Of a DNA stretch of 64,000 bases, positions 1 to 64,000 are shown in pieces. This DNA comes from Microbacterium sp. Nx66 (lineage in GTDB: Bacteria > Actinomycetota > Actinomycetes > Actinomycetales > Microbacteriaceae): NCBI RefSeq assembly GCF_904066215.1, contig NZ_LR880474.1, positions 3,286,001 to 3,350,000 of the forward strand. Reading direction: 5' to 3'. Within the stretch, counting starts at the first letter, position 1. Each line of letters opens with the position of its first letter. The position numbers were made by a program, and so were the translations under genes. Below the pieces are notes generated by a model. That model was not told the origin of the DNA, did not search any database, and saw only the letters and a program-made list of their open reading frames with translations.

Positions 1-1217
1 ACGTGGGCGGTCTGCTCTGGGCACCGCTCGTCCTCGCCCTCCTTCTCGCCATGCTCACCGCCGGCTCGTATGCGGAACTCGTCACCAAGTATCCGCGCGC
101 CGGCGGCGCCGCGGTCTTCGCCGAGCGCGCGTTCCACAGCCCGCTGGTCTCCTTCCTCGTCGGCTTCAGCATGCTCGCGGCGGGTGTGACCAGCGCGGCC
201 GGTCTCGCCATCGCCTTCGCCGGCGACTACCTCAGCACCTTCATCGACCTGCCGACCATCCCGGTCGCGATCGTCTTCCTCGCGATCGTCGGCCTGCTCA
301 ACGCCCGCGGCATCCGCGAGTCGATGGGCGCGAACCTCGTGATGACGGCGATCGAGCTCAGCGGCCTCGTCATCGTGATCGTCGTCGTGGCGGTGTTCGT
401 CGGCGGCGGGGGCGGCGACCTGTCCCGGGCGACGCAGGTGCCGGAGGGGGCGAACGTCGCGCTGGCGGTGCTCTCCGGCGCGGTGATCGCGTACTACTCC
501 TTCGTCGGCTTCGAGACCTCCGCCAACATGATCGAAGAGGTCAAGGACCCGCGGCGGACCTATCCCCGCGCGCTGTTCGGAGCACTCCTCACCGCGGGCG
601 TCGTGTACGTGCTCGTCGGTATCGCCAGCGCCGTCGCCCTGCCGGCGTCCGAGCTGCAGGAGTCCAGCGGTCCGCTGCTCGCGGTCGTCGAGGCCACCGG
701 GGTCAGCGTCCCGTCCTGGCTGTTCAGCCTCATCGCCCTCATCGCGGTCGCCAACGGTGCGCTGCTCACGATGATCATGGTCAGCCGCCTCACCTACGGC
801 ATGGCGGAGCAGAACCTCCTGCCGTCGGTGCTCGGGCGCGTCCTGCCGAAGCGGAAGACCCCGTGGGTCGCGATCCTGACCACGACGCTCGTGGCGATGG
901 GCCTCACGCTGGTCGGAGACCTCGCGACCCTCGCCGAGACCGTCGTGCTGCTGCTGCTCGTCGTCTTCCTGAGTGTGAACATCTCGGTGCTGGTCCTGCG
1001 CCGCGACAAGGTCGAGCACGACCACTTCCGCGTGTGGACGTTCGTCCCGGTGCTGGGCATCGCGTCCTGCATCCTGCTGCTCACCCAGCAGCGTCCGCAG
1101 GTGTGGCTGTTCGGCGCCATCCTCCTCGCCGTCGGCGGGGTGCTCTACGCTGTCGCCCGATGGACCCGCAATCGATCGAAGACCGCCGACACGAAGGAGA
1201 GCCATGAGCACGCCTGA
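1..1217 (+). CDS. APC-family amino acid permease (5' end cut by window)
   Basis: Inner-membrane amino acid/polyamine transporter of the APC superfamily. About 404 residues are visible in frame from base 3, and the true start lies outside the window. The protein is almost wholly hydrophobic, with roughly ten membrane segments. It keeps the family-type stretch FVGFETSANMIEEVKDPRR (about residues 166-184), the FGFE-like loop followed by E-x-x-x-P typical of APC carriers. The visible part begins inside the second membrane helix, so roughly 40-80 residues are missing. The 3' end overlaps the next small gene by 14 nt, which suggests co-translation. The substrate cannot be told from sequence. Confidence 0.88.
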   Translation, partial: VGGLLWAPLVLALLLAMLTAGSYAELVTKYPRAGGAAVFAERAFHSPLVSFLVGFSMLAAGVTSAAGLAIAFAGDYLSTFIDLPTIPVAIVFLAIVGLLNARGIRESMGANLVMTAIELSGLVIVIVVVAVFVGGGGGDLSRATQVPEGANVALAVLSGAVIAYYSFVGFETSANMIEEVKDPRRTYPRALFGALLTAGVVYVLVGIASAVALPASELQESSGPLLAVVEATGVSVPSWLFSLIALIAVANGALLTMIMVSRLTYGMAEQNLLPSVLGRVLPKRKTPWVAILTTTLVAMGLTLVGDLATLAETVVLLLLVVFLSVNISVLVLRRDKVEHDHFRVWTFVPVLGIASCILLLTQQRPQVWLFGAILLAVGGVLYAVARWTRNRSKTADTKESHEHA

Positions 1218-1413
1218 CAACACCGCTGACGAGACGTTCGAGGAGAACCGTCACGACCAGCTGACCTCCGCTCCCGATGCCACGGAGGCCGACGCCGCGC
1301 CGCGCGTGGACGTCTCGGAGCACGACGGCAACACGCGCATCGACATCCGGGATGACGCGGAGGTGCGCCCGGGCCCCGGTCCTGGCATGCCGGAGGCCGA
1401 CGGCGAGGACTGA
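1204..1413 (+). CDS. small acidic hypothetical protein
   Basis: A 69-residue protein rich in Asp and Glu, with no membrane segment, no cysteine and no recognisable domain. Composition suggests an intrinsically disordered cytosolic protein. Its ATG lies inside the end of the upstream permease gene (overlap 1204-1217), and an AAGGAGAG ribosome site sits just ahead at about 1195-1202. The good ribosome site and the coupling support a real gene. Function unknown. Confidence 0.6.
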   Translation: MSTPDNTADETFEENRHDQLTSAPDATEADAAPRVDVSEHDGNTRIDIRDDAEVRPGPGPGMPEADGED

Positions 1414-1430
1414 TCCGGTGCCGTCGGGCG

Positions 1431-2447
1431 CTACAGCCAGCCCTTGCGCTTGAACGCCGCGTAGAGCCCGACGCCCATCGCCACCATGAGCAGCACCGCC
1501 ATGGGGTACCCGAGTGCCCAGTGCAGCTCCGGCATGTGGTCGAAGTTCATGCCGTAGACGGTGCCGACGAGCGTCGGAGCGAAGAGGATCGCCGCCCAGC
1601 CGGAGATCTTCTTCACCTCATCGTTCTGGCGGATGCTGAGTTCCGTCATCCGTCGCATCTCGTCGTTCTGGCGTCGCGCGACGATGGTCGACTCGACCGT
1701 GAGGGCGTTGTCGAGGACGGAGCGGAAGGTCGTCGCCTTGTCGCTCACGCGCAGGGTGTGGTCGAGGACGTCCCGCAGGTACCGCTGGAGCTCCTCGCTC
1801 ACGCGGTACTTCTCGGATCCGCGGAGCAGCGCCTCGAGCATGCCGGTCAGCGGCTGCGTCGCCCGCTGGAAGTCGATCACCTCGCGACCGAGGTCGTAGA
1901 TCCGCTGGGTCGCGTCCGCGTCCTCCTCGAAGAGCTGACCCTCGATCTCGTCGATGTCGTTCTCGAGTCCGGCGAGGACCGGGGAGTACTCGTCGACGAC
2001 CTCGTCGAGGATCGCGTAGAGCACCGCCTCAGGGCCGTGGGCGAGCAGAGCGGGATCGGCCTCGAGCCGGCGACGCACGCGGCCGAGGTCCGGCGACTCC
2101 GCATGACGGATCGTCACGACGAAGTCGGGTCCTACCAGCACGTGCACCTCGCCGAACTCGACCTCCTCGCGCTCGTCGAGATAGCGGGCGGGGCGGAGGA
2201 CCATGAACAGCACGTCGCCGTACCGCTCCAGCTTGGCGCGCTGGTGACCGGAGAGCGCGTCCTCCACAACCAGCTCGTGGATGCCGAACTCGTCAGCCAC
2301 GGCGCGGATCTCCTCGGGGCTCGGCCGATACAGACCGATCCACCCCATGCCCCGTCGTTCGCGGATCCGCTCGAACGTGTCGTTCAGGCTCTGCGGGTTC
2401 TCGGTGCGCACGCCATCGACGTAGACGGCGTTGTCGACGATCGCCAT
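1431..2447 (-). CDS. corA: CorA-type magnesium/cobalt transporter
   Basis: Divalent cation channel of the CorA family; 338 residues from an ATG preceded by GCAGGAGGT, an excellent ribosome site that rules out longer in-frame starts. The N-terminal two thirds is the cytoplasmic alpha/beta funnel domain. The C-terminus has two membrane helices (about 280-298 and 315-333) separated by the diagnostic YGMN selectivity motif at residues 298-301, and ends in basic residues (KRKGWL). Length and topology match the family. It lies just downstream of a serine-hydrolase-like lipoprotein gene on the same strand (28 nt gap), but no functional link is evident. Confidence 0.95.
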   Translation of the reverse strand: MAIVDNAVYVDGVRTENPQSLNDTFERIRERRGMGWIGLYRPSPEEIRAVADEFGIHELVVEDALSGHQRAKLERYGDVLFMVLRPARYLDEREEVEFGEVHVLVGPDFVVTIRHAESPDLGRVRRRLEADPALLAHGPEAVLYAILDEVVDEYSPVLAGLENDIDEIEGQLFEEDADATQRIYDLGREVIDFQRATQPLTGMLEALLRGSEKYRVSEELQRYLRDVLDHTLRVSDKATTFRSVLDNALTVESTIVARRQNDEMRRMTELSIRQNDEVKKISGWAAILFAPTLVGTVYGMNFDHMPELHWALGYPMAVLLMVAMGVGLYAAFKRKGWL

Positions 2448-2475
2448 GCGGACCTCCTGCTCGTCGAAGACGCGC

Positions 2476-3756
2476 TCAGCCGGCCGGAGGGACGCACGCG
2501 AGCGCGGCGTTCGCGATGGCCGTGTGATACTGCTCGGCCGTATAGGGGAGACCGAACTCCGGAGCCGTCTCCCCGGCCGCCGCGGGTGCCTTGGAGGCGA
2601 TCGCCGCGAGCTCCCAGGAGAGCTGCTGGGCGAAGCGCGCACCGCCCGTGGAGTCGTTCAGCACCACGGCAACCGTGAAGCCGGTCGTCGGGTCGGAGTA
2701 CGCCGCCGTCGCGTAGCCGGGAGTCCAGCCGTGCTGACCGATCATAGAACCGACGATGTAGGCGCCACCGGTCGCCTGGTACCACGATGGTGCCTTGTCG
2801 TACGCGGGGAGCGGCGACGCGAAGCGGTCCGGCTCGTCCTTCGTGCGCAGCACCTGCTTGGCCTCAGCCTGCATGTACCGCCCGAGGTCGGTGATCGTCG
2901 ACACCACACCCGAATCGGTGAAGCCGGTGCTGGAGGACATCGTCGTGATGTCGACGGGCGCGGCGCAGGTGAAACCGCCCTCGACGGCTCCCATGTAGTG
3001 TCCGCTGAGCGACGCCCCCTCCGACGGCGGTGCCGCAGCGGGCGACGGCAGCGAGGTGTCGGCGAGCTCCAGCGGCTCGGTGACGTACTCGGCGATCAGT
3101 TCGCGCGCGCTCATCCCCGAGGCGCGCTCCAACGCGAGGCCGAGGAGAAGGTATCCGGCGTCGGAGTCGCGGAACGTGGTCTGCGGAGCGACGCGCGCGC
3201 GGCCGAGACCGTAACCCGCGAGCTCGAGGGGCGCCCAGACCCGCTCCGGCGTGTTCAGCCACGCGCTCTTGACCGTCGCCTCGGACGAACCGGCGCCACT
3301 GGTTCCGTTGCACAGATCGAGGAGAGTGACATCGGCCATGTCGGCGACGCCCGAGACGTACTCCGGCACCTTCGCGTCGAGCTCCACGGTGCCCTCGTCG
3401 GCGAGCGCGTAGAGGACGTCGCAGGTCATCAACCGGGTGATGTCGGCGATGCGGAACGACATGTCGGTGGAGAGCTCGCCGCCGTCCGCCTTGTCCTGCG
3501 TGCCCGTGGCGGCGACCCAGGTGCCGCTCCACGGCACCCAGACCCCGACGATCGCCCCGCTGGCCCCGGAGGCCGCGAGCGCGTTGTCGACCGCGCCCTG
3601 CAGCGCCGCGACCGTGTCGTCGGGAAGCGTGGCGTCGACCTGCGGGGGTGGCGTATAGCTGAAGGAGCCCTCGGAGGAGCATCCGGTGAGGACGAGACCG
3701 AGAACGGCCGCCGTGGCCGCTGCGGCGCGCCACCGGCGCGACGAGAGAAGCTGCAT
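2476..3756 (-). CDS. serine beta-lactamase-like lipoprotein lacking the catalytic motifs
   Basis: 426-residue exported lipoprotein of the class C beta-lactamase/D-Ala-D-Ala carboxypeptidase fold. A signal peptide ends in the lipobox L-T-G-C26. The fold is recognisable from FRIADITRLM (101-110), aligning with the usual FRIGSVTK, and from GYLLLGLALE (201-210). However SxxK is D105-I-T-R108, the YxN motif is D197-S-D199, and the HxG-type motif near TPGY is Q341-H-G343. All three catalytic motifs are therefore altered, so the protein is probably not a peptidase or beta-lactamase but a binding or structural derivative. There is no frameshift. Partner unknown. Confidence 0.85.
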   Translation of the reverse strand: MQLLSSRRWRAAAATAAVLGLVLTGCSSEGSFSYTPPPQVDATLPDDTVAALQGAVDNALAASGASGAIVGVWVPWSGTWVAATGTQDKADGGELSTDMSFRIADITRLMTCDVLYALADEGTVELDAKVPEYVSGVADMADVTLLDLCNGTSGAGSSEATVKSAWLNTPERVWAPLELAGYGLGRARVAPQTTFRDSDAGYLLLGLALERASGMSARELIAEYVTEPLELADTSLPSPAAAPPSEGASLSGHYMGAVEGGFTCAAPVDITTMSSSTGFTDSGVVSTITDLGRYMQAEAKQVLRTKDEPDRFASPLPAYDKAPSWYQATGGAYIVGSMIGQHGWTPGYATAAYSDPTTGFTVAVVLNDSTGGARFAQQLSWELAAIASKAPAAAGETAPEFGLPYTAEQYHTAIANAALACVPPAG

Positions 3757-3841
3757 GTGTGGGAACCCCCGAAGACGTGTCCCCTGAGTCTAGAACGCGG
3801 ATGCTGAAAGTCGGCCCCGCGTGGCGTCGTAGGGTGTCCCT

Positions 3842-4156
3842 GTGCCCCATGATTTCGATGCCGACGTGATCGCCGCCGTCCTCCGCCACATGAACGGCGA
3901 CCACACGGACGACAACCTCCTCATCGCCCGCGCCTTCGCCGAACCGTCCGCGGAGGCGATCGACGGGGCGGTGATGACCGGCTTCGACGGGCAGGTCGGG
4001 GTCTGGGAGATCTCCCGCGGTGGCTCGACGTCGGAGCTCCGCGTCCCGTGGCCCGGCGGTCCGATCACCGAGCGCCGAGAGGTGCGCCGCGAGGTCGTGG
4101 CCCTGTACGACGCGGCCTGCGCGCGCCTGGGCATCGAACCGCGTCCGCACGACTGA
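3842..4156 (+). CDS. DUF2470 domain protein (heme-utilisation type)
   Basis: 104-residue protein made up of one DUF2470 domain, the module found at the C-terminus of HugZ/heme-utilisation flavin proteins. Typical features are the early histidine-rich LRHMNGDHTDDNL (15-27) and the closing REVVALYDAACARLG. It starts at GTG 3842. A TAGGGT hexamer ends 6 nt before the start, suggesting a leaderless mRNA. It lies 57 nt before a heme oxygenase gene on the same strand, so a role in heme iron handling is likely (inference). No membrane segment. Confidence 0.82.
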   Translation: MPHDFDADVIAAVLRHMNGDHTDDNLLIARAFAEPSAEAIDGAVMTGFDGQVGVWEISRGGSTSELRVPWPGGPITERREVRREVVALYDAACARLGIEPRPHD

Positions 4157-4184
4157 GTCGTCCCGCACAGTTCGGGCTTCCGCC

Positions 4185-4203
4185 CAAGGTTAGGCTGCCC
4201 TTA
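4185..4203 (+). promoter_or_regulatory. DtxR/IdeR-like iron box
   Basis: The 19-mer CAAGGTTAGGCTGCCCTTA matches 13 of 19 positions of the palindromic DtxR/IdeR consensus TTAGGTTAGCCTAACCTAA by my count, including AGGTTAG and the right-hand CCT. It overlaps a TACACT -10 hexamer (4202-4207) that would start transcription at or next to the ATG at 4214. Binding there would block RNA polymerase, as expected for iron-repressed heme oxygenase. Confidence 0.72.
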
Positions 4204-4213
4204 CACTGAAGCC

Positions 4214-4861
4214 ATGCCCGAGATCCTGTCCTTCTCCGCCGCCCTCCGCGAGCGCTCCTCCGGCTCGCACTCCCGCAGCGAGACCGCCGGCTTCATGTCC
4301 GATCTGCTCAAGGGCGAAGGATCGCGCGAGGACTACATCGCCCTGGTCGCGCAGCACTACTTCATCTACGACGCCCTCGAAGGCGCGGGAGAGCGGATGC
4401 GTCAGGACCCGGTGGCCTCCGTGTTCCTCAGCGACAAGCTCACGCGTCTCCCCGCGCTCGAAGCCGATCTCGCCTTCCTCCTCGGCCCCGAGTGGCGCGA
4501 GCGGATCGCACCCCTGCCCACCACACAGCGCTACGTCGACCGCATCCGTCAGGTGGGCGCGACGTGGGCGGGCGGGTTCGTGGCGCACCACTACACCCGG
4601 TACCTCGGCGATCTCTCCGGCGGCATCTTCATCGGGCGGGTGATGGCGCGGCGCTTCGGCTTCGAGACCAACGGCATCGGCTTCTACCTGTTCGACGACA
4701 TCGCCGACCCCTCCGCCTTCAAGGACGTCTATCGCGAACAGCTCGACGCCGCTCCGTGGGACGAGGCGGAGCGCGAGCGCGTCATCGACGAGGTGCTGCT
4801 GGCGTACCGCTTCAACACCGAGCTCTTCGAAGACCTGGACCGCGCCCGCGCCGCCGCCTGA
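4214..4861 (+). CDS. hmuO: biliverdin-producing heme oxygenase
   Basis: Oxidatively opens the heme ring to biliverdin, CO and Fe2+, giving iron from host or environmental heme; soluble cytosolic enzyme. 215 residues, the usual length for the HmuO family. The proximal heme ligand is His19 in SGSHSRSE, and the distal-helix signature GDLSGG is at 132-137. Start at ATG 4214 is supported by a TACACT hexamer ending 6 nt upstream (leaderless) and an iron box over the promoter. The preceding DUF2470 gene is a likely functional partner. Confidence 0.95.
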   Translation: MPEILSFSAALRERSSGSHSRSETAGFMSDLLKGEGSREDYIALVAQHYFIYDALEGAGERMRQDPVASVFLSDKLTRLPALEADLAFLLGPEWRERIAPLPTTQRYVDRIRQVGATWAGGFVAHHYTRYLGDLSGGIFIGRVMARRFGFETNGIGFYLFDDIADPSAFKDVYREQLDAAPWDEAERERVIDEVLLAYRFNTELFEDLDRARAAA

Positions 4862-4874
4862 CCCGGCAGCGACC

Positions 4875-6293
4875 TCAGGTCCTCGGCAGCTCCGGCGTCG
4901 AGGCCGCCAGCCACGCATCGCGCATGAACCGGCGCACGTCCTCATCCACGCGGATGTCGCTCGGCCGCAGCGGACGGGAGAGGTACAGCCCGTCGAGCGA
5001 CGTGAGCCGGCTCAGCGCGACGTAGGTCTGCCCCGGCGCGAAGGCCCCGGAGCCCAGGTCGATCACGGCGCGGTCGTAGGTCTTGCCCTGGGACTTGTGG
5101 ATCGTCACGGCCCACGCGAGCCGCAGCGGGAACTGCGTGAACTCGGCGACGACGTCCCGGGAGAGCTTCTTCGTGTTGGGGTCGTAGGCGTACCGGAACC
5201 GCTCCCAGACGGCCGGCTCGACGTCGACCTCCTCACCGTCGATCTCCACCCGCACGGTCCCGCCGAGGATGCGGGTCACCGTCCCGATGGTGCCGTTGAC
5301 CCAGCGCGGCGGCTCTCCGGTCATCGCGGTGTCGTTGCGCAGGAACATCACCTGCGCCCCCACCTTGAGCTTGAGCTCGGATTCGGCGGGGAGAGAGGCC
5401 TCGCCGCGGCCGAAGTCGCCGTTGACCTCCGCCCGCGCGGTCTGCTCCTTGCCGGGCAGCGCGGCGAGATGCCGGCTGTTGATGCTGTTCACGATGTCGT
5501 TGCGGGTGGCGAGGGTGATCATCGGCACCTCGCCGGGCTCGGGCTCCGGCGGGGTGCGCGCGCCCTGAGCGTTGAGGATCCCGGCGATCTCCGCCGTCAC
5601 CCGTCCATAGCGGACGGCGTTGAGCATGGACTTGAAGCCGTCGTCCGACTGGCGGTGGATCTGCACGAGCTCCCGCACGTGCAGCTCCGCCCGGGCGTCG
5701 ACCTCGAACAACGCCCCCTGGGTCTCTTGAGTCCCTGAGCCTGTCGAAGAGCCTGTCGAAGGGCCCGCCCACACCTTCGCGTCGAAGAACCAGAACGACC
5801 GGTAGTGATCCTTCACGTACCGAGCCTCATCGCCCCGGGGCGGGACCGGAGCGAGCTGATAGGGGTCGCCGAACATGACGACCTGCACACCGCCGAAGGG
5901 CTCTCCCCGCCGCCCTCTCGCCTGCCGCAGCGACCGATCGATGGCGTCCATGAGGTCGGCGTTGACCATGGAGATCTCATCGATGACGAGGGTCTCGATC
6001 GCGTTGAGGATGCGTCGGGTCGCATCGTTCTGATCGATGTCGCCGTCCCCGATGAGGCCGATCGGGAGGCGGAACAGGGAGTGGATCGTCTGCCCCTCCA
6101 CGTTCAACGCTGCGACGCCCGTGGGAGCGCAGATCGCGATCTGCTTCTTCGTGTTCCAAGCGAAGTGCTGCAGCAGCGTGGACTTCCCGGTGCCGGCGCG
6201 TCCCGTGATGAACACGTGCTCGCTGGTGTCCTCGATGAGCCGGAACAGCTCCTGCTGCTCCTCGGACAGGGCGGGAAGGGACACGGTTCTCAC
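4875..6293 (-). CDS. Pif1-like DNA helicase with in-frame repeat insertion
   Basis: 472-residue superfamily 1B helicase of the Pif1/RecD-like group. Walker A is GRAGTGKST (31-39), Walker B LVIDEISM (102-109), motif III GDPYQLAPVPP (142-152). Near the C-terminus WAVTIHKSQGKTYDRA (motif V/VI region) and VALSRL are conserved. Between FFDAKVWAG and the following domain there is a low-complexity stretch P-S-T-G-S-S-T-G-S-G-T (about 178-188) encoded by two tandem 12-bp units (5737-5760), a repeat-element insertion that keeps the frame. Role in unwinding DNA is known for the family; the physiological task here is unknown. Confidence 0.9.
   Translation of the reverse strand: MRTVSLPALSEEQQELFRLIEDTSEHVFITGRAGTGKSTLLQHFAWNTKKQIAICAPTGVAALNVEGQTIHSLFRLPIGLIGDGDIDQNDATRRILNAIETLVIDEISMVNADLMDAIDRSLRQARGRRGEPFGGVQVVMFGDPYQLAPVPPRGDEARYVKDHYRSFWFFDAKVWAGPSTGSSTGSGTQETQGALFEVDARAELHVRELVQIHRQSDDGFKSMLNAVRYGRVTAEIAGILNAQGARTPPEPEPGEVPMITLATRNDIVNSINSRHLAALPGKEQTARAEVNGDFGRGEASLPAESELKLKVGAQVMFLRNDTAMTGEPPRWVNGTIGTVTRILGGTVRVEIDGEEVDVEPAVWERFRYAYDPNTKKLSRDVVAEFTQFPLRLAWAVTIHKSQGKTYDRAVIDLGSGAFAPGQTYVALSRLTSLDGLYLSRPLRPSDIRVDEDVRRFMRDAWLAASTPELPRT
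5737..5760. repeat. tandem 12-bp repeat inside helicase gene
   Basis: Two exact copies of GAGCCTGTCGAA (5737-5748, 5749-5760), preceded by CCCT. On the minus strand they read as TTCGACAGGCTC, a motif I recognise as a dispersed short repeat in Microbacteriaceae genomes. It adds Ser-Thr-Gly-Ser units to the protein without breaking the frame. Confidence 0.75.
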
Positions 6294-6401
6294 AGGGCTG
6301 ACGGGGCGGACACGGGGCGCTCCCCCATGCTACGTGCCCCGTCCGGGACGGGGCCGCCGACGCTCGGCGTCCCCCCAGGACGCCCTCCTAGACTGACCGG
6401 C

Positions 6402-7472
6402 ATGGAGCGGGCCGGGACGCGCGCGCCCCGGCGGTCGCGCCTGGGCGCCGATCTGGCGATCCTGGGCCTCATCGGCGTCCTCCTGCTGGCCGCGATCGGC
6501 GCGGGCGGCGCGACGCTCTACCGGCAGTTCTACGGCCCGTCGGCGTTCGTGGTCCGCTATCTCGACCTGCTCTCCGAGGGGCGAGCCGCCGATGCCCTCC
6601 GCGTTCCCGGTGTCGCTATCGACCGGGAGACCCTCGATGACGCCGGGATCGACCCCGCCGCGTCCGAGGCGATGCTGCGCCGCTCCGCCCTCGGTCCGCT
6701 CAGCGACGTCGAGGTCGAATCCGAGGAGCCCTCCGGCGACGGCACCGCGGTGACCGTCAGCTACCGCGCCGGCGGCCACTCCGGCACCACCACGTTCCAC
6801 GTCGCGCAGGACGGCTGGGCCGGCGTCACACCGAACTGGCGGTTCACGACCAGCCCCCTCGCCGTCGTCGAGCTCACGGTGCGCGGAGCCGACCGGTTCT
6901 CCGTGAACGGGTTCGAGGTCGACCGCCGCCAGGTCTCCGCCGCCGGGCCCGCGGCGTTGCCCCTGGAGCCTCTCCCGCTGCTCGTCTTCACCCCCGGGCT
7001 CTACTCCGTGACGGTCGACACCGCGATCGCGGAGTCCACCGGGCACGGCGTGCTCGCCGACGAGCCGCTCGCCGTGACCCCTCTCGACGTGCAGACCGAG
7101 CCGACGGAGGAGTTCGTCGACGTGGTCCAGGAGCGCGTCGAGGAGTTCCTCACCGCGTGCACCACGCAGGAGGTGCTGCAGCCCACCGCGTGCCCGTTCG
7201 GCCTGCGCGTCGAGAACAGGATCGCCGCGCCGCCGAAGTGGTCCATCGCCCAGCAGCCCGAGATCATGGTCGCGCCGTCCGACGACGGTCACTGGCAGAT
7301 CCCGGCGACCGACGCCGTGGCGCACGTCGAGGTCGAGATCCAGTCCCTCTTCGACGGCTCCGTGGAGCCGGTCTCCGAAGACGTGCCCTTCCGGGTCAAC
7401 GGCTCCATCGCCATCCTCCCGGACGGCTCGGCATCGATCCGCGTCGGCTCCCCGGACGATCCCGTGAAGTGA
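6402..7472 (+). CDS. membrane-anchored protein of unknown function
   Basis: 356 residues. A short basic N-terminus is followed by one membrane helix (about 17-38) and a large extracytoplasmic part rich in acidic and beta-forming residues. Two cysteines in T-A-C-T-T and T-A-C-P-F lie about 15 residues apart and could form a disulfide. No catalytic motif is recognised. The start at ATG 6402 is chosen because a TAGACT hexamer ends 7 nt upstream; longer in-frame extensions would run into the divergent helicase promoter. Resembles actinobacterial envelope proteins of no known role. Confidence 0.75.
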   Translation: MERAGTRAPRRSRLGADLAILGLIGVLLLAAIGAGGATLYRQFYGPSAFVVRYLDLLSEGRAADALRVPGVAIDRETLDDAGIDPAASEAMLRRSALGPLSDVEVESEEPSGDGTAVTVSYRAGGHSGTTTFHVAQDGWAGVTPNWRFTTSPLAVVELTVRGADRFSVNGFEVDRRQVSAAGPAALPLEPLPLLVFTPGLYSVTVDTAIAESTGHGVLADEPLAVTPLDVQTEPTEEFVDVVQERVEEFLTACTTQEVLQPTACPFGLRVENRIAAPPKWSIAQQPEIMVAPSDDGHWQIPATDAVAHVEVEIQSLFDGSVEPVSEDVPFRVNGSIAILPDGSASIRVGSPDDPVK

Positions 7473-7485
7473 GACCGGTGCCCGG

Positions 7486-9498
7486 TCAGCGGCCCTGGCG
7501 CTCCGCCGCGCGCTGATCCCGGGCCGCGAGGTCGGCGAGCCGCGCGTTGTACTCCTCCAGCTCGGCATCGCCGGTGCGATCGGCATGCCGATCGCGGCGA
7601 CGCTGGAGCTTGGTGTCGCTCCGGCTCCACTGGATGGCGACGGTGATCGCGAGGATGAGCGTCGGGATCTCCCCGATCGACCACGCGATGCCCCCGCCCA
7701 CGTACTGGTCGGTCATCGGGTCGGCGCCCCAGTCACGGCCCATCGCACCGAACCAGTCGGCGACCATGAGCCCCTCCTGCATCATGATCGCCATGCCGAA
7801 GAACGCGTGCATGGCCATCACGGCGATGAGGGTGATGAGCCGGCCGGGGTACGGCAGGCGATACGGCACCGGGTCGGCGCCGATCAGACTCATCACGAAG
7901 AGGTACCCAGAGATCAGGAAGTGGGCGACCATCCACTCGTGCCCGAGGTGCTCGAACATCGACCAGCGCACCAGGTCGGTGAAGTAGAACGCCCAGAGGG
8001 ACAGGATGAAGATCGCCGCCGCCACGATCGGGTGCGTCACGACCCTCGCGAACGGCGAGTGGACGGCCCACATGATCCATTCGCGACCACCGCGGGTGCC
8101 GTCGTCGCGCTTGTGGATGGCGCGCAGCGCGAGGGTGATCGGCGCGCCGGAGACGAGGAGCAGCGGGATCGCCATCGAGAGCATCATGTGCCCCAGCATG
8201 TGCACGCTGAAGAGGTACTCCTGGTACGCGTTGATGGGTCCGCCGGTCACCCACACCAGCAGGAGCAGACCGAGCACCCAGAACACGGTGCGGTGGATCG
8301 GCCAGCGATCGCCGCGCACCCGGAGTCGGCGCACCCCTGCGAGGTAGAAGAAGAGTCCGAAGCCCGCCGCGACGAGCCACAGCACGTCGATGTCCCAGGC
8401 CGTGAACCAGCGCTCCAGAGTGAGCTCCGGCGGCAGCAGCGAGCCGGTGAGGATCTGCGCGGGGGTCTGCGCGAACGCGGCGACCTCTCCGGTCGGCGGG
8501 GGCGTGCGCGCGAGCGCGGCCGCCGCGCCGGAGGCGAGGCCCATGAGCGCCACCTCGCCGAGGACCAGAGCCCAGAACCACCGGGAGGCGCGGGCGCCGC
8601 TCAGCTTCGGGATCAGCCGCGTGCGGTACCAGGCGCCGAGCAGTCCCATGCCGACGAGCAGGACGGCCTTGACGACGACGATGAGTCCGTAGGGGGTCGT
8701 CCACACGGCCTCCCAGCTCCCGACGGCCACGATCGACCGCGTGAAGCCGGAGAAGGCGACGACCGCGAAGGCCGCGATCGCCAGGGACGAGTAGCGGCCG
8801 ACGAGCCGGGGGAGGTCGAGCCCCTGCTGCCCGCGCAACAGTACGAGAAGGAGCAGCCCGCCGAGCCACGCCGCCGCGCCGATGGTGTGCAGGAGGATCG
8901 AGTTGACGGCCATGTTGTGTCCGTCGAGGTCCCCCGCGTGCCCCTGGGTCGCCAGCGGCAGGAAAGACACCGCGGCCAGCAGGGCGGTGAGCAGCGTGGG
9001 TGTCCAGGTGCGCCAGGCGAACGCGAGCACCGTGATGACGGCGCCCAGGATCGTTGTGATCAGCCACGACTGCCCCAGCGGGAGCTCGAGCAGGAAGCGG
9101 CCGAGCTGCGAACCGAACTCGCGCTCGATGCTGAGCTGCGGGTTGAAGGCGGCCATGAAGGAGAAGAACCCGGCGAGCCCGGCGGAGACGGTGAAGACGG
9201 CGGCGCCGATGGACGCGATGTTCAGGGCCGTGTCGAAGGTGCGCTCCCCCGCCTGCAGTCCGAAGAGCGCCAGCACGAGGGAGCCGAGCATGACGGCGCC
9301 GGCGATGTTCATCACGAGCTTCGCCAAGGGTGTGCCCCACAGCACCACCGGCCCTGGATCCTGCAGCAGCGGCGGGTTCGCCCCTCCCCCGACCAGAAGC
9401 GCCCAGACCAGAGCGGCTCCGGCTGCGACGAGGAGGATCACGATGCCGGCGAGACGGTACGCCGACGTCGGGCGCGGCGTCTCGGTGCGGGAACTCAC
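7486..9498 (-). CDS. CopD-CtaG fusion: copper resistance D / cytochrome c oxidase assembly membrane protein
   Basis: 670-residue polytopic membrane protein. The N-terminal half is a CopD-type copper import domain, and the C-terminal half is a caa3-type CtaG domain with FSVHMLGHMMLSMAIPLLLVSG-like helices and many His/Met residues (HMLGHMM, MAMHAFFGMAIMMQE) suited to copper delivery to cytochrome oxidase. This fusion is standard in actinobacteria. GTG start at 9498 follows TAGGCT by 6 nt (leaderless type). The tail is charged and basic. It is convergent with the preceding membrane-anchored gene (13 nt gap). Confidence 0.93.
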   Translation of the reverse strand: MSSRTETPRPTSAYRLAGIVILLVAAGAALVWALLVGGGANPPLLQDPGPVVLWGTPLAKLVMNIAGAVMLGSLVLALFGLQAGERTFDTALNIASIGAAVFTVSAGLAGFFSFMAAFNPQLSIEREFGSQLGRFLLELPLGQSWLITTILGAVITVLAFAWRTWTPTLLTALLAAVSFLPLATQGHAGDLDGHNMAVNSILLHTIGAAAWLGGLLLLVLLRGQQGLDLPRLVGRYSSLAIAAFAVVAFSGFTRSIVAVGSWEAVWTTPYGLIVVVKAVLLVGMGLLGAWYRTRLIPKLSGARASRWFWALVLGEVALMGLASGAAAALARTPPPTGEVAAFAQTPAQILTGSLLPPELTLERWFTAWDIDVLWLVAAGFGLFFYLAGVRRLRVRGDRWPIHRTVFWVLGLLLLVWVTGGPINAYQEYLFSVHMLGHMMLSMAIPLLLVSGAPITLALRAIHKRDDGTRGGREWIMWAVHSPFARVVTHPIVAAAIFILSLWAFYFTDLVRWSMFEHLGHEWMVAHFLISGYLFVMSLIGADPVPYRLPYPGRLITLIAVMAMHAFFGMAIMMQEGLMVADWFGAMGRDWGADPMTDQYVGGGIAWSIGEIPTLILAITVAIQWSRSDTKLQRRRDRHADRTGDAELEEYNARLADLAARDQRAAERQGR

Positions 9499-9535
9499 CC
9501 CTCCAGCCTAGGCGCGCGCAGCAGGGAGAACGCAC

Positions 9536-9566
9536 GAAGGCCGCCCCCGAAGCGGGGGCGGCCTTC
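9536..9566. terminator. hairpin downstream of HU gene
   Basis: Perfect 13-bp inverted repeat GAAGGCCGCCCCC / GGGGGCGGCCTTC with a 5-nt loop, 14 nt past the HU stop codon. Very G+C rich with only a weak T tract on the minus strand. Most likely the terminator of the HU transcript. Confidence 0.8.
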
Positions 9567-9580
9567 GAACGGGTGCGGTC

Positions 9581-9868
9581 TTACTTGACGGCAGCCTTGA
9601 GCTTGGAGCCGGCGGTCACCTTGACGCGCTTGCCGGCCGGGATCTTGATCTCGGCGCCGGTCTGCGGGTTGCGGCCCGTGCGGGCGGCCGTGTCGACCTG
9701 CTCGAACGAGATCCAGCCCGGGATGGAGACCTTGCTGCCCTTGGCGACGGCGTCGGAGACCGTGGCGAACAGCGAGTCGAGGACACCGGAGACGGTGGCC
9801 TGGCTCTGGCCGGTGGCGGAAGCGATGCTCGCGACGAGCTCGGTCTTGGTGATGGACTTGTCAGCCAT
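9581..9868 (-). CDS. hup: HU-family nucleoid DNA-binding protein
   Basis: 95-residue histone-like protein that bends and compacts DNA as a dimer. The sequence begins MADKSITKTELVASIA and keeps the HU arm with GRNPQTG (residues 66-72) and the C-terminal IPAGKRVKVTAGSKLK. It is the short HU form, without the long lysine/alanine tail seen in mycobacterial HupB. Start chosen at 9868 because of a CTGGAGGATGAC ribosome site. Followed by a strong hairpin terminator; a TACATT hexamer at 9952-9957 (minus strand) may be its -10. Confidence 0.97.
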   Translation of the reverse strand: MADKSITKTELVASIASATGQSQATVSGVLDSLFATVSDAVAKGSKVSIPGWISFEQVDTAARTGRNPQTGAEIKIPAGKRVKVTAGSKLKAAVK

Positions 9869-10146
9869 GTCATCCTCCAGCGACGAAGGACCGTCGCATC
9901 GTGTGTGGGTGCGAGGAGCGGGTGCTCCCCGTTGGTCGTGTGACCGCCTCGAATGTACCAACGGCCACCCGGATTTCCGCGTCATTTCGCGGGTTTCGAC
10001 CGATTTCCCGGCGTGTCGCGTCACATTGGCCACTCGCGTCACAGGTTTTCGGGCGCCCGCTCGCGCGTTGAGGCCGCCGCGCGGCATCAGGCACTCCCTG
10101 ACATATGCGCCTGATCCGGCGTGATCGCCTGCGTTCCCGGGCATGC
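9869..10146. other. intergenic region upstream of HU gene
   Basis: About 280 bases with no convincing open frame. It holds the likely HU promoter on the minus strand (TACATT, 9952-9957) with a leader of about 75 nt, and locally lower G+C between 9950 and 10050. The right end borders the terminator of the ribosomal-protein operon. I see no RNA gene in it. Confidence 0.6.
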
Positions 10147-10180
10147 AAAAGGGGCGAGGATCCGAAGATCCCCGCCCCTT
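10147..10180 (-). terminator. intrinsic terminator of rpmB-rpmG-rpsN operon
   Basis: Arms AAGGGGCGAGGATC (10149-10162) and GATCCCCGCCCCTT (10167-10180) pair with one mismatch over 14 bp. On the minus strand the loop is TTCG and the stem is followed by TTTTGC. A UUCG tetraloop plus U tract is a textbook rho-independent terminator, 12 nt past the rpsN stop. Confidence 0.93.
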
Positions 10181-10192
10181 CTCGCTGGGTGC

Positions 10193-10498
10193 TTACCAGC
10201 TCGACTTGGTCACGCCGGGCAGCTCGCCACGGTGCGCCATGTCACGGAAGCGGACACGCGAGATGCCGAACTTCGTGAGGACACCACGGGGGCGGCCGTC
10301 GATGACGTCGCGCGAACGCACGCGAGCCGGCGACGCGTTGCGCGGCAGCTTCTGCAGGCCGACGCGGGCGGCCTCGCGGGCCTCGTCGGTGGCGTTCGGG
10401 TCGACCAGGGTCTTCTTCAGCTCGGCACGACGCTCGGCGTAGCGCTCGACGATGACCTTGCGCTGCTCGTTGCGCGCGATCTTGCTCTTCTTAGCCAT
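10193..10498 (-). CDS. rpsN: 30S ribosomal protein S14, zinc-independent form
   Basis: 101-residue S14 of the small subunit head. It begins [13 protein letters not shown] and ends [11 protein letters not shown]. It is the long form, lacking the CxxC...CxxC zinc ribbon of the 61-residue type. Its ribosome site GAGAGGAG lies inside the end of rpmG, only 3 nt separating stop and start, so the genes are co-translated. In many actinobacteria such cysteine-free paralogues are made under zinc starvation; the nearby zinc genes make this attractive, but no Zur box was found here. Confidence 0.96.
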
Positions 10499-10501
10499 GG
10501 A

Positions 10502-10672
10502 TCAACGCTCCTCTCGGAATTCGACGTGCTGACGGATGACCGGGTCGTACTTCTTGAGCACGAGGCGGTCGGGGGTGTTGCGGCGGTTCTTCTTGGTCAC
10601 GTACGTGTAACCCGTACCCGCCGTCGAACGCAGCTTGATGATCGGACGGACGTCCTGAGCCTTCTTGGCCAT
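10502..10672 (-). CDS. rpmG: 50S ribosomal protein L33, zinc-independent form
   Basis: 56-residue L33 beginning [17 protein letters not shown] and ending in HVEFREER. It contains no cysteine, so it is the zinc-free form. Its ATG overlaps the rpmB stop as TAATG (one shared base), and the rpsN start follows 3 nt after its TGA. It is short but unmistakable from the [20 protein letters not shown] core. Confidence 0.96.
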
Positions 10673-10908
10673 TAGAGCTTCACACCCTTCGCCTGGAGGT
10701 CCTTGACGACGTTCTCGATGCCGCGCACGTCGATCACCTTGATGCCCTTGGCGGACACGTTGAGCGTGATCTTACGACCGAGCGAGGGCACGAAATAGGT
10801 CTTCTTCTGCACGTTCGGGTCGAAGCGACGCTTCGTCCGGCGGTGCGAGTGCGAGACGTTGTGACCGAAGCCGGGAACAGCTCCGGTCACCTGGCACACT
10901 GCTGCCAT
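10672..10908 (-). CDS. rpmB: 50S ribosomal protein L28
   Basis: 78-residue L28 of the large subunit, start MAAVCQVTG, with the family features [17 protein letters not shown] (28-44). It has one cysteine only, so no zinc site. ATG 10908 is preceded by AAGGAG at good spacing. First gene of a three-gene operon with rpmG and rpsN, ending at an intrinsic terminator. The leader of about 135 nt carries a hairpin (11018-11039), and a TAGACT -10 is seen at 11050-11055 on the minus strand. Confidence 0.97.
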
Positions 10909-11017
10909 GATGATGACTCCTTCATTACCGTGAGACCGGACGGCCTCACCCAAGATCCCTTGTCTGCACGCCGCCCCGCATGCCGATCTCTCGGCGGAAG
11001 AAGGGGGAGCACACGAA

Positions 11018-11039
11018 CTGCGCACAGGAGCGTGCGCAG
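11018..11039 (-). promoter_or_regulatory. hairpin in the rpmB leader
   Basis: Perfect 8-bp stem CTGCGCAC / GTGCGCAG around a 6-nt loop that reads GCTCCT in the transcript. The loop could pair with the AAGGAG ribosome site of rpmB. It lies early in the predicted 5' leader. Regulatory role is inference. Confidence 0.45.
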
Positions 11040-11074
11040 ACGAAGAGTCAGTCTAGCACGGCTCCGAGCAGCCG

Positions 11075-11133
11075 CTCGAATCGCCTGAATGGCCCCATCT
11101 CAGCCCGAAACGCCGCCATTCGCGCGACTCGAA
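11075..11133 (-). repeat. 59-bp palindromic repeat, copy a
   Basis: One of three copies in the window (others 15976-16034 and 55527-55585), all exactly 59 bp, ending in inverted repeats close to TTCGAATCG / CGATTCGAA. This copy is inverted relative to the others. It overlaps the end of the adjacent glycosylase gene, supplying its last residues and stop codon, and borders the rpmB promoter. Confidence 0.82.
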
Positions 11134-11822
11134 GCGTCGGCGGCGCCCCGGCCCCACCGGAACGCGGACACCGTGGGGTCGCTGGGGATCCAGAAGCGCC
11201 AAGGGAACGCGTCCGTGCCGGCGATGCCCGCCACCCCCACCCGCGGGCCCTGGGCCACGTCGACCACGGGAGGGCCGAGCCACAACTCCGCCCTGGCGCC
11301 GTTCCGCTCCTCGCCGGTGATGGCGTCGATGCCGTCGTGCAGGGAGTGCCGCAGTCCCGCGGCCTGTCCGAGCCGTCCGGGCCCACGCGCGAGGTCCCGC
11401 CGAGCGGTGCGGCCGAGCGGGAGGACCGCACGCCGTCGCCGGGCCGCCTCCTCCACCCCGGTCACGATCTCCCCCGCGCGCAGCAGCACCCCGTCACCCT
11501 GCCCCTCGGGACCGCAGGCCACGTTGACGCAGGAGTGGATGCCGTGACTCAGGTACACGTAGAGATGGCCCGGCTCGCCCCACATCGTGGCGTTCCGGGC
11601 GGTGCGGCCCATGCGGGCGTGGGACCCCGGGTCCGCCAGCGCTCCGGTGCCCTGCCCGTGATAGGCCTCCACCTCGGTGATCCGCACGCGCACCTCCACC
11701 GGGCGACCGTCCTCGACGACCACGGTCCGCAGCTCCGCGCCGAGGAGGGTCGGCGCGACCTCCACGGCGGAGCGCATCACGTCTTCGCGGGTCGCGCGCC
11801 GCAGCGCCAGGGGCCCCGTCAT
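11100..11822 (-). CDS. 3-methyladenine DNA glycosylase (AAG/MPG family)
   Basis: 240-residue base-excision repair enzyme that removes alkylated and deaminated purines. Family hallmarks: EVEAYHGQGTGALADPGSHA (50-69, with the catalytic Glu in VEAY), GRTARNATMWGEPGHLYVYLSHGIH, and CVNVACGPEGQGDGVLLRAGE. It starts one base after the stop of the upstream propeller protein, so it closes that operon. The final ten or so residues (SSRANGGVSG) are encoded by a 59-bp intergenic repeat, so the natural C-terminus has been replaced or extended by the repeat. Confidence 0.92.
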   Translation of the reverse strand: MTGPLALRRATREDVMRSAVEVAPTLLGAELRTVVVEDGRPVEVRVRITEVEAYHGQGTGALADPGSHARMGRTARNATMWGEPGHLYVYLSHGIHSCVNVACGPEGQGDGVLLRAGEIVTGVEEAARRRRAVLPLGRTARRDLARGPGRLGQAAGLRHSLHDGIDAITGEERNGARAELWLGPPVVDVAQGPRVGVAGIAGTDAFPWRFWIPSDPTVSAFRWGRGAADASSRANGGVSG

Positions 11823-11823
11823 G

Positions 11824-13671
11824 TCAGAACCGCGGCGCCGTCTGGCACCAGGACGCGTCGAAACCGGTCAGCGCGACGATCTCGTCCCCGGTCTTCATGT
11901 CGATGAGGTGGGTCTCGAGCTTCTCCGGCAGCGGCAGCAGCATCCCGTCGTAGGCGTTGTCCGCCATGTCCGGCGCGATCACCACGGCGGCGTACTGCCC
12001 GCTCGGCGACGCGCAGGCCTGGAGGATCGAGTCGGCCGAACTCACCTCGACCAGCGGCGTGGCCGCGCCGGAGTCGTCGACGCGGATGACGGCCTGTCCC
12101 ACCGGGAGGCCGCCCTCGTCCCTGGCGACGACGTGGCGCAGCGTTCCGCCGGGGAACGGCGTGATGGAGGTCGCGGTGCCGTAGTCCGGCTCGGACGCGG
12201 CGAGCGGCTCCTCCGATCCGTCTGCCAGGTCGAGCTCCACCACCGATCCGTCCAGTCGCTCGACGATCGCGGTGTAGGTGCCGCGGGAGATGCCCTGGAT
12301 CGTCGTGGCGAGACCGAGGGACTGCACGCCGGTGTCGGCCGACTGGTCCACGAGGGAGAGCGCTCCGTCGAAGTCGATGAACAGGACGGCGGCACTGTCC
12401 GGCACGAACTGCCACACGAAGACGCTCACCTGCTTGTCTCCGACCTCGGTGATGCGGGGCTCGTCGTCGCCGCTCAGCGACTGGGTGACGAGCACGCTCG
12501 CGCGCCCCTCGGTGTCGCTGAGCTCGCGATCGGAGTAGCTGTAGCCGACGAGGTTGCCCCGTTCGGACACCTGGATCGCGCCCACGTAGCCTTCTCCGGG
12601 GAGGGGGAGCTCGCGCTGGTCGGAGCCGTCCCTGTCCATCACGAGCAGCCGCGACTGGTCGTCATCCTCGACCGCGGCCACGAGCTGCGTGGACGTGGCC
12701 CGGAAGTCGTCGATCCGCGGGTGGGAGAACACCGGCTGCGCGTTCTCGCCGCTCAGGTCGGTGCGGAAGATGATGTCGTCGCCGTCGGGGTCGCGGCGCA
12801 GGAGGAAGATCGACGACGCCGGGGTCTCGAAGGATGTCGTCAGATCGGCGGCCGGTCCTCCTCCCGCACCCGTCACGTCGGAGACGGTCACCGTGTAGGT
12901 CGTGTCGTCGTCGAGGGGCACCGTGAAGCGCACGCCGACGCCCCGACCGGCGGCATCGACCGTGAACGGCACGGACGGCTCGACCGTGACCTGCTCGGGG
13001 TCGATGGCGGAGAGCGGCTGATTCGCCGTGAGGATGACGCGGCTCCCTGAGGATTCGATGGCCTGGGCGGCGTCGACCTGCACATCGGTCACCCGGGGAC
13101 CCTGGAGCAGGCTGACGATTCCGAGTCCGGTGCCGACGAGCACGAGCACTCCGACCACGGCACCGATCGTGACGAGGAAGCGGCGGCGGGACCACGGCGC
13201 GGGCGGAGGCGCATCGTCGTCGGCGGGGAGGTCGGTGGTCGGCGTCCAGCCCGGATCCGATGCATCTCCCGGTTCCCTGCTCGCCGCGGGGGTGGACGCC
13301 GGCCCCGCGGGGGTGAACACCGGCTCGGGCGCCTGCGGGATCGCGGGGACGCCGGCGGCCGCATCGGGAGCAGCGCGCTCCGCCGCCTCACGCTCCGCCG
13401 CCTCACGCTCCGCCGCCTCGCGCTCTGCCGCCTCACGCTCCGCCGCAGCTTCGCGATCGACGGCGGCCTGCTCGGCGGCGACCTCGGCGGCCATCCGCTC
13501 CACGGCCGCACGTTCCGCCGCGACCTGCTCCGCTTCAGCCTGCTCGGTGGCCGCGCGCTCTGCGGCCGTCTGCTCCTCGGCGGCGCGCTCCTCCGCTTCC
13601 CTGGCAGCGCGCAGCTCAGCGCGGGTCCGCGGGACGGCGGGCGGCTCCGGCCGCTCGTCGTCAGTACTCAT
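11824..13671 (-). CDS. coiled-coil / single-TM / Ig-like / beta-propeller membrane protein
   Basis: 615 residues of unknown function with a clear architecture. A cytoplasmic helical, Ala/Glu/Arg-rich segment (about 17-100) with repeated E-R-E-A-A units is followed by a Pro-rich linker and one membrane helix (165-188). After that come an Ig-like Big-type domain (about 195-290: TANQPLSAIDPEQVTVEPS and TYTVTVSDVTG) and a large extracytoplasmic repeat domain resembling a TolB/WD-type propeller. ATG 13671 overlaps the upstream TIGR03943 gene by 11 nt and the glycosylase follows after 1 nt, so it is part of the zur operon. An envelope sensor or binding role is possible but unproven. Confidence 0.8.
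   Translation of the reverse strand: MSTDDERPEPPAVPRTRAELRAAREAEERAAEEQTAAERAATEQAEAEQVAAERAAVERMAAEVAAEQAAVDREAAAEREAAEREAAEREAAEREAAERAAPDAAAGVPAIPQAPEPVFTPAGPASTPAASREPGDASDPGWTPTTDLPADDDAPPPAPWSRRRFLVTIGAVVGVLVLVGTGLGIVSLLQGPRVTDVQVDAAQAIESSGSRVILTANQPLSAIDPEQVTVEPSVPFTVDAAGRGVGVRFTVPLDDDTTYTVTVSDVTGAGGGPAADLTTSFETPASSIFLLRRDPDGDDIIFRTDLSGENAQPVFSHPRIDDFRATSTQLVAAVEDDDQSRLLVMDRDGSDQRELPLPGEGYVGAIQVSERGNLVGYSYSDRELSDTEGRASVLVTQSLSGDDEPRITEVGDKQVSVFVWQFVPDSAAVLFIDFDGALSLVDQSADTGVQSLGLATTIQGISRGTYTAIVERLDGSVVELDLADGSEEPLAASEPDYGTATSITPFPGGTLRHVVARDEGGLPVGQAVIRVDDSGAATPLVEVSSADSILQACASPSGQYAAVVIAPDMADNAYDGMLLPLPEKLETHLIDMKTGDEIVALTGFDASWCQTAPRF
13376..13446. repeat. 15-bp tandem repeat in coding sequence
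   Basis: About 4.7 units of CGCTCCGCCGCCTCA with single-base changes, encoding the E-R-E-A-A units of the coiled coil. Such runs change copy number by slippage, so the length of this segment may vary between strains. Confidence 0.85.
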
Positions 13672-14473
13672 ACGGGTCCTTCGGCTCGTCGATCGCCACG
13701 ACATCGGTCGGCTCGATGTGCAGGGAGCCGTTCTCATCCGCACGGACGGTCCCGGTGATCTCGACCCATTGTCCGGTCTTGTACGCGTCCGCGTCGACGC
13801 TCACCGGCAGCGCCGCCGTCTGGGCGTCGATGACGCAGTGGGTGATCACGAGCCGGGTGAGGTTGACGCCGTCGCCGTCGCCCGGCGTGACGAAGCCCTG
13901 CAACGTGACGTCGGCCCCGTCGTAGGCCGTGGTGTTCGTCGCGGCGGCGAAGACGCTCGCCCAGTCGCCCACGCCGAACGTCGACGTGTCCGCGACCCCG
14001 AGGGCGACCGTGTCGGCGCCGGCGAACAGTGCGGTCTCCTCCCCGGCGCGCGACATCGCGAGCTCGACCGAGAGCGAGGCGGGAGGCAGGACGAGTGCGG
14101 AGACGACGACCCCCGTCGCCACCACACCGCCGGCCAGAGCACCGACCCCGGCGAGGGTCCGGCGCGACGGGACGGAGGGGCGCTCGCTCTCCTCAGCGGA
14201 GGAGTGCTCCGACTCCGCAGATCGGGCGGAGGAGGGACCGTGGTCGTGCCCGTGATCCTCCTCCGCGCCCAGGGGCAGCGTGCACGACCAGACGGCTCCG
14301 GCGAGAGTGACCACGGCGGCAGCCGATGCGAACCACACCGACTCCGGGCTGATGTAGAGGCTGAGGCGGTCGGTCACCGCGAGGCCGAGGGTGACGACGG
14401 CGACGACGGAGGCCAGACCGATCCCCAGCCACCGGGTCGCGAGGGCGCGCGTGCGGACGGAGAGCTCAGGCAA
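13661..14473 (-). CDS. TIGR03943 family membrane protein
   Basis: 270 residues. Two N-terminal membrane helices are followed by a His/Glu/Ser-rich loop (H-G-H-D-H-G, about 73-78), another helix, then a C-terminal OB-like domain ending with GQWVEITGTVRADENGSLHIEPTDV. Proteins of this family are typically encoded next to a UPF0718 permease, as here: the permease stop overlaps this start by 8 nt. The histidine loop suggests metal handling. Exact role unknown; cooperation with the permease is inference. Confidence 0.88.
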   Translation of the reverse strand: MPELSVRTRALATRWLGIGLASVVAVVTLGLAVTDRLSLYISPESVWFASAAAVVTLAGAVWSCTLPLGAEEDHGHDHGPSSARSAESEHSSAEESERPSVPSRRTLAGVGALAGGVVATGVVVSALVLPPASLSVELAMSRAGEETALFAGADTVALGVADTSTFGVGDWASVFAAATNTTAYDGADVTLQGFVTPGDGDGVNLTRLVITHCVIDAQTAALPVSVDADAYKTGQWVEITGTVRADENGSLHIEPTDVVAIDEPKDPYEY

Positions 14474-15506
14474 GGACGTTCACCCCGATCCCGATCGCGA
14501 AGGCCGACGCCAGCACGACAGCGGTGATCCCGACGAGCGTCCGGGTGGTGAAGGTCGTGCGCATCAGCGCCAGCATCTTGATGTCGACGAGCGGCCCGAC
14601 CAGGAGGAACGCCACGAGGGCCCCCGAGGAGAAGGTCGACGCGAACGACAGCGCGAAGAAGGCGTCGACATTGGAGCAGATCGCCACGACGATCGCGAGC
14701 AGCATCATCGCGACGATGGACAGCACGGGGTTGGCGCCGATCGTGAGCAGGACGTCGCGCGGGATGAGGACCTGCACGGCCCCCGCCAGCGCGGAGCCGA
14801 TCACGAGCGCCGGCATCACGGCCCGCAGCTCGACGAGGAACTGCGTGAGGCTGCGGCGCACGGGAGTTCCCGGCTCGTGGGTCACGCGCTCGCACGTGTC
14901 GACGAAGCGCTGGGTGAGCAGCGACTCCGGCGAGGGGTGGCGGCTGTAGATCCAGCCGATGAGGTTCGCGATGAGGTAGCCACCGACGAGGCGGGCGACG
15001 AGGATGCCGCCGTCCCATCCGAACGCGGCGTGCGTCGTGAGGATCACGATCGGGTTCACGATCGGCGCCGCGATGAGGAAGGTCAGCGCTTCCGCGGGGG
15101 CGAGTCCGCGCATCATGAGTCCGCGGGCGAACGGGACGTTCCCGCACTCGCAGACCGGGATGAGCATGCCGAGCAGGGAGAGCACGGCGCGGCGGGCCCA
15201 GGCGCGGCGCGGGAGCCAGCGGTGGATGACGTCCGCCGGGAGCCAGACCTGCACCACGATCGACAGCAGCACGCCGAGCACCACGAACGGCAGCGCCTCG
15301 ATCAGCACGCTGAGAGCGAGTGTCAGACCGTCCTGCGCGCGGGTGGGCAGCGAGGCGGGGAAGAGGGTGGGGAGGAAGGCGTCGATGAGGAACAGCGCCG
15401 CGACGATCACGACGCCGATGCCGACGGCGATCCACGTCGAGCGCGGCGAGGGCGCTCGACGGTGCGTGTGGCCCGGACGGGTGGCCGTTCGTGCCGGGGC
15501 GGTCAC
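14466..15506 (-). CDS. UPF0718/DUF318 permease
   Basis: 346-residue polytopic membrane protein with the family motif V-C-E-C-G-N-V-P in the first half and S-N-V-D-A-F-F-A in the second, two halves that look like internal repeats. It starts at GTG 15506, sharing GTGA with the zur stop, so translation is coupled to the regulator. The cysteine motif and genomic position suggest transport or sequestration of a soft or transition metal, probably zinc here (inference). Forms a pair with the following TIGR03943 protein. Confidence 0.88.
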   Translation of the reverse strand: MTAPARTATRPGHTHRRAPSPRSTWIAVGIGVVIVAALFLIDAFLPTLFPASLPTRAQDGLTLALSVLIEALPFVVLGVLLSIVVQVWLPADVIHRWLPRRAWARRAVLSLLGMLIPVCECGNVPFARGLMMRGLAPAEALTFLIAAPIVNPIVILTTHAAFGWDGGILVARLVGGYLIANLIGWIYSRHPSPESLLTQRFVDTCERVTHEPGTPVRRSLTQFLVELRAVMPALVIGSALAGAVQVLIPRDVLLTIGANPVLSIVAMMLLAIVVAICSNVDAFFALSFASTFSSGALVAFLLVGPLVDIKMLALMRTTFTTRTLVGITAVVLASAFAIGIGVNVLA

Positions 15507-15919
15507 GCTGTCGCAGTCCTCTCGGCGTCGCGCTTGTTCGCGCAGGGGGTGCACAGTCCGAAGATGTCGACCACGTGCGCGGCCTCGGTGAAGCCGTGCA
15601 GGGCGGCCGTGCGGTGCGCCCACTGCTCCACGTCCTTCGCCTCGATCTCGACCGTGAGGCCGCAGGACCGGCAGATGAGGTGGTGGTGGTGGCCCTGGGT
15701 GGTGCACGCCCGGTAGAGCGCCTCCCCCTCGGGGCTCTGCAGCGAGTCGGCATCTCCGGCCGCCGCGAGTCCGGCGAGGGCGCGGTAGACAGTGGCCAGG
15801 CCGATCCCCGTGTTGTCGTCGCGGAGCGTCGCGTGCAGGCTCTGTGCGCTCACGAAACCGCGCGCGTCGGCGAGCGCTTCGCGCACGCGTTCGCGCTGCC
15901 AGGTGTTCCGCTGAGCCAT
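15503..15919 (-). CDS. zur: Fur-family zinc uptake regulator
   Basis: 138-residue Fur-type repressor. An N-terminal winged helix (about 10-75, GLATVYRALAGL) is followed by the metal-binding dimerisation domain with H-H-H-H-L-I-C-R-S-C-G (77-87) and C-T-P-C near the end, the structural zinc site. The identity as Zur rather than Fur rests on the adjacent znuABC and on the Zur box at 18784-18801. ATG 15919 is preceded by TAGAAT at 7 nt, giving zur its own leaderless promoter. It is followed, with overlapping codons, by the permease and TIGR03943 genes. Confidence 0.92.
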   Translation of the reverse strand: MAQRNTWQRERVREALADARGFVSAQSLHATLRDDNTGIGLATVYRALAGLAAAGDADSLQSPEGEALYRACTTQGHHHHLICRSCGLTVEIEAKDVEQWAHRTAALHGFTEAAHVVDIFGLCTPCANKRDAERTATA

Positions 15920-15975
15920 GCCATCGATTCTAGGCCGCCGGGATCGGCGAGGGCTGGGAGCGCCCCCACCGCGGA

Positions 15976-16034
15976 TTCGAGTCGCCCGATTGGCGGCATC
16001 TGCGACCGAAATGGAGCGAAGTGCGCGACTCGAA
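15976..16034 (+). repeat. 59-bp palindromic repeat, copy b
   Basis: Second copy of the repeat, beginning TTCGAGTCGCCCGATTGG and ending GACTCGAA. It fills the gap between znuB (stop 16041) and zur (start 15919). Terminal 9-bp inverted repeats allow a hairpin, so it could end znuB transcription or process the mRNA. Confidence 0.85.
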
Positions 16035-16040
16035 AAGGGG

Positions 16041-16913
16041 TCAGACGCGGGTGACCCGGGAACGGACGCGCTGCACGATCCAGCACACGACGTAGATCGT
16101 GAAGGACAGGGTCGTGATGTAGGGGCTGACGGGCAGGGTGCCGGCGAGCGCGAGGAGGATGCCGCCGACGGCCGAGACGAACCCGAACAGCGCCGCCAGC
16201 ACCGGCACCGCGACCGGGCCCGCCGTGATCCGCATGGCTGCGGCAGCGGGCGTCACCAGGAGCGCCATCACCAGCAGCGCGCCGATGATGTGCACGCTCA
16301 CCGCGACGATGAGCCCCAGAAGCACCATGAACAGCAGGCTCACGGTGCGGGTGGGCACCCCGCGGGCTGCCGCCGACTCCGGATCGAGTGAGTCGAAGCG
16401 CAGCGGATTCCACATCACGAGCAGGCCGAGCAGCACCACGAGGCTGATGCCGACGAGCCAGCCGAGGTCGGGACTCGAGACCGACACGATCTGCCCCGTG
16501 AGGAGGCTGAACCGGTTGGCGCTGCGGCCGTCGTACAGCGACAGGAACAGGATGCCGAGACCGAGGCCGAACGGCATGAGCACGCCGACGATCGAGTTGC
16601 GGTCCCTGGCCTTGGCGCCGAGGACCCCGATGAGGATCGCCGCCACGAGGGCTCCGCCGAGTGAGCCGAGCACGACGCTGCCGCCGAACAGCAGCGCCGC
16701 CGCCGCTCCCGCGAAGGAGAGCTCGCTCACCCCGTGCACCGCGAACGCGAGATCGCGCTGCATGACGAACACCCCGATGAGACCGCCGACGAGCCCGAGC
16801 ACGGCGCCCGCGATGATCGAGTTCGCGAGCAGGGCGACGAGCTCGCCATAGTCCTGGAAGGAGAAGATGTCGTCCCAGCCGACCATGGGGACGAGAGCGG
16901 ACGGGACGGTCAT
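16041..16913 (-). CDS. znuB: zinc ABC transporter permease
   Basis: 290-residue integral membrane subunit of the ABC-3 metal family with about eight helices. The segment SVHIIGALLVMALLVTPAA (about 207-225) is the conserved region that contacts the ATPase. It overlaps the start of znuC by four bases (ATGA type). It forms the channel for zinc delivered by ZnuA. Metal specificity is inferred from the Zur box and the histidine-rich partners. Confidence 0.94.
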   Translation of the reverse strand: MTVPSALVPMVGWDDIFSFQDYGELVALLANSIIAGAVLGLVGGLIGVFVMQRDLAFAVHGVSELSFAGAAAALLFGGSVVLGSLGGALVAAILIGVLGAKARDRNSIVGVLMPFGLGLGILFLSLYDGRSANRFSLLTGQIVSVSSPDLGWLVGISLVVLLGLLVMWNPLRFDSLDPESAAARGVPTRTVSLLFMVLLGLIVAVSVHIIGALLVMALLVTPAAAAMRITAGPVAVPVLAALFGFVSAVGGILLALAGTLPVSPYITTLSFTIYVVCWIVQRVRSRVTRV

Positions 16914-17761
16914 GCGGCGCCCCCGTGCTCGTGGTCATGGTCGTGGTGCGGCTCCGCATCGGGGACGCCGACCACGACGAGCCGGTCACCGGCGCGGAGC
17001 ACGAACACCGCGGTGCCGTAGAGATCCGTCAGCACCCGGGTCTGCAGCACCTCCTCCGGGGTCCCGAGGAGGAACCGGCCGCCGGCGATGTAGAGGATGC
17101 GGTCGACGCGGTTCAGGATCGGGTTGACGTCGTGCGTGACGAAGAGCACGGCGGCTCCGCGCTCCCGACGCTGCCGATCGATGATGTCGGTGACGGCGAC
17201 CTGGTTGGCGAGGTCGAGGTTCGACAGCGGCTCGTCGCAGAGGAGCAGCGCGGGTTCGTCGGCCAGCGCCTGCCCGACGCGGAGGCGCTGCTGCTCTCCG
17301 CCGGAGAGGAGGCCCACCCGGCGGTCCGCGTACGAGGTCGCCCCGACAGCGGCCAGCAGGGCGTCGACCTTCGCCCGGTCGCCACGGTGCGGGACCGGGA
17401 AGCCGAAGCGGCTGCCCTGCACGCCGAGGGCGACGAGATCACGGGCGCGCATGCTCGTGTCGGGAGCGAGCGAGCGCTGCTGAGGGATGTACCCGATGCG
17501 GGCGTTCCCGCGGTGCACGGGCTCGCCGGCCACGCGGATGCTGCCGCGCGAGAGGGGCTGGAGTCCCAGGATGCTGCGGAGGAGCGTCGTCTTCCCGGAT
17601 CCCGATGGGCCGAGCACGGCGATGAACTCCCCGGGCTGCACCGAGAGGTCGAGTCCCGACCAGAGCTCGCGGTCGCCCCGCTGCAGGGCGCCGTCGGCGA
17701 TCTCGAGGACCGGGCCGGTCTCCCTCGCGGGTCGCTGAGCCTGTGAACGGGCTCCGCTCAC
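16910..17761 (-). CDS. znuC: zinc ABC transporter ATP-binding protein
   Basis: 283-residue ATPase subunit. Walker A is GPSGSGKTT (51-59), the signature LLSGGEQQRLRVGQAL, and Walker B LLLCDEPLSNLD, all intact. The C-terminus ends in a histidine-rich tail (P-H-H-D-H-D-H-E-H-G), suited to binding spare zinc. Start overlaps the stop of znuA by four bases. Energises import through ZnuB. Confidence 0.95.
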   Translation of the reverse strand: MSGARSQAQRPARETGPVLEIADGALQRGDRELWSGLDLSVQPGEFIAVLGPSGSGKTTLLRSILGLQPLSRGSIRVAGEPVHRGNARIGYIPQQRSLAPDTSMRARDLVALGVQGSRFGFPVPHRGDRAKVDALLAAVGATSYADRRVGLLSGGEQQRLRVGQALADEPALLLCDEPLSNLDLANQVAVTDIIDRQRRERGAAVLFVTHDVNPILNRVDRILYIAGGRFLLGTPEEVLQTRVLTDLYGTAVFVLRAGDRLVVVGVPDAEPHHDHDHEHGGAA

Positions 17762-18765
17762 GACTGGACGGCGGCGGCGAGGCTCTGGATCGCGTCACTC
17801 ATCCACTCAGAGTACGACGATCCGTCCTCGAGCAGCTCCGTGAACGCGACCACGGGCACCCCGGCGTCCTCCGCGGCCTTCTCCACGCGCTCCGTCTCCG
17901 CGCCGCCGGTCTGAGCGTTGGTGAGCACGGCGGTCACATCGCCGGACCCGACGACCTGCAGCGCCTCGAGCAGCACGGCGGGCGCGACATCACTGCCCTC
18001 CTCCACCGACTCCGCGAAGCCCTCGGGGGTGACGTCGGTGAGCCCGGCGGCCGTGGCCAGGTATCCGGGCAACGGCTCGGTCATGAACACCGTCGCACCG
18101 CTGGCATCCGCCTTGATCGCCTCGAGGTCGCCCTCGAAACCCTCCAGCTCCGCGACGAGCTCGTCCGCGTTCGTGCGGAACGTGTCGGCGCCGTCGGGGT
18201 CGATCTCGGTGAGCTCGTCGGCGATCGCGTCGACGACGTGGATCATCGTGTGCGGGTCGAACCAGACGTGCTCGTTGAAGCCCTCGATGTGGTCGTGGCC
18301 GGCGTGCTCGTCCTCGCCCTCGGCGTGCTCGTGATCGTGCGGCTCGTCCGTCGCCGCCTCGTCGTGATCGTGGTCCTCGCCCCCGTCGTGACCCTCGTTG
18401 CCCGGGTAGTCGTGCGAGAACTCCACTGCGGTGACGACGTGCGGGTCCTGCGCATCCTGCAGGAGGCTGTCGATGAACGCGTCGTAGCCGCCGCCGTTCT
18501 CCACCACGAGATCGGCCTTCTGCAGCGTGAGACGGTCGCGGGCACTCGCCTCGTAGGAGTGCGGGTCCTGGGTGACCGAGTCGATGATCGAGGTGACGTC
18601 GACGCGGTCCCCGCCGACCTGCGCGGCGATGTCGCCGTAGACGTTGGTGCTCGCGACGACCGTCACCGCGCCGTCGTCCTCTGCCGCGCCCGGGGTGGTC
18701 GAGCATCCGGCCAGCGTGAGGGCGGCGACGGAGGCGAGTGTGAGGGCGAGGACGGGCTTCTTCAT
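17758..18765 (-). CDS. znuA: zinc ABC transporter substrate-binding lipoprotein
   Basis: 335 residues. Signal peptide ends at the lipobox L-A-G-C, so the protein is membrane-tethered outside. Cluster A-1 binding fold with a long His/Asp/Glu-rich loop between about residues 125 and 165 (several H-D-H and H-E-H units), characteristic of ZnuA and not of manganese-binding homologues. The start at ATG 18765 is favoured because TAGAGT ends 7 nt ahead and the Zur box covers the -35 region; a GTG three codons upstream would fall within the promoter gap. First gene of znuACB. Confidence 0.94.
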   Translation of the reverse strand: MKKPVLALTLASVAALTLAGCSTTPGAAEDDGAVTVVASTNVYGDIAAQVGGDRVDVTSIIDSVTQDPHSYEASARDRLTLQKADLVVENGGGYDAFIDSLLQDAQDPHVVTAVEFSHDYPGNEGHDGGEDHDHDEAATDEPHDHEHAEGEDEHAGHDHIEGFNEHVWFDPHTMIHVVDAIADELTEIDPDGADTFRTNADELVAELEGFEGDLEAIKADASGATVFMTEPLPGYLATAAGLTDVTPEGFAESVEEGSDVAPAVLLEALQVVGSGDVTAVLTNAQTGGAETERVEKAAEDAGVPVVAFTELLEDGSSYSEWMSDAIQSLAAAVQS

Positions 18766-18783
18766 GATTCCCACTCTAAACGC

Positions 18784-18801
18784 TAATGAGAACCATTATC
18801 A
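18784..18801 (-). promoter_or_regulatory. Zur box upstream of znuA
   Basis: On the minus strand TGATAATGGTTCTCATTA, an imperfect palindrome that closely matches the actinobacterial Zur-box form TGAtAATGgTTtTCAttt as I know it. It lies over the predicted -35 and spacer of the znuA promoter (-10 TAGAGT at 18773-18778), the classic position for repression when zinc is abundant. Confidence 0.9.
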
Positions 18802-18829
18802 AACCGGTGCCCTCGCCCCGACTCTGCAG

Positions 18830-20521
18830 TCAGTCCGCGAGCGCCCCCGAGGCGATCCACGCCGTGGCCTCGCCCGGCAGCACGGAGCCGTCGAGGGGCA
18901 CGGTCGACAGCACGGCATCGTCGGCCGCGGCGCCCAGATCGAACGGAGCGGTGCCGAAGTTCGTCACGACCTCCCACCCGTTCGGGCGGCGGAACCGCAG
19001 CACGTCCTCCCGACCCGTGTCGACCCACTCGAGCGTCTCCCCGGTCTGCAGCAGTCGCCGGAGACGCAGCGCCTCGCGGTACAGGTTGAGGGTCGAGCCG
19101 GGATCGGCGTCCTCCACCTCGACCGCGTACTCCGCGAACCAGGCAGGCTGCGGCAGGTGCGCGCCGGCCGCGCCGAAGCCGTATGAGCTGCCGGACGCCG
19201 TCCACGGCAGCGGCACGCGGCAGCCGTCGCGCCCGAGGCCGTCGAAGTCCGCGCCGCGGAAGAACCCGGGGTCCTGGCGCTGGTCGGGGGTGATGCCCGC
19301 GACCTCGTGCAGGCCGAGCTCCTCGCCCTGATAGAGGTAGGCGCTGCCGGGCAGGCCGAGCAGCAGCAGCGTCGCGGCGTGCGCCCGACGCAGACCGCCT
19401 TCCCGATCGAGTCCCTCCTCCGGGCCGCCCGCGCGCACCCACTCGGTTCCCTGCTTGACCGCGCGTCCGCGCAGCGGCGGCAGGCCGTAGCGGGTGGCGT
19501 GCCGGGTCACGTCGTGGTTCGAGAGCACCCAGGTCGTCGAGGATCCGGCGGCCTGCGCCTGGGCGAGGTTGTCGGCGATGATGCGCTGGAAGTCCGCCGC
19601 GTCGAAGTCGGCGACGAGCAGGTCGAAGTTGAACGCCTGTCCGAGCCCCTCTGCGGAGGCGTACTTCGCGCGGCGCTCCGGGGTCTCCACCCACGCCTCC
19701 GCGACCGCGGTGCGCGGCGGGTCGTACTCGTTGAAGACCGCGCGCCACTGGGCGTAGATCTCGTGCACGTCGTCGCGGTCGATCATCGGGTGCGTGCCGG
19801 AGGTGCGGTCCATCGCGTCGAGCTCGGCACGCGACGGCAGCGGCTCGGTGAGGTCCTTCGTCAGCATGTGGGCCACATCGATGCGGAACCCGTCCACGCC
19901 GCGGTCCGACCAGAAGCGGAGCGTTGTGAGGAAGTCCTCGCGCACCTCGGGGTGGTCCCAGTTGAGGTCGGGCTGCTCGACGGCGAAGTTGTGCAGGTAC
20001 CACTGGCCGTCCGCGACGCGCTCCCAGGCGCTGCCGCCGAAGACCGAGACCCAGTCGGTGGGCGGCTCCGCGCCGTCGGGACCGGTGCCCTCGCGGAAGA
20101 TGTAGCGCTCCCGGGCGGCCGAGCCGCGGCCGGCAGCCAGCGCCTCCTGGAACCAGGCGTGCTGGTCGGAGGTGTGGTTGGGGACGATGTCGACGACGAC
20201 GCGGATGCCCCGCGCGTGCAGCGCCTCGACCATGGCGTCGAAGTCGTCGAGGGTGCCGAGGCGGGGGTCGACGTCCCGGTAGTCCGCCACGTCGTACCCG
20301 CCGTCGGCGAGCTCCGACGGGTAGAACGGGCTCAGCCACACCGCGTCGATGCCGAGCTCGGCGAGGTAGTCGGCGCGCGACACGATGCCGGGGATGTCGC
20401 CGAGGCCGTCGCCGTCGGCGTCCGCGAAGCTCCGCGGATAGATCTGGTACACGGCGGCCTGACGCCACCAGGTCGCGGTCTTGTCGTCTTCGCGGGTCGC
20501 GGTGAGCAGCGAATCGGTCAT
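18830..20521 (-). CDS. GH13 alpha-glucosidase
   Basis: 563-residue glycoside hydrolase family 13 enzyme, oligo-1,6-/alpha-glucosidase type, cytosolic (no signal peptide). All four conserved regions are present: D-I-V-P-N-H-T (111-117), G-F-R-I-D215 (nucleophile), V-A-E275-A-W (acid/base), and S-N-H336-D337 (transition-state Asp). A C-terminal beta domain follows. Start MTDSLL at 20521 has AAGGAGAG 10 nt upstream. It ends a sugar-uptake operon, so it probably hydrolyses imported maltose-, trehalose- or isomaltose-like sugars. Exact linkage cannot be assigned. Confidence 0.93.
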   Translation of the reverse strand: MTDSLLTATREDDKTATWWRQAAVYQIYPRSFADADGDGLGDIPGIVSRADYLAELGIDAVWLSPFYPSELADGGYDVADYRDVDPRLGTLDDFDAMVEALHARGIRVVVDIVPNHTSDQHAWFQEALAAGRGSAARERYIFREGTGPDGAEPPTDWVSVFGGSAWERVADGQWYLHNFAVEQPDLNWDHPEVREDFLTTLRFWSDRGVDGFRIDVAHMLTKDLTEPLPSRAELDAMDRTSGTHPMIDRDDVHEIYAQWRAVFNEYDPPRTAVAEAWVETPERRAKYASAEGLGQAFNFDLLVADFDAADFQRIIADNLAQAQAAGSSTTWVLSNHDVTRHATRYGLPPLRGRAVKQGTEWVRAGGPEEGLDREGGLRRAHAATLLLLGLPGSAYLYQGEELGLHEVAGITPDQRQDPGFFRGADFDGLGRDGCRVPLPWTASGSSYGFGAAGAHLPQPAWFAEYAVEVEDADPGSTLNLYREALRLRRLLQTGETLEWVDTGREDVLRFRRPNGWEVVTNFGTAPFDLGAAADDAVLSTVPLDGSVLPGEATAWIASGALAD

Positions 20522-20558
20522 GAGGAAGAGGCTCTCCTTGTTTCTTGCGGGGGTCGGG

Positions 20559-21437
20559 TCAGCCCTTGACGGCACCCTGCGTGACACCCTCCATCACCCA
20601 GCGCTGAGTGAAGAGATAGGCGACGATCGCGGGCGCCATGGCCATCAGGTACGAGGCGAAGGCGACGTTGTAGTTGTTGCTGAACTGGTTCTGGAAGAGG
20701 TTCTGCCGCACCGGGAGCGTCTGCAGCGCCGGGTCGGAGATGATCAGCGACGGCATCATGAAGTCGTTCCAGGCGTAGAGGAAGGCGAAGATGCCGACCG
20801 TGGCGCTCATCGGCGCGAGCAGCGGGAAGATGAGCCGCCAGAACGTCTGCCAGGTCGTGGCGCCGTCGATCCGCGCGCTCTCCTCCAGCTCGATCGGGAT
20901 CGAGCGCAGGAAGGCCGTGAACAGCAGCACGCTGAAGCTGAGCTGGAACATCGTGGCGAGGATGATCACGCCGAACGGGTTGTCGAGGCCGACGCGTCCG
21001 GTGAGCTGGATCTGCGGAAGTGCCACGACGGGGAACGGGATGAACATCGCCGCCAGCAGGTAGAAGAAGGAGTACCGGAACAGCCGGCGGTCCCAGTTGC
21101 GCACGATCGCGTACGACGCGAAGGCCGCGAGGACGATCGTCGCGATGACCGTCCCTGCCGTGACGAGCAGCGAGATCGCGGCGCCGACCGGGAACTTCGT
21201 CAGCGTCCACGCTTGCACGAAGCCGTCGATGCTGAACGGCGCCGGCAGCGAGAACGCGTTGCCGTCGACCGCCTGCCCGGTGGTCTTGAACGCCATCGAG
21301 ATCGTCACGTACAGCGGGATGAGGATCGTCGCCGTGCACAGGATCAGGATGATGGTGCCCGACCAGTTGACGCGCTCCATCTTCTGCCGCTTCCGGCGTC
21401 CGTCCGCGGGGATGGTGGTGAGGGTCTCCGTCGACAT
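20559..21437 (-). CDS. carbohydrate ABC transporter permease, MalG type
   Basis: 292 residues, six membrane helices, with the EAA loop E-E-S-A-R-I-D-G-A-T-T-W (about 197-208) for docking of the ATPase. Start overlaps the stop of the MalF-type gene (TGATG). Pairs with that protein to form the sugar channel. No ATPase gene is present, so a shared MsmK-type subunit elsewhere is expected. Confidence 0.93.
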   Translation of the reverse strand: MSTETLTTIPADGRRKRQKMERVNWSGTIILILCTATILIPLYVTISMAFKTTGQAVDGNAFSLPAPFSIDGFVQAWTLTKFPVGAAISLLVTAGTVIATIVLAAFASYAIVRNWDRRLFRYSFFYLLAAMFIPFPVVALPQIQLTGRVGLDNPFGVIILATMFQLSFSVLLFTAFLRSIPIELEESARIDGATTWQTFWRLIFPLLAPMSATVGIFAFLYAWNDFMMPSLIISDPALQTLPVRQNLFQNQFSNNYNVAFASYLMAMAPAIVAYLFTQRWVMEGVTQGAVKG

Positions 21438-22351
21438 CAGAACGTGTTCCTTCCGCGGGTCAGCGAGAGCTGGAGGACGGAGATGAGCACGGCCACGATG
21501 AAGAAGATCGTGGCGTTGGCCATCTGGTAGGCGTAGTCGCCGCCGTTGAAGCCCGCGATGATCGTCATCGCGACGCTGCGGGTGGCGGTGCCCGGGCCGC
21601 CGTTGGTGAGGCCGACGATGATGTCGTAGGCGTTGAGGAAGCCCTTGAAGCCGAGGATCACGTTGATGACGACGTATCCGGCGACGAGGGGGATCGTGAT
21701 GCGGGTCAGCTGCTGCGTGCGGCTGGCGCCGTCGATGCTCGCCGCCTCGTACACCTCGCCCGGCACCGACAGGAGTCCGGCGATGTAGATGAGGAGCGTG
21801 CCGGGGACCGCCTGCCAGGCGGTGACGATCACGATCGCGACCCAGGCGAGGTCGGGGTTGGCGAGCAGGCTCGTCTCCAGCCACGGGATGCCGGTGGCCG
21901 CGCCCGCCGCGGGGATCGAGTTCGAGAACAGGAAGTTGAAGACGTAGGCGATGATGATGCCCGAGATCACCATCGGGATCACGAAGATCGTCCGCAGCCC
22001 CGTCTTGAACCGGATGCGGGAGGTGAGGCCGACCGCCAGCAGGAACGCGATGACGTTGACGACGATCACTGTCGCGATCGAGAACCCGAAGGTGAAGAGA
22101 TAGCTCTGCAGGATCGCCGGGTCGCTGAACAGCGCGATGTAGTTCGTCAGCCCGTTGAAGCTCCACTCGCCGATGCCGATCGAGTCGGTGAAGCTGAAGA
22201 AGATGCCGATGACGCCGGGAACGGTGATCGCGAGCGTGAAGATCACCAGGGTCGGCAGCAGGAACAGGTAGTAGATCGGCTCGACGCGGCGCGTGTGGCG
22301 GCGGATCTTCCGCTGCTCGCCGGTGACGATGGCGGTCGTGCTGGTGCTCAT
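21437..22351 (-). CDS. carbohydrate ABC transporter permease, MalF type
   Basis: 304 residues, six to seven membrane helices, EAA loop Y-E-A-A-S-I-D-G-A-S-R-T in the C-terminal half. The start overlaps the binding-protein stop by four bases, indicating translational coupling. Partner of the MalG-type permease. Confidence 0.93.
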   Translation of the reverse strand: MSTSTTAIVTGEQRKIRRHTRRVEPIYYLFLLPTLVIFTLAITVPGVIGIFFSFTDSIGIGEWSFNGLTNYIALFSDPAILQSYLFTFGFSIATVIVVNVIAFLLAVGLTSRIRFKTGLRTIFVIPMVISGIIIAYVFNFLFSNSIPAAGAATGIPWLETSLLANPDLAWVAIVIVTAWQAVPGTLLIYIAGLLSVPGEVYEAASIDGASRTQQLTRITIPLVAGYVVINVILGFKGFLNAYDIIVGLTNGGPGTATRSVAMTIIAGFNGGDYAYQMANATIFFIVAVLISVLQLSLTRGRNTF

Positions 22352-23673
22352 GGCGCGGACTCCTCTGTCTCGCCCGATGCGGAATCCTCGGAACTCGGGA
22401 TCGGGGCGCGGAAGGCGATGCGGGCCCAGTCCGCGTCCATGGTGCGGAGGATGGAGGAGGGGTCGGCGCCGAGCACCATGGCCTGCGCGTAGTTGTTCAT
22501 CGGCAGGGTCTTCGGGACGAGGACCGAGGGGCCCTGGTAGATCCGCCCCTCGTCGTAGTACTCGATCATGCCCTCGATACGCGGGTCGTCCGGCGGTGCC
22601 GCGTCCGTCGTCGGGGTGAACCCGAGCTGCGAGGCGTTGTACTCCTCGATGTTCTCCGGGAGGTAGAGGTACTCCAGGAAGTCGCGCGCGGCCTCCTGGT
22701 GCTGCGACTCCTCGGGGATCATGACCGCGAGGTCCATGTTCACCCGGACGGCGAGGTCGGCCGGATCGTCGGTCATGGGCAGCGGGAAGGTGCCGAGGTC
22801 GAGGTCGGGGTCGGTCTTGGCGATCTCGCTGAACGCCCACGGCCCCTGGAGGTACATCGCGGCCTCGCCCTTCGCGAAGGCGAGGTTGCCGTCTCCGTAC
22901 GCCCGGCTCGCCGCATCCTCGTTCGTGTACTCGTTCGCGAGCACCATCATCCTGTCCATCGGCTCCGCGAAGTCCTTCTCGAAGGAGACCTCCGAGTCCG
23001 GGCCCACCTCTGTGCCCTCGGCGGCGAGCGCGTCGAAGAAAGCCAGCACGTCCAGCGAGCCACCGGCCGCGTAGTCGTACCAGCCCTGCGCGACGGTCCA
23101 GTCGTCCTTGAACGTGGCGTAGAACGGGTCGATCCCGGCCTCGCGGAGGCTGTCGCTGACGGCGAGGAGCTCGTCCCAGGTCTGCGGCACCTCGAGGCCC
23201 TGCTCCGCGAAGATCTGCGTGTTGTAGATGACCGAGGCGGCCATGACCGAGTACGGCAGGGCGCTGGTGCGCCCCTCGCAGGAGCCGTACTGGTCCATCA
23301 AAGGCTGCAGGTCCTCACGGATGCCGGCGGCGGCCTCCGTGTCGGAGAGATCGGTGAGCGCGCACCGCTGCACGAACCGGGCGACCTCGTAGTTGTAGTT
23401 GGCGAGCATGATGTCGGGCGGGTTCCCGCGGACGAAGCTCGCCGAGACGACGTCGACGCCGGACGTGTCGATCTCCACCCGGACGTCGTCCTGCGACGCG
23501 TTGTACTCCGCGACGAGCTCCGTCATGAACGGGATGGCCTCGCGCTTGCTGAACGTGAAGCGGATCGTCTCCGCTCCCCCGCCGGCGGCACAGCTCGTGA
23601 GCGCCGCGCCGGTCAGCACGAGGCCGAGCGCTCCGGCGGTCCAGCGCACCGCCCGTGATCGTGTGGCAGACAC
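22348..23673 (-). CDS. extracellular sugar-binding lipoprotein
   Basis: 441-residue family 1 solute-binding protein. Signal peptide ends at the lipobox L-T-S-C, then the mature domain starts with R-F-T-F-S-K-R-E-A-I-P. Binds an oligosaccharide outside the cell and presents it to the two permeases downstream. GTG start at 23673 follows AAAGGACG. A TAGATT hexamer (23702-23707, minus) is the likely -10, next to repeated TCTAG/TTTAG motifs where the divergent ROK protein may bind. Confidence 0.93.
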   Translation of the reverse strand: MSATRSRAVRWTAGALGLVLTGAALTSCAAGGGAETIRFTFSKREAIPFMTELVAEYNASQDDVRVEIDTSGVDVVSASFVRGNPPDIMLANYNYEVARFVQRCALTDLSDTEAAAGIREDLQPLMDQYGSCEGRTSALPYSVMAASVIYNTQIFAEQGLEVPQTWDELLAVSDSLREAGIDPFYATFKDDWTVAQGWYDYAAGGSLDVLAFFDALAAEGTEVGPDSEVSFEKDFAEPMDRMMVLANEYTNEDAASRAYGDGNLAFAKGEAAMYLQGPWAFSEIAKTDPDLDLGTFPLPMTDDPADLAVRVNMDLAVMIPEESQHQEAARDFLEYLYLPENIEEYNASQLGFTPTTDAAPPDDPRIEGMIEYYDEGRIYQGPSVLVPKTLPMNNYAQAMVLGADPSSILRTMDADWARIAFRAPIPSSEDSASGETEESAP

Positions 23674-23700
23674 CGTCGTCCTTTCGTAGATCCGCGGAAT

Positions 23701-23740
23701 AAATCTAGTGAGCGAATTTAGTCCGTCTAGAGGTACTGTC
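23701..23740. promoter_or_regulatory. divergent promoter region between sugar operon and ROK regulator
   Basis: A+T-rich patch in G+C-rich surroundings. Minus-strand -10 TAGATT at 23702-23707 for the binding protein, plus-strand -10 TACTGT at 23734-23739 for the ROK gene. Three direct motifs, ATCTAG (23703-23708), ATTTAG (23716-23721) and GTCTAG (23725-23730), are candidate half-sites for the ROK repressor. Confidence 0.5.
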
Positions 23741-23769
23741 TCATCTGGGCGACAGAAAGGTCAAGGGGA

Positions 23770-24984
23770 GTGACAGAGGTCTCGACGGGACTCGGCACCG
23801 GCCGCGCGAGCGTGAGCGCGGTGCTCGACTTCGCCTGGACGGCCGGCGAGTTCACCGCCACCGAGGCCATGGCCGGCACCTCGCTCACGCGCTCGACCAC
23901 CATCGACGCGATCGATACCCTCGTCACCGCGGAGGTGCTGCGCGAGCTGCCCAACGCCCGCGCCATCGGCGATTACCGCTCCGGGCGCCCCGCGCGCCGC
24001 TTCGCCCTCGCGGCAGACCTCGGCGTGGTGATGGGCATCGACGCCGGCGACACCCATCTCGCCGTCACCGTCGCGGATCTGCTCGATCGCACGCTCGTGC
24101 ACCATCGCGTGGAGGTCGACCCCGCGCAGAGCGTCGAGGACCGCCGGGCGACGATCCTGCAGCACCTCACCGCCGCGCGCGACGAGGCCGGGGTGCCCGC
24201 GGAGCGCGTGCTCGCGGTGTGCGCCGGCGTCGCCGCCCCCGTCAACCGCGACGGCATCTCGCCCCCGCACCCCGACGGCTTCTGGGAGCGCACGAACCCC
24301 GGGCTCGCGGAGGCCCTGCGCGACTGGGCCCCGGTGGTCGAGGTGAAGAACGACGCCCAGCTCGCCGCGATCGCCGAGGGGACGCTCGGGGTGGCCGTCG
24401 ACTGCCGCGACTACGTGGCCCTGCTCGCGAGTGAGCGCTTCGGCGGCGGCGTCGTCGTCGACGGGCACGTGCTGCATGGCGCCCACGGCGGCGTCGGCGA
24501 GGGCGTGGTGTTCGATCACATCATCGGTGTCGGCTCGGCGGTGGGCCTCCGTCACGCCGTGGAGGAACAGGCTCGGAGCGCCGTCGAAGACGGGGGCGCT
24601 GCCGCAGACGGAATCCTCGGACGGCTCGTGGCGGACGGGCCGGTCGATCCGCGGCTGGTGCTGACCCTCGCCGCCTCCGGAGACGCCGACGCCCTCCGCG
24701 TCGCCGAGCGCGTGGGGGCCACCCTCGCCCGTGTCGTCGGGGTGCTCGGCAGCATGTACGACCCCGCGCGCGTGATCATCTGCGGGGCCGTGGCGGAGAG
24801 CATCGAGCCTGTGCTGGCCGCCGCCCGCCGGATCCTCCCGGACGAGCTGCACCTGCCCGCACCCGAGATCCTCGCCTCCACACTCGGCGCGGAGGTCGTG
24901 TCGGCCGGCGCGATCGCGACCGCCCGGAGGGCGGCCAGGGAGCGTGCCGTCCCCCGCCTCGCGGAACAGCGTCTCACCGCCTGA
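23770..24984 (+). CDS. ROK-family transcriptional regulator
   Basis: 404 residues. N-terminal winged helix (about 15-65, S-L-T-R-S-T-T-I-D-A-I-D-T-L) followed by a ROK sugar-kinase fold with the phosphate loop D-A-G-D-T-H (about 92-97). The zinc motif CxCGxxGC of sugar kinases is absent, so it is likely a repressor that senses a sugar rather than a kinase. GTG start at 23770. It is divergent from the alpha-glucoside uptake operon, which it most likely represses. Confidence 0.9.
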   Translation: MTEVSTGLGTGRASVSAVLDFAWTAGEFTATEAMAGTSLTRSTTIDAIDTLVTAEVLRELPNARAIGDYRSGRPARRFALAADLGVVMGIDAGDTHLAVTVADLLDRTLVHHRVEVDPAQSVEDRRATILQHLTAARDEAGVPAERVLAVCAGVAAPVNRDGISPPHPDGFWERTNPGLAEALRDWAPVVEVKNDAQLAAIAEGTLGVAVDCRDYVALLASERFGGGVVVDGHVLHGAHGGVGEGVVFDHIIGVGSAVGLRHAVEEQARSAVEDGGAAADGILGRLVADGPVDPRLVLTLAASGDADALRVAERVGATLARVVGVLGSMYDPARVIICGAVAESIEPVLAAARRILPDELHLPAPEILASTLGAEVVSAGAIATARRAARERAVPRLAEQRLTA

Positions 24985-25030
24985 CCCCCCTCTTGCGTCA
25001 GCCGCCCCCTCCCCTCGCGACCCGCCCTCC

Positions 25031-25205
25031 CTCGCGAGAACAGGTAAGCGCGCGAGTTCAGGCTCTCCCGCCCCTGGCAGCCTGTTCCCGCGCGAACGCC
25101 TGTCCCGCCAGCCTGTCGCGAGAACAGGCCCCCGCGCGAACTCAGGCGAACGCGGGAGTTCAGGCTCTCCCTCACTCCAGAGCCTGTTCCCGCGCGAACG
25201 CCTGT
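25031..25205. repeat. two palindromic repeat units between convergent genes
   Basis: Two related units (25031-25103 and 25116-25205), each starting TCGCGAGAACAGG and ending CCTGTTCCCGCGCGAACGCC-TGT. Within each unit the ends pair as inverted repeats (11 of 12 bases). The stretch separates the ROK gene from a minus-strand regulator, so it may serve as a bidirectional terminator. No open frame is convincing. Confidence 0.78.
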
Positions 25206-25232
25206 GTCGTGGGACGCGGATGCCGATCGCGG

Positions 25233-25925
25233 TCAGGACAGTGTCGGCGGAATACCGAAGAGAGCGTGGAAGGCGGCCGTGCCGGCGGGAGAGACCGTCA
25301 CGGCACGCGAGGTCTGCTGAGGGTGGATCCAGCCTCGGTCGCGCGCGGTGCGGAGGAGGACGGCGCCGAGGTGACCCGAGAGATGCGAGCGCCGTTCCGT
25401 CCAGTCGAGGCAGCTCCGCACAAGCGGACGACGAGACGACGGCACCAACGCGTCCGGCCCCGCGATGCTCTCGAACAGGTCGCGCCCCGTCGCGGTCACC
25501 GTCAGGTCCGGCGTGAGGTGCCCCCGCTCGACGAGGGCGTCGAAGAGGGCGACCCCCAGGCGACCGGCGAGGTGGTCGTAGCAGGTGCGGGCCAGGGCCA
25601 TGCCGTCTCGCGCCGTCGCCGAACGGAGACTCGAGACCGGAGCCGCCTTCCCGGCGTACGCCGTCGCGGCCTCGATGATGTGCGCGGCGCCGGGGGAAGC
25701 GAGGGTGACGTAGGAGTGCCGCCCCTGTCGGCGGAGTGCGACGAGCCGGACGTCGAGGAGCGTCGTCAGATGCTCCGACGCCGTCGACCTCGACACCCCG
25801 GCGGCACGCGCGAGCTCGCCGGCCGTCCATGCCCGGCCGTCGAGGAGCGCCAGACACATCTGCACCCGCGTCGGGCTGCTGAGCGCGTGTCCCAGCTGGG
25901 ACACGGACGAGGGATCGACGATCAC
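25233..25925 (-). CDS. ArsR-type winged-helix regulator
   Basis: 230 residues. N-terminal winged helix with L-S-S-P-T-R-V-Q-M-C-L-A-L-L-D-G and G-V-S-R-S-T-A-S-E-H-L (about 14-60). The C-terminal half is an unassigned helical domain seen in other actinobacterial ArsR-like proteins. The GTG start shares four bases with the upstream flavin-reductase stop, so the pair is co-translated. No cysteine metal site like that of true ArsR is visible. Ligand unknown. Confidence 0.8.
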   Translation of the reverse strand: MIVDPSSVSQLGHALSSPTRVQMCLALLDGRAWTAGELARAAGVSRSTASEHLTTLLDVRLVALRRQGRHSYVTLASPGAAHIIEAATAYAGKAAPVSSLRSATARDGMALARTCYDHLAGRLGVALFDALVERGHLTPDLTVTATGRDLFESIAGPDALVPSSRRPLVRSCLDWTERRSHLSGHLGAVLLRTARDRGWIHPQQTSRAVTVSPAGTAAFHALFGIPPTLS

Positions 25926-26545
25926 GCCACGACGGGGTCGTCGAGGAGCGGCGCGCGGAAGTTGGAGCCGACCCGAGGCCCCTGGGCGAAGTAATGGCGG
26001 AAGGCGTAGGACAGAGGGTCCCACTTGTCCGTGTCGATGCGGTCGGGTCCGTACGCCTTCAAGATGTCCTCGTGCACGTGGACCTGCAGGACCTCGGCTT
26101 CGACCGCCAGCGCGTCGCCGCCGTCGATCGGGATGATCTGCGCCACGCGCGCTTCGATCTGCACCGGGCATTCCGCGATCCGGAACGGGATCACCGCGTC
26201 CGACGGCACAGGGGTGAAGCCCCCGAGACTCCATTTGTCCGGCTCATGCCGGTATGCGGGAACCTTCTCGGCGGGAACCGGCGAGCGACCGGTGGTCGGC
26301 GCGATCGCCTCCACGGCGTGCACGAGGTCGGCGGAGGGGAGGTTGATGACGAGGTCCCTGACCCGTCCGATGTTCGCGGCCGCCTGCCCCTCGGCACCGA
26401 GCCCGAGCATGTACCGCGTCCCCAGCGCCCATGCGGACGAGATCGGGCTGATGTTCGACGACCCGTCGGGGTTGACGGTGGTGATCAGCGCGACAGGAGT
26501 CCCGAAGTACAACACCGGCAGGTCGACGCTCCGCGTGGTTCTCAT
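25922..26545 (-). CDS. flavin reductase-like FMN-binding protein
   Basis: 207 residues of the flavin reductase/flavoredoxin split-barrel family. FMN-contact segments are visible in V-A-L-I-T-T-V-N-P-D-G-S-S-N-I-S-P (18-34) and N-I-G-R-V-R-D-L-V-I-N-L-P-S. Probably binds FMN and reduces an unknown substrate or supports a monooxygenase. Co-translated with the winged-helix regulator that follows, which may control it. Confidence 0.86.
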   Translation of the reverse strand: MRTTRSVDLPVLYFGTPVALITTVNPDGSSNISPISSAWALGTRYMLGLGAEGQAAANIGRVRDLVINLPSADLVHAVEAIAPTTGRSPVPAEKVPAYRHEPDKWSLGGFTPVPSDAVIPFRIAECPVQIEARVAQIIPIDGGDALAVEAEVLQVHVHEDILKAYGPDRIDTDKWDPLSYAFRHYFAQGPRVGSNFRAPLLDDPVVA

Positions 26546-26596
26546 CCGTCCATTCTCGCCACCCGATCGTTCGGGCCGCGCCGAACCGTGGCCTGC

Positions 26597-27961
26597 TCAG
26601 TCCACCAGGAGCGCGGGCTCCTCGAGGATGGAGGCGACGTCGGCGATGAAGCGGCTCATGCCGTCGCCGTCGATCACGCGGTGGTCGAACGAGCCGGCGA
26701 CCGTGGTCACCCAGCGCGGGCGCACCTCGCCGTCGACGACCCAGGGCTTCTGGCTGATCGTGCCCATGGCGACGATGCCGGCCTCGCCCGGGTTGATGAT
26801 CGGAGTGCCCGCGTCCATCCCGAACACGCCGATGTTCGTGATGGTGATCGTGCCGTTCTGCTGATCGGCCGGCGGGGTCTTGCCCTCGCGCGCTGTCAGC
26901 GTGAGCCGGTTCAGGGCGCGGGCGAGATCCTTCATGCTGAGGTCCTGGGCGTCCTTGATGTTCGGCACGAGCAGACCCCGGGGCGTGGCGGCGGCGATGC
27001 CGAGGTTCACGTAGTGGCGCACGGCGATCTCGGCCCCGGCCTCGGTGTCGATCCAGGCCGCGTTGACCATCGGCGTCCGGCGCACCGCCCAGATCACCGC
27101 GCGAGCCATGATGAGCAGCGGCGAGACCTTGATGTCGGCGTAGTCCGGCGAGGCCTTGAGGCGCTTGACGAGTTCCATCGTGCGGGTGGCGTCGATCTCC
27201 TTCCACACCGTCACGTGCGGGGCGGAGTACGCGCTCTGCACCATCGCCGACGACGTCGCCTTGCGCACGCCCTTGACGGGGATGGACTCGGTGCGGTCGT
27301 CGCCGGCCGGCGACGGGCGCACGGGCGCGAGGCCGCGCGCCAGGCCGGACGGGGCCTGCGGCGCGGGCACCGTCTCCTCGCGCACGCTCCCCCACTCCGG
27401 GGTCTCGATGTTGCGGAACACGCTGGCCTGGGACGCGTGCTTCATCACGTCGTCGCGGGTGACCTCGCCGTCGGCACCCGTGGGCGTCACGCTCGTGAGG
27501 TCGACGCCGAGGTCGCGGGCGAGCTTGCGGATCGGCGGCTTCGCGATCACGCCGACCGACGACCGCACGGGGCGCTCGGCCGGGCGCTTGCGCCGCGAGG
27601 TCGCGCCGCTTCCGGAGCCGTAGCCGACGAGCACCGACCCGCCGCCCTCCTCGGGCGCGGGCGCCTCCGCCGTCGCGACGGTGCCGGGCGCCACCGAACC
27701 GTTCCCCGAGCCCGCCGCAGGGTCGGTCACGAAGGTGATGATCGGGGTGCCGACCTCGACCGTCGCCCCCTCGTCGACGAGCAGCTCGCCGACCACGCCC
27801 GCGTGCGGGGAGGGCAGCTCGACCAGGGACTTCGCGGTCTCGATCTCGCAGATGACGTCGTTGATGGCGACCCGGTCACCCGGCGCCACCTTCCACGCGA
27901 CGATCTCGGCCTCGGTCAGCCCTTCGCCGACGTCCGGAAGGGGGAAGTTCTGCGTGCTCAT
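26597..27961 (-). CDS. bkdC: dihydrolipoamide acyltransferase (E2) of branched-chain keto-acid dehydrogenase
   Basis: 454-residue E2 core. One lipoyl domain (1-78) with the lipoylated Lys44 in E-T-A-K-S, a Pro/Ala/Gly-rich linker, an E3/E1-binding domain (about 140-178, [11 protein letters not shown]), and the catalytic domain ending with [11 protein letters not shown]. Has one lipoyl domain, unlike the multi-lipoyl AceF. Transfers acyl groups from lipoyl to CoA. Starts behind AAAGGACTCCGC. Separated from the E1 genes by a hairpin-rich gap. Annotation as pyruvate dehydrogenase E2 is an alternative. Confidence 0.9.
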
Positions 27962-27983
27962 GCGGAGTCCTTTCGTGGGCCGC

Positions 27984-28069
27984 GTTCATAACTCAGGAGA
28001 CTCGAACCGGTGCGCGCCCCTGCGCCCGCGCTGGACGGGTAAAGGGGGCGGTTGTCCTGAGTTGTGAAC
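27984..28069. repeat. long inverted repeat between E1-beta and E2 genes
   Basis: Arms GTTCATAACTCAGGA (27984-27998) and TCCTGAGTTGTGAAC (28055-28069) pair at 14 of 15 bases around a 56-nt G+C-rich interior. It lies inside an operon, not at its end, so it may be a repeat element, an RNA-processing site or a partial terminator that lowers E2 expression. Confidence 0.75.
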
Positions 28070-28083
28070 ATGGAACGTCGGTG

Positions 28084-29064
28084 TCAGTAGGCCAGGGAGC
28101 GGTCGACGGCTTCGAGGATGCGATCGGCGTCCGGCAGGTACGCGCCCTCGAGCTTCGCGGGCGGGAACGGGGTGTCGTAGCCGGAGACGCGCAGCACCGG
28201 AGCCTCGAGGGCGTAGAACGCGCGCTCCATGACGGTCGCGGCGATCTCGCTGCCGAGGCTCGTGAATCCCGGGGCCTCCTGCGCGTAGACCATGCGCCCC
28301 GTCTTGCGTACCGACCCGAGGATCGGCTCGTAGTCCACCGGAGACAGCGAGCGCACGTCGACGACCTCGCAGCTCGTGCCCTCGGACTCGGCGAGGGCGG
28401 CGGCCTGCAGCAGCGTCGTGACCATGGCGCCGTGTCCGACGAGGGTCACGTCCGTCCCGGTCCGCACCACCCGCGAGGAGTGCAGCGGGACGGCGGGAGC
28501 GTCGAGCTCGACCTCGCCCTTCGGCCAGTACCGGCTCTTCGGCTCCAGGAAGATCACCGGGTCGTCCGACGCGATGGCCTCCTGGATCATCCAGTAGGCA
28601 TCGTTCGCGGTGGACGGCGACACCACGCGCAGGCCGGGGGTGTGCGTGAAGTACGCCTCCGGGCTCTCCTGGTGGTGCTCGACCGCCCCGATGTGCCCGC
28701 CGTACGGGATGCGGATCACGACGGGCAGCCGCAGCGACCCCTCGTGCCGGTTGGTGAGCTTGGCGAGCTGGGTGGTGATCTGGTCGAACGCGGGGAAGAC
28801 GAAGCCGTCGAACTGGATCTCGACGACGGGACGGAACCCGGCCATCGCGAGGCCGATCGCGGTGCCGACCAGGGCCGACTCCGCGAGCGGGGTGTCCAGC
28901 ACGCGCTGCTCCCCGAAGTCGCGCTGCAGGTGCTCGGTGATGCGGAACACGCCGCCGAGCTTGCCGATGTCCTCGCCCATGAGGAGGACTTTCGGGTCGT
29001 CCTCCATCGCCTTGCGCATACCGGCGTTCAGCGCCTTGCCGAGCGGCATGGTCTCCCGGGTCAC
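28084..29064 (-). CDS. bkdB: 2-oxo acid dehydrogenase E1 beta subunit
   Basis: 326 residues, transketolase-like pyrimidine and C-terminal domains, with G-E-D-I-G-K-L-G-G-V-F and P-L-A-E-S-A-L-V-G typical of E1 beta. Forms the thiamine-diphosphate active site with the alpha subunit and decarboxylates branched-chain 2-oxo acids. GTG start at 29064 shares four bases with the alpha-subunit stop and has GAAGGAGAG upstream. The alpha/beta type rather than homodimeric AceE points to branched-chain rather than pyruvate substrate (inference). Confidence 0.92.
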   Translation of the reverse strand: MTRETMPLGKALNAGMRKAMEDDPKVLLMGEDIGKLGGVFRITEHLQRDFGEQRVLDTPLAESALVGTAIGLAMAGFRPVVEIQFDGFVFPAFDQITTQLAKLTNRHEGSLRLPVVIRIPYGGHIGAVEHHQESPEAYFTHTPGLRVVSPSTANDAYWMIQEAIASDDPVIFLEPKSRYWPKGEVELDAPAVPLHSSRVVRTGTDVTLVGHGAMVTTLLQAAALAESEGTSCEVVDVRSLSPVDYEPILGSVRKTGRMVYAQEAPGFTSLGSEIAATVMERAFYALEAPVLRVSGYDTPFPPAKLEGAYLPDADRILEAVDRSLAY

Positions 29065-30188
29065 TGGCCCTCTCCTTCGAACGACGCCTCGTAGCGGGCG
29101 CGCCAGGCTTTCTGCTCCTCGATCAGCGGATGCGGCTCGCTGTACACGTGGTCGAACATGAGGTCGGCGCGGGGCGGGCCGAGCTGCACGGTGCGGGCGC
29201 GGAGGTCTTCCGCGGCGTCGGCGGCCTCGGCGTCGACCTCGGCGAAGAAGCCCTCCTCGGCGCCGCGGTTCTCCAGGAACGCGCGCATCCGGACGATCGG
29301 GTCGCGCCCGGCCCACGCGAGCTCCTCGTCGTCGCCGCGGTACTTCGTGGGGTCGTCGCTGGTCGTGTGCGCGCCGAGCCGGTAGGTCACGGCCTCGATG
29401 GCGCGAGGGCCGCCGCCGCCGCGCGCCTCGTCGAGGGCCACGCGGGACACCGCGTAGCTGGCGAGGACGTCGTTGCCGTCCACGCGGACGCTGGGGATGC
29501 CGTACCCGGCGCTGCGCTGCACGAGCGGCACCCGGGACTGCGTGGTGACGGGGACCGAGATGGCCCAGTGGTTGTTCTGCAGGAAGAACAGCGTCGGGGC
29601 CTGGTAGCTGGCCGCGAACACCATCGCCTCGTGCACGTCGCCCTGGCTGGAGGCCCCGTCGCCGTAGTACACGACGACCGCCTCGTCGCGCTCGGGGTCG
29701 CCGGTGCCGGTGCGCCCGTCGAACGTGAGACCCATGGCATAGCCGGCGGCGTGCAGCACCTGGGAGCCGAGCACGAGCGTGTAGAGGCGGGTGTTGCCGT
29801 TCTTCGGATCGGTCGGGTCCCAGCCACCGTGGGAGACGCCGCGCATGAGCTTGATGATGTCGACCGGGTCCACGCCGCGGATCCGGGTGACGGCGTGCTC
29901 GCGGTACGAGGGGAAGATCGTGTCCTGCGCGCGGGCGGCCCGACCGGAGCCGACCTGCGCCGCCTCCTGTCCGCGGCTCGGCGGCCACAGGGCGAGCTGG
30001 CCCTGGCGCTGCAGGTTGGTGGCCTGGGTGTCGATCGCGCGGATGCCCACCATGTCGCGGTAGAACTGCGCGAGCTCGTCGTCGGGGATGGCCTCGATGA
30101 GCGGCAGGTACTGCTCCGCGGCCGGCGTCGGGGCGACCTTTCCGGTCTCGTCCAGGACGCGCACGAGGGGGGTCTCAGAGGTGCTCAC
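29061..30188 (-). CDS. bkdA: 2-oxo acid dehydrogenase E1 alpha subunit
   Basis: 375 residues with the thiamine diphosphate motif G-D-G-A-S-S-Q-G ending in L-Q-N-N about 30 residues on, and phosphorylation-loop region Y-R-L-G-A-H-T-T-S-D-D. First enzyme of the branched-chain keto-acid dehydrogenase complex (valine, leucine, isoleucine breakdown and branched fatty-acid primers). GTG 30188 is preferred: TAGCGT ends 7 nt upstream, giving a leaderless start. Followed by overlapping E1 beta and then E2. No E3 gene is nearby. Confidence 0.92.
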   Translation of the reverse strand: MSTSETPLVRVLDETGKVAPTPAAEQYLPLIEAIPDDELAQFYRDMVGIRAIDTQATNLQRQGQLALWPPSRGQEAAQVGSGRAARAQDTIFPSYREHAVTRIRGVDPVDIIKLMRGVSHGGWDPTDPKNGNTRLYTLVLGSQVLHAAGYAMGLTFDGRTGTGDPERDEAVVVYYGDGASSQGDVHEAMVFAASYQAPTLFFLQNNHWAISVPVTTQSRVPLVQRSAGYGIPSVRVDGNDVLASYAVSRVALDEARGGGGPRAIEAVTYRLGAHTTSDDPTKYRGDDEELAWAGRDPIVRMRAFLENRGAEEGFFAEVDAEAADAAEDLRARTVQLGPPRADLMFDHVYSEPHPLIEEQKAWRARYEASFEGEGQ

Positions 30189-30293
30189 GGCCCCCACGCT
30201 ACCCGCGTCGGCATGCCGGGTCACGCATACCTAGGACGCCCTCGCATCTCCCCGGAACCCCGAGATTCCGCGGTCCGCCGGGCGGCGTCGCGC

Positions 30294-31361
30294 TCAGCGG
30301 AGGGTTGCGGCGACCTCCAGCACACGGGTGACGGCCGCCTCCTCGCCGACGGAGATCCGGATGCCGTCGCCGGAGAAAGGGCGCACGATCAGGTCGGCGT
30401 CGACGAACGCCGCCGCGACCTCGTCCGTACGCGCGCCGGTCGGCAGCCAGACGAAGTTGCCCTGGGCGTCCGGCACCTCCCAGCCCTGCGCGCGGAGCCC
30501 CTCGACGAGACGGGCGCGGCGTTCGACGATCACGGCGACGCGCTCGAGGAGCTCGGCTTCGGCGTCGAGGCTCGCGATGGCGGCGTTCTCGGCCGCGGAT
30601 GTCACCGACAGCGGGATGCCGGTCGTGCGCGCCGCGTCGAGCACCTTCTCGTGGCCGATCGCATAGCCGACCCGGAGCCCGGCCAGACCGTAGGCCTTGG
30701 AGAACGTGCGGAGGACGACCACGTTCGGGTGCGCCTCGAAGACGCGCTCGGCCAGGCCGTCGACGGCGTCGGGGGCGGTGACGAACTCCGCGTAGGCCTC
30801 GTCGAGGATGATGAGCACGTCAGAGGGCACGCGATCCACGAACGCAGCGAACTCGGCGGAGGTGATGATCGGGCCGGTCGGGTTGTTCGGCGTGCAGACG
30901 ATGATCGCGCGCGTGCGGTCGGTCACGGCGTCGGCCATCGCGTCGAGGTCGTGGCGGGAGTCGGCGGTCAGCGGCACCTGCACCCCGGTCGCCCCGGCGA
31001 CGAGCGGCAGGCTCGGGTACGCCTCGAACGACCGCCAGGCGTAGACGACCTCGTCGCCGACCGACGCGGTGGCGAGCACGAGCTGATGCAGGATCGCGAC
31101 GCTGCCGGAGGCGACGTGGACCTGCTCGGGCTCGACCCCGTAGCGGGCTCCGAGCCGCGCACGCAGGCGGCCGGCCGTGGCGTCGGGATAGCGGTTGATC
31201 GGCGTCGTGTGCTGCAGCGCCTCGACGACCGAGGGCAGCGGATCGAACGGATTCTCGTTGCTGGAGAGCTTGAAGGCCTCGGGACCGGCCTGCTTGCCCT
31301 GGCGGTACGGCGCGAGGGAGGCGATGGCGGGACGGATGCGGGGCAGGGTCGGCTCGGTCAC
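30294..31361 (-). CDS. hisC: histidinol-phosphate/aromatic aminotransferase
   Basis: 355-residue class I PLP aminotransferase of the HisC group. PLP lysine Lys222 in [15 protein letters not shown], and C-T-P-N-N-P-T-G-P (156-164). No histidine-biosynthesis genes are nearby, so this may be the second HisC-like copy that acts as aromatic aminotransferase (Pat). GTG start at 31361 follows TAGACT by 6 nt (leaderless). Confidence 0.9.
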
Positions 31362-31415
31362 GCGTCGAGTCTAGGACGTGTGTCCCGCCACCCTTTCGAG
31401 GCCGAGGGTGCAGTG

Positions 31416-31430
31416 ATACCATTCTGGTAT
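31416..31430 (+). promoter_or_regulatory. palindromic operator over the antitoxin promoter and start codon
   Basis: ATACCA-TTC-TGGTAT, a perfect 6-3-6 inverted repeat. It contains a TACCAT -10 hexamer (31417-31422) and runs into the ATG at 31429. A ribbon-helix-helix antitoxin binding here would block its own leaderless promoter. Confidence 0.65.
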
Positions 31431-31635
31431 GGCTATGACGGTGCGACTCCCTGCGGAACTCGATGCACGGCTGGGCGAGGTCGCCGCCCAGCGACACACG
31501 TCCAAGCATGCGCTGCTCATCGAGGCGGCCGATCGCTTCGTCGCGGACAGCCATCGGTCGGCCCTCGTCGACGCCGCCGTCGACTTCGTGTTCGACAACG
31601 ACAAGGTCCTCCTCGAGCGACTCGAAGACGCGTGA
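31429..31635 (+). CDS. ribbon-helix-helix antitoxin
   Basis: 68 residues. N-terminal ribbon-helix-helix fold (M-T-V-R-L-P-A-E-L-D-A-R-L, then H-T-S-K-H-A-L-L-I-E-A-A) and an acidic C-terminal tail that would cap the toxin. Replaces the usual Phd antitoxin of Doc. Stop codon shares four bases with the Doc start (GTGA), the usual coupling of toxin-antitoxin pairs. ATG at 31429; a second ATG at 31435 is possible. Confidence 0.88.
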   Translation: MAMTVRLPAELDARLGEVAAQRHTSKHALLIEAADRFVADSHRSALVDAAVDFVFDNDKVLLERLEDA

Positions 31636-32012
31636 CCGAGTATCTGACTCTGGAGGACGGCCTCCGCATCGTCGGCCGCCTGGGGTTCCACGTCCGGGAC
31701 GCCGGTCTCCTGGCGTCGGCTCTCGCGCGCCCTGCCGCGTCGCTGTTCGGGGAGGACGCCTACGGCACGCTGGACCGGAAGGCGGCCGCCCTCCTCGAGT
31801 CTCTGGCCCGCAACCATCCCCTGTTCGACGGAAACAAGCGCACGGCGTGGACGAGTTTCGTGGCGTTCCTCTGGATCAACGGATGGAAGCACCGCTTCAC
31901 GACGGACGATGCCTTCGATCTGGTCATCGGCGTCGCATCAGGCAGCATCGACCTCGACGAGTCGGAGCGGCGCATCCGCGAGAACCGGATCCCGGTGGAC
32001 GACCGCGGCTGA
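31632..32012 (+). CDS. doc: Doc-type toxin of the Fic/Doc family
   Basis: 126 residues, the usual length of Doc. Active-site motif is N-H-P-L-F-D-G-N-K-R-T (61-71) with His62 and the Gly-Asn-Lys-Arg anion hole intact, so it should be active. Doc enzymes phosphorylate elongation factor Tu and stop translation until neutralised by the antitoxin. GTG start overlaps the antitoxin gene. The locus lies between housekeeping genes, without mobile-element remains. Confidence 0.92.
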   Translation: MTEYLTLEDGLRIVGRLGFHVRDAGLLASALARPAASLFGEDAYGTLDRKAAALLESLARNHPLFDGNKRTAWTSFVAFLWINGWKHRFTTDDAFDLVIGVASGSIDLDESERRIRENRIPVDDRG

Positions 32013-32046
32013 CACCGCGAGCCCCGCGTGGGAGACTGAACACATC

Positions 32047-32451
32047 ATGCGCTTCATCATCCGGGTCGTCGTCAACGCGTTCGCCATCTGGGTCGTCACG
32101 CTCATCCCCGTGCTCCAGGTCACGGTGCGCGCCTTCCCGCCGGGCGAGACGCTGCAGCTCGTCCTGACGCTCCTCGCGGTGGGAGCCCTTTTCGCGCTGG
32201 TGAACACCATCATCGGCACGGTCGTGAAGATCGTCGCCTTCCCGCTGTACATCATCACGTTCGGCCTCATCGGCTTCCTCATCAACGGCTTCCTGCTCTG
32301 GCTGACCGCCTGGATCACCAGCAGCTTCGGATGGGGCCTGACGGTCGAGTCGTTCTGGTGGGGTGTTCTCGCCGCCCTGATCATCTCGATCATCAACGGC
32401 ATCTTCGGCTTCATCCTGCGCCCGCAGAACAAGCGCTCCCGCCGCGACTGA
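32047..32451 (+). CDS. phage holin-family four-TM membrane protein
   Basis: 134 residues, four membrane helices, of the family found across actinobacteria and annotated as mycobacterial four-TMS holin (DUF/phage_holin_4-like). It ends with a basic tail (R-P-Q-N-K-R-S-R-R-D). Despite the family name, no phage gene lies nearby and it is probably a chromosomal membrane protein of unknown role. ATG at 32047. Confidence 0.85.
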   Translation: MRFIIRVVVNAFAIWVVTLIPVLQVTVRAFPPGETLQLVLTLLAVGALFALVNTIIGTVVKIVAFPLYIITFGLIGFLINGFLLWLTAWITSSFGWGLTVESFWWGVLAALIISIINGIFGFILRPQNKRSRRD

Positions 32452-32486
32452 CCCGTCCACCGACGTCTGCCGACGCCGCGTGCGGC

Positions 32487-33782
32487 TCACGGATCGGGGA
32501 GCACACGCTCCGCGCGGTACTCGGTGCGGTCGACGGTGACGGCGCGGTCCAGGTCCGCCCAGTAGGCGTCGAGAGCCTCCGCCCGCGGGTCGGCGGAGGC
32601 ATCCACCATCGCCGCCGTCTCCATGTAGTTCTCCAGGGAGTGCGTCTCGAGCGCGAGGTCCTGGCGACCGGCGTCGGGGTCGCCCACCCGGCTCGCGGTG
32701 AAGCTGTCGGCCGAGCCTGTGCCCTCCCTCGCCCCTCCCGCGGCGAGCGCGGACACCACGTCGTCGGTGTGCCGAAGCTGCACCAGGGTGTGATCGGCGG
32801 AGAGCGTCGGCTCCACGGGGCTTCCGGCGGTGATCTGAGTCGTGACCGCGAACGGGCTCTCCATCGCCAGGTGCGCCGCGATCAACCCACCCTGCGAGTG
32901 CGCGACCACATCCACCCGATCCCCGGGTCTCGCACCGGCCGCGGCCAGGGCGTCGAGGGTCGCCTGATACGACGCGGACCGGCCCCCGGTGTAGAGCTCG
33001 ATGTTCGACTTCATGTCCCACGGTTCCGTCCCGCCGGCCGTGCGGAGCGACATCGAGCGGCTGCCGGCGAGGTAGGCGACGTATCGCGGCGCCTCACCGG
33101 GCATCGTGTACTTCTCGATCGCCACCTGCGCCCCGGAGGCGGAGGGCAGTCGGCGGAGCGCACTCGCCAGTCCGCTCGGTGCGCCGGTCGGCCGCGAGCG
33201 GGAGGCCACGGAGACGCGTACCGGATCGGCCGTCGCGCCGAGTGCCATTCCCGGTCGGACGCGCCCGAGTCCCGACGTCACCCCTACGAACGCACCGCCC
33301 AGGAAGACCGGTGGGAGCAGACCGGCGGCGTCGTACTGGTCGTCGAGGCCGCGGAACCTCCGGGCATCCGCGGTCCGCTCCAGAGTGTCCGCGAGCGTTC
33401 CCACACTCCCGTCCGAGGCGAGGAGCCGCGCCAGGCGCGCCTCCACCGCGGCGGCGGCGGCCGCGTCGGTGTGCGCCAGCGCCTCCGCCCGCGCGCGCAG
33501 CTCGACGACCTCGTACGCCTCGGCCATCAGGACGAGATCGGCGGCCGTCTTCTCGACGCGGGCCGTCAGCCCGTCCAGCGACGTCGCCACGGACCGCAGC
33601 GACCAGGCCGCGGGGGCCAGCTCCGTCCACGCCGCCGTGGCGAGCAGCGCCTCGGCGCGCGCCACGGCATCGGCCACCTCCGCCAACACCGGGACGACGC
33701 CCCGCACCCGTACCGCGAGGTCGCGAAGCTGCGCGGTGTCCACGGCGATCGCGCCGCCGTGGTCGATGCTGAGCCCGCTCAT
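32487..33782 (-). CDS. lipase-like alpha/beta hydrolase with N-terminal helical domain
   Basis: 431 residues. The first 150 are Ala/Glu/Leu-rich helices resembling ESX/WXG-type targeting domains. The C-terminal part is an alpha/beta hydrolase with nucleophile Ser296 in V-A-H-S-Q-G-G and later D and H candidates in H-T-D-D and E-T-H-S-L-E-N-Y. No signal peptide. The start overlaps the stop of the small upstream gene by four bases (ATGA). The architecture suggests a protein exported with its small partner by a type VII-like route, but this is inference. Confidence 0.8.
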   Translation of the reverse strand: MSGLSIDHGGAIAVDTAQLRDLAVRVRGVVPVLAEVADAVARAEALLATAAWTELAPAAWSLRSVATSLDGLTARVEKTAADLVLMAEAYEVVELRARAEALAHTDAAAAAAVEARLARLLASDGSVGTLADTLERTADARRFRGLDDQYDAAGLLPPVFLGGAFVGVTSGLGRVRPGMALGATADPVRVSVASRSRPTGAPSGLASALRRLPSASGAQVAIEKYTMPGEAPRYVAYLAGSRSMSLRTAGGTEPWDMKSNIELYTGGRSASYQATLDALAAAGARPGDRVDVVAHSQGGLIAAHLAMESPFAVTTQITAGSPVEPTLSADHTLVQLRHTDDVVSALAAGGAREGTGSADSFTASRVGDPDAGRQDLALETHSLENYMETAAMVDASADPRAEALDAYWADLDRAVTVDRTEYRAERVLPDP

Positions 33783-34033
33783 GCCGCTTCCGCCTCCCTG
33801 CGGCACTGCTGCATCATGGCGCGCACCGGCGCCGCGTCCTCGGACAGCCGCCAGAGCGCCATCCGCAGCGCCTCGACCCCCTCGGATTCCCAGGAGCACG
33901 CATCACGCAGGGCCGTCAGCACGGACGCCGCCTCGTCGAGTCGCTCCCCGGCCGCATCCAGCTCGGACAGCACTGCGGCGCGCAGCGCGGGGTCGACACC
34001 GGGAGAGAGGGCGGTGAGAGGGAAGGACGACAT
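33779..34033 (-). CDS. small WXG-like helical protein
   Basis: 84 residues, two helical halves around D-A-C-S-W-E-S-E-G (44-52), a W-x-[ES]-like turn in the middle, like small type VII-secreted partners. Translationally coupled to the following lipase-like gene. Ribosome site is a weak GGAAAGGGTGG. No membrane segment. Identity as a WXG100 relative is tentative. Confidence 0.65.
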   Translation of the reverse strand: MSSFPLTALSPGVDPALRAAVLSELDAAGERLDEAASVLTALRDACSWESEGVEALRMALWRLSEDAAPVRAMMQQCRREAEAA

Positions 34034-34198
34034 GGATCCACCCTTTCCCCGCCCTTCGTTCCCCGGCTCCGGATGCGCCTCACACGGGCACGGACCGTGG
34101 ACAGTCGTCGCCCACACACCACGGTGCAGGAGAGTCGAAGGCGGGTCGCGATCCGGGCGGCGCTGTGCAGGAACCGCATCGACCGGCAGAATGGATCC

Positions 34199-34720
34199 GT
34201 GACAGCCCGAGATCCCTTCCGCGTGATCTTCGTCTGCACCGGCAACATCTGCCGCTCCCCCATGGCGGAGGCCGTGTTCCGGGACCTCGCGGAACGGCAG
34301 GGTCTCGGTTCCCGGATCGTCTCCCGCAGCGCGGGCACCGGGGACTGGCATCTCGGGGAGCGCGCCGATCACCGCACCATCGATGCGCTCGCCCGTCGCG
34401 GCTACGACGGCTCGCTGCACCGCGCCCGCCAGTTCACCGCCGCGTCCTTCGCCGAGAACGACCTCGTGGTGGCCCTGGACCGCACGCACGAGCGCATCCT
34501 CCGCGAATGGGCCAGAGACGAGGACGAGGACGGCAAGGTGACCCTCCTCCTCGCCTTCGATCCCGACGCCTCGACCCACGATGTCCCCGACCCCTACTAC
34601 GCGGGCCCGGAGATGTTCGATTCGGTGCTCGGTATGATCGAGACGGCGACTCGCGGCTTGTTCCGCCAGCTCGAACCCGCCCTGCGCCTGCCCCGCACGC
34701 CCCGAACCTTCGGGGCCTGA
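34199..34720 (+). CDS. low-molecular-weight protein-tyrosine phosphatase
   Basis: 173-residue LMW-PTP. P-loop V-C13-T-G-N-I-C-R19-S (CX5R) and the general acid D-P-Y-Y near residue 141 are intact. Removes phosphate from protein tyrosines, in actinobacteria often linked to envelope polysaccharide control. GTG start at 34199; a CAGAAT hexamer ends 6 nt before it. Followed after 14 nt by purB. Confidence 0.92.
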   Translation: MTARDPFRVIFVCTGNICRSPMAEAVFRDLAERQGLGSRIVSRSAGTGDWHLGERADHRTIDALARRGYDGSLHRARQFTAASFAENDLVVALDRTHERILREWARDEDEDGKVTLLLAFDPDASTHDVPDPYYAGPEMFDSVLGMIETATRGLFRQLEPALRLPRTPRTFGA

Positions 34721-34734
34721 TCAGGAGGATTCCC

Positions 34735-36117
34735 CTGACTTTCCAGCCTTCGCTCCCGCCGCAGCCCCTCAGCCCCCTCGACGGCCGCTATCGCGGCGCC
34801 GTCACCGGGCTCGCCGACTTCCTCTCCGAGGCCGGACTCAACCGCGCCAGGGTCGAGGTGGAGGTGGAATGGCTGATCGCCCTCACCGACCGCTCGCTGT
34901 TCGAGACGAGCCCCCTGTCGGGCGACGACAAGGAGCGCCTGCGCGCGCTCTACCGCGACTTCGGGCAGGCCGAGATCGACTGGCTCGCCGAGAAGGAGGC
35001 CGTCACGCAGCACGACGTGAAGGCCATCGAGTACCTCGTGCGCGACCGGCTCGCCACGCTCGGCCTCGACCACATCGCCGAGCTGACGCACTTCGCGGCG
35101 ACGAGCGAGGACATCAACTCCGCGTCCTACGCGCTCACCGTCAAGCGCGCCGTCGAGGAGGTCTGGCTCCCGGCTCTCGACACCGTGATCGCGAAGCTGC
35201 GGGAGCTCGCCGTCGAGCACGCCGACGCCGCCATGCTCTCCCGCACGCACGGGCAGCCCGCCACGCCCTCGACCATGGGCAAGGAACTCGCGGTCTTCGC
35301 CTGGCGCCTCGAGCGCGTGCGCAGCCAGATCGCCGGCTCCGAGTACCTCGCGAAGTTCTCCGGAGCGACCGGCACCTGGTCCGCTCACCTCGCGGCCGAC
35401 CCGGACGCCGACTGGCCGACCATCGCCCGCGAGTACATCGAAGGGCTCGGTCTCGGGTTCAACCCGCTGACGACGCAGATCGAGTCGCACGACTGGCAGG
35501 TGGAGCTGTACGACCGCGTGCGTCACGCCGGCGGTATCCTGCACAACCTGGCGACGGACATCTGGACCTACATCTCGCTCGGCTACTTCGCGCAGATCCC
35601 GGTCGCCGGGGCCACCGGCTCGTCGACGATGCCGCACAAGATCAACCCGATCCGCTTCGAGAACGCCGAGGCCAACCTGGAGATCTCGGGCGCTCTGCTC
35701 GCCTCGCTCGGCCAGACCCTCGTCACGAGCCGCCTGCAGCGCGACCTCACCGACTCCACCACGCAGCGCAACATCGGCGTCGCATTCGGGCACTCGCTGC
35801 TCGCGCTCGACAACCTGCGCCGCGGCCTGAACGCGATCTCGCTGTCGCGCGACGTGCTGCTCGCCGACCTCGACGTGAACTGGGAGGTGCTGGCCGAGGC
35901 GATCCAGACGGTGATCCGTGCCGAGGTCGTCGCCGGCCGGTCGAACATCCAGGACCCGTATGCGCTCCTCAAGGAGCTCACGCGCGGACACCGGGTGGGC
36001 GCCGACGACCTCGCCGAGTTCGTGCAGGGCCTGGAGATCGGCGACGCGGCCAAGCAACGGCTGCTCGCACTGACCCCCGCGACCTACACCGGTATCGCGG
36101 AGCGCCTCGCCCGCTGA
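34735..36117 (+). CDS. purB: adenylosuccinate lyase (apparent CTG start)
   Basis: 460 residues. Splits adenylosuccinate and SAICAR in purine synthesis. The lyase signature G-S-S-T-M-P-H-K-I-N-P and the N-terminal P-L-S-P-L-D-G-R-Y (11-19) conserved in PurB are present. That N-terminus can only be translated from the CTG at 34735, 6 nt after AGGAGG (34723-34728); the next ATG or GTG in frame would remove the conserved region, and an ATT at 34729 is too close to the ribosome site. The upstream phosphatase gene ends at 34720. Confidence 0.95.
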   Translation: MTFQPSLPPQPLSPLDGRYRGAVTGLADFLSEAGLNRARVEVEVEWLIALTDRSLFETSPLSGDDKERLRALYRDFGQAEIDWLAEKEAVTQHDVKAIEYLVRDRLATLGLDHIAELTHFAATSEDINSASYALTVKRAVEEVWLPALDTVIAKLRELAVEHADAAMLSRTHGQPATPSTMGKELAVFAWRLERVRSQIAGSEYLAKFSGATGTWSAHLAADPDADWPTIAREYIEGLGLGFNPLTTQIESHDWQVELYDRVRHAGGILHNLATDIWTYISLGYFAQIPVAGATGSSTMPHKINPIRFENAEANLEISGALLASLGQTLVTSRLQRDLTDSTTQRNIGVAFGHSLLALDNLRRGLNAISLSRDVLLADLDVNWEVLAEAIQTVIRAEVVAGRSNIQDPYALLKELTRGHRVGADDLAEFVQGLEIGDAAKQRLLALTPATYTGIAERLAR

Positions 36118-36119
36118 GC

Positions 36120-36147
36120 CCGGGGAGCTAGGAGCCGGACTCCCCGG
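36120..36147. terminator. hairpin between purB and MFS gene
   Basis: CCGGGGAG (36120-36127) and CTCCCCGG (36140-36147) form a perfect 8-bp stem with a 12-nt loop between convergent genes. It overlaps the last codons of the MFS gene. Probably a bidirectional terminator; no T run. Confidence 0.55.
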
Positions 36148-37561
36148 AGTGCTCCTCGACGCTGTCCTTCGGCATGAACGCGGCGGCGATCAGGGTGAGC
36201 ACAGCGGTCACGGCGACCGCGACGAACACCCACACCGACGCGTGGATGATCGTGTCGGGGTCGTCGGGTCCCGCGCCCTGCGCGATGATGGCGTTGGAGA
36301 TCGCCCCGAACACCGCCACCCCCACGGCACTTCCCGCGGACCGTGCGAAGGCATTCATCCCGGTCACCGCTCCGCGCTCGCCCCAGCCGACCGAAGCCTG
36401 AGCGGCGATGAGGGTCGGCGCGGCACTCCACCCGAGCCCGAAGCCGAGGAGGAACGCGATGCCGGCGACGACGAACGGGTTCGGCCAGGAGGCGACGGCG
36501 GCGAGCGCGATGGCGGCGACCGTGGTGATGCTCATGCCGATCAGGGTGGTGCGGCGGAAGCCGATGCGCAGGTACAGCCGCCCGGCGTTCGCGGCGGCGA
36601 GCGGCCAGCCGAGGGTCAGAGCAGCCACCGCGAGACCTGACAGCAGCGGAGCGATGCCGATGGACCCCTCGAGGTAGGCGGGGGCGAAGCTCGTCACCCC
36701 GAGCATCAACGCCCCGATGCCGAGCGACACGATGGTCGTCGTGAGGATGAGCCGACGTGTGACGAGGCGCAGATCGACGATCGGCTCCGCGACACGGCGC
36801 TCGACGAACCCGAAGGCCACCAACGCGACCACCCCGATACCGAAGCAGAGGGCGCTCGGCACCGACAGCCAGGCCCACGCGTTCCCGCCCTCCAGCATGC
36901 CGAGGATGAGCGCGGTCAACCCGATCGTGAGCAGCACCGCTCCGCCGTAGTCGATGCTGTGCTTCTGCGTCTGCTTCTGCTCCCGGTAGGTGCGCAGCAG
37001 CATCCACCCGGCGATCAGACACAGCGGGACGTTGATCCAGAAGATCCATCGCCAGGCGTCGAGCTGCGCGAAGATCCCGCCGAGCGCCGGGCCCACGACC
37101 GAGGAGATGGCCCAGACGCTCGCGACGTATCCCTGGACCTTGGCGCGTTCGGCGACCGTGTAGATGTCGCCGACGATGGTCATCGACATCGGCGCGACGG
37201 CACCGGCGCCGATGCCCTGGATGATGCGGAACACGATCAGCGCCGGCATGCTCCAGGCGAACCCGCAGAGGATCGATCCGAGCAGGAACAGGGCGATGCC
37301 GAGCAGGATGATCGGCTTGCGGCCCACCGTGTCCGCGAAGCGGGAGTAGATGGGCACGCTGACGGCCTGCGCCAGGAGGTACACGGAGAACAGCCACGGG
37401 AACTGCTGATAGCTGCCGAGGTCGCGCACGATGCTCGGGACAGCGGTCGCGAGGATGGTCGCGTCGATCGCGATGAGGCCGGTGGCGAGCATGAGCGCGC
37501 CGAGGATGGGTCCGCGCTCCGACCGGAGTCCGATGGAGGCGCGGTCGACGGAGGCAGTCAC
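36128..37561 (-). CDS. MFS drug exporter, DHA2/EmrB type
   Basis: About 477 residues with fourteen predicted helices. Motif A-like R-F-A-D-T-V-G-R-K-P and motif C-like G-P-A-L-G-G-I are present. Proton-driven export of drugs or other small molecules. The start is uncertain: GTG 37561 begins right before the conserved R-S-E-R-G-P-I-L region, while an ATG at 37654 with AAGGG upstream would add 31 unlikely residues and overlap the previous gene. Last gene of a three-gene membrane-protein group. Confidence 0.87.
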   Translation of the reverse strand: MTASVDRASIGLRSERGPILGALMLATGLIAIDATILATAVPSIVRDLGSYQQFPWLFSVYLLAQAVSVPIYSRFADTVGRKPIILLGIALFLLGSILCGFAWSMPALIVFRIIQGIGAGAVAPMSMTIVGDIYTVAERAKVQGYVASVWAISSVVGPALGGIFAQLDAWRWIFWINVPLCLIAGWMLLRTYREQKQTQKHSIDYGGAVLLTIGLTALILGMLEGGNAWAWLSVPSALCFGIGVVALVAFGFVERRVAEPIVDLRLVTRRLILTTTIVSLGIGALMLGVTSFAPAYLEGSIGIAPLLSGLAVAALTLGWPLAAANAGRLYLRIGFRRTTLIGMSITTVAAIALAAVASWPNPFVVAGIAFLLGFGLGWSAAPTLIAAQASVGWGERGAVTGMNAFARSAGSAVGVAVFGAISNAIIAQGAGPDDPDTIIHASVWVFVAVAVTAVLTLIAAAFMPKDSVEEHSGESGS

Positions 37562-37610
37562 TCCAGGGACAAGCGGAAGGACCTCACCGATATTCCGCCC
37601 GTATGACGGA

Positions 37611-37970
37611 TCAGGTCGAGGCGGGGCGTCCCGGCTCGTCGGTGGTGCCGTCACCCTTGCCGTCGTCCTCCGCGTCGTAGAGCACGGGACGGTCGATGGT
37701 CTTGGTGACGTCGGCGGGGTCGATCGCGAGCATCAGCATCGCGAGGATCAAGAGCGTCGCGATGAAGGCGCCGCCACCCACGACGAGGCTCAACGCCACG
37801 GGGGTGAGACCCTCGTAGGTGCCGTTCGCGATGGCCGTGTTCACGCGGAGGGTGAACGCGCCGGTGGAGACGAGAGTGACCACCATGGCGAACACGCCGC
37901 AGCCCAGGGCGATGCCGAGCAGGTGGAGGGGACGCAGGATGTCCCGTCGGGTGGGCTTGTCGTCGCTCAT
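37611..37970 (-). CDS. two-TM hypothetical membrane protein
   Basis: 119 residues. Two membrane helices (about 17-38 and 60-82) with a basic N-terminus and an acidic C-terminal tail (D-A-E-D-D-G-K-G-D). The ATG overlaps the previous gene by four bases. No family recognised. Membrane partner of its neighbours (inference). Confidence 0.75.
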   Translation of the reverse strand: MSDDKPTRRDILRPLHLLGIALGCGVFAMVVTLVSTGAFTLRVNTAIANGTYEGLTPVALSLVVGGGAFIATLLILAMLMLAIDPADVTKTIDRPVLYDAEDDGKGDGTTDEPGRPAST

Positions 37971-38617
37971 CGCTCTCCTCCGTGCTCCACAGGAGCCGCA
38001 TCGTTCTCGGGGGCGGGAGCGACGTCATCGGCGTCCGCACGCTTCGGGGTGAGGCCGGCGATGCCGAGGAAGACGGCGACGATGGCCGCATACCCTCCGA
38101 ACATCCCCACGCCGAGGATGATGCCGGACAGCTGGAACGTGCCCGCCTTCTCGATCGTGTACTCCTGGACGAAGCCCGAGGGGATCAGCAGCAGGACGAC
38201 GGCGAGGAGCAGGCCGAGAGCCCCGACGGTGATCGCGTCGGTGGCGAGCGCTCCCCCGGCGCGGCGGGCCCGGATGCCGGCGAGCAGCTCGAGGCCACCG
38301 TTGAGCACGCCCCAGGTGATGAGGACGATGAAGAACATGTCGTCCGTGCGCCACACGGGCACACCGCTCGCCATACCCGCGATGACGCTGACGACCGCGA
38401 GGAGGATCGCCGCCCAGCGCGACCCCGCGGGGAGGACGAGCCAGGCCGCGAGGATGTGCACGAGGGCGGTGACCAGAGCGAAGCCGCTGAAGACGGCGAG
38501 ACCGACCGCGGCGGAGTGATCCGAGGAGAAGGTGATCATCAGGGCGGCGACGGCCGCGAACAACGCGCGCAGCAATTGCACGTGGCGCATGGTGAACGCG
38601 CGAGCAGGGGCAGACAT
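37967..38617 (-). CDS. DUF308-like membrane protein
   Basis: 216 residues with six membrane segments, a hydrophobic pattern like DUF308/HdeD proteins, and an acidic C-terminal tail. Start at ATG 38617 is supported by GGAGG upstream and a TAGACT -10 at 38647-38652 (minus). First gene of a membrane-protein group ending with the MFS exporter. Function unknown. Confidence 0.75.
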   Translation of the reverse strand: MSAPARAFTMRHVQLLRALFAAVAALMITFSSDHSAAVGLAVFSGFALVTALVHILAAWLVLPAGSRWAAILLAVVSVIAGMASGVPVWRTDDMFFIVLITWGVLNGGLELLAGIRARRAGGALATDAITVGALGLLLAVVLLLIPSGFVQEYTIEKAGTFQLSGIILGVGMFGGYAAIVAVFLGIAGLTPKRADADDVAPAPENDAAPVEHGGER

Positions 38618-38686
38618 AACGGCCAGATCCTCCGGGGTTTCCCCCCAGTCTACGCGGGGCCGCGAGCCGCACGCGCCCGGGGATGC

Positions 38687-38733
38687 TCGTGAAGCCCGGC
38701 GGATCTCCCCAGATCGATTGCCGGGCTTCACGA
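38687..38733. repeat. nested palindrome in divergent promoter region
   Basis: TCGTGAAGCCCGGC (38687-38700) and GCCGGGCTTCACGA (38720-38733) are perfect 14-bp arms, and the 19-nt interior contains GATCT-CCCC-AGATC. The region 38618-38906 separates divergent genes and shows otherwise only the TAGACT -10 of the leftward gene. It may be an operator, a repeat element or both. Confidence 0.7.
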
Positions 38734-38906
38734 CATACGCAGCAAGGGGGGCATCACTGCGTCGGGCCGCTGTCGCCGGGTCGGGCACCCTCCCCGCGAC
38801 ATCGCAGCCCCGTGACCCACATGCCCACCTGGTCCCCTGAGGTGCGCGCGTGCGGTCTTATGCTCACTGTAGAGGTGTGTTCTTCACATACCGGGCGGGG
38901 GCTGTG

Positions 38907-39833
38907 ATGGGTTTTGGGGACGGCGAGAGGAGAGCGGCGACGCCGGACGCGTTCGCCGCGGCGCTGCGCGATGCGATCAATGCGAGACCGGTGACGCTGT
39001 CGTGGTTGCAGCGGCAGCTCCACGACCGGGGCAACCGCGTCTCGATGGCCACGCTGAGCTACTGGCGCTCGGGGGCCCGTCGCCCGGAAGGACCGCAGTC
39101 CCTCGCCGCCCTCGCCGACATCGAGGACCTGCTGTGCCTCGAATCCGGGGCGTTGAGCCGTCTCCTCCGTCCGCACCGCACAGGACCCCTGGGACCGCAG
39201 GGGTTCCCGCTGGAGCAGGTCGACATGGAACGGGCCGTCCGCGAGGTCTACGCCGCCCTCGGCGCCACGTACCCGGACCCGTCGCGGGAGCTCACCGTCC
39301 ATTCCGTCACGGACGTCGACGCCGACGGCGAGGTGTCCTCCTGCCTCACCCGCAGCATCGTGCAGTCGACGAGCGGCGTGATCACCGCCATCCCCGTCCT
39401 CGACCTCACCCCCGGCGTGCCCGGGCCTCCGCCGCGGCTCACGGCCGTGGCCGGCGGACGGGTCACCGCGCGCTACTCCCACCCGAACGGCGAGGCGCAC
39501 GGTGCGCTGATCGAACTCGACGTCCCGCTCGAAGCCCCGGACACCGCGGTCGTCGAGTGGTCGGTGCAGTACGAGCCGGGCCACCCGTCGGATCGGGAGA
39601 CCGGTCACGCCCTGTCCCGCCAGGCCCGGGAAGTCCTGGTGTGGACGCGCTTCCACCCGGATGCCGTCCCGGACTGGTGCGACGAACTCGTCGAGACCGC
39701 CGGAGGCACCGTCGTCACCGCGCTCCCCCGACCTCGGGGCACGTCGGTGCATCAGGTCCGTCGGGCATTCGGCCCCGGCGCCCTCGGTCTGCGCTGGGGG
39801 TACGGTCCTCGCGGGGGCGATCAGCCGGGCTGA
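38907..39833 (+). CDS. HTH-domain protein of unknown function
   Basis: 308 residues. N-terminal helix-turn-helix-like segment (about 20-60: L-S-W-L-Q-R-Q-L, S-M-A-T-L-S-Y-W-R-S-G-A-R-R-P-E), recalling XRE proteins, then a large domain of unknown fold rich in beta segments. No membrane helix. Start at ATG 38907 is preferred to the upstream GTG 38850 because of a G-rich ribosome site. The 3' end overlaps the convergent sulfurtransferase by 13 bases. Confidence 0.75.
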   Translation: MGFGDGERRAATPDAFAAALRDAINARPVTLSWLQRQLHDRGNRVSMATLSYWRSGARRPEGPQSLAALADIEDLLCLESGALSRLLRPHRTGPLGPQGFPLEQVDMERAVREVYAALGATYPDPSRELTVHSVTDVDADGEVSSCLTRSIVQSTSGVITAIPVLDLTPGVPGPPPRLTAVAGGRVTARYSHPNGEAHGALIELDVPLEAPDTAVVEWSVQYEPGHPSDRETGHALSRQAREVLVWTRFHPDAVPDWCDELVETAGGTVVTALPRPRGTSVHQVRRAFGPGALGLRWGYGPRGGDQPG

Positions 39834-40660
39834 TCCCCCGTCGCGACCGGCCGCCCCGGGGTGTTCGACCACTGGCTCCAGGAGCCGGGGAAGACCTTCG
39901 CCGGGATGCCGACCTCGTGGAGCACCAGAGCCGTGTGCGCCGCCGTGACTCCCGACCCGCAGTAGGCCGCCACCGGCGTCTCCGGGGTGACCCCGACCTC
40001 GGCGAGCGTCGCCAGCACCGTGTCACGGTCGCGGATGCGCCCGTTGTCGTCGAGGTGCCGCGTGGTGGGGAGGTTCCGGGCGCCGGGGATGTGCCCGGCG
40101 ATCGGGTCGAGCGGCTCGGTCTCTCCGCGGTAGCGCTCCGGGGCGCGGACGTCGAGCAGCACCCCGGTCTCCGGGAACGCCTCCGCCTCATCGATCGAGA
40201 GGGCGTCCTGGCCCGGATCCGCGAGGACGACATCGCCGGTCTCCGGCACGACGTCGTCGGTCGCCAGGTCGTATCCGGCCGCGGTCCACGCGCGCAGCCC
40301 GCCGTCGAGCACCCGGACGTCGACCCCTGCCTGCCGCAGCAGCCACCACGCCCGGGCCGCCGCGAGTCCCTTGGTGTCGTCGTAGGCGACGACCGTGTCT
40401 CCCTGCCGCACACCCCATCGCCGGGCCGCCGCCTGCAGGGTCTCCGTCGAGGGGAGCGGATGGCGGCCCTCGGTCGGTGCCCCGGGTGTGGAGAGCTCCT
40501 GATCCAACGACGCGAACACCGCGCCGGGGATGTGGCCGGAGCGATAGTCGCCCGGGCCCGCCTCTGGGCGGTCGAGGCGCCAGCGCACGTCGATGACCCG
40601 GATCGGGGCGCCGTTCTCGAGGAGGTCGTGGAGCTCGGTGGCGGTGACGAAGTGACTCAT
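39821..40660 (-). CDS. thiosulfate/3-mercaptopyruvate sulfurtransferase
   Basis: 279 residues with two rhodanese domains. Active-site Cys234 in C-G-S-G-V-T-A, a loop typical of 3-mercaptopyruvate sulfurtransferase (SseA-type) rather than thiosulfate-specific rhodanese. The first domain is catalytically inactive. Start at 40660 with TAGCCT 6 nt upstream (leaderless). Confidence 0.92.
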   Translation of the reverse strand: MSHFVTATELHDLLENGAPIRVIDVRWRLDRPEAGPGDYRSGHIPGAVFASLDQELSTPGAPTEGRHPLPSTETLQAAARRWGVRQGDTVVAYDDTKGLAAARAWWLLRQAGVDVRVLDGGLRAWTAAGYDLATDDVVPETGDVVLADPGQDALSIDEAEAFPETGVLLDVRAPERYRGETEPLDPIAGHIPGARNLPTTRHLDDNGRIRDRDTVLATLAEVGVTPETPVAAYCGSGVTAAHTALVLHEVGIPAKVFPGSWSQWSNTPGRPVATGDQPG

Positions 40661-40775
40661 GGTGCGAGGCTACCGAGTGCGCGGCGCTCCCCGTCTGCCT
40701 CCGTCACGGACGGACACGGTCATCGCCTCCCGACGGTTGCGGGAATAGCCGCGCGTCTCCGGCGTTTCCCCTCAC

Positions 40776-41426
40776 ATGATTGAAACTTCAACGGTCGCTG
40801 CGGAGCGCACCCGCGTGCGGGTGCCCCTGCGCTTCGCGGACGGCTTCGGCACGACGGCCGACGTCGTGACCTTCGACGGACTCGTGGACGGCCGCGAGCA
40901 CCTGCTGCTCGGCCTGGGCGACTGGCAGGCCGCCCTCGATCGCGCCGCCGACGGCGGGGTCGCGCCCCTCGTCCGCCCGCACAGCGAGTGCCTCACCGGT
41001 GACGTGTTCGGGTCGGAGCGCTGCGACTGCGGACCGCAGCTGCGGGAGGCCGTGGAGCGGATCGCCGCGGAGGGCGGCTTCCTCCTCTACCTGCGGCAGG
41101 AGGGCCGCGGCATCGGGCTCTACGCCAAGCTCGACGCCTACGCGCTGCAGGACGCCGGGCTCGACACCTACGAGGCGAACGTGGCCCTCGGCCGCGGCGA
41201 GGACGAGCGGGACTACACCGTGGCGGCCCAGATGCTGCGAGCGCTGGGCGTGGACCGCATCCGCCTGCTCAGCAACAACCCCGACAAGGCCGCGCAGCTC
41301 GACGGGCTCGGAATCCAGGTCACCGAGCGCGTCCGCACCGAGGTGCACCTCTCCGCAGCCAACTCGCGCTACCTCCAGGCGAAGCGCGACCACACGGCCC
41401 ACACGATCGACCTGACCGCGGCGTGA
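40776..41426 (+). CDS. ribA: GTP cyclohydrolase II
   Basis: 216-residue single-domain GTP cyclohydrolase II, first step of riboflavin synthesis. Zinc ligands Cys72, Cys83 and Cys85 in S-E-C-L-T-G-D-V-F-G-S-E-R-C-D-C, and L-R-Q-E-G-R-G-I-G-L. It lacks the RibB domain fused in many actinobacterial RibBA proteins. A MarR-type operator palindrome lies over codons 2-6, and a MarR gene follows. A standalone copy under MarR control is often associated with specialised metabolism rather than basal riboflavin supply (inference). Confidence 0.93.
   Translation: MIETSTVAAERTRVRVPLRFADGFGTTADVVTFDGLVDGREHLLLGLGDWQAALDRAADGGVAPLVRPHSECLTGDVFGSERCDCGPQLREAVERIAAEGGFLLYLRQEGRGIGLYAKLDAYALQDAGLDTYEANVALGRGEDERDYTVAAQMLRALGVDRIRLLSNNPDKAAQLDGLGIQVTERVRTEVHLSAANSRYLQAKRDHTAHTIDLTAA
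40780..40791 (+). promoter_or_regulatory. TTGAA-AC-TTCAA palindrome over ribA codons 2-6
   Basis: Perfect 12-bp palindrome of the type bound by MarR proteins, starting 2 nt after the ribA ATG. The codons used (ATT GAA ACT TCA) are unusual in this G+C-rich gene, which suggests selection on the DNA motif itself. The next gene encodes a MarR protein. Confidence 0.6.
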
Positions 41427-41443
41427 CCTCCGAGGAGCACGAC

Positions 41444-41914
41444 ATGAACGAGGCGCGGCACCCGCGGCGGCTCGACGACGGCGAGCTCGCGACCTGGCTG
41501 CCGATCATCCGGTTCGTCCAACTGCTGCCGCAGGTCCTCGACCGGGCGCTGAAGGACGAGGTCGGGCTCAACCACGCCCGCTACGCGATCCTCGTCACCC
41601 TCGCCGGCCAGGGTGAGGATGCCGTCACCATGACCGAGCTCGCGCGCATCGCCGGACTCAGCCGGTCGCGCCTGAGCCACGCCCTGGACTCGCTGGAGGA
41701 GCGCGGGTGGGTGGAACGGACCTCGTGCAGCACGGACAAGCGCACCCTCTCCGCGACGCTGACCCCGGCCGGACGGGACATGCTCCGCGCGGCCGCACCG
41801 GTCCACGTGGCCCAGATCCGCGAGCTCATCCTCGACCCGCTGTCCGCGGAGGATCGGCAGCGGCTGCAGGACATCCTGGGGGCGCTGCTGCCGGGAGTCA
41901 CGGCCGCGCTCTGA
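41444..41914 (+). CDS. MarR-family transcriptional regulator
   Basis: 156 residues. Winged helix with T-M-T-E-L-A-R-I-A-G-L-S-R-S-R-L-S-H-A-L-D-S-L-E-type recognition region (about 64-85), E-R-G-W-V-E-R wing. Start at ATG 41444 is chosen because GAGGAG lies 6 nt ahead; a GTG at 41423 overlapping the ribA stop is an alternative. Probable autorepressor of the ribA-marR operon. Confidence 0.9.
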   Translation: MNEARHPRRLDDGELATWLPIIRFVQLLPQVLDRALKDEVGLNHARYAILVTLAGQGEDAVTMTELARIAGLSRSRLSHALDSLEERGWVERTSCSTDKRTLSATLTPAGRDMLRAAAPVHVAQIRELILDPLSAEDRQRLQDILGALLPGVTAAL

Positions 41915-41919
41915 GCCGC

Positions 41920-41938
41920 GTTCTGCTCTGAGCAGAAC
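41920..41938 (+). promoter_or_regulatory. perfect 19-bp palindrome upstream of XRE regulator
   Basis: GTTCTGCTC-T-GAGCAGAAC, 9-1-9 inverted repeat. It sits just upstream of the -35 region of the regulator gene, whose TATCGT -10 is at 41966-41971. Likely operator for the XRE protein or a related ClgR/PopR-type factor. A partial half-site GAGCAGAT occurs at 43660-43667 upstream of the clpP pair. Confidence 0.6.
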
Positions 41939-41976
41939 GTCTCGATCGCCCCGCGGGCGGCGGCTTATCGTGAGGC

Positions 41977-42327
41977 ATGGCCGACATCGTCCCGTTCCCC
42001 CGCGCCCCGCATCCCGTCCGTCCGCCGTCCAACGGACCCGAACCGCTGTGGCGCGAGATGCTCGGCGATCAGCTGCGACGGCGACGCCATGACCGCGGGG
42101 AGACACTCAGCGAGACCGCGGAGAAGGCCGGGGTCTCGCCGCAGTACCTCTCCGAGGTCGAGCGCGGCCGGAAGGAGCCGTCCAGCGAGATGATCGCCGC
42201 GATCGCCGGCGCGCTGGACTCCTCCCTCGTGGAGCTCACGAGCGCGGTCGCCGAGGAGCTTCGTCAGGCCACCCCTGCCGCGGCGGCGGTCTCGACCTCC
42301 CGCGGCGCCTTCGCTCTGGCCGCCTGA
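41977..42327 (+). CDS. XRE-family regulator, ClgR/PopR-like
   Basis: 116 residues. Helix-turn-helix domain 26-85 with [31 protein letters not shown] sequence, resembling the ClgR/PopR regulators of clp genes. Leaderless start (TATCGT, 5 nt spacing). It is convergent with two clpP genes, as PopR accompanies clpP3-clpP4 in Streptomyces (from memory). Control of these clpP genes is inference. Confidence 0.85.
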
Positions 42328-42354
42328 CCCCTTTCACCTGCACGACCGGAGTCC

Positions 42355-42391
42355 GGGTGCACGACGGATCTCGGGAATCCGTCGTACACCC
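42355..42391. terminator. bidirectional terminator hairpin
   Basis: GGGTGCACGACGGAT and ATCCGTCGTACACCC pair at 14 of 15 bases with a 7-nt loop, between the convergent XRE gene and clpP. Spacing to both stop codons suits termination in either direction. Confidence 0.75.
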
Positions 42392-42397
42392 GTCACC

Positions 42398-43000
42398 TCA
42401 TCGTGCATCCGGATCACGGGGACCGAGCACGGTGTCGATGAGGCCGTACTCGAGAGCCGCGGCGGCGGTGAAGACCCGGTCCCGGTCGGTGTCGACGCGG
42501 AGCTCCGCGAGCGCGCGACCGCTGTGCCGGGCCAGGATCGACTCCATGTCGGCCCGCACCCGCACGACCTCGTCGGCCGCGAGGATGAGGTCCGGGATGG
42601 CTCCGCGTGACTGCCCGGCCGGCTGATGCAGCACGATGCGCGCGTGGGCGAGGGCCGCTCGCTCCCCCGGCGCCCCCGCCGCGACGAGCAGCGCCGCCGG
42701 ACCGATGGCCTGCCCGACGCAGGTCGTCGCGATCCGCGGGCGGATGTGCTGCATGGTGTCGTAGATCGCCAGCGCGGCACCGGGATCCCCACCCTCGCTG
42801 TTGATGTAGAACTGCACGGCGGTCTCCGGGCTGTCCGCGTCGAGGTGCAGGAGCTGCGCGATGAGGGCGTTCGCGACTCCCGCATCGATGCCGGTTCCGA
42901 GGTAGATGACGCGCTCGGCGAGCAGATGCGAGTAGACGTCCATCACCCGCTCACCCCGCGGGTGCTGCGCGATGACGTGGGGGATCGTGTAGCTGCTCAT
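42398..43000 (-). CDS. ClpP-like subunit without catalytic serine
   Basis: 200-residue ClpP homologue. Catalytic His125 (V-L-H-Q-P) and the Asp region T-D-R-D are conserved, but the serine motif G-Q-A-A-S-M-G-A is replaced by G96-Q-A-I-G100-P-A-A: the nucleophile is Gly. It may assemble as an inactive ring or ring member, like ClpR of cyanobacteria and plastids. ATG overlaps the active clpP stop by four bases, so both are made together. Confidence 0.88.
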   Translation of the reverse strand: MSSYTIPHVIAQHPRGERVMDVYSHLLAERVIYLGTGIDAGVANALIAQLLHLDADSPETAVQFYINSEGGDPGAALAIYDTMQHIRPRIATTCVGQAIGPAALLVAAGAPGERAALAHARIVLHQPAGQSRGAIPDLILAADEVVRVRADMESILARHSGRALAELRVDTDRDRVFTAAAALEYGLIDTVLGPRDPDAR

Positions 43001-43611
43001 ACGTCCGCCCCCAGTCCGACCCGCGCACGACGGCGGGGCATGATCTCCGCCGCGGACCGCACGATCTCGTCGATGAACCCGTAGCCCTGCGCCTCGGCCG
43101 CGGTGTACCAGCGATCGTGGAGGGAGTCCTCGAAGATCCGCGCGAGGGGCTGACCGGTGTCGTCGGCGATGAGGCCGAGGACGGTGTCGCGCATGTGCCG
43201 GAGGTCGTCGGCCTGCGCCTCGATCTCCACCGCCGATCCGCCGATCCCCGCCGAGCCCTGGTGCATGAGGATCCGGGCGTGCGGGAGAGCGCGCCGCTTG
43301 CCCTTCGTCCCCGCGGAGAGCAGGAACTGTCCCGCGCTGCAGGCGAGGCCGAGGGCGAGGGTGGAAACGTCGTTGGGGATGAGGTGCATGAGGTCGCGGA
43401 TCGCCAGCATCGACGGCACAGAGCCGCCTGGCGAGTGGATCCAGAGGGCGATGTCGGTCGTCGGGTCCTCCGCGGCGAGGCCGAGGAGCTGGGTCATCAG
43501 AAGGGTGCCGTTGTCGTCGTCGAGGGCGCCGTCGAGGACGAGCACCCGTTCGTGGAACAGGGCGCGCCGGGCCTCGGGGCCGAACTGCGGGAGAGGGGTG
43601 TCTTCGCTCAT
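42997..43611 (-). CDS. clpP: ATP-dependent Clp protease proteolytic subunit (active type)
   Basis: 204 residues. Catalytic triad intact by alignment: Ser92 in G-L-A-C-S-A-G, His117 in L-M-H-Q-G, and Asp in L-H-D-R-W-Y. The usual H-Q-P is H-Q-G here. First gene of a two-gene clpP operon, translation coupled to a second subunit lacking the serine. Distinct from the canonical clpP1P2 that most actinobacteria keep elsewhere beside clpX/tig (inference). Confidence 0.9.
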   Translation of the reverse strand: MSEDTPLPQFGPEARRALFHERVLVLDGALDDDNGTLLMTQLLGLAAEDPTTDIALWIHSPGGSVPSMLAIRDLMHLIPNDVSTLALGLACSAGQFLLSAGTKGKRRALPHARILMHQGSAGIGGSAVEIEAQADDLRHMRDTVLGLIADDTGQPLARIFEDSLHDRWYTAAEAQGYGFIDEIVRSAAEIMPRRRARVGLGADV

Positions 43612-43747
43612 GTCCCCAGCATCCGGCTCCGCTCAGGACCGCGGGAGCGAATCCGCCCGGAGCAGATCCGCTGTGAGCGGCGGCGCGTGCATCCGTCCGA
43701 AAACCCGGCGTAACACCGCCGACGCACGAGCCGCCTAGCCTCGGGGC

Positions 43748-44218
43748 ATGGCGAAACAGAAAGCACCGGCATGGCAGTCCGAGGACGGCCTGAACTTCCG
43801 CACCCGCAAGTGGGTGCGCCCGGAAGACCTCAACGCGAACGGCACGCTGTTCGGCGGGAGCCTGCTGAAGTGGATCGACGAGGAGGCGGCGATCTACGCG
43901 ATCGTGCAGCTCGGCAACTACCGCGTCGTCACCCGGCACATCTCCGCCATCACGTTCGAGGCATCGGCGGTGCAGGGCGACCTCATCGAGATCGGGCTGC
44001 AGGCCACGCGCTTCGGTACGACGTCGCTCACGATGCGGGCCGTCGCGCGCAACATGATCACCCGCAAGCGCATCCTCACCATCGACGAGATCGTGTTCGT
44101 CAGCATCGGTGAGGACGGCCTGCCGACCCCGCACGGTTACGACGAGATCACCTACGATCGCGACCGCATGCCCACCGAGCGCATCGCCACCGGCACGATC
44201 CCCCTCCCGAAGCGCTGA
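43748..44218 (+). CDS. acyl-CoA thioesterase (hotdog fold)
   Basis: 156 residues of the YciA/BACH-type hotdog family: R-P-E-D-L-N-A-N-G-T-L-F-G-G (24-37) with the conserved N-x-x-G-T-L-F-G-G motif. Hydrolyses acyl-CoA thioesters, cytosolic. Leaderless start (TAGCCT 6 nt upstream of ATG). Confidence 0.92.
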   Translation: MAKQKAPAWQSEDGLNFRTRKWVRPEDLNANGTLFGGSLLKWIDEEAAIYAIVQLGNYRVVTRHISAITFEASAVQGDLIEIGLQATRFGTTSLTMRAVARNMITRKRILTIDEIVFVSIGEDGLPTPHGYDEITYDRDRMPTERIATGTIPLPKR

Positions 44219-44227
44219 CCCGCGCTC

Positions 44228-44310
44228 GCCGACCCACCCCCTTGCGGTCGACCCACCCCCGAAAGTGCGTCACTTACGGGGGTGGGTCGCGCGGAAGGGG
44301 GTGGATCGAC
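44228..44310. repeat. nested CCACCCCC palindrome, copy 1
   Basis: Inner arms CGACCCACCCCCG (44249-44261) and CGGGGGTGGGTCG (44277-44289), interior AAGTG-CGT-CACTT, and weaker outer arms of the same motif. Near-identical in design to 45855-45939, which is in inverse orientation. The two flank one gene. Lies between convergent genes, so likely terminates both. Confidence 0.8.
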
Positions 44311-44312
44311 GA

Positions 44313-45719
44313 TCAGCGGTGGGCGACGCGGTGGCCGATCCAGAACCCGATCGCGATCAGGCCGACGAGACCGATCCCGAGGATCCACGGGAGCAGAGAG
44401 GGCGCGGCGCCCGCCGTGGCCGTCGCGAGGGTGCCCGAACCGTCGGCGATACGTCCGTTGCCGGCCGCGAGGTCGGCGGCACCGGCGTCGAGCCTCGCGC
44501 CTCCGCTCGCAAGGGCCCCGGAGCCCTCGGCCACCGCGTCGGCGCCGGTGCGGAGTTCGCTCATCCCGGATCGGAGGTCACCGGCACCCGACTGCAGCGC
44601 GCCGACGCCCGTGGCCAGCGACCCGGCGCCGTCGTCGAGCCGCGCCGCGCCGGCGCTGAGCTCCGCGGTGCCGGAGTACAGCGACGACGCCCCGGTCGAG
44701 AGGGTCTGCAGCCCGGACGAGAGATCCGCCGCACCTGCCGCGAGCCGGGAGGTGCCGTCCTGCAGTGTCTGCGTTCCGGCGACCAGGGCGGGAGCGCCCT
44801 TCGGGGAGACCAGCACCACGGTCCCCGGCCACCCTTTCGAGGGGTCGCCGTTGATGAGCGCACCGACGCCCGCCGTGACGCGTGCGGAGCCGTCGGCGGC
44901 GCCGATGAGTCCCTGTGCGAGGCCCGGAGCAGCCGCGGCGGGGCCGGCCAGCGCGCCGACCTGCTTCTCGACACCGGCGGCGAGCGTCGCGAGCTGCTGG
45001 AGCTGCACATCGGCGGGATTCGCGGCGAGGAGACCTTGCAGACCGGCGGCGAGCGTCCGCGCATTGCCGGGAGCGCTCGTGGCGACGCCCGTCAGCAGCG
45101 TCTGCGTGTCCGGATGGGCGAGCTTCTGCACGTCGGCGCTCACTCCGGCGCGCAGCGTGGTGCTCAGAGTCGTCGCGCCCTCGAGCACGCCGTTCGCGTA
45201 CCGGTGCGCGCCGTCGACGCCCGCGGCGAGCGTGGTCGCTCCCGCGACGAGCTCTCGGGCCCCGGCATCCGCCGCCGCCATCTTCGCCGCGAGCTCCTGC
45301 GACCCGGCGAGCGCCGTCTGCGCTCCGCCGCTCACTCGTCCTGCACCGTCGAGAGCGGTGGCGGCTCCCGCCGCGAGGGTTCCGGCGCCCTCGGCGAGCG
45401 TCGTGGCGCCCGCGGCGGCCGTCGTCGCCCCGTCGCTCAGCTTCTCGGAACCCTGCTGCGCCGTCGCCGTGCCTGCCGCGAGATCCTGCGTGCCCGCGGC
45501 CAGGTCGTCGGCTCCCGCGGCGAGGTCGGAGGCACCGGCGGCGAGGTCCGCGGATCCGCCCCGCGCGGTGGTCGTGCCGTCCGCGAGCTCCGCGGCCCCA
45601 GCGGAGACCTTGCTCATCGTGGCGAAGAACAGCAGCACCATCGCCGCCAGCAGAAGGCTGAGGACGATCACGGCGATGCGCATGCCGAGGCCGTGCGCGT
45701 GGGTCTTTTCACTCGTCAT
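44313..45719 (-). CDS. X-X-X-Leu-X-X-Gly heptad-repeat membrane protein
   Basis: 468 residues. Membrane helices at about 14-34 and 447-465, and between them dozens of seven-residue units of the form xxxLxxG (e.g. A-A-G-A-S-D-L), as in YhgE/Pip-type proteins and RND-linked MmpL-like partners. The repeats form a long extracytoplasmic rod. Function unknown; YhgE relatives act as phage receptors or export-linked proteins. A GTG/ATG alternative start is not needed: ATG 45719. Confidence 0.88.
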   Translation of the reverse strand: MTSEKTHAHGLGMRIAVIVLSLLLAAMVLLFFATMSKVSAGAAELADGTTTARGGSADLAAGASDLAAGADDLAAGTQDLAAGTATAQQGSEKLSDGATTAAAGATTLAEGAGTLAAGAATALDGAGRVSGGAQTALAGSQELAAKMAAADAGARELVAGATTLAAGVDGAHRYANGVLEGATTLSTTLRAGVSADVQKLAHPDTQTLLTGVATSAPGNARTLAAGLQGLLAANPADVQLQQLATLAAGVEKQVGALAGPAAAAPGLAQGLIGAADGSARVTAGVGALINGDPSKGWPGTVVLVSPKGAPALVAGTQTLQDGTSRLAAGAADLSSGLQTLSTGASSLYSGTAELSAGAARLDDGAGSLATGVGALQSGAGDLRSGMSELRTGADAVAEGSGALASGGARLDAGAADLAAGNGRIADGSGTLATATAGAAPSLLPWILGIGLVGLIAIGFWIGHRVAHR

Positions 45720-45854
45720 TGAGGACTCCCGAGGTCAGTGGCGTCGTTGCCACCCGCGACTGTAGGCCCGCCCTCTCCGCGACCCCCCGGTTTTGCCGTC
45801 AGGTACCAAGTCCCACCTCAGTCGAGACTCAGTTTCTTGTCGTCCTCACACAAT

Positions 45855-45939
45855 CGCCGACCCGGCCCCTTATGTGCGAGCCACCCCCATATGTGACGCA
45901 CTTTCCGGGGTGGGTGGCACGGAAAGGGGTGGGTCGGCG
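45855..45939. repeat. nested CCACCCCC palindrome, copy 2
   Basis: Inverse copy of 44228-44310. The first part overlaps the end of the trans-sulfuration-type enzyme gene, giving it a short C-terminal extension (V-P-P-T-P-E-S-A-S-H-M-G-V-A-R-T). The adjacent 45720-45854 gap holds only the promoter of the heptad-repeat protein. Confidence 0.8.
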
Positions 45940-47108
45940 AGAGTGGCGAAGGCGTTCGCGAGGTCGGCGAGGAGATCATCGACGTTCTCGAGGCCGATGG
46001 ACAGGCGAAGGACGTCGGCGGCGGGACGCGCCTCCGCGGGGACCGGGCGGTGCGTGAGCGCGGCAGGATGCTGGATGAGGGAGTCCACGCCGCCCAGTGA
46101 CACCGCATGCGTGAAGAGGCGGGTCGCCCCGGCCACCGCCGCGGCCGCCGCATAACCGCCTCGCAGCCGCAGGGCGATCATCGCCCCCGGCCCGCGGAGC
46201 TGCCGTTCCAGGATGCCCCACGGATCCCCGTCGAGCCCCGGATAGAAGACCTCGGCGACCTCGGGTCGATCGACCAGCCACTGCACGATGCGACGAGCAC
46301 TCTCCTGCTGGTGCCGCACGCGGACCGGCAGGGTCGTGAGACCGCGGTGCAGCAGGTACGCGCCGAGCGGGTGCAGGAGCCCCCCGGTCACCGCACGCAC
46401 GCGACGCAGCGCCTCCGCGGTCCTCTCGTCACAGGCGACGACGCCGGCGATGACATCACCGTGGCCGCCGAGGTATTTGGTGGCGCTGTGCAACGACATC
46501 GCCGCGCCGTGGTCGATCGGGTTCTGCAGCACGGGGGTCGCGAACGTGTTGTCGACCACCACCGGCACGCTCCCGGCCTGCCGCACGATCTCGGCGATGT
46601 CCGCGACCTCGAGGGTCGGGTTCGCCGGCGTCTCCACGACGACGAGTCCGGTGTCGGCGCGCAGTGCGGCGGCGACCTCGTCGGGACGGCAGTACGTCGT
46701 CTCCACACCGAGCAGACCCGACCCCAGCAGGTGGTCGGTCCCTCCGTAGAGCGGACGCACCGCGACGACGTGCCGCGCCCCCGTGGCACCGGTGTGCGCG
46801 AGGATCACGGCGGTCATGGCCGCCATTCCGGAGCCGAAGGCGACGGCGGCTTCAGCGTGCTCCAGCTCGGCGAGGGCGTCCTCGAAGCGCGCGACCGTCG
46901 GGTTCCAGAGGCGGGCGTAGACCATGCTGCCGTCCTGCGGCGGACGACCCCCCGTGGCCATCGCCTCGTACGAGTCCCCGCCGCGCTCGACGTCCGGCAG
47001 CGGGTTGGTCGTGGAGAGGTCGATCGGCAGGGCGTGGACCCCGAGCGCCTCGAGGTCGGCTCGGCCGCTGTGGACGGCGACGGTGTCGGGATGCAGCGGT
47101 GCGGTCAT
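45870..47108 (-). CDS. Cys/Met-metabolism PLP enzyme (cystathionine gamma-synthase/methionine gamma-lyase family)
   Basis: 412 residues. PLP lysine Lys211 in H-S-A-T-K-Y-L-G-G-H-G-D, plus Y-A-R-L-W-N-P-T (64-71) and V-V-E-T-P-A-N-P-T. Divergent from an Lrp/AsnC regulator, so it is probably an Lrp-controlled catabolic or biosynthetic enzyme of sulfur amino acids; sequence alone does not separate synthase from lyase. The last 16 residues come from a repeat element. Confidence 0.88.
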   Translation of the reverse strand: MTAPLHPDTVAVHSGRADLEALGVHALPIDLSTTNPLPDVERGGDSYEAMATGGRPPQDGSMVYARLWNPTVARFEDALAELEHAEAAVAFGSGMAAMTAVILAHTGATGARHVVAVRPLYGGTDHLLGSGLLGVETTYCRPDEVAAALRADTGLVVVETPANPTLEVADIAEIVRQAGSVPVVVDNTFATPVLQNPIDHGAAMSLHSATKYLGGHGDVIAGVVACDERTAEALRRVRAVTGGLLHPLGAYLLHRGLTTLPVRVRHQQESARRIVQWLVDRPEVAEVFYPGLDGDPWGILERQLRGPGAMIALRLRGGYAAAAAVAGATRLFTHAVSLGGVDSLIQHPAALTHRPVPAEARPAADVLRLSIGLENVDDLLADLANAFATLADPPLSVPPTPESASHMGVART

Positions 47109-47121
47109 CCCTCCACGGTGA

Positions 47122-47188
47122 CCGAATCACGAGGTTCTCGCTGATCATCGACAGAACAGCTCGCCGAATCCGGGATTCTCGCTATTCT
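47122..47188. promoter_or_regulatory. tandem Lrp-type operator repeats and promoter
   Basis: Two similar segments starting CCGAATC at 47122 and 47164, each continuing to G(G/A)TTCTCGCT, spaced 41-42 bp (four helical turns). The second contains the palindrome GAATC-CGG-GATTC (47166-47178). A TATTCT -10 (47183-47188) serves the plus-strand Lrp gene. Suits cooperative Lrp binding between the divergent genes. Confidence 0.55.
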
Positions 47189-47220
47189 GTGCAACATCCG
47201 GTCGTACCGAGGAGGGCACG

Positions 47221-47688
47221 TTGGCGAAAGCGCAACTCGACGAGATCGACCTGGAGCTGCTCGCGGCCTTGAGCCGCGATGCGGCCGTGACCAACAAGGC
47301 TCTGGCTCATCGGCTCGGCCTCGCGGAGTCCACATGCGCACACCGCATCCGCGCGCTCCGAGACCGGGGAATGATCCGCGATACGCGCGTCCGCCTCGAC
47401 GGGTCGGCTCTCGGCTACCCGCTGCAGGCGATCATCAAGGTCCGGCTCGCTCACCACACCGGCCCCAAGGTCACGGCACTCTTCGACGCGCTCGTCGCGA
47501 TCCCCCGGGTGCTCCAGGTGTTCCATGTCGCCGGGGTGGACGACTTCCTGGTGCACGTGGCCGTGCAGGATGCGACCGCCCTGCGCGACATCGTGCTCGA
47601 GCACATCACCGTGCACCCCGTCGTCCGCGGCACCGAGACCCAGCTCGTGTTCGAGCTCCGCGACGGCACGGGTTTCCTCCCCCGCTGA
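47221..47688 (+). CDS. Lrp/AsnC-family regulator
   Basis: 155 residues. N-terminal helix-turn-helix (5-60: L-D-E-I-D-L-E-L-L-A-A-L-S-R-D-A) and C-terminal RAM ligand domain (A-I-I-K-V-R-L, D-D-F-L-V-H-V). TTG start at 47221 with GAGGAGG at good spacing. Probably controls the divergent PLP enzyme in response to an amino acid. Confidence 0.93.
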   Translation: MAKAQLDEIDLELLAALSRDAAVTNKALAHRLGLAESTCAHRIRALRDRGMIRDTRVRLDGSALGYPLQAIIKVRLAHHTGPKVTALFDALVAIPRVLQVFHVAGVDDFLVHVAVQDATALRDIVLEHITVHPVVRGTETQLVFELRDGTGFLPR

Positions 47689-47730
47689 ACGAAGGGGCAG
47701 GATGGAGGGACGCCGTTGCAAAGGAGCACC

Positions 47731-49440
47731 ATGAGCCGTCGTGCCACCCCCGCCACCGAAGCGATCCGCGGGATGAGGGACCTTCTCTTCACGCACGCCA
47801 CGGACTACGACGCCGCGCGCCGCGAGTTCGCCTGGCCCGACCTGACCGCCTTCAACTTCGCGCTCGAGTGGTTCGACGTCATCGCCGGCGAGAACCCCGA
47901 TCGTCCGGCCGTGCAGATCGTCGAGGCCGACCTCAGCCTCCGGTCCTGGACGTACGGGGAGCTCTCCGCGCGCTCCGATCAGGTGGCCGCCTGGCTCCGC
48001 AGCCTCGGCATCGGCCGCGGCGACCACGTGATCGTCATGCTCAACAACACGATCGAGCTGTGGGAGGTGATGCTCGCGATCACGAAGTTGGGCGCGGTGT
48101 CGATCCCGACCTCGACGCTGCTGTCGGCCTCCGACCTCGCGTACCGCATCGAGCACGGCCGCGCCGGCGCCGTCGTCACCCTCGGCGCCCTGGCCGACCG
48201 CCTCGAAGGGATCGACCCCGCGGTCCTGCGCATCGGCGTCGGCGCATCGCTGCCTGCGGACTGGAAGCGGTTCGCGGACGCCGCCGCGACCACGGAGGAG
48301 TTCGTCCCGGACGGCCCGACGCCCGCCGGCGACACGGCTCTGCTGTACTTCACGTCGGGCACGACGAACCGCCCGAAGCTCGTGCAGCACACCCACGTCT
48401 CGTACCCCGTCGGCCACCTCTCCACGATGTGGTGGCTCGGGGTGCGCCCGGACGACGTGCACCTCAACATCTCCTCCCCGGGGTGGGCCAAGCACGCCTG
48501 GTCGAGCTTCTACTCCCCCTTCCTGGCCGAGGCGACGGTGTTCGTGTACAACTACGACCGCTTCGACGCGAACACGCTCATGGAGGTCATGGACACCCAC
48601 CACGTCTCGACCTTCTGCGCCCCGCCCACGGTCTGGCGCATGCTCATCCAGGCCGACCTCTCCCGGCTCGCGCACCCTCCGCGGGAGCTCGTCGGCGCCG
48701 GCGAGCCGCTGAACCCCGAGGTCATCGACCGGGTGCGCGAGGCGTGGGGCGGCACGATCCGCGACGGCTTCGGTCAGACCGAGATGACGGCCTGCATCGG
48801 CAACTCCCCTGGCCAGACGGTCAAGGTCGGGTCGATGGGCCGTCCGCTGCCCGGCTACCCGGTCGTGCTGCTCGACCCGTCGACGGGCGAGGTCGTGGAG
48901 GACGAGGGCGAGATCGCGCTCGACCTCGCGCAGCCGCCGCTCGGCCTCATGGCGGGGTACTACGACGACCCGGAGAAGACCGCGGAGTCGCGGGCCGGGG
49001 GCTTCCACCACACCGGGGACATCGCCGTGCGCGACGCCGACGGCTACCTGACCTACATCGGACGCTCCGACGACGTGTTCAAGGCCTCCGACTACAAGAT
49101 CTCGCCGTTCGAGCTCGAGTCCGTGCTGCTGGAGCACGACCTCGTCGTCGAAGCGGCCGTCATCCCCAGCCCCGACCCGACGCGCCTCGCGGTGCCGAAG
49201 GCGTACGTGTGCCTGACACCGGACGCGGGCGCGGACGAGGCCGCCGCCGCGCGCGCCGTGTTCGGCTACGCGCACGCACGGCTGTCCTCGCACCTGTGGG
49301 TGCGGATCATCGAGTTCGTGCCCGAGCTTCCGAAGACCATCTCCGGGAAGATCCGCCGCGTCGAGCTGCGGGCACGCGAGAGCGCCCGCGTGGCCGCGGG
49401 CGACGAGGCGCGGCAGCACCGCGACCGCGACTACCGCTGA
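47731..49440 (+). CDS. acyl-CoA synthetase (AMP-binding, medium-chain type)
   Basis: 569 residues. AMP-binding motif Y-F-T-S-G-T-T-N-R-P-K, G-F-G-Q-T-E, and catalytic C-terminal Lys in K-T-I-S-G-K-I-R-R. Resembles acetyl/medium-chain acyl-CoA ligases. Activates a carboxylic acid to its CoA thioester. Start ATG 47731 with AAAGGAGCACC upstream; a TTG further up is unlikely. Confidence 0.93.
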   Translation: MSRRATPATEAIRGMRDLLFTHATDYDAARREFAWPDLTAFNFALEWFDVIAGENPDRPAVQIVEADLSLRSWTYGELSARSDQVAAWLRSLGIGRGDHVIVMLNNTIELWEVMLAITKLGAVSIPTSTLLSASDLAYRIEHGRAGAVVTLGALADRLEGIDPAVLRIGVGASLPADWKRFADAAATTEEFVPDGPTPAGDTALLYFTSGTTNRPKLVQHTHVSYPVGHLSTMWWLGVRPDDVHLNISSPGWAKHAWSSFYSPFLAEATVFVYNYDRFDANTLMEVMDTHHVSTFCAPPTVWRMLIQADLSRLAHPPRELVGAGEPLNPEVIDRVREAWGGTIRDGFGQTEMTACIGNSPGQTVKVGSMGRPLPGYPVVLLDPSTGEVVEDEGEIALDLAQPPLGLMAGYYDDPEKTAESRAGGFHHTGDIAVRDADGYLTYIGRSDDVFKASDYKISPFELESVLLEHDLVVEAAVIPSPDPTRLAVPKAYVCLTPDAGADEAAAARAVFGYAHARLSSHLWVRIIEFVPELPKTISGKIRRVELRARESARVAAGDEARQHRDRDYR

Positions 49441-49443
49441 GCG

Positions 49444-49845
49444 CTAGGAGACGACGGCGACCGGCGCCGTGGGCGTCGCGGTCGAGCCGGTCTTGAGCGT
49501 GGCCGTCGTCGTGGTCGCCGGCGCCGGCTTCACGCGCGCGGCCCGGCGTCGCGACTCGAAGCCGCCCGCCGTGAGCATCGCGCGCACGATCCCGCCGATC
49601 ACGAGCATGCCCCCGAGCGACGCGCCCGCCGCGATCAGCGGAAGCCACTGATTCGCGAAGCTCGCGGTGAAGCTCATCAGCGCGCACACGATCCACAGTC
49701 CGACCGCGCCTCCCGCGAGCCCCCCGGCTCCGCGGATGATCGCGATCGCGGCCACGATCGCGCAGACCGCGGCGAGCGCCGCACCCACGTATCCGATCGG
49801 TACCAGAATGGCGGCCAGATCTCTGGCCACTCCCAATGTCGTCAT
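49444..49845 (-). CDS. hypothetical membrane protein with Thr-rich tail
   Basis: 133 residues. Three membrane segments in the first 85 residues and a Thr/Ala/Pro-rich C-terminal tail (P-A-T-T-T-T-A-T-L-K-T). Start ATG 49845 preceded by a G-rich region. No family recognised. Confidence 0.7.
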   Translation of the reverse strand: MTTLGVARDLAAILVPIGYVGAALAAVCAIVAAIAIIRGAGGLAGGAVGLWIVCALMSFTASFANQWLPLIAAGASLGGMLVIGGIVRAMLTAGGFESRRRAARVKPAPATTTTATLKTGSTATPTAPVAVVS

Positions 49846-49958
49846 GACGACCCCCCGTCCGGCGGAACCCCTCCGCACCTTCGACATTAGAAGTGTCTCT
49901 CCGGAAGCCCATCCGTCTCAAGTCCGATCCGGGTCATCCTTCCGGTGGATATCGCGGA

Positions 49959-51431
49959 TCAGCGCCGGACCGGCCACCGCAGCCGGCGCGGGCGCACGAC
50001 GCGGACCGGGCGGGTGACGACCGCGTCGACCACCATCGAGCCGTCGGTGGGGCCGACGATCGCGATCGCGGAGGTCTCGGTGGCCTCGGTCGGGGCCACG
50101 GGCTGGGTCGCCAGCGCGCGATGCGCCTTGACGTAGGCCGGCACGAGGAGCACGATCGCGCCCACCCAGGCGAGCGGGTTGCTGAGGGCCACGCCGTCGA
50201 ACCCGATCATCGCGCCGAGGACCACTGCGGCGACGACGCGCATCACGAGCTCGATCACGCCGGTGACGGTCGGCACCAGCGTGTGGCCGAGCCCCTGGAG
50301 TGCGCCGCGGAGCACGAAGAGCATGCCGAGCGCCCAGTAGCCGCAGCCGTTGATGATGAGCATGCGGTGCGCCATGACGACGACGTCGTCCGCACCGTCA
50401 CCGACGAACAGCCGGACCATCGGCGCGCCGAACGCGATGAGCAGCCCGCCGAGGACGATCGCCGCGGCGACCGCCATCCAGGTGGCCTCTACCACGCCGC
50501 GCCGGATGCGGTCGGGGCGGCGGCCGCCGTGGTTCTGCGCCGCGTACATCGACACGGCGAGCCCGAGCGAGGAGAGCAGGGCGACCGCCAGGCTGTCCAC
50601 GCGGGACGCCGTCGTGTAGGCCGCCACCGCGTCGGCGCCGAGGGTGTTGAGGGCGACCTGCACCGTGAGGGTCCCGATCGCGATGATCGAGGCCTGGAAG
50701 CCCATGGGCAGACCGAGGCGCAGGTGGTCGGCGATGTCCGTGCGGGAGATGCGCCAGTCCGAACGACGCAGGTGCAGCATGTGCAGCCGCCGGCGCACGA
50801 ATTCCAGGCACAGGATCACCGAGACGGCCTGTGCGACGACGGTCGCGAGCGCGGCCCCGGCGACGCCCCACTCCAGCGGCCCGACCATGAGCACGACGAG
50901 GCCGACGTTGAGTGCGCAGGAGACCGTGAGGAACACCAGCGGGGTCTTCGAATCGCCGATGGCGCGGATGATGGCGGAGAGGTAGTTGAAGAACATCGTC
51001 GCGCCCGCGCCGAGGAAGCTGATCTGCGTGAACACCGTCGCCTCGGCCATGAGCTCGGGCGGCGTCTGCAGCAGCGTCAGGATCGGCCCCGCGATGAGCG
51101 GCGCGATCACCGTGAGGACCACGCTCGTGATGCCGCTGAGGAGCACACCCGTCGCGACCGAGCGGCGCACGGCGGCGTCGTCGCGCGCACCGAAGGCCTG
51201 GGCGATGGGGATCGCGAAACCGCTCGTCAGACCCCAGGCGAAGCCGAGGAGCAGGAAGAGCAGGCTGCCCGTCGCGCCGACGGCGGCGAGGGACTGGACG
51301 CCGAGGTGGCGTCCGACGACGATCGCGTCGGCGAACTGATAGAGCTGCTGCACGACGTTGCCGAGCAGGAGTGGGATCGAGAACGCGAGGATGACGCGCC
51401 ACGGACGGCCCGTGGTGAGGGTGGTGGCCAT
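49959..51431 (-). CDS. MATE-family multidrug exporter
   Basis: 490 residues, twelve helices in two repeats, e.g. G-V-A-G-A-A-L-A-T-V-V-A-Q and matching P-I-A-Q-A-F-G-A-R-D in the first half. Cation-coupled export of drugs or metabolites. The C-terminal tail is basic. Confidence 0.93.
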   Translation of the reverse strand: MATTLTTGRPWRVILAFSIPLLLGNVVQQLYQFADAIVVGRHLGVQSLAAVGATGSLLFLLLGFAWGLTSGFAIPIAQAFGARDDAAVRRSVATGVLLSGITSVVLTVIAPLIAGPILTLLQTPPELMAEATVFTQISFLGAGATMFFNYLSAIIRAIGDSKTPLVFLTVSCALNVGLVVLMVGPLEWGVAGAALATVVAQAVSVILCLEFVRRRLHMLHLRRSDWRISRTDIADHLRLGLPMGFQASIIAIGTLTVQVALNTLGADAVAAYTTASRVDSLAVALLSSLGLAVSMYAAQNHGGRRPDRIRRGVVEATWMAVAAAIVLGGLLIAFGAPMVRLFVGDGADDVVVMAHRMLIINGCGYWALGMLFVLRGALQGLGHTLVPTVTGVIELVMRVVAAVVLGAMIGFDGVALSNPLAWVGAIVLLVPAYVKAHRALATQPVAPTEATETSAIAIVGPTDGSMVVDAVVTRPVRVVRPRRLRWPVRR

Positions 51432-51517
51432 GAAGGAAGGGGCTCGCAGGGAAGGAGGGATGGATCGGGGGTGCGCTCAGTTTATCGAATCGTTTCGGGC
51501 GAAGGGAACACACGAAT

Positions 51518-51551
51518 GCCGAAATGCCGGTCCACGCCCGTCGATTTCGGC
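51518..51551. promoter_or_regulatory. inverted repeat upstream of amino acid permease
   Basis: GCCGAAAT and ATTTCGGC, perfect 8-bp arms 18 nt apart, just upstream of the probable -10 TACTCT (51570-51575) for the permease. Candidate operator; no regulator is encoded next to it. Confidence 0.4.
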
Positions 51552-51607
51552 CTGGCACATCCCGGTGGTTACTCTGCATCAGTCGACGACGACCGGAGGA
51601 GAAGAGC

Positions 51608-53071
51608 GTGACGAAGCAAGACACGGGGACCATCCGCCAGGGGCAGACCGGAGCCGGAGGCGAGGAGCACCTGCGGCGCGCGCTCAGCAATCGGCACATC
51701 CAGCTGCTCGCGATCGGCGGGGCGATCGGCACGGGCCTGTTCATGGGCAGCGGCAAGACGATCTCGGTCGCCGGCCCCTCCGTGATCTTCGTCTACATGA
51801 TCATCGGGTTCATGCTGTTCTTCGTCATGCGGGCGATGGGTGAGCTGCTGCTGTCGAACCTCAAGTACAAGTCGTTCAGCGACTTCGCGAGCGACCTCCT
51901 CGGCCCCTGGGCGGGCTTCTTCACCGGCTGGACGTACTGGTTCTGCTGGGTGGTCACGGGCGTGGCCGACGTGATCGCGATCGCCGGGTACACCGACGCC
52001 CTGATCCCCGGCGTCCCGCTGTGGATCCCGGGTCTCCTCGTGGTCGTGATCCTCCTGGCGCTCAACCTGCCCACCGTCGCCGCCTTCGGCGAGATGGAGT
52101 TCTGGTTCGCACTCATCAAGATCGTCGCGATCGTGGCGCTCATCGTCACCGGTCTCGTCATGATCCTCACCGGCTTCTCCCACGACGCCGGCACCGCGAG
52201 CTTCTCGAACCTGTGGGAGCACGGCGGCATGTTCCCGCACGGCTTCCTCGGATTCGTCGCCGGCTTCCAGATCGCGGTGTTCGCGTTCGTCGGGATCGAG
52301 CTCGTCGGCACCGCCGCCGCGGAGACCAAGGACCCGGAGCGCAACCTCCCGAAGGCCATCAACGCCATCCCGATCCGGGTCCTGCTGTTCTACGTGGGCG
52401 CGCTCATCATCCTCATGGCCGTCACGCCGTGGACCGAGTACGTCGCCGGTGAGAGCCCCTTCATCGCGATGTTCGCCCTCGCCGGACTCGGCATCGCCGC
52501 CACCGTCGTCAACCTCGTGGTGCTCACCTCGGCGATGTCCAGCGCGAACTCCGGCATCTACTCCACGTCGCGCATGGTGTTCGGCCTGGCGCAGGACGGC
52601 GACGCCCCCCGGTTCTTCGGCCGGCTCTCCAAGCGCCGCGTGCCGCAGAACGCGCTGTTCCTGTCCTGCATCCTGCTGCTGTCCGGCGTCGTGCTGCTCT
52701 ACGCGGGCAAGGACATCGGCACGGCGTTCGAGATGGTCACCACCGTGTCGGCCGTGTGCTTCATGTTCGTGTGGACGATCTTCCTCTGCAGCTACCTCGT
52801 GTACCGGCGCCGGCGTCCGGAGAAGGCGGCGACCTCGGCGTTCAAGATGCCGGGCGGCGTGTTCATGGTGTTCGTCGTGCTCGCGTTCTTCCTGTTCATC
52901 CTCTGGGCGCTGACCACCCAGCCGGACACCCTGATCGCGCTGCTCGTGACGCCGATCTGGTTCGCGATCCTCATCGTGGCGTGGCTGTTCGTCCGGAAGT
53001 CGCCGCACCACCTGGAGCGTCACGCCGCGCACATCGCCTACCTGCGCGACGACACGATCCCGGCCGACTGA
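51608..53071 (+). CDS. amino acid permease (CycA/AnsP group)
   Basis: 487 residues, twelve helices, amino acid transporter family. N-terminal signature L-S-N-R-H-I-Q-L-L-A-I-G-G-A-I-G-T-G-L-F (30-49), as in D-serine/D-alanine/glycine and aspartate/asparagine carriers. GTG start with GGAGGAG ahead. Imports an amino acid by proton symport; substrate not defined. Confidence 0.92.
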   Translation: MTKQDTGTIRQGQTGAGGEEHLRRALSNRHIQLLAIGGAIGTGLFMGSGKTISVAGPSVIFVYMIIGFMLFFVMRAMGELLLSNLKYKSFSDFASDLLGPWAGFFTGWTYWFCWVVTGVADVIAIAGYTDALIPGVPLWIPGLLVVVILLALNLPTVAAFGEMEFWFALIKIVAIVALIVTGLVMILTGFSHDAGTASFSNLWEHGGMFPHGFLGFVAGFQIAVFAFVGIELVGTAAAETKDPERNLPKAINAIPIRVLLFYVGALIILMAVTPWTEYVAGESPFIAMFALAGLGIAATVVNLVVLTSAMSSANSGIYSTSRMVFGLAQDGDAPRFFGRLSKRRVPQNALFLSCILLLSGVVLLYAGKDIGTAFEMVTTVSAVCFMFVWTIFLCSYLVYRRRRPEKAATSAFKMPGGVFMVFVVLAFFLFILWALTTQPDTLIALLVTPIWFAILIVAWLFVRKSPHHLERHAAHIAYLRDDTIPAD

Positions 53072-53075
53072 GGCG

Positions 53076-53528
53076 TCAGGCCACCGACTCGAGGGTCGCG
53101 GGCCCGGTGGCCGCGACCTTCGGCGCGAAGACACGAGGGCGGAGCGCGAGGAACAGCAGCACCATGCCGGCGGCGAGCAGCATGTGCCCGACGCCCGCGA
53201 TGCCGGCGATCATCTTCGTGGAGTCCTGCCCGAGCACCGTGAGGCAGCCGTGCCAGACGAGCATCGCGGAGGTCAGCACGAGACCGGCGGTGTAGGTCCA
53301 GAAGAACCAGCCGAACAGGCGGCTCTCGGAGAGCGCGAATGCCTTCTCCAAGAGCATCACCACGAGGAAGACGACGAAGCCCAGCACGAGCAGATGCGTG
53401 TGCACGAGTCCGAGCTGCGTCGGCGCCCCCTCGGGGAAGCCGTTGATCTTGGTGAACTCGCGGTAGAAGAGTCCGGAGGCGACGCCCACCAGCATGGAGG
53501 CGAACGCGGCGGTGAAGAGCCTGCGCAT
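53076..53528 (-). CDS. DUF2871 membrane protein
   Basis: 150 residues, four membrane helices with conserved His in H-T-H-L-L and H-M-L, matching the DUF2871 family. Possibly heme- or metal-linked, but no function is established. ATG 53528 with AAAGGACTCCC. Confidence 0.85.
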   Translation of the reverse strand: MRRLFTAAFASMLVGVASGLFYREFTKINGFPEGAPTQLGLVHTHLLVLGFVVFLVVMLLEKAFALSESRLFGWFFWTYTAGLVLTSAMLVWHGCLTVLGQDSTKMIAGIAGVGHMLLAAGMVLLFLALRPRVFAPKVAATGPATLESVA

Positions 53529-53606
53529 GGGAGTCCTTTCTGTCTGCCTCCAGCCTCGCCGGGGAGCCGTCGCCGCGGATCCATCGAACGGTGGAGACCG
53601 CGGGCG

Positions 53607-54230
53607 TCAGAGCAGACCGGACTCCCTGGCGATCGCGACCGCCTTCGCGCGGCTGTCGGCCCCGAGCTTCTCGAAGACGTGCACGAGGTGGGTCTTCACC
53701 GTCGCCTCCGTGACGAACAGCGCCTTCGCGATCTCCCGGTTGGAGGCCCCGGTGTCGAGCAGCCGCAGCACGTCGAGCTCGCGCCCCGTGAGCTGCACCC
53801 GCGGGGCACGGAGGGCCCGCCCGACGCGCGCCGTGAGCTCCGGCGTCAGCGCCTGCCCGCCCGACGCGGCCTGTCGCACGGCACGGACGATGTCCTCCGG
53901 GTCGATGTCCTTGAGCAGATACCCCGCCGCCCCCGCCTCGATCGCGCCGAGGATCTGGGCGTCGCGGTCGAACGTGGTGAGGATGAGCACCGCCGGCGCC
54001 GGGTCGAGCGCCCGGAGCGCCGCCGTCGTCTGCACGCCGTCCATCCCCGCCCCCAGACGCAGATCGCAGAGCACGACGTCGGGACGCAGGTGCCGCGCGA
54101 GCACGACCGCCTCCTCCCCCGACGCCGCCTCGCCCACGACCTCGGCGTCGTCGCGGCGGTCGAACAGCGAACGCACGCCGGCCCGCACGATCGGGTGATC
54201 GTCGACGAGGAGGATGCGCACCGGGGTCAC
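53607..54230 (-). CDS. NarL/LuxR-type response regulator
   Basis: 207 residues. Receiver domain with phospho-acceptor Asp56 (V-L-C-D-L-R-L) and the Lys of Y-L-L-K-D, then a LuxR-type HTH (about 142-205). Partner of the overlapping histidine kinase. Targets unknown. Confidence 0.95.
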   Translation of the reverse strand: MTPVRILLVDDHPIVRAGVRSLFDRRDDAEVVGEAASGEEAVVLARHLRPDVVLCDLRLGAGMDGVQTTAALRALDPAPAVLILTTFDRDAQILGAIEAGAAGYLLKDIDPEDIVRAVRQAASGGQALTPELTARVGRALRAPRVQLTGRELDVLRLLDTGASNREIAKALFVTEATVKTHLVHVFEKLGADSRAKAVAIARESGLL

Positions 54231-55471
54231 GACCGTCCTCCGAGCGGCAGGTGGGCGGAGAGCGCGGTGCCGTCGCCGGGGGCGCTCTCCACGTCGAGAC
54301 CGCCGCCGAGCTCGCGCAGTCGGGCGCGCATCGCCCGCAGACCGTAGCCGCCGCCGGGCCCCGCCGACTCCAGCCGGGACGGATCGAAGCCGCGGCCGTC
54401 GTCGACCACGTCCAGCCGCACGGCGTCGCCGGCGTCCGCGAGGGTCACCACCACCCGGGTCGCGGCGGCATGGCTGCGCACGTTGGCGAGTGCGGACTGC
54501 GCCGTCCGCAGCAGGGCGACCTCGGCGTCGAGGCCGAGTGCGGGGAGTTCCTCGTCGGCGTGGAGGGTGGCCGCGATCCCGGTCTCGGCGGTCAGGCGCT
54601 CGAGCATCCGGGCGAGGGCGTCGCTCAACGCGGAACCGTCGAGCTCGGCGGGCATGAGGTCGTCCACGATGCGGCGGGCGTCGGCGAGCCCTTCCGCGGC
54701 GAGCGCCCCGATCTGCCCGAGCGCCTGCTCCCGACCGTCCTCGTGCTCGGCCGCCGACCGCGCCAGCAGGACGATGGACGACAGGCTCTGGGCGACCGTG
54801 TCGTGGATGTCGCGGGACACCCTGGTGCGCTCGGCGGCGGCGCCGGACTCACGCTGGGTCCGGGCGAGCTCGTCCTGGAGGGCCGCCATCTCCTGCTGCG
54901 TCGCGACGAGGGAGGCGATGAGCCGCCGCCGCTCGCGCCCGTCGCGGACCAGTTCCAGGTAGCCGCGGGAGATCCCGAGGGCGAAAATGCCGCCCACGAG
55001 CGGTCCGATGACGTTCGCGTAGGTGGTCGTCCCGGTGTGCAGCAGCGGCGCGACGATCACGACGGCGAGGACGAGGAGGCTCAGCGGTACGGCCCATCGC
55101 AGCCGCAACAGGAAGCCGGCGAGCAACCACAGCGAGAACGCGAGCCAGACGAATTCCGGCGACAGCGCCACCGCCCCCAGCCAGATGGCCGTGAGCCCCA
55201 GCAGCCAGCCGGCGGCGAGCGCGCGGTCGTCCGTGCGGGAGGAGAGCAGGAGTCCGCCGCCGTACCAGCCGAGGAAGGCGAGGGCGGTCGCGAGCAGCCA
55301 CGGCACCGGGACCCCGTCGGCGAGGGAGCGCACGACGCCGACGACGGTGAGCACGACCGTGATGACGGCCTGCCCGATCCGGAGCGACGTGACCAGGCGC
55401 CCCCAGGAGCGCGTGCGTGCTCCCGTCCGCCCTCCGGGGAGGTCGGGCTCGGCGGTGTCTCCGGTCGGCAT
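54227..55471 (-). CDS. two-component sensor histidine kinase (HisKA_3)
   Basis: 414 residues, five or six membrane helices (about 35-170), a dimerisation segment with phosphorylated His223 in S-R-D-I-H-D-T-V, and an ATPase domain with V-D-D-G-R-G-F-D. Stop overlaps the response-regulator start by four bases. ATG 55471; GAGAAT lies 6 nt upstream. Signal unknown; the lack of an extracellular domain suggests a membrane signal. Confidence 0.93.
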   Translation of the reverse strand: MPTGDTAEPDLPGGRTGARTRSWGRLVTSLRIGQAVITVVLTVVGVVRSLADGVPVPWLLATALAFLGWYGGGLLLSSRTDDRALAAGWLLGLTAIWLGAVALSPEFVWLAFSLWLLAGFLLRLRWAVPLSLLVLAVVIVAPLLHTGTTTYANVIGPLVGGIFALGISRGYLELVRDGRERRRLIASLVATQQEMAALQDELARTQRESGAAAERTRVSRDIHDTVAQSLSSIVLLARSAAEHEDGREQALGQIGALAAEGLADARRIVDDLMPAELDGSALSDALARMLERLTAETGIAATLHADEELPALGLDAEVALLRTAQSALANVRSHAAATRVVVTLADAGDAVRLDVVDDGRGFDPSRLESAGPGGGYGLRAMRARLRELGGGLDVESAPGDGTALSAHLPLGGRS

Positions 55472-55526
55472 GCTGACATTCTCGTCCGCCGGGCCACAGT
55501 CCGCCTCCATCGTTCGGTCGAGCCGG

Positions 55527-55585
55527 TTCGAATCGCGCGATTGGCGGCATCCGGCCCGGATTTGGGACCAATCAGGCGATTCGAA
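55527..55585 (+). repeat. 59-bp palindromic repeat, copy c
   Basis: Third copy, with perfect 9-bp ends TTCGAATCG / CGATTCGAA. It lies between the kinase gene and yigZ, its end only 6 nt from the yigZ -10 TATCGT (55592-55597), so it occupies the -35 region. Confidence 0.88.
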
Positions 55586-55604
55586 CGGAGGTATCGTGGG
55601 GCCG

Positions 55605-56258
55605 ATGTCGACACCGCACCCGTTCCCGGCGACGATCGCGGCGGCCGTCGACCACGCGCTCGTCATCCGGAAGTCGCGCTTCCTCACGCACGTCGCGCCG
55701 GTGTCGACGGTGGCCGAGGCGGAGGCCGTCATCGCGACGATCCGGAAGCGCGCCTGGGACGCGAACCACAACTGCACCGCGATGGTGACCGGCCTGCACG
55801 CGGATCAGGCGCGGTCCTCGGATGACGGCGAGCCCTCCGGCACGGCCGGCGTCCCGATGCTCGAGGTCCTGCGGCGTCGCGGCCTCACGGATGTCGTGGC
55901 GGTGGTGACCCGGTACTTCGGCGGGGTGAAGCTCGGGGCGGGCGGCCTCATCCGCGCCTACTCCACCGCCGTGTCCGAGACGCTCGATCGTGCTTCACTC
56001 GTCCGTCGCGAGGCGCTCACCCAGGCGACCGTCGAGGTCCCGCACGCCGACGCCGGCCGCTACGACAACCTGCTCCGCGACTGGGCGGCGTCGCACGGGG
56101 CCACGCTCGGCACTCCGACCTACGGGGCCTCCGCGCACCTCGAGCTGTGGGTGCCCGCCGCCGCGCTGCCGCGTCTGACCGCCGACCTCGCCGCCGCGTC
56201 CGGGGGCGCCGTCGCCCCGGTGGCCGGGATCGAGCGGATCGTCGACGTCGCGGACTGA
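55605..56258 (+). CDS. YigZ/IMPACT family protein
   Basis: 217 residues. N-terminal UPF0029 (IMPACT) domain with S-R-F, D-G-E-P-S-G-T-A-G-x-P (about 74-84) and V-V-T-R-Y-F-G-G-x-K-L-G-x-G-G-L; C-terminal DUF1949 domain. Linked in other organisms to translation stress. Leaderless start (TATCGT, 7 nt). Confidence 0.93.
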   Translation: MSTPHPFPATIAAAVDHALVIRKSRFLTHVAPVSTVAEAEAVIATIRKRAWDANHNCTAMVTGLHADQARSSDDGEPSGTAGVPMLEVLRRRGLTDVVAVVTRYFGGVKLGAGGLIRAYSTAVSETLDRASLVRREALTQATVEVPHADAGRYDNLLRDWAASHGATLGTPTYGASAHLELWVPAAALPRLTADLAAASGGAVAPVAGIERIVDVAD

Positions 56259-56322
56259 GGCTCCCGGCGGCCGCACACCGTCCGCCGGATATCCTGGACG
56301 CCGCGGTCGCGGAAGGAGAGCG

Positions 56323-57240
56323 ATGTTCGACAGTCCGCTCTCGGCCTCGCCGTACGAGGTCCTCGGCGTGGATCCGGCCGTCGACGACGCCGAGCTCCGG
56401 CGGGCGTATCGGCTGCGGCTGCGGCAGACCCACCCCGACACCGGCGGCGACGCGGCCGTGTTCATCCAGGTCCAGCGCGCCTGGGAGCTCATCGGTACTG
56501 CGGAGGACCGTGCCGCGTACGACCGCCGCGCGGGCCTGACCGACGACGGCGGCGAGTGGAGCGGCTGGCGCCCCCAGACCGTGCGCACCGACACCCGGCC
56601 GCGCGCCCGCTCCTACGGACACCCCGGGGGCTGGCGGCGAGAGCGCTACCTCTCCCTCATCCGCGAGTGGGCGGGCCACGGGGTCGAGGTCCCCGATCCG
56701 TACGCCCCGGCTCTGGTCCGTGCGGCCCCGCGCGAACTCCGGCGGCTGCTCGCCGATGCGCTCGCGGAGGAGGCCACGGCCCGCACGGTCTCCGACCTCG
56801 GCATGGGCTTCACGGTCTGGCACGACGTCGCCGCCGGGCAGACCCCGGAGGACAAGCTCGACCACGTCGTGCTCAGTCCCTCCGGCCTCTACGGCATCAT
56901 GTCCGAGGACTTCGGCGGGGTCGTGGGCTTCCGCCGCGGTGAGATCACCGGTCCGAGCCTCGGCACCCGCGCCCCGGTCACGGCGGCTCTCGCCCGGATG
57001 CGCGCGGTGGCGAAGGCCGCGAAGGTGAAGTTCGGCGGCGCGATCGTGGTGCTCCCCGACGACGACCTCGCCCAGGCCGTCACGCCGCTCGGCAGCAGTC
57101 GCGGCGTCCCGGTCGTGGTGGTCCGACGCAGCGCGCTGGCGATGGTGCTGCGGCAGGGCGTCCCCGGGGCGCGGGCCATCGGCGGCAACGAGCTGTTCGA
57201 TGTCCGCACCCGTCTCCAGCAGACGGTCCGCTTCGTCTGA
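56323..57240 (+). CDS. DnaJ-domain protein
   Basis: 305 residues. J domain at 8-55 with H37-P-D39 (T-H-P-D-T-G-G) intact, so it can stimulate Hsp70. The remaining 245 residues form an alpha/beta domain with a nuclease-like or NERD-like appearance (V-V-L-S-P-S-G-L-Y-G-I) of uncertain role. ATG preceded by GGAAGGAGAGCG. Confidence 0.88.
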   Translation: MFDSPLSASPYEVLGVDPAVDDAELRRAYRLRLRQTHPDTGGDAAVFIQVQRAWELIGTAEDRAAYDRRAGLTDDGGEWSGWRPQTVRTDTRPRARSYGHPGGWRRERYLSLIREWAGHGVEVPDPYAPALVRAAPRELRRLLADALAEEATARTVSDLGMGFTVWHDVAAGQTPEDKLDHVVLSPSGLYGIMSEDFGGVVGFRRGEITGPSLGTRAPVTAALARMRAVAKAAKVKFGGAIVVLPDDDLAQAVTPLGSSRGVPVVVVRRSALAMVLRQGVPGARAIGGNELFDVRTRLQQTVRFV

Positions 57241-57272
57241 GTCCGCGACGCGCCCGGCATCCCGGCATGCTC

Positions 57273-57289
57273 TTTTGAATCACTCAAAA
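57273..57289 (+). promoter_or_regulatory. Fur/CatR-type operator
   Basis: TTTTGA-ATCAC-TCAAAA, perfect 6-5-6 palindrome covering the -35 position of the catR promoter (-10 TAGAGT at 57296-57301). Expected autorepression site of the peroxide-sensing Fur protein encoded next. Confidence 0.72.
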
Positions 57290-57308
57290 CACGTGTAGAG
57301 TCGGAGGC

Positions 57309-57728
57309 ATGGAGACGGAACTCGACTCGGCGTTGCGCGACGCCGGGCTGCGTGCGACTGCGGGCCGCGTCGCCGTCCTCGAGGCTCTCGGCTCCATGGC
57401 CCACACGGATGCGGAGCGGGTCTACCGCGCCGTGTCCGACGTGCTTCCGACCACGTCGATCCAGTCGGTGCACAACATCCTCGCGGACCTGACGACGGCG
57501 GGCCTCATCCGCCGGATCGAACCGGCAGGATCCGCGGCGCTGTACGAACGGCGCATCGACGACAACCACCACCACATCGTCTGCACCTCCTGCGGTGCGG
57601 TCGGCGATGTGGACTGCGTCGTCGGCGAGGCGCCGTGTCTCACCCCGTCCTCGACGGGGGGCTTCACCGTGCAGACAGCTGAAGTCACCTTCTGGGGCCT
57701 CTGCCCCAGCTGCCAGAACGCCGCGTAG
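57309..57728 (+). CDS. catR: Fur-family peroxide regulator (CatR/FurA-like)
   Basis: 139 residues. Winged helix (10-78) and metal domain with N-H-H-H-H-type N-H-H-H (86-89) and C-T-S-C...C-P-S-C zinc site. Placed directly before a monofunctional catalase, as CatR before CatA in Streptomyces. Senses H2O2 through iron-catalysed oxidation (family knowledge). TAGAGT 7 nt upstream, plus GGAGG. Confidence 0.9.
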
Positions 57729-57792
57729 GCGCATCCACCGATCCCCTCCCCGAGGGTCCGTTCGGCATGTCCGCGCGGAGAAGGAGAAGACC

Positions 57793-59262
57793 ATGACCAA
57801 CCCCACCGACGCGGGCCGTCCGGCCACGACGACGCAGGCCGGAGCGCCGATCGCGAGCGACACCCATTCGCTGACCGTGGGCCCCGACGGCCCCACCGCG
57901 CTGCACGACCACTACCTGGTCGAGAAGCTCGCCTCCTTCAACCGCGAGCGCGTGCCGGAGCGCAACCCGCACGCCAAGGGCGGCGGCGCGTTCGGCGAGT
58001 TCGTCGTCACCGAGGACGTCTCGAAGTACACCCGCGCGGCCGTGTTCCAGCCGGGCGCCACCTCGGAGACCCTCCTCCGCTTCTCCTCCGTCGCCGGTGA
58101 GCAGGGCTCCCCCGACACCTGGCGCGACGTGCGCGGGTTCTCGCTGCGCTTCTACACGACCGAGGGCAACCTCGACATCGTCGGCAACAACACCCCGACG
58201 TTCTTCCTCCGCGACGCCATCAAGTTCCCCGACTTCATCCACTCGCAGAAGCGCCTCGGCGACTCCGGCCTGCGCGACGCGGACATGCAGTGGGACTTCT
58301 GGACCCTCTCGCCGGAGAGCGCCCACCAGGTCACCTACCTCATGGGCGAGCGCGGCCTCCCCCGCAGCTGGCGTCACATGAACGGCTACGGCTCGCACAC
58401 CTACTCCTGGATCAACGCCGAGGGCGAGGTGTTCTGGGTCAAGTACCACTTCATCTCCCACCAGGGCGTCGAGGCGATGAGCCCGGAGGAGGCCGAGCAG
58501 CTGGCCGGTTCCGATGCGGACCACTACCGTCGCGACCTGTTCCAGTCGATCGACGGCGGCGACTTCCCGAAGTGGGACCTGTACGTGCAGATCATGCCGT
58601 ACGACGAGGCCAAGGACTACCGCTTCAACCCCTTCGACCTCACCAAGACGATCTCGAAGAAGGACTACCCGCGCATCAAGGTCGGCACGCTGACCCTGAA
58701 CCGCAACCCGGAGAACTTCTTCGCGCAGATCGAGCAGGCCGGCTTCGCGCCGGGGAACCAGGTGCCCGGTACCGGCATCTCCCCCGACAAGATGCTCATG
58801 GGCCGGATGTTCGCCTATCCGGACGCCCAGCGGCACCGCATCGGCGCGAACTACAACCAGCTGCCGGTGAACCAGCCGCACGCCGCCGAGACCCGCAACT
58901 ACCAGCACGAGGGCTCGATGCGGTACCAGTACAACGACGCCGCGCACCGCACCTACCAGCCGAACTCCTTCGGGACCCCCGGTGGCCCCGAGGCCGACCC
59001 GGCGAAGGGCATCGAGGTGAACTGGTCGGCGGACGGCGAGCTCACCCGCTCCGCCGCGACGCTGCACGCCGAGGACGACGACTTCGGTCAGGCCGGCACG
59101 CTGTACCGCGAGGTCTTCGACGGCCCGCAGCGCGCGCGCTTCCTGGAGGTGCTGACCGGTCAGGGCCGCTCGATCACGGTCGACGCCATCCGCGAGCGCT
59201 TCTTCCAGTACTGGACGAACGTCGACGCCGAGCTCGGCGCCGCTCTCCGCGACCGCGTCTGA
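57793..59262 (+). CDS. katA: monofunctional heme catalase
   Basis: 489 residues, clade 3 small-subunit catalase. Distal His60 ([11 protein letters not shown]), Asn133 and the heme Tyr342 in R-M-F-A-Y are present. Decomposes hydrogen peroxide. AAGGAGAAGACC ribosome site at 64 nt after catR, so a two-gene operon. A perfect hairpin follows. Confidence 0.96.
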
Positions 59263-59264
59263 CC

Positions 59265-59342
59265 CGAGACCCCGGGTTCTCCTCGAAACCCCCTCCCCGC
59301 GACACCGCGGGGAGGGGGTTTCGGCGTGTAACCGGGGTCTCG
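59265..59342. repeat. nested GAGACCCC palindrome, copy 1 (katA terminator)
   Basis: Inner perfect 18-bp arms 59284-59301 and 59306-59323 with loop ACAC; outer arms CGAGACCCCGGGTT and AACCGGGGTCTCG. Sequence and design match 60177-60256. Acts as terminator of katA. Confidence 0.88.
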
Positions 59343-59370
59343 GCGTCGACGTCAGGGCCAAGATGGAGGG

Positions 59371-60171
59371 GTGGCTGTTTCCCTCTCCGACCTCACCGAG
59401 ATGCCCGCCCCGCAGCACGTCTACGCGGCGGACGGCACACGACTGGCGACGTACACGTGGGGCGAGCTCGATGCCCCGGTCGTGGTGACCGTGCACGGCT
59501 TCGCCTCCGGCGCGCGCGACAGCTGGGTGCTGACGGGCTGGGTGCGCGAGCTGACTAGGGCCGGGTACCGCGTGCTCGCACTCGACCAGCGGGGCCACGG
59601 GCAGAGCGACAAGCCGCATGAGTCCGACGCCTACGCCATCCGCAACCTCGTGACCGACGTCGAGACCGTCATGGACACGTACCTCGTCGACGACGCGTTC
59701 TACCTCGGCTACTCCCTCGGCGCCCGGGTGGGCTGGGAAGTGGCCCGTGAGCTCCCGCATCGGATCGGCCGGGCGGTCCTGGGCGGTGTTCCCGACGGCA
59801 TCCCCCTCGCGCGTCTCGACCTCGACCAGGTGCGCGCGTACATCGCGGACGGCACCTCGGTGGAGGACGGCACGACACAGAACTACATCGCGCTGACCGA
59901 GCGGGTGCCCGGGAACGATCTGCGTGCGCTCGTCGCGCTGGCCGAGGGGCTGCGGGGCTCCGGCACGATCGACCCCGATCCCGCGGACGCCCCGGTCGTG
60001 CCGCTGCTGTTCGCGACGGGGTCCAAGGACGCGATCATCGAGGGCTCCCGGGCACTGGCCGCGGCGGCTCCCGATGCCCGCTTCGTCGAGCTCCCGAACC
60101 GCCACCACTTCAACGCCCCCGGCTCCCGTGACTTCAAGGAGGCCGCGCTCGCGTTCTTCGCCGAGTCCTGA
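59371..60171 (+). CDS. alpha/beta hydrolase
   Basis: 266 residues. Oxyanion H-G-F-A-S-G, nucleophile Ser115 in G-Y-S-L-G, late His in R-H-H-F. Cytosolic esterase or hydrolase of unknown substrate. GTG start; a CAAGAT hexamer 6 nt upstream suggests leaderless transcription. The gene is bracketed by two copies of a nested palindrome. Confidence 0.88.
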   Translation: MAVSLSDLTEMPAPQHVYAADGTRLATYTWGELDAPVVVTVHGFASGARDSWVLTGWVRELTRAGYRVLALDQRGHGQSDKPHESDAYAIRNLVTDVETVMDTYLVDDAFYLGYSLGARVGWEVARELPHRIGRAVLGGVPDGIPLARLDLDQVRAYIADGTSVEDGTTQNYIALTERVPGNDLRALVALAEGLRGSGTIDPDPADAPVVPLLFATGSKDAIIEGSRALAAAAPDARFVELPNRHHFNAPGSRDFKEAALAFFAES

Positions 60172-60176
60172 GCCCG

Positions 60177-60256
60177 CCGAGACCCCGTCTTCGCGCCGAG
60201 ACCCCCTCCCGCACGCGTGTGCAGGAGGGGGTCTCGGCGCGAGAGCGGGGTCTCGG
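60177..60256. repeat. nested GAGACCCC palindrome, copy 2
   Basis: Inner perfect 18-bp arms 60192-60209 and 60224-60241, interior GCAC-GCGT-GTGC, outer arms CCGAGACCCCG and CGGGGTCTCGG. Lies between the convergent hydrolase and msrA, so a bidirectional terminator is likely. Confidence 0.88.
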
Positions 60257-60258
60257 GA

Positions 60259-60801
60259 TCAGGCGGTGGCGTCCTCGCGCTTCGGGAGGACCCAGCCGGC
60301 GCGGGGGAAGTGACACGTGTAGCCGTTCGGGTACTTGATCAGGTAGTCCTGGTGCTCGGGCTCGGCCTCCCAGAACGGACCGACGGGCTCGATCGTCGTG
60401 ACGGCCTTCGCCGGCCACAGGCCGGAGGCGTCGACATCGGCGATCGTGTCCCGGGCGACCTGCTCCTGCTCGGGAGTGAGCGGGAAGATCGCCGACCGGT
60501 AGCTCGACCCGATGTCGTTGCCCTGCCGGTTCAACGTCGACGGGTCGTGGATCTGGAAGAAGAACGCCAGGATGTCGCGATAGGTGGTCGCACTCGGGTC
60601 GAACACGATCTCCACGGCCTCCGCGTGACCGGGGTGGTTGCGGTAGGTCGCGTGGTCGTTCTCGCCGCCGGTGTAGCCCACGCGGGTGTCGATGACGCCG
60701 GGCTGGCGGCGGATGAGGTCTTCCATGCCCCAGAAGCAGCCGCCCGCGAGGACGGCCGTCTCGGTCCCGGGGGTGCGGGTGATGGTTCCGGTGTCGGTCA
60801 T
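60259..60801 (-). CDS. msrA: peptide methionine (S)-S-oxide reductase
   Basis: 180 residues. Catalytic Cys22 in G-G-C-F-W-G. Repairs methionine-S-sulfoxide. Start overlaps the msrB stop by four bases. Pairs with MsrB for both sulfoxide isomers. Confidence 0.96.
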
Positions 60802-61265
60802 GACTGCTCCTCAGAGGTGTGGGTGGTGAAGAGGGGGCTGTAGCGACCGTACCCCTCCTTCTCGAGATCCTCCGCCGGGATGAAGCGGAGGGCCGCCGAG
60901 TTCATGCAGTAGCGGAGGCCGCCCTCGGCGCGGGGTCCGTCGTCGAAGACGTGTCCCAGGTGGCTGTCGGCTCCGGAGGACCGCGCCTCGGTGCGGGTCA
61001 TCCACAGCGTGCGGTCGGTCTTCGTGGTCACGGCGTCGGCGTCGATCGGGCGCGTGAAGCTCGGCCAGCCGGTGCCGCTGTCGTACTTGTCCCGCGAGGA
61101 GAACAGCGGCTGGCCGGAGACGACGTCGACGTAGATGCCGTCGTCGTGGGTGTTCCAGTAGGCGTTGCGGAAGGGCGGCTCGGTGGCGTCCTGCTGCGTG
61201 ACCTCGTACTGCAGGTTCGTGAGACCGCTGACGGCCTCGGGGGTCCTGCCGTAGTCGTTCGACAT
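60798..61265 (-). CDS. msrB: peptide methionine (R)-S-oxide reductase
   Basis: 155 residues. Catalytic Cys120 in [11 protein letters not shown]. It lacks the two CxxC pairs of zinc-binding MsrB, so it is the zinc-free type. ATG 61265 with AAGGAG upstream. First gene of msrB-msrA. Confidence 0.95.
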
Positions 61266-61417
61266 GAGTGGCTCCTTGTCCGACGCCGCTGGCTGCGGCG
61301 TCATAGAGGAGAACCACGCGGGCGCGGCTTTTGGTCCCGCGGGGCTGGGAGCGGGCTGGGAGTTTTCCCACTCGATAGAGTTGCCTCCGCACCACACACC
61401 ACCCGAGGGGAACTGCC

Positions 61418-62335
61418 ATGTCCGTTGGACTGCTCGCCGTCGTCGACGACATCCTGAGCGCCGCGATGAAGGCGTCGGCGAAGGCTGCGGGAGTCGTCAT
61501 CGACGACGCCGCCGTGACGCCGCAGTACGTGCAGGGCATCACGCCGGCCCGCGAACTCCCCGTGGTCGGCAAGATCGCCCTCGGGTCGCTGGTGAACAAG
61601 TTCGTCATCATCATCCCCATCGCGCTGCTGCTCACCGCCTTCGCGCCATGGGTACTGCCCTATCTGCTGATCCTCGGCGGCTCGTACCTGTGCTTCGAGG
61701 GGGCGGAGAAGGTGCTCGAGTGGTTCGGGGTGCAGCACGGTCACGCGGACGAGGGCGCCCGCGACGAGAGGAAGCTCGTGCTCGGCGCCGTCCGCACCGA
61801 CCTCATCCTCTCGACCGAGATCATGCTCATCTCCCTCGCCAGCCTCGACAAGGGACTCGGCATCTGGTCCACCCTGGCGATCCTCGCGGTGATCGCGCTG
61901 GTCATGACCGTCGCGGTGTACGGCGCCGTGGCGCTCCTGGTGAAGATCGACGACATCGGCCTGAAGATGGCGAAGAACCCCGTGCAGCGCGTGCGGCACA
62001 CCGGCACGCGTATCGTCCGGTCGATGCCCGCGGTCTTCCGCTTCATCAGCGTGCTCGGCACCGTCGCGATGCTCTGGGTCGGCGGGCACCTCGTCCTCAT
62101 CAACCTCGGCGAGGTCGGGCTGCACGCGCCGGCCGACGTGCTCCATGCGGTCGAGCACGCGCTGGAGCCCCTCGGCGGCTTCGTGGTCTGGGTGGTCGAC
62201 ACCATCATCTCCGCCATCGCCGGTCTCATCTGGGGTCTCGTGATCGTCGGCGCCGTCCTCGGCATCGCGAAGGTCTTCGGCAAGAAGCCGAGCTTCCACG
62301 AGGGCGAGGCCTCCCCCGCCGACATCCACGTCTGA
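61418..62335 (+). CDS. DUF808/YedI family membrane protein
   Basis: 305 residues, about six to eight helices. [12 protein letters not shown] and K-I-A-L-G-S-L-x-N-K match DUF808. Function unknown. TAGAGT near 61376 may be the promoter. Confidence 0.88.
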
Positions 62336-62337
62336 CG

Positions 62338-62865
62338 ATGACCGCCGTGCACCTCAGGGCCGCCGAGAGCGACGACCTCGACACGATCACCGAGATCCAC
62401 AACCACGCCGTCCTGCACACGACCGCGATCTGGAACGAGGAGGCGGTGGATCGCGCCGACCGGGAAGCCTGGCTCGCCGACCGGACCGCGCGCGGCTACC
62501 CCGTGATCGTCGCCGCCGACGACAGCGGGGTCGTGGGCTATGCGTCCTACGCCCAGTGGCGCCCGCACAGCGGCTACCGCCTGACCGTCGAGCACTCCGT
62601 CTACGTGCGCGGCGATCAGCGCGGGCGCGGCATCGGCACGCTCCTCATGACTGAGCTCATCGCCCGGGCTCGGGCAGCCGGGATGCACGTGATGATCGGC
62701 GGGGTGGAGAGCGGCAACACCGCCTCCATCGCCCTGCACGAGCGCCTCGGGTTCCGGGAGGTGGGCCGCATGCCGCAGGTCGGTGCGAAGTTCGGCCGCT
62801 GGCTCGACCTCAGCATGCTGCAGCTCGTGCTCGACGACCGCCCCACCCCCCACGCGGCGCTCTAG
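62338..62865 (+). CDS. GNAT-family N-acetyltransferase (phosphinothricin-acetyltransferase-like)
   Basis: 175 residues. Acetyl-CoA site Q-R-G-R-G-I-G-T (about 93-100), N-terminal H-N-H-A-V pattern and W-N-E like PAT/Bar relatives. Acetylates an amine-bearing small molecule; exact substrate unknown. Two bases after the DUF808 stop, so co-transcribed. Confidence 0.9.
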   Translation: MTAVHLRAAESDDLDTITEIHNHAVLHTTAIWNEEAVDRADREAWLADRTARGYPVIVAADDSGVVGYASYAQWRPHSGYRLTVEHSVYVRGDQRGRGIGTLLMTELIARARAAGMHVMIGGVESGNTASIALHERLGFREVGRMPQVGAKFGRWLDLSMLQLVLDDRPTPHAAL

Positions 62866-62867
62866 CG

Positions 62868-63575
62868 ATGGGCTTCCTGCAGTGGCTCGTCGACGCCTTC
62901 TCCTCGTCCTGGGTGCTGCCGGGAGGCCAGACCCTCCTGGTGCGTGAGGTCGTCGGGAACGCGTTCGGACTCGCGAGCGCCCTCGGGGGCATGCGGCGCA
63001 AGGTCTGGGCGTGGCCGGTCGGCATCGTCGGCAACGTCCTGCTGCTGACGGTGTTCCTCGGTTCCGCGCTGAGCCCCGACCCGTCGCTCCCGCATCTCCT
63101 CGGTCAGGCCGGGCGGCAGATCATGTTCATCGCCGTCGCGATCTACGGCTGGATCCGCTGGCGGAATGCCGACGGCGGTCGCATCGTGCCGCGGTGGGCG
63201 CCGACCGGTGCCCGCGTCGGTCTGGTCGTGGTCCTCGTCGTCGGAACCGTGGCGCTCACCCCCCTGTTCCGCGCCCTCGGTTCGTGGGAACCGGTCTGGG
63301 CCGACGCCTGGACCTTCGTCGGGTCACTGCTCGCGACGTACGGCATGGCCAAGGGCTGGACCGAGTTCTGGCTCATCTGGATCGCCGTGGACGTGGTGGG
63401 GGTGCCGCTGCTGTTCAGCTCCGGCTACTACGCGACCGGCCTCATGTACGTGTTCTACGGCGTCTTCACCGCGATCGGGTTCGTGATCTGGTGGCGGGCG
63501 CAACGGCAGGCTGCCCGTCCGATCGAGATCCTCCCGCCCGACCCGAGCCCCCGCCGTCCGGACGACGAGGCCTGA
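62868..63575 (+). CDS. pnuC: nicotinamide mononucleotide/riboside transporter
   Basis: 235 residues, seven helices, PnuC family: W-P-V-G-I-V-G-N, R-Q-I-M-F, W-x-x-W-I-x-V-D. Facilitates uptake of nicotinamide riboside for NAD. Starts two bases after the GNAT stop. Confidence 0.92.
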   Translation: MGFLQWLVDAFSSSWVLPGGQTLLVREVVGNAFGLASALGGMRRKVWAWPVGIVGNVLLLTVFLGSALSPDPSLPHLLGQAGRQIMFIAVAIYGWIRWRNADGGRIVPRWAPTGARVGLVVVLVVGTVALTPLFRALGSWEPVWADAWTFVGSLLATYGMAKGWTEFWLIWIAVDVVGVPLLFSSGYYATGLMYVFYGVFTAIGFVIWWRAQRQAARPIEILPPDPSPRRPDDEA

Positions 63576-63648
63576 CCGGCGTCGCGATTGTTTCGGTGCG
63601 TGTCGCCGTCGCTCGCCCCGATGCCGCCCGGTCCCGTTTCATGGGGGC

Positions 63649-64000
63649 ATGACCCGGCAGATCCGTTTCAACGCCTTCGACATGAACTGCGTCGCCCATC
63701 AGTCGTCCGGCCTGTGGCGGCATCCCGACGACCGGTCGCGCCAGTACAACACGATCTCGTACTGGACCGACCTGGCGAAGCTGCTGGAAAGCGCGACCTT
63801 CGACGGCATCTTCATCGCCGACGTCCTGGGCACCTACGATGTCTACGGCGGCACGAACGAGGCCGCCATCCGCAACGGCGCCCAGGTGCCGGTGAACGAC
63901 CCGATCCTCCTGGTCAGCGCGATGGCCGCGGTGACCGAGCATCTCGGCTTCGGCGTCACGGCCGGCACCGCGTTCGAGCACCCCTACCCGTTCGCTCGAC
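63649..64000 (+). CDS. LLM-class flavin-dependent monooxygenase (3' end cut by window)
   Basis: First 117 residues visible. Opening R-Q-I-R-F-N-A-F-D-M-N, W-R-H-P-D-D-R and F-D-G-I-F-I-A-D are characteristic of NtaA/SnaA/DszA-type monooxygenases, which use reduced FMN. Substrate unknown. Start at ATG 63649. Confidence 0.88.
   Translation, partial: MTRQIRFNAFDMNCVAHQSSGLWRHPDDRSRQYNTISYWTDLAKLLESATFDGIFIADVLGTYDVYGGTNEAAIRNGAQVPVNDPILLVSAMAAVTEHLGFGVTAGTAFEHPYPFAR

Follow-up and report, generated by a model that had tools for sequence, protein, structure and literature searches.

A pair of overlapping clpP genes in Microbacterium sp. Nx66 encodes one ClpP with a complete catalytic triad (P3) and one with glycine at the position of the catalytic serine (P4). 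The pair lies in a 64,000-nucleotide stretch of the genome (the window), and the features of the locus are listed in Table 1. Its sequence features place the locus in the actinomycete clpP3clpP4/PopR backup type: the adjacent pair is distinct from clpP1P2, a PopR-like gene with an AA end lies beside it, and a predicted operator is found upstream. We favor the reading, with a probability of roughly 0.7, that these genes encode a PopR-controlled backup core, in which a cutting P3 ring would be combined with a maintained, non-catalytic P4 ring that docks shared ATPases.

Table 1. Features of the clpP3clpP4-like locus, numbered from the first base of the window.
Feature	Position	Strand	Description
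P3, clpP3-like gene	42997..43611	-	204 aa; Ser92-His117-Asp166 (ORF and alignments)
P4, clpP4-like gene	42398..43000	-	200 aa; Gly100, His125, Asp174; pocket Tyr65 and His85
Gly100 codon (GGT) of P4	42701..42703	-	At the catalytic Ser position (alignments)
ATGA stop/start overlap of P3 and P4	42997..43000	-	4 bp
PopR/ClgR-like XRE regulator	41977..42327	+	116 aa; convergent with P4; C-terminus FALAA
PopR-type double palindrome, GCCGCTCACAGCGGATCTGCTCCGGGCGGA	43652..43681	-	Predicted operator; first base 70 nt upstream of the P3 ATG

Both proteins match the Pfam CLP_protease family (PF00574), P3 with 177 bits and P4 with 198.5 bits. Two phmmer alignments place Gly100 of P4 opposite the catalytic Ser of solved ClpPs, with GQAIGPAA standing against GQAASMGA. 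When 211 pairs were aligned together with ClpP1 and ClpP2 of the source genome, P4 read G-H-D, and P3, ClpP1, and ClpP2 read S-H-D. The Ser-His-Asp triad is complete in P3, where Ser92 is encoded by AGC (43338-43336), and incomplete in P4 (Gly100-His125-Asp174). The original prediction held that the second clpP gene has Gly100 at the serine position with His125 and Asp remaining, and that the first keeps Ser92, His117, and Asp. Coordinates and alignments agree with the former claim and the alignment with the latter, the Asp being Asp166. Mapping position 100 onto ClpP, as was also proposed, puts Gly100 at the catalytic Ser position with no Ser nearby; residues 92-110 of P4 contain no Ser that could be a substitute nucleophile. 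Cys94 was considered as an alternative nucleophile and rejected because this position is also Cys in P4s with intact triads (e.g., at loci L144 and L145). P4 is predicted to adopt the ClpP fold (AlphaFold pLDDT of 88; TM of about 0.9 to ClpP chains). The overlap of the inactive-type P4 with its active-type partner gene was claimed as well, and the two do share a 4-bp ATGA, which suggests translational coupling. The source genome (3.46 Mb, two contigs) has four PF00574 genes in two pairs. The second pair is a housekeeping clpP1P2 elsewhere in the genome, with both triads complete.

The genus was surveyed in 59 genomes, including the source genome, which were drawn from a larger group and are in some cases incomplete. 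The locus was present in 24 of the 59, with P4 identities of 71-100%. In 23 of these loci, Gly occupies the nucleophile position of P4, with His replaced by Asn in one of them; the last locus (L027) has Ser. The original prediction had named relatives with Ser as a sign of a private mutation or a sequencing error; since 23 of 24 loci have Gly, the change is not private to the source strain. The closest named database protein to P4, at 95% identity, is from Microbacterium. Among the best 120 homologues listed for the window P4, 110 are G-H-D, seven A-H-D, two S-H-D, and one G-H-E. All four Gly codons are used at the P4 site in 58 G-H-D loci (GGC 32, GGA 10, GGG 9, GGT 7). By the Nei-Gojobori method, dN/dS for the window P4 is 0.069-0.113 against nine relatives in the genus (87-94% identity, dS 0.5-0.8) and 0.16-0.24 against four more distant relatives. 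The values for P3 are similar (0.085-0.132 for the nine near relatives and 0.145-0.295 for the four distant ones). Purifying selection acts on the P4 gene as a whole, and this whole-gene dN/dS is not evidence of selection on Gly itself.

Early decay of P4 into a pseudogene, or a sequencing error behind its Gly, is extremely improbable. One further genus genome (G025) does contain a decayed copy of the pair and, therefore, the locus is capable of decay. However, the P4 frame in the window is open and its product has a predicted ClpP fold. Private mutation, error, or decay was ruled out for the window P4 by the Gly in 23 of 24 genus loci, the variety of its codons, and the dN/dS of 0.069-0.113. 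The earlier view of P4 as a maintained gene and not a decaying one is borne out by the same data together with the open frame. The decayed copy (L233; G025:C16, approximately 1518-2544) is a broken clpP3clpP4 pair with matches split between frames and with a stop. The nucleophile position of its P4 is Ala, and it provides an example of decay at this locus.

Altogether, 216 loci (L005-L220) were parsed, of which 215 had an adjacent ClpP pair; the exception, L206, had one P2-type ClpP and no adjacent pair. Four repeats were dropped, and the remaining 211 loci were classed by best score to the source genome's four ClpPs as P4-type (184) or P2-type (27). At least one triad residue is missing in 159 of the 184 distinct P4-type loci, a count that is not a prevalence because the loci were picked by similarity to the window P4 or an Embleya P4. 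The states seen were A-H-D (66), G-H-D (58), S-H-D (25), and S-G-D (10), with W-H-T (3), S-H-N (3), E-H-N (3), G-N-D (2), G-H-E (2), E-H-H (2), and ten singles being rarer. The original prediction of a loss limited to the nucleophile is right for the window P4 and fails for some relatives, in which His or Asp is gone. By source, the triad is lost in 23 of 24 genus loci, 75 of 78 named GTDB loci, and 59 of 80 P4-type loci of the class sample, whose 21 P2-type loci were set apart from this count. If the loci are classed by a PopR-like neighbor instead, 139 of 171 have lost the triad. P3 partners are S-H-D at 183 of the 184 loci, and the remaining one (L087) is truncated, starting at a contig end. 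P2-type loci are S-H-D in 26 of 27 cases and have a PopR-like neighbor in nine of 27. The Embleya P4 has 117 further homologues among the best listed, which are A-H-D (98), G-H-D (15), or S-H-D (4).

PopR is described as a ClgR paralogue and an activator of clpP3clpP4 that ClpP1P2 degrades, and ClpP1P2-dependent degradation of PopR is reported to silence clpP3clpP4 expression in S. lividans (passages in PMC9765437). Its site is given as TCTGCC-N3-GGCGAATCTGCC-N3-GGCAGA in a review that also draws attention to the terminal alanines of regulators of this kind (passages in PMC9775585). The best model for the XRE regulator in the window is NCBIfam ClgR (78.6 bits, below the cut-off of 170). A better ClgR candidate lies elsewhere in the genome (L227; G000:C1:1508129-1508365, plus strand; 101 bits, still below the cut-off), which fits the window gene as a ClgR paralogue.

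For the operator scan, a region of at most 290 nt about the aligned start of P3 was taken from 209 loci, with 100 mononucleotide shuffles as the control. The candidate in the window matches 17 of the 24 specified bases, and one of 100 shuffles equaled it. All 24 bases are matched at four Streptomyces-like loci (L184, L186, L200, and L201); the f24/g35 genomes were taken as Streptomyces from the named homologues of L184. The score was above all 100 shuffles at 134 of 182 P4-type loci (48 were not) and at 10 of 27 P2-type loci. The best match lies 69-72 nt upstream of P3 in all 24 genus loci, and it beats all shuffles in 19 of them but not in the other five. The C-terminus of the PopR-like protein is -AA at 154 of the 162 P4-type loci having such a gene; none was found in the available stretch at 22 of 184. 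From the operator and the -LAA end, the XRE gene is likely the regulator of the pair. Separately, three P1P2-type loci of family f23 (L203, L204, and L207) have a PopR-type double site (21-22 of 24 bases) 159-200 nt upstream of the first clpP.

A profile search found no Clp ATPase among six neighboring ORFs (39.8-47.1 kb), which encode a rhodanese, GTP cyclohydrolase II, a MarR protein, a thioesterase, a Cys/Met enzyme, and a protein with no family above the cut-off. The genome does encode a strong ClpX and Clp_N proteins outside the window. Therefore, a dedicated ATPase was rejected, and P3 and P4 most likely borrow the genome's shared ATPases. The original prediction of a dedicated, regulated Clp machine stands as far as regulation is concerned, the XRE gene being the likely regulator. 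It is less apt as to dedication, with no ATPase among the six neighboring ORFs. The backup type itself is a known one. One of the Clp_N matches (L226; G000:C1:46639-46785, minus strand) is a single domain in a 407-aa frame and may represent a short Clp_N protein; a separate 846-aa frame has two such domains. The window also encodes, at 44313-45719 on the minus strand, a 468-aa protein with short Ala/Gly-rich repeats and what by eye are membrane-like ends, and its Pfam match is weak and below the cut-off.

P3 and P4 also differ at the docking pocket. The docking residues of Streptomyces ClpP2 are S94, Y96, and Y116, and its catalytic residue is S131 (passage in PMC9765437); their spacing equals that of columns 63, 65, 85, and 100 of the window P4. 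Across the 159 dead P4s, the position of E. coli Y76 (column 65) is Tyr in 155, and that of E. coli F96 (column 85) is His, Tyr, or Phe in 158 (His in 78). At the F96 position, 132 of their 159 P3 partners have Leu, as does the window P3, and 26 of 27 ClpP1-type partners have Phe or Tyr. This Leu is already found in P3 at 18 of 25 loci with an intact P4; therefore, the loss of docking in P3 probably preceded the loss of the P4 triad. The residue before the catalytic Arg-Asp, which is part of an oligomerization sensor, is Asp in 157 of 159 dead P4s and Leu in 134 of 159 P3 partners. P4 shows almost no variation at four N-terminal residues (V9, R18, D21, and S24), which P3 either lacks or replaces, and the window P3 is without this motif. 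ClpP1-type partners likewise lack or replace them, with a gap at the V9 column in 27 of 27, so their absence is a mark of the first subunit generally and is not specific to P3.

We propose the following mechanism for the backup core. Housekeeping ClpP1P2 would normally destroy PopR via its C-terminal -AA. If ClpP1P2 failed, PopR would build up, bind the double operator, and switch on P3 and P4, which would form one heterotetradecamer with split labor. The P3 ring, with its triad kept and its pocket aromatic mostly lost, would cut. The P4 ring, with its hydrophobic pocket and N-terminal motif, would not cut but would serve as the dock for the shared ClpX or ClpC. Because docking fell to P4, its triad would have been dispensable and lost several times by different substitutions, with the rest of the protein staying under selection. 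This proposal is built on sequence, triad states, conservation, whole-gene selection, the operator, and the pocket pattern, together with passages in papers on relatives for PopR turnover and the docking/cutting split in ClpP1P2; from these we infer the assembly of P3P4, docking by P4, the inactivity of P4, and the order of events. In S. hawaiiensis ClpP1P2, casein degradation is fully retained after a Ser-to-Ala mutation in ClpP2, the subunit on which all three ATPases dock (passages in PMC9765437). Only the catalysis of ClpP1 is needed in M. tuberculosis (passage in PMC9067928). By analogy, P4 fits the role of ClpP2 with catalysis removed. A counterpoint is that 25 of the 184 P4-type proteins keep S-H-D, including L027 in the genus and three more nested in the dead clade described below. 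Also counted against the proposal are the His at the F96 pocket position in 78 of the 159 dead P4s, the window operator with its 17 of 24 bases, and the 22 P4-type loci at which no PopR-like gene was found.

P4 could also be a regulatory pseudo-subunit that joins housekeeping ClpP1 or ClpP2 rings, besides or instead of P3, and damps or redirects them when PopR accumulates. Apart from P4 itself, ClpP2 is the ClpP to which P4 scores closest, and the docking residues kept by P4 are of the ClpP2 type; moreover, Streptomyces ClpP-ADEP, a further ClpP, pairs with both ClpP1 and ClpP2 (passage in PMC12607617). However, 215 of 216 parsed loci (all but L206) have an adjacent ClpP pair, and P3 keeps its triad in every complete partner, as expected for a cutting partner. 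Both observations are still compatible with extra partners, and we consider this alternative unlikely.

A Streptomyces clpP3clpP4 operon with PopR was reportedly described by Viala in 2000 and 2002. The present locus is like that system in its adjacent P3 and P4, its convergent PopR-like gene with an AA end, its double operator of the same type, and its separate clpP1P2 (passages in PMC9765437, PMC12607617, and PMC9775585). The two differ in the residue lost: in Streptomyces P4, Ser is retained and Gly replaces His, as in 118 of the best 120 homologues listed out of 7889 matched (one has Ala and one is intact), whereas the window P4 keeps His and has Gly for Ser. As in mycobacterial and Streptomyces ClpP1P2, one ring is expected to cut and the other to dock ATPases (passages in PMC9067928 and PMC9765437). 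In the ClpP1P2 described there, neither subunit has lost its triad and mutants revealed the split, whereas the presumed docking subunit in the window has lost its triad naturally. Cyanobacterial and plastid ClpR offers a further parallel, being a ClpP paralogue that has an incomplete triad and works with an active ClpP. In Synechococcus, ClpR and ClpP3 occur together in one ring (4+3; passages in PMC4673316 for both points), whereas P4 is ClpP2-like, actinomycete, and accompanied by a PopR-like regulator. The label ClpR-like in the original prediction suits how P4 may work, with an incomplete triad beside an active-type ClpP, as a label of function rather than of descent. The best NCBIfam score of P4 is with the general ClpP model (220.8 bits); it reaches 155.8 bits with NF009204 (cut-off 263), which we take to be the ClpR model, and the tree contained no ClpR.

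One sentence in PMC9067928 mentions a clpP allele without catalytic residues in S. coelicolor, Nocardia asteroides, and Leptospira interrogans and compares it to ClpR. The phenomenon itself is already in print in that passage, and the mention of the S. coelicolor and Nocardia alleles lessens the value of the present finding. These two alleles very probably belong to the same P4 family. That passage does not name the subunit, the link to PopR, or the different routes. In a search of open-licence literature, with subscription papers outside its scope, the passages retrieved held no assignment to PopR-controlled P4, no several routes, and no P3/P4 complementarity. For a stated triad loss in Streptomyces ClpP4, only the passage in PMC9067928, among those retrieved, mentioned such alleles. 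ClpP asymmetry was earlier shown with engineered ClpP1P2 mutants; the natural triad losses in P4 look like several repeats of a similar experiment. The question of what a dead ClpP subunit does, which ClpR also poses, becomes testable in a two-gene system with natural intact-triad relatives as controls. The answer may bear on how actinomycetes survive ClpP-directed antibiotics.

The history of the loss was traced on trees that were built for 104 representatives without the triad columns and in which many forks are weak. At least nine changes between intact and lost were counted in the quick and the careful search alike, and by site the careful tree gave six at the nucleophile, five at His, and seven at Asp. 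The window falls within a 48-row clade (bootstrap 100) with 44 lost rows and four Ser rows (L027, L078, L079, and L090). Forcing the 44 dead rows into one clade was rejected (AU p of 7e-6), although this constraint group was named after the tree had been seen. The four rows encode Ser by TCG or TCC, a single step away from Ala codons. However, TCN also encodes the Ser of intact P4s that fall outside this clade; therefore, a regain of Ser in the four nested rows is possible but unproven.

These separate triad changes would also be expected if the loss were actively selected, for example because a non-acylatable subunit escapes covalent ClpP inhibitors made by other actinomycetes and the backup works when ClpP1P2 is poisoned. 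Passages in the literature point the same way: beta-lactones kill S. coelicolor without clpP3 and clpP4 (review PMC9775585), and ClpP3P4 is called ADEP-insensitive (PMC12607617). However, every complete P3 partner keeps the active-site Ser, so the core should remain inhibitable. Relaxation of a dispensable site accounts for repeated loss equally well, and Ser may return within the dead clade. We therefore regard selection for inhibitor escape as quite unlikely. A broader version of the backup core is tentative and rather doubtful. It holds that hard-wired cores with one cutting ring evolved repeatedly, with P3 docking lost early, the P4 triad lost later in separate lineages (six residues replace Ser, and others lost His or Asp), and Ser perhaps regained in a few. 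Seven sites in place of fourteen would then have been selected, through inhibitor escape or slower or longer products, and would be more than tolerated decay. As to where such pairs are carried, those at L115 and L116 lie on an Embleya replicon of 5.7 Mb that is listed as a plasmid and on a 386-kb Tsukamurella plasmid, both pairs being of the Ala type, which suggests that the pair may travel.
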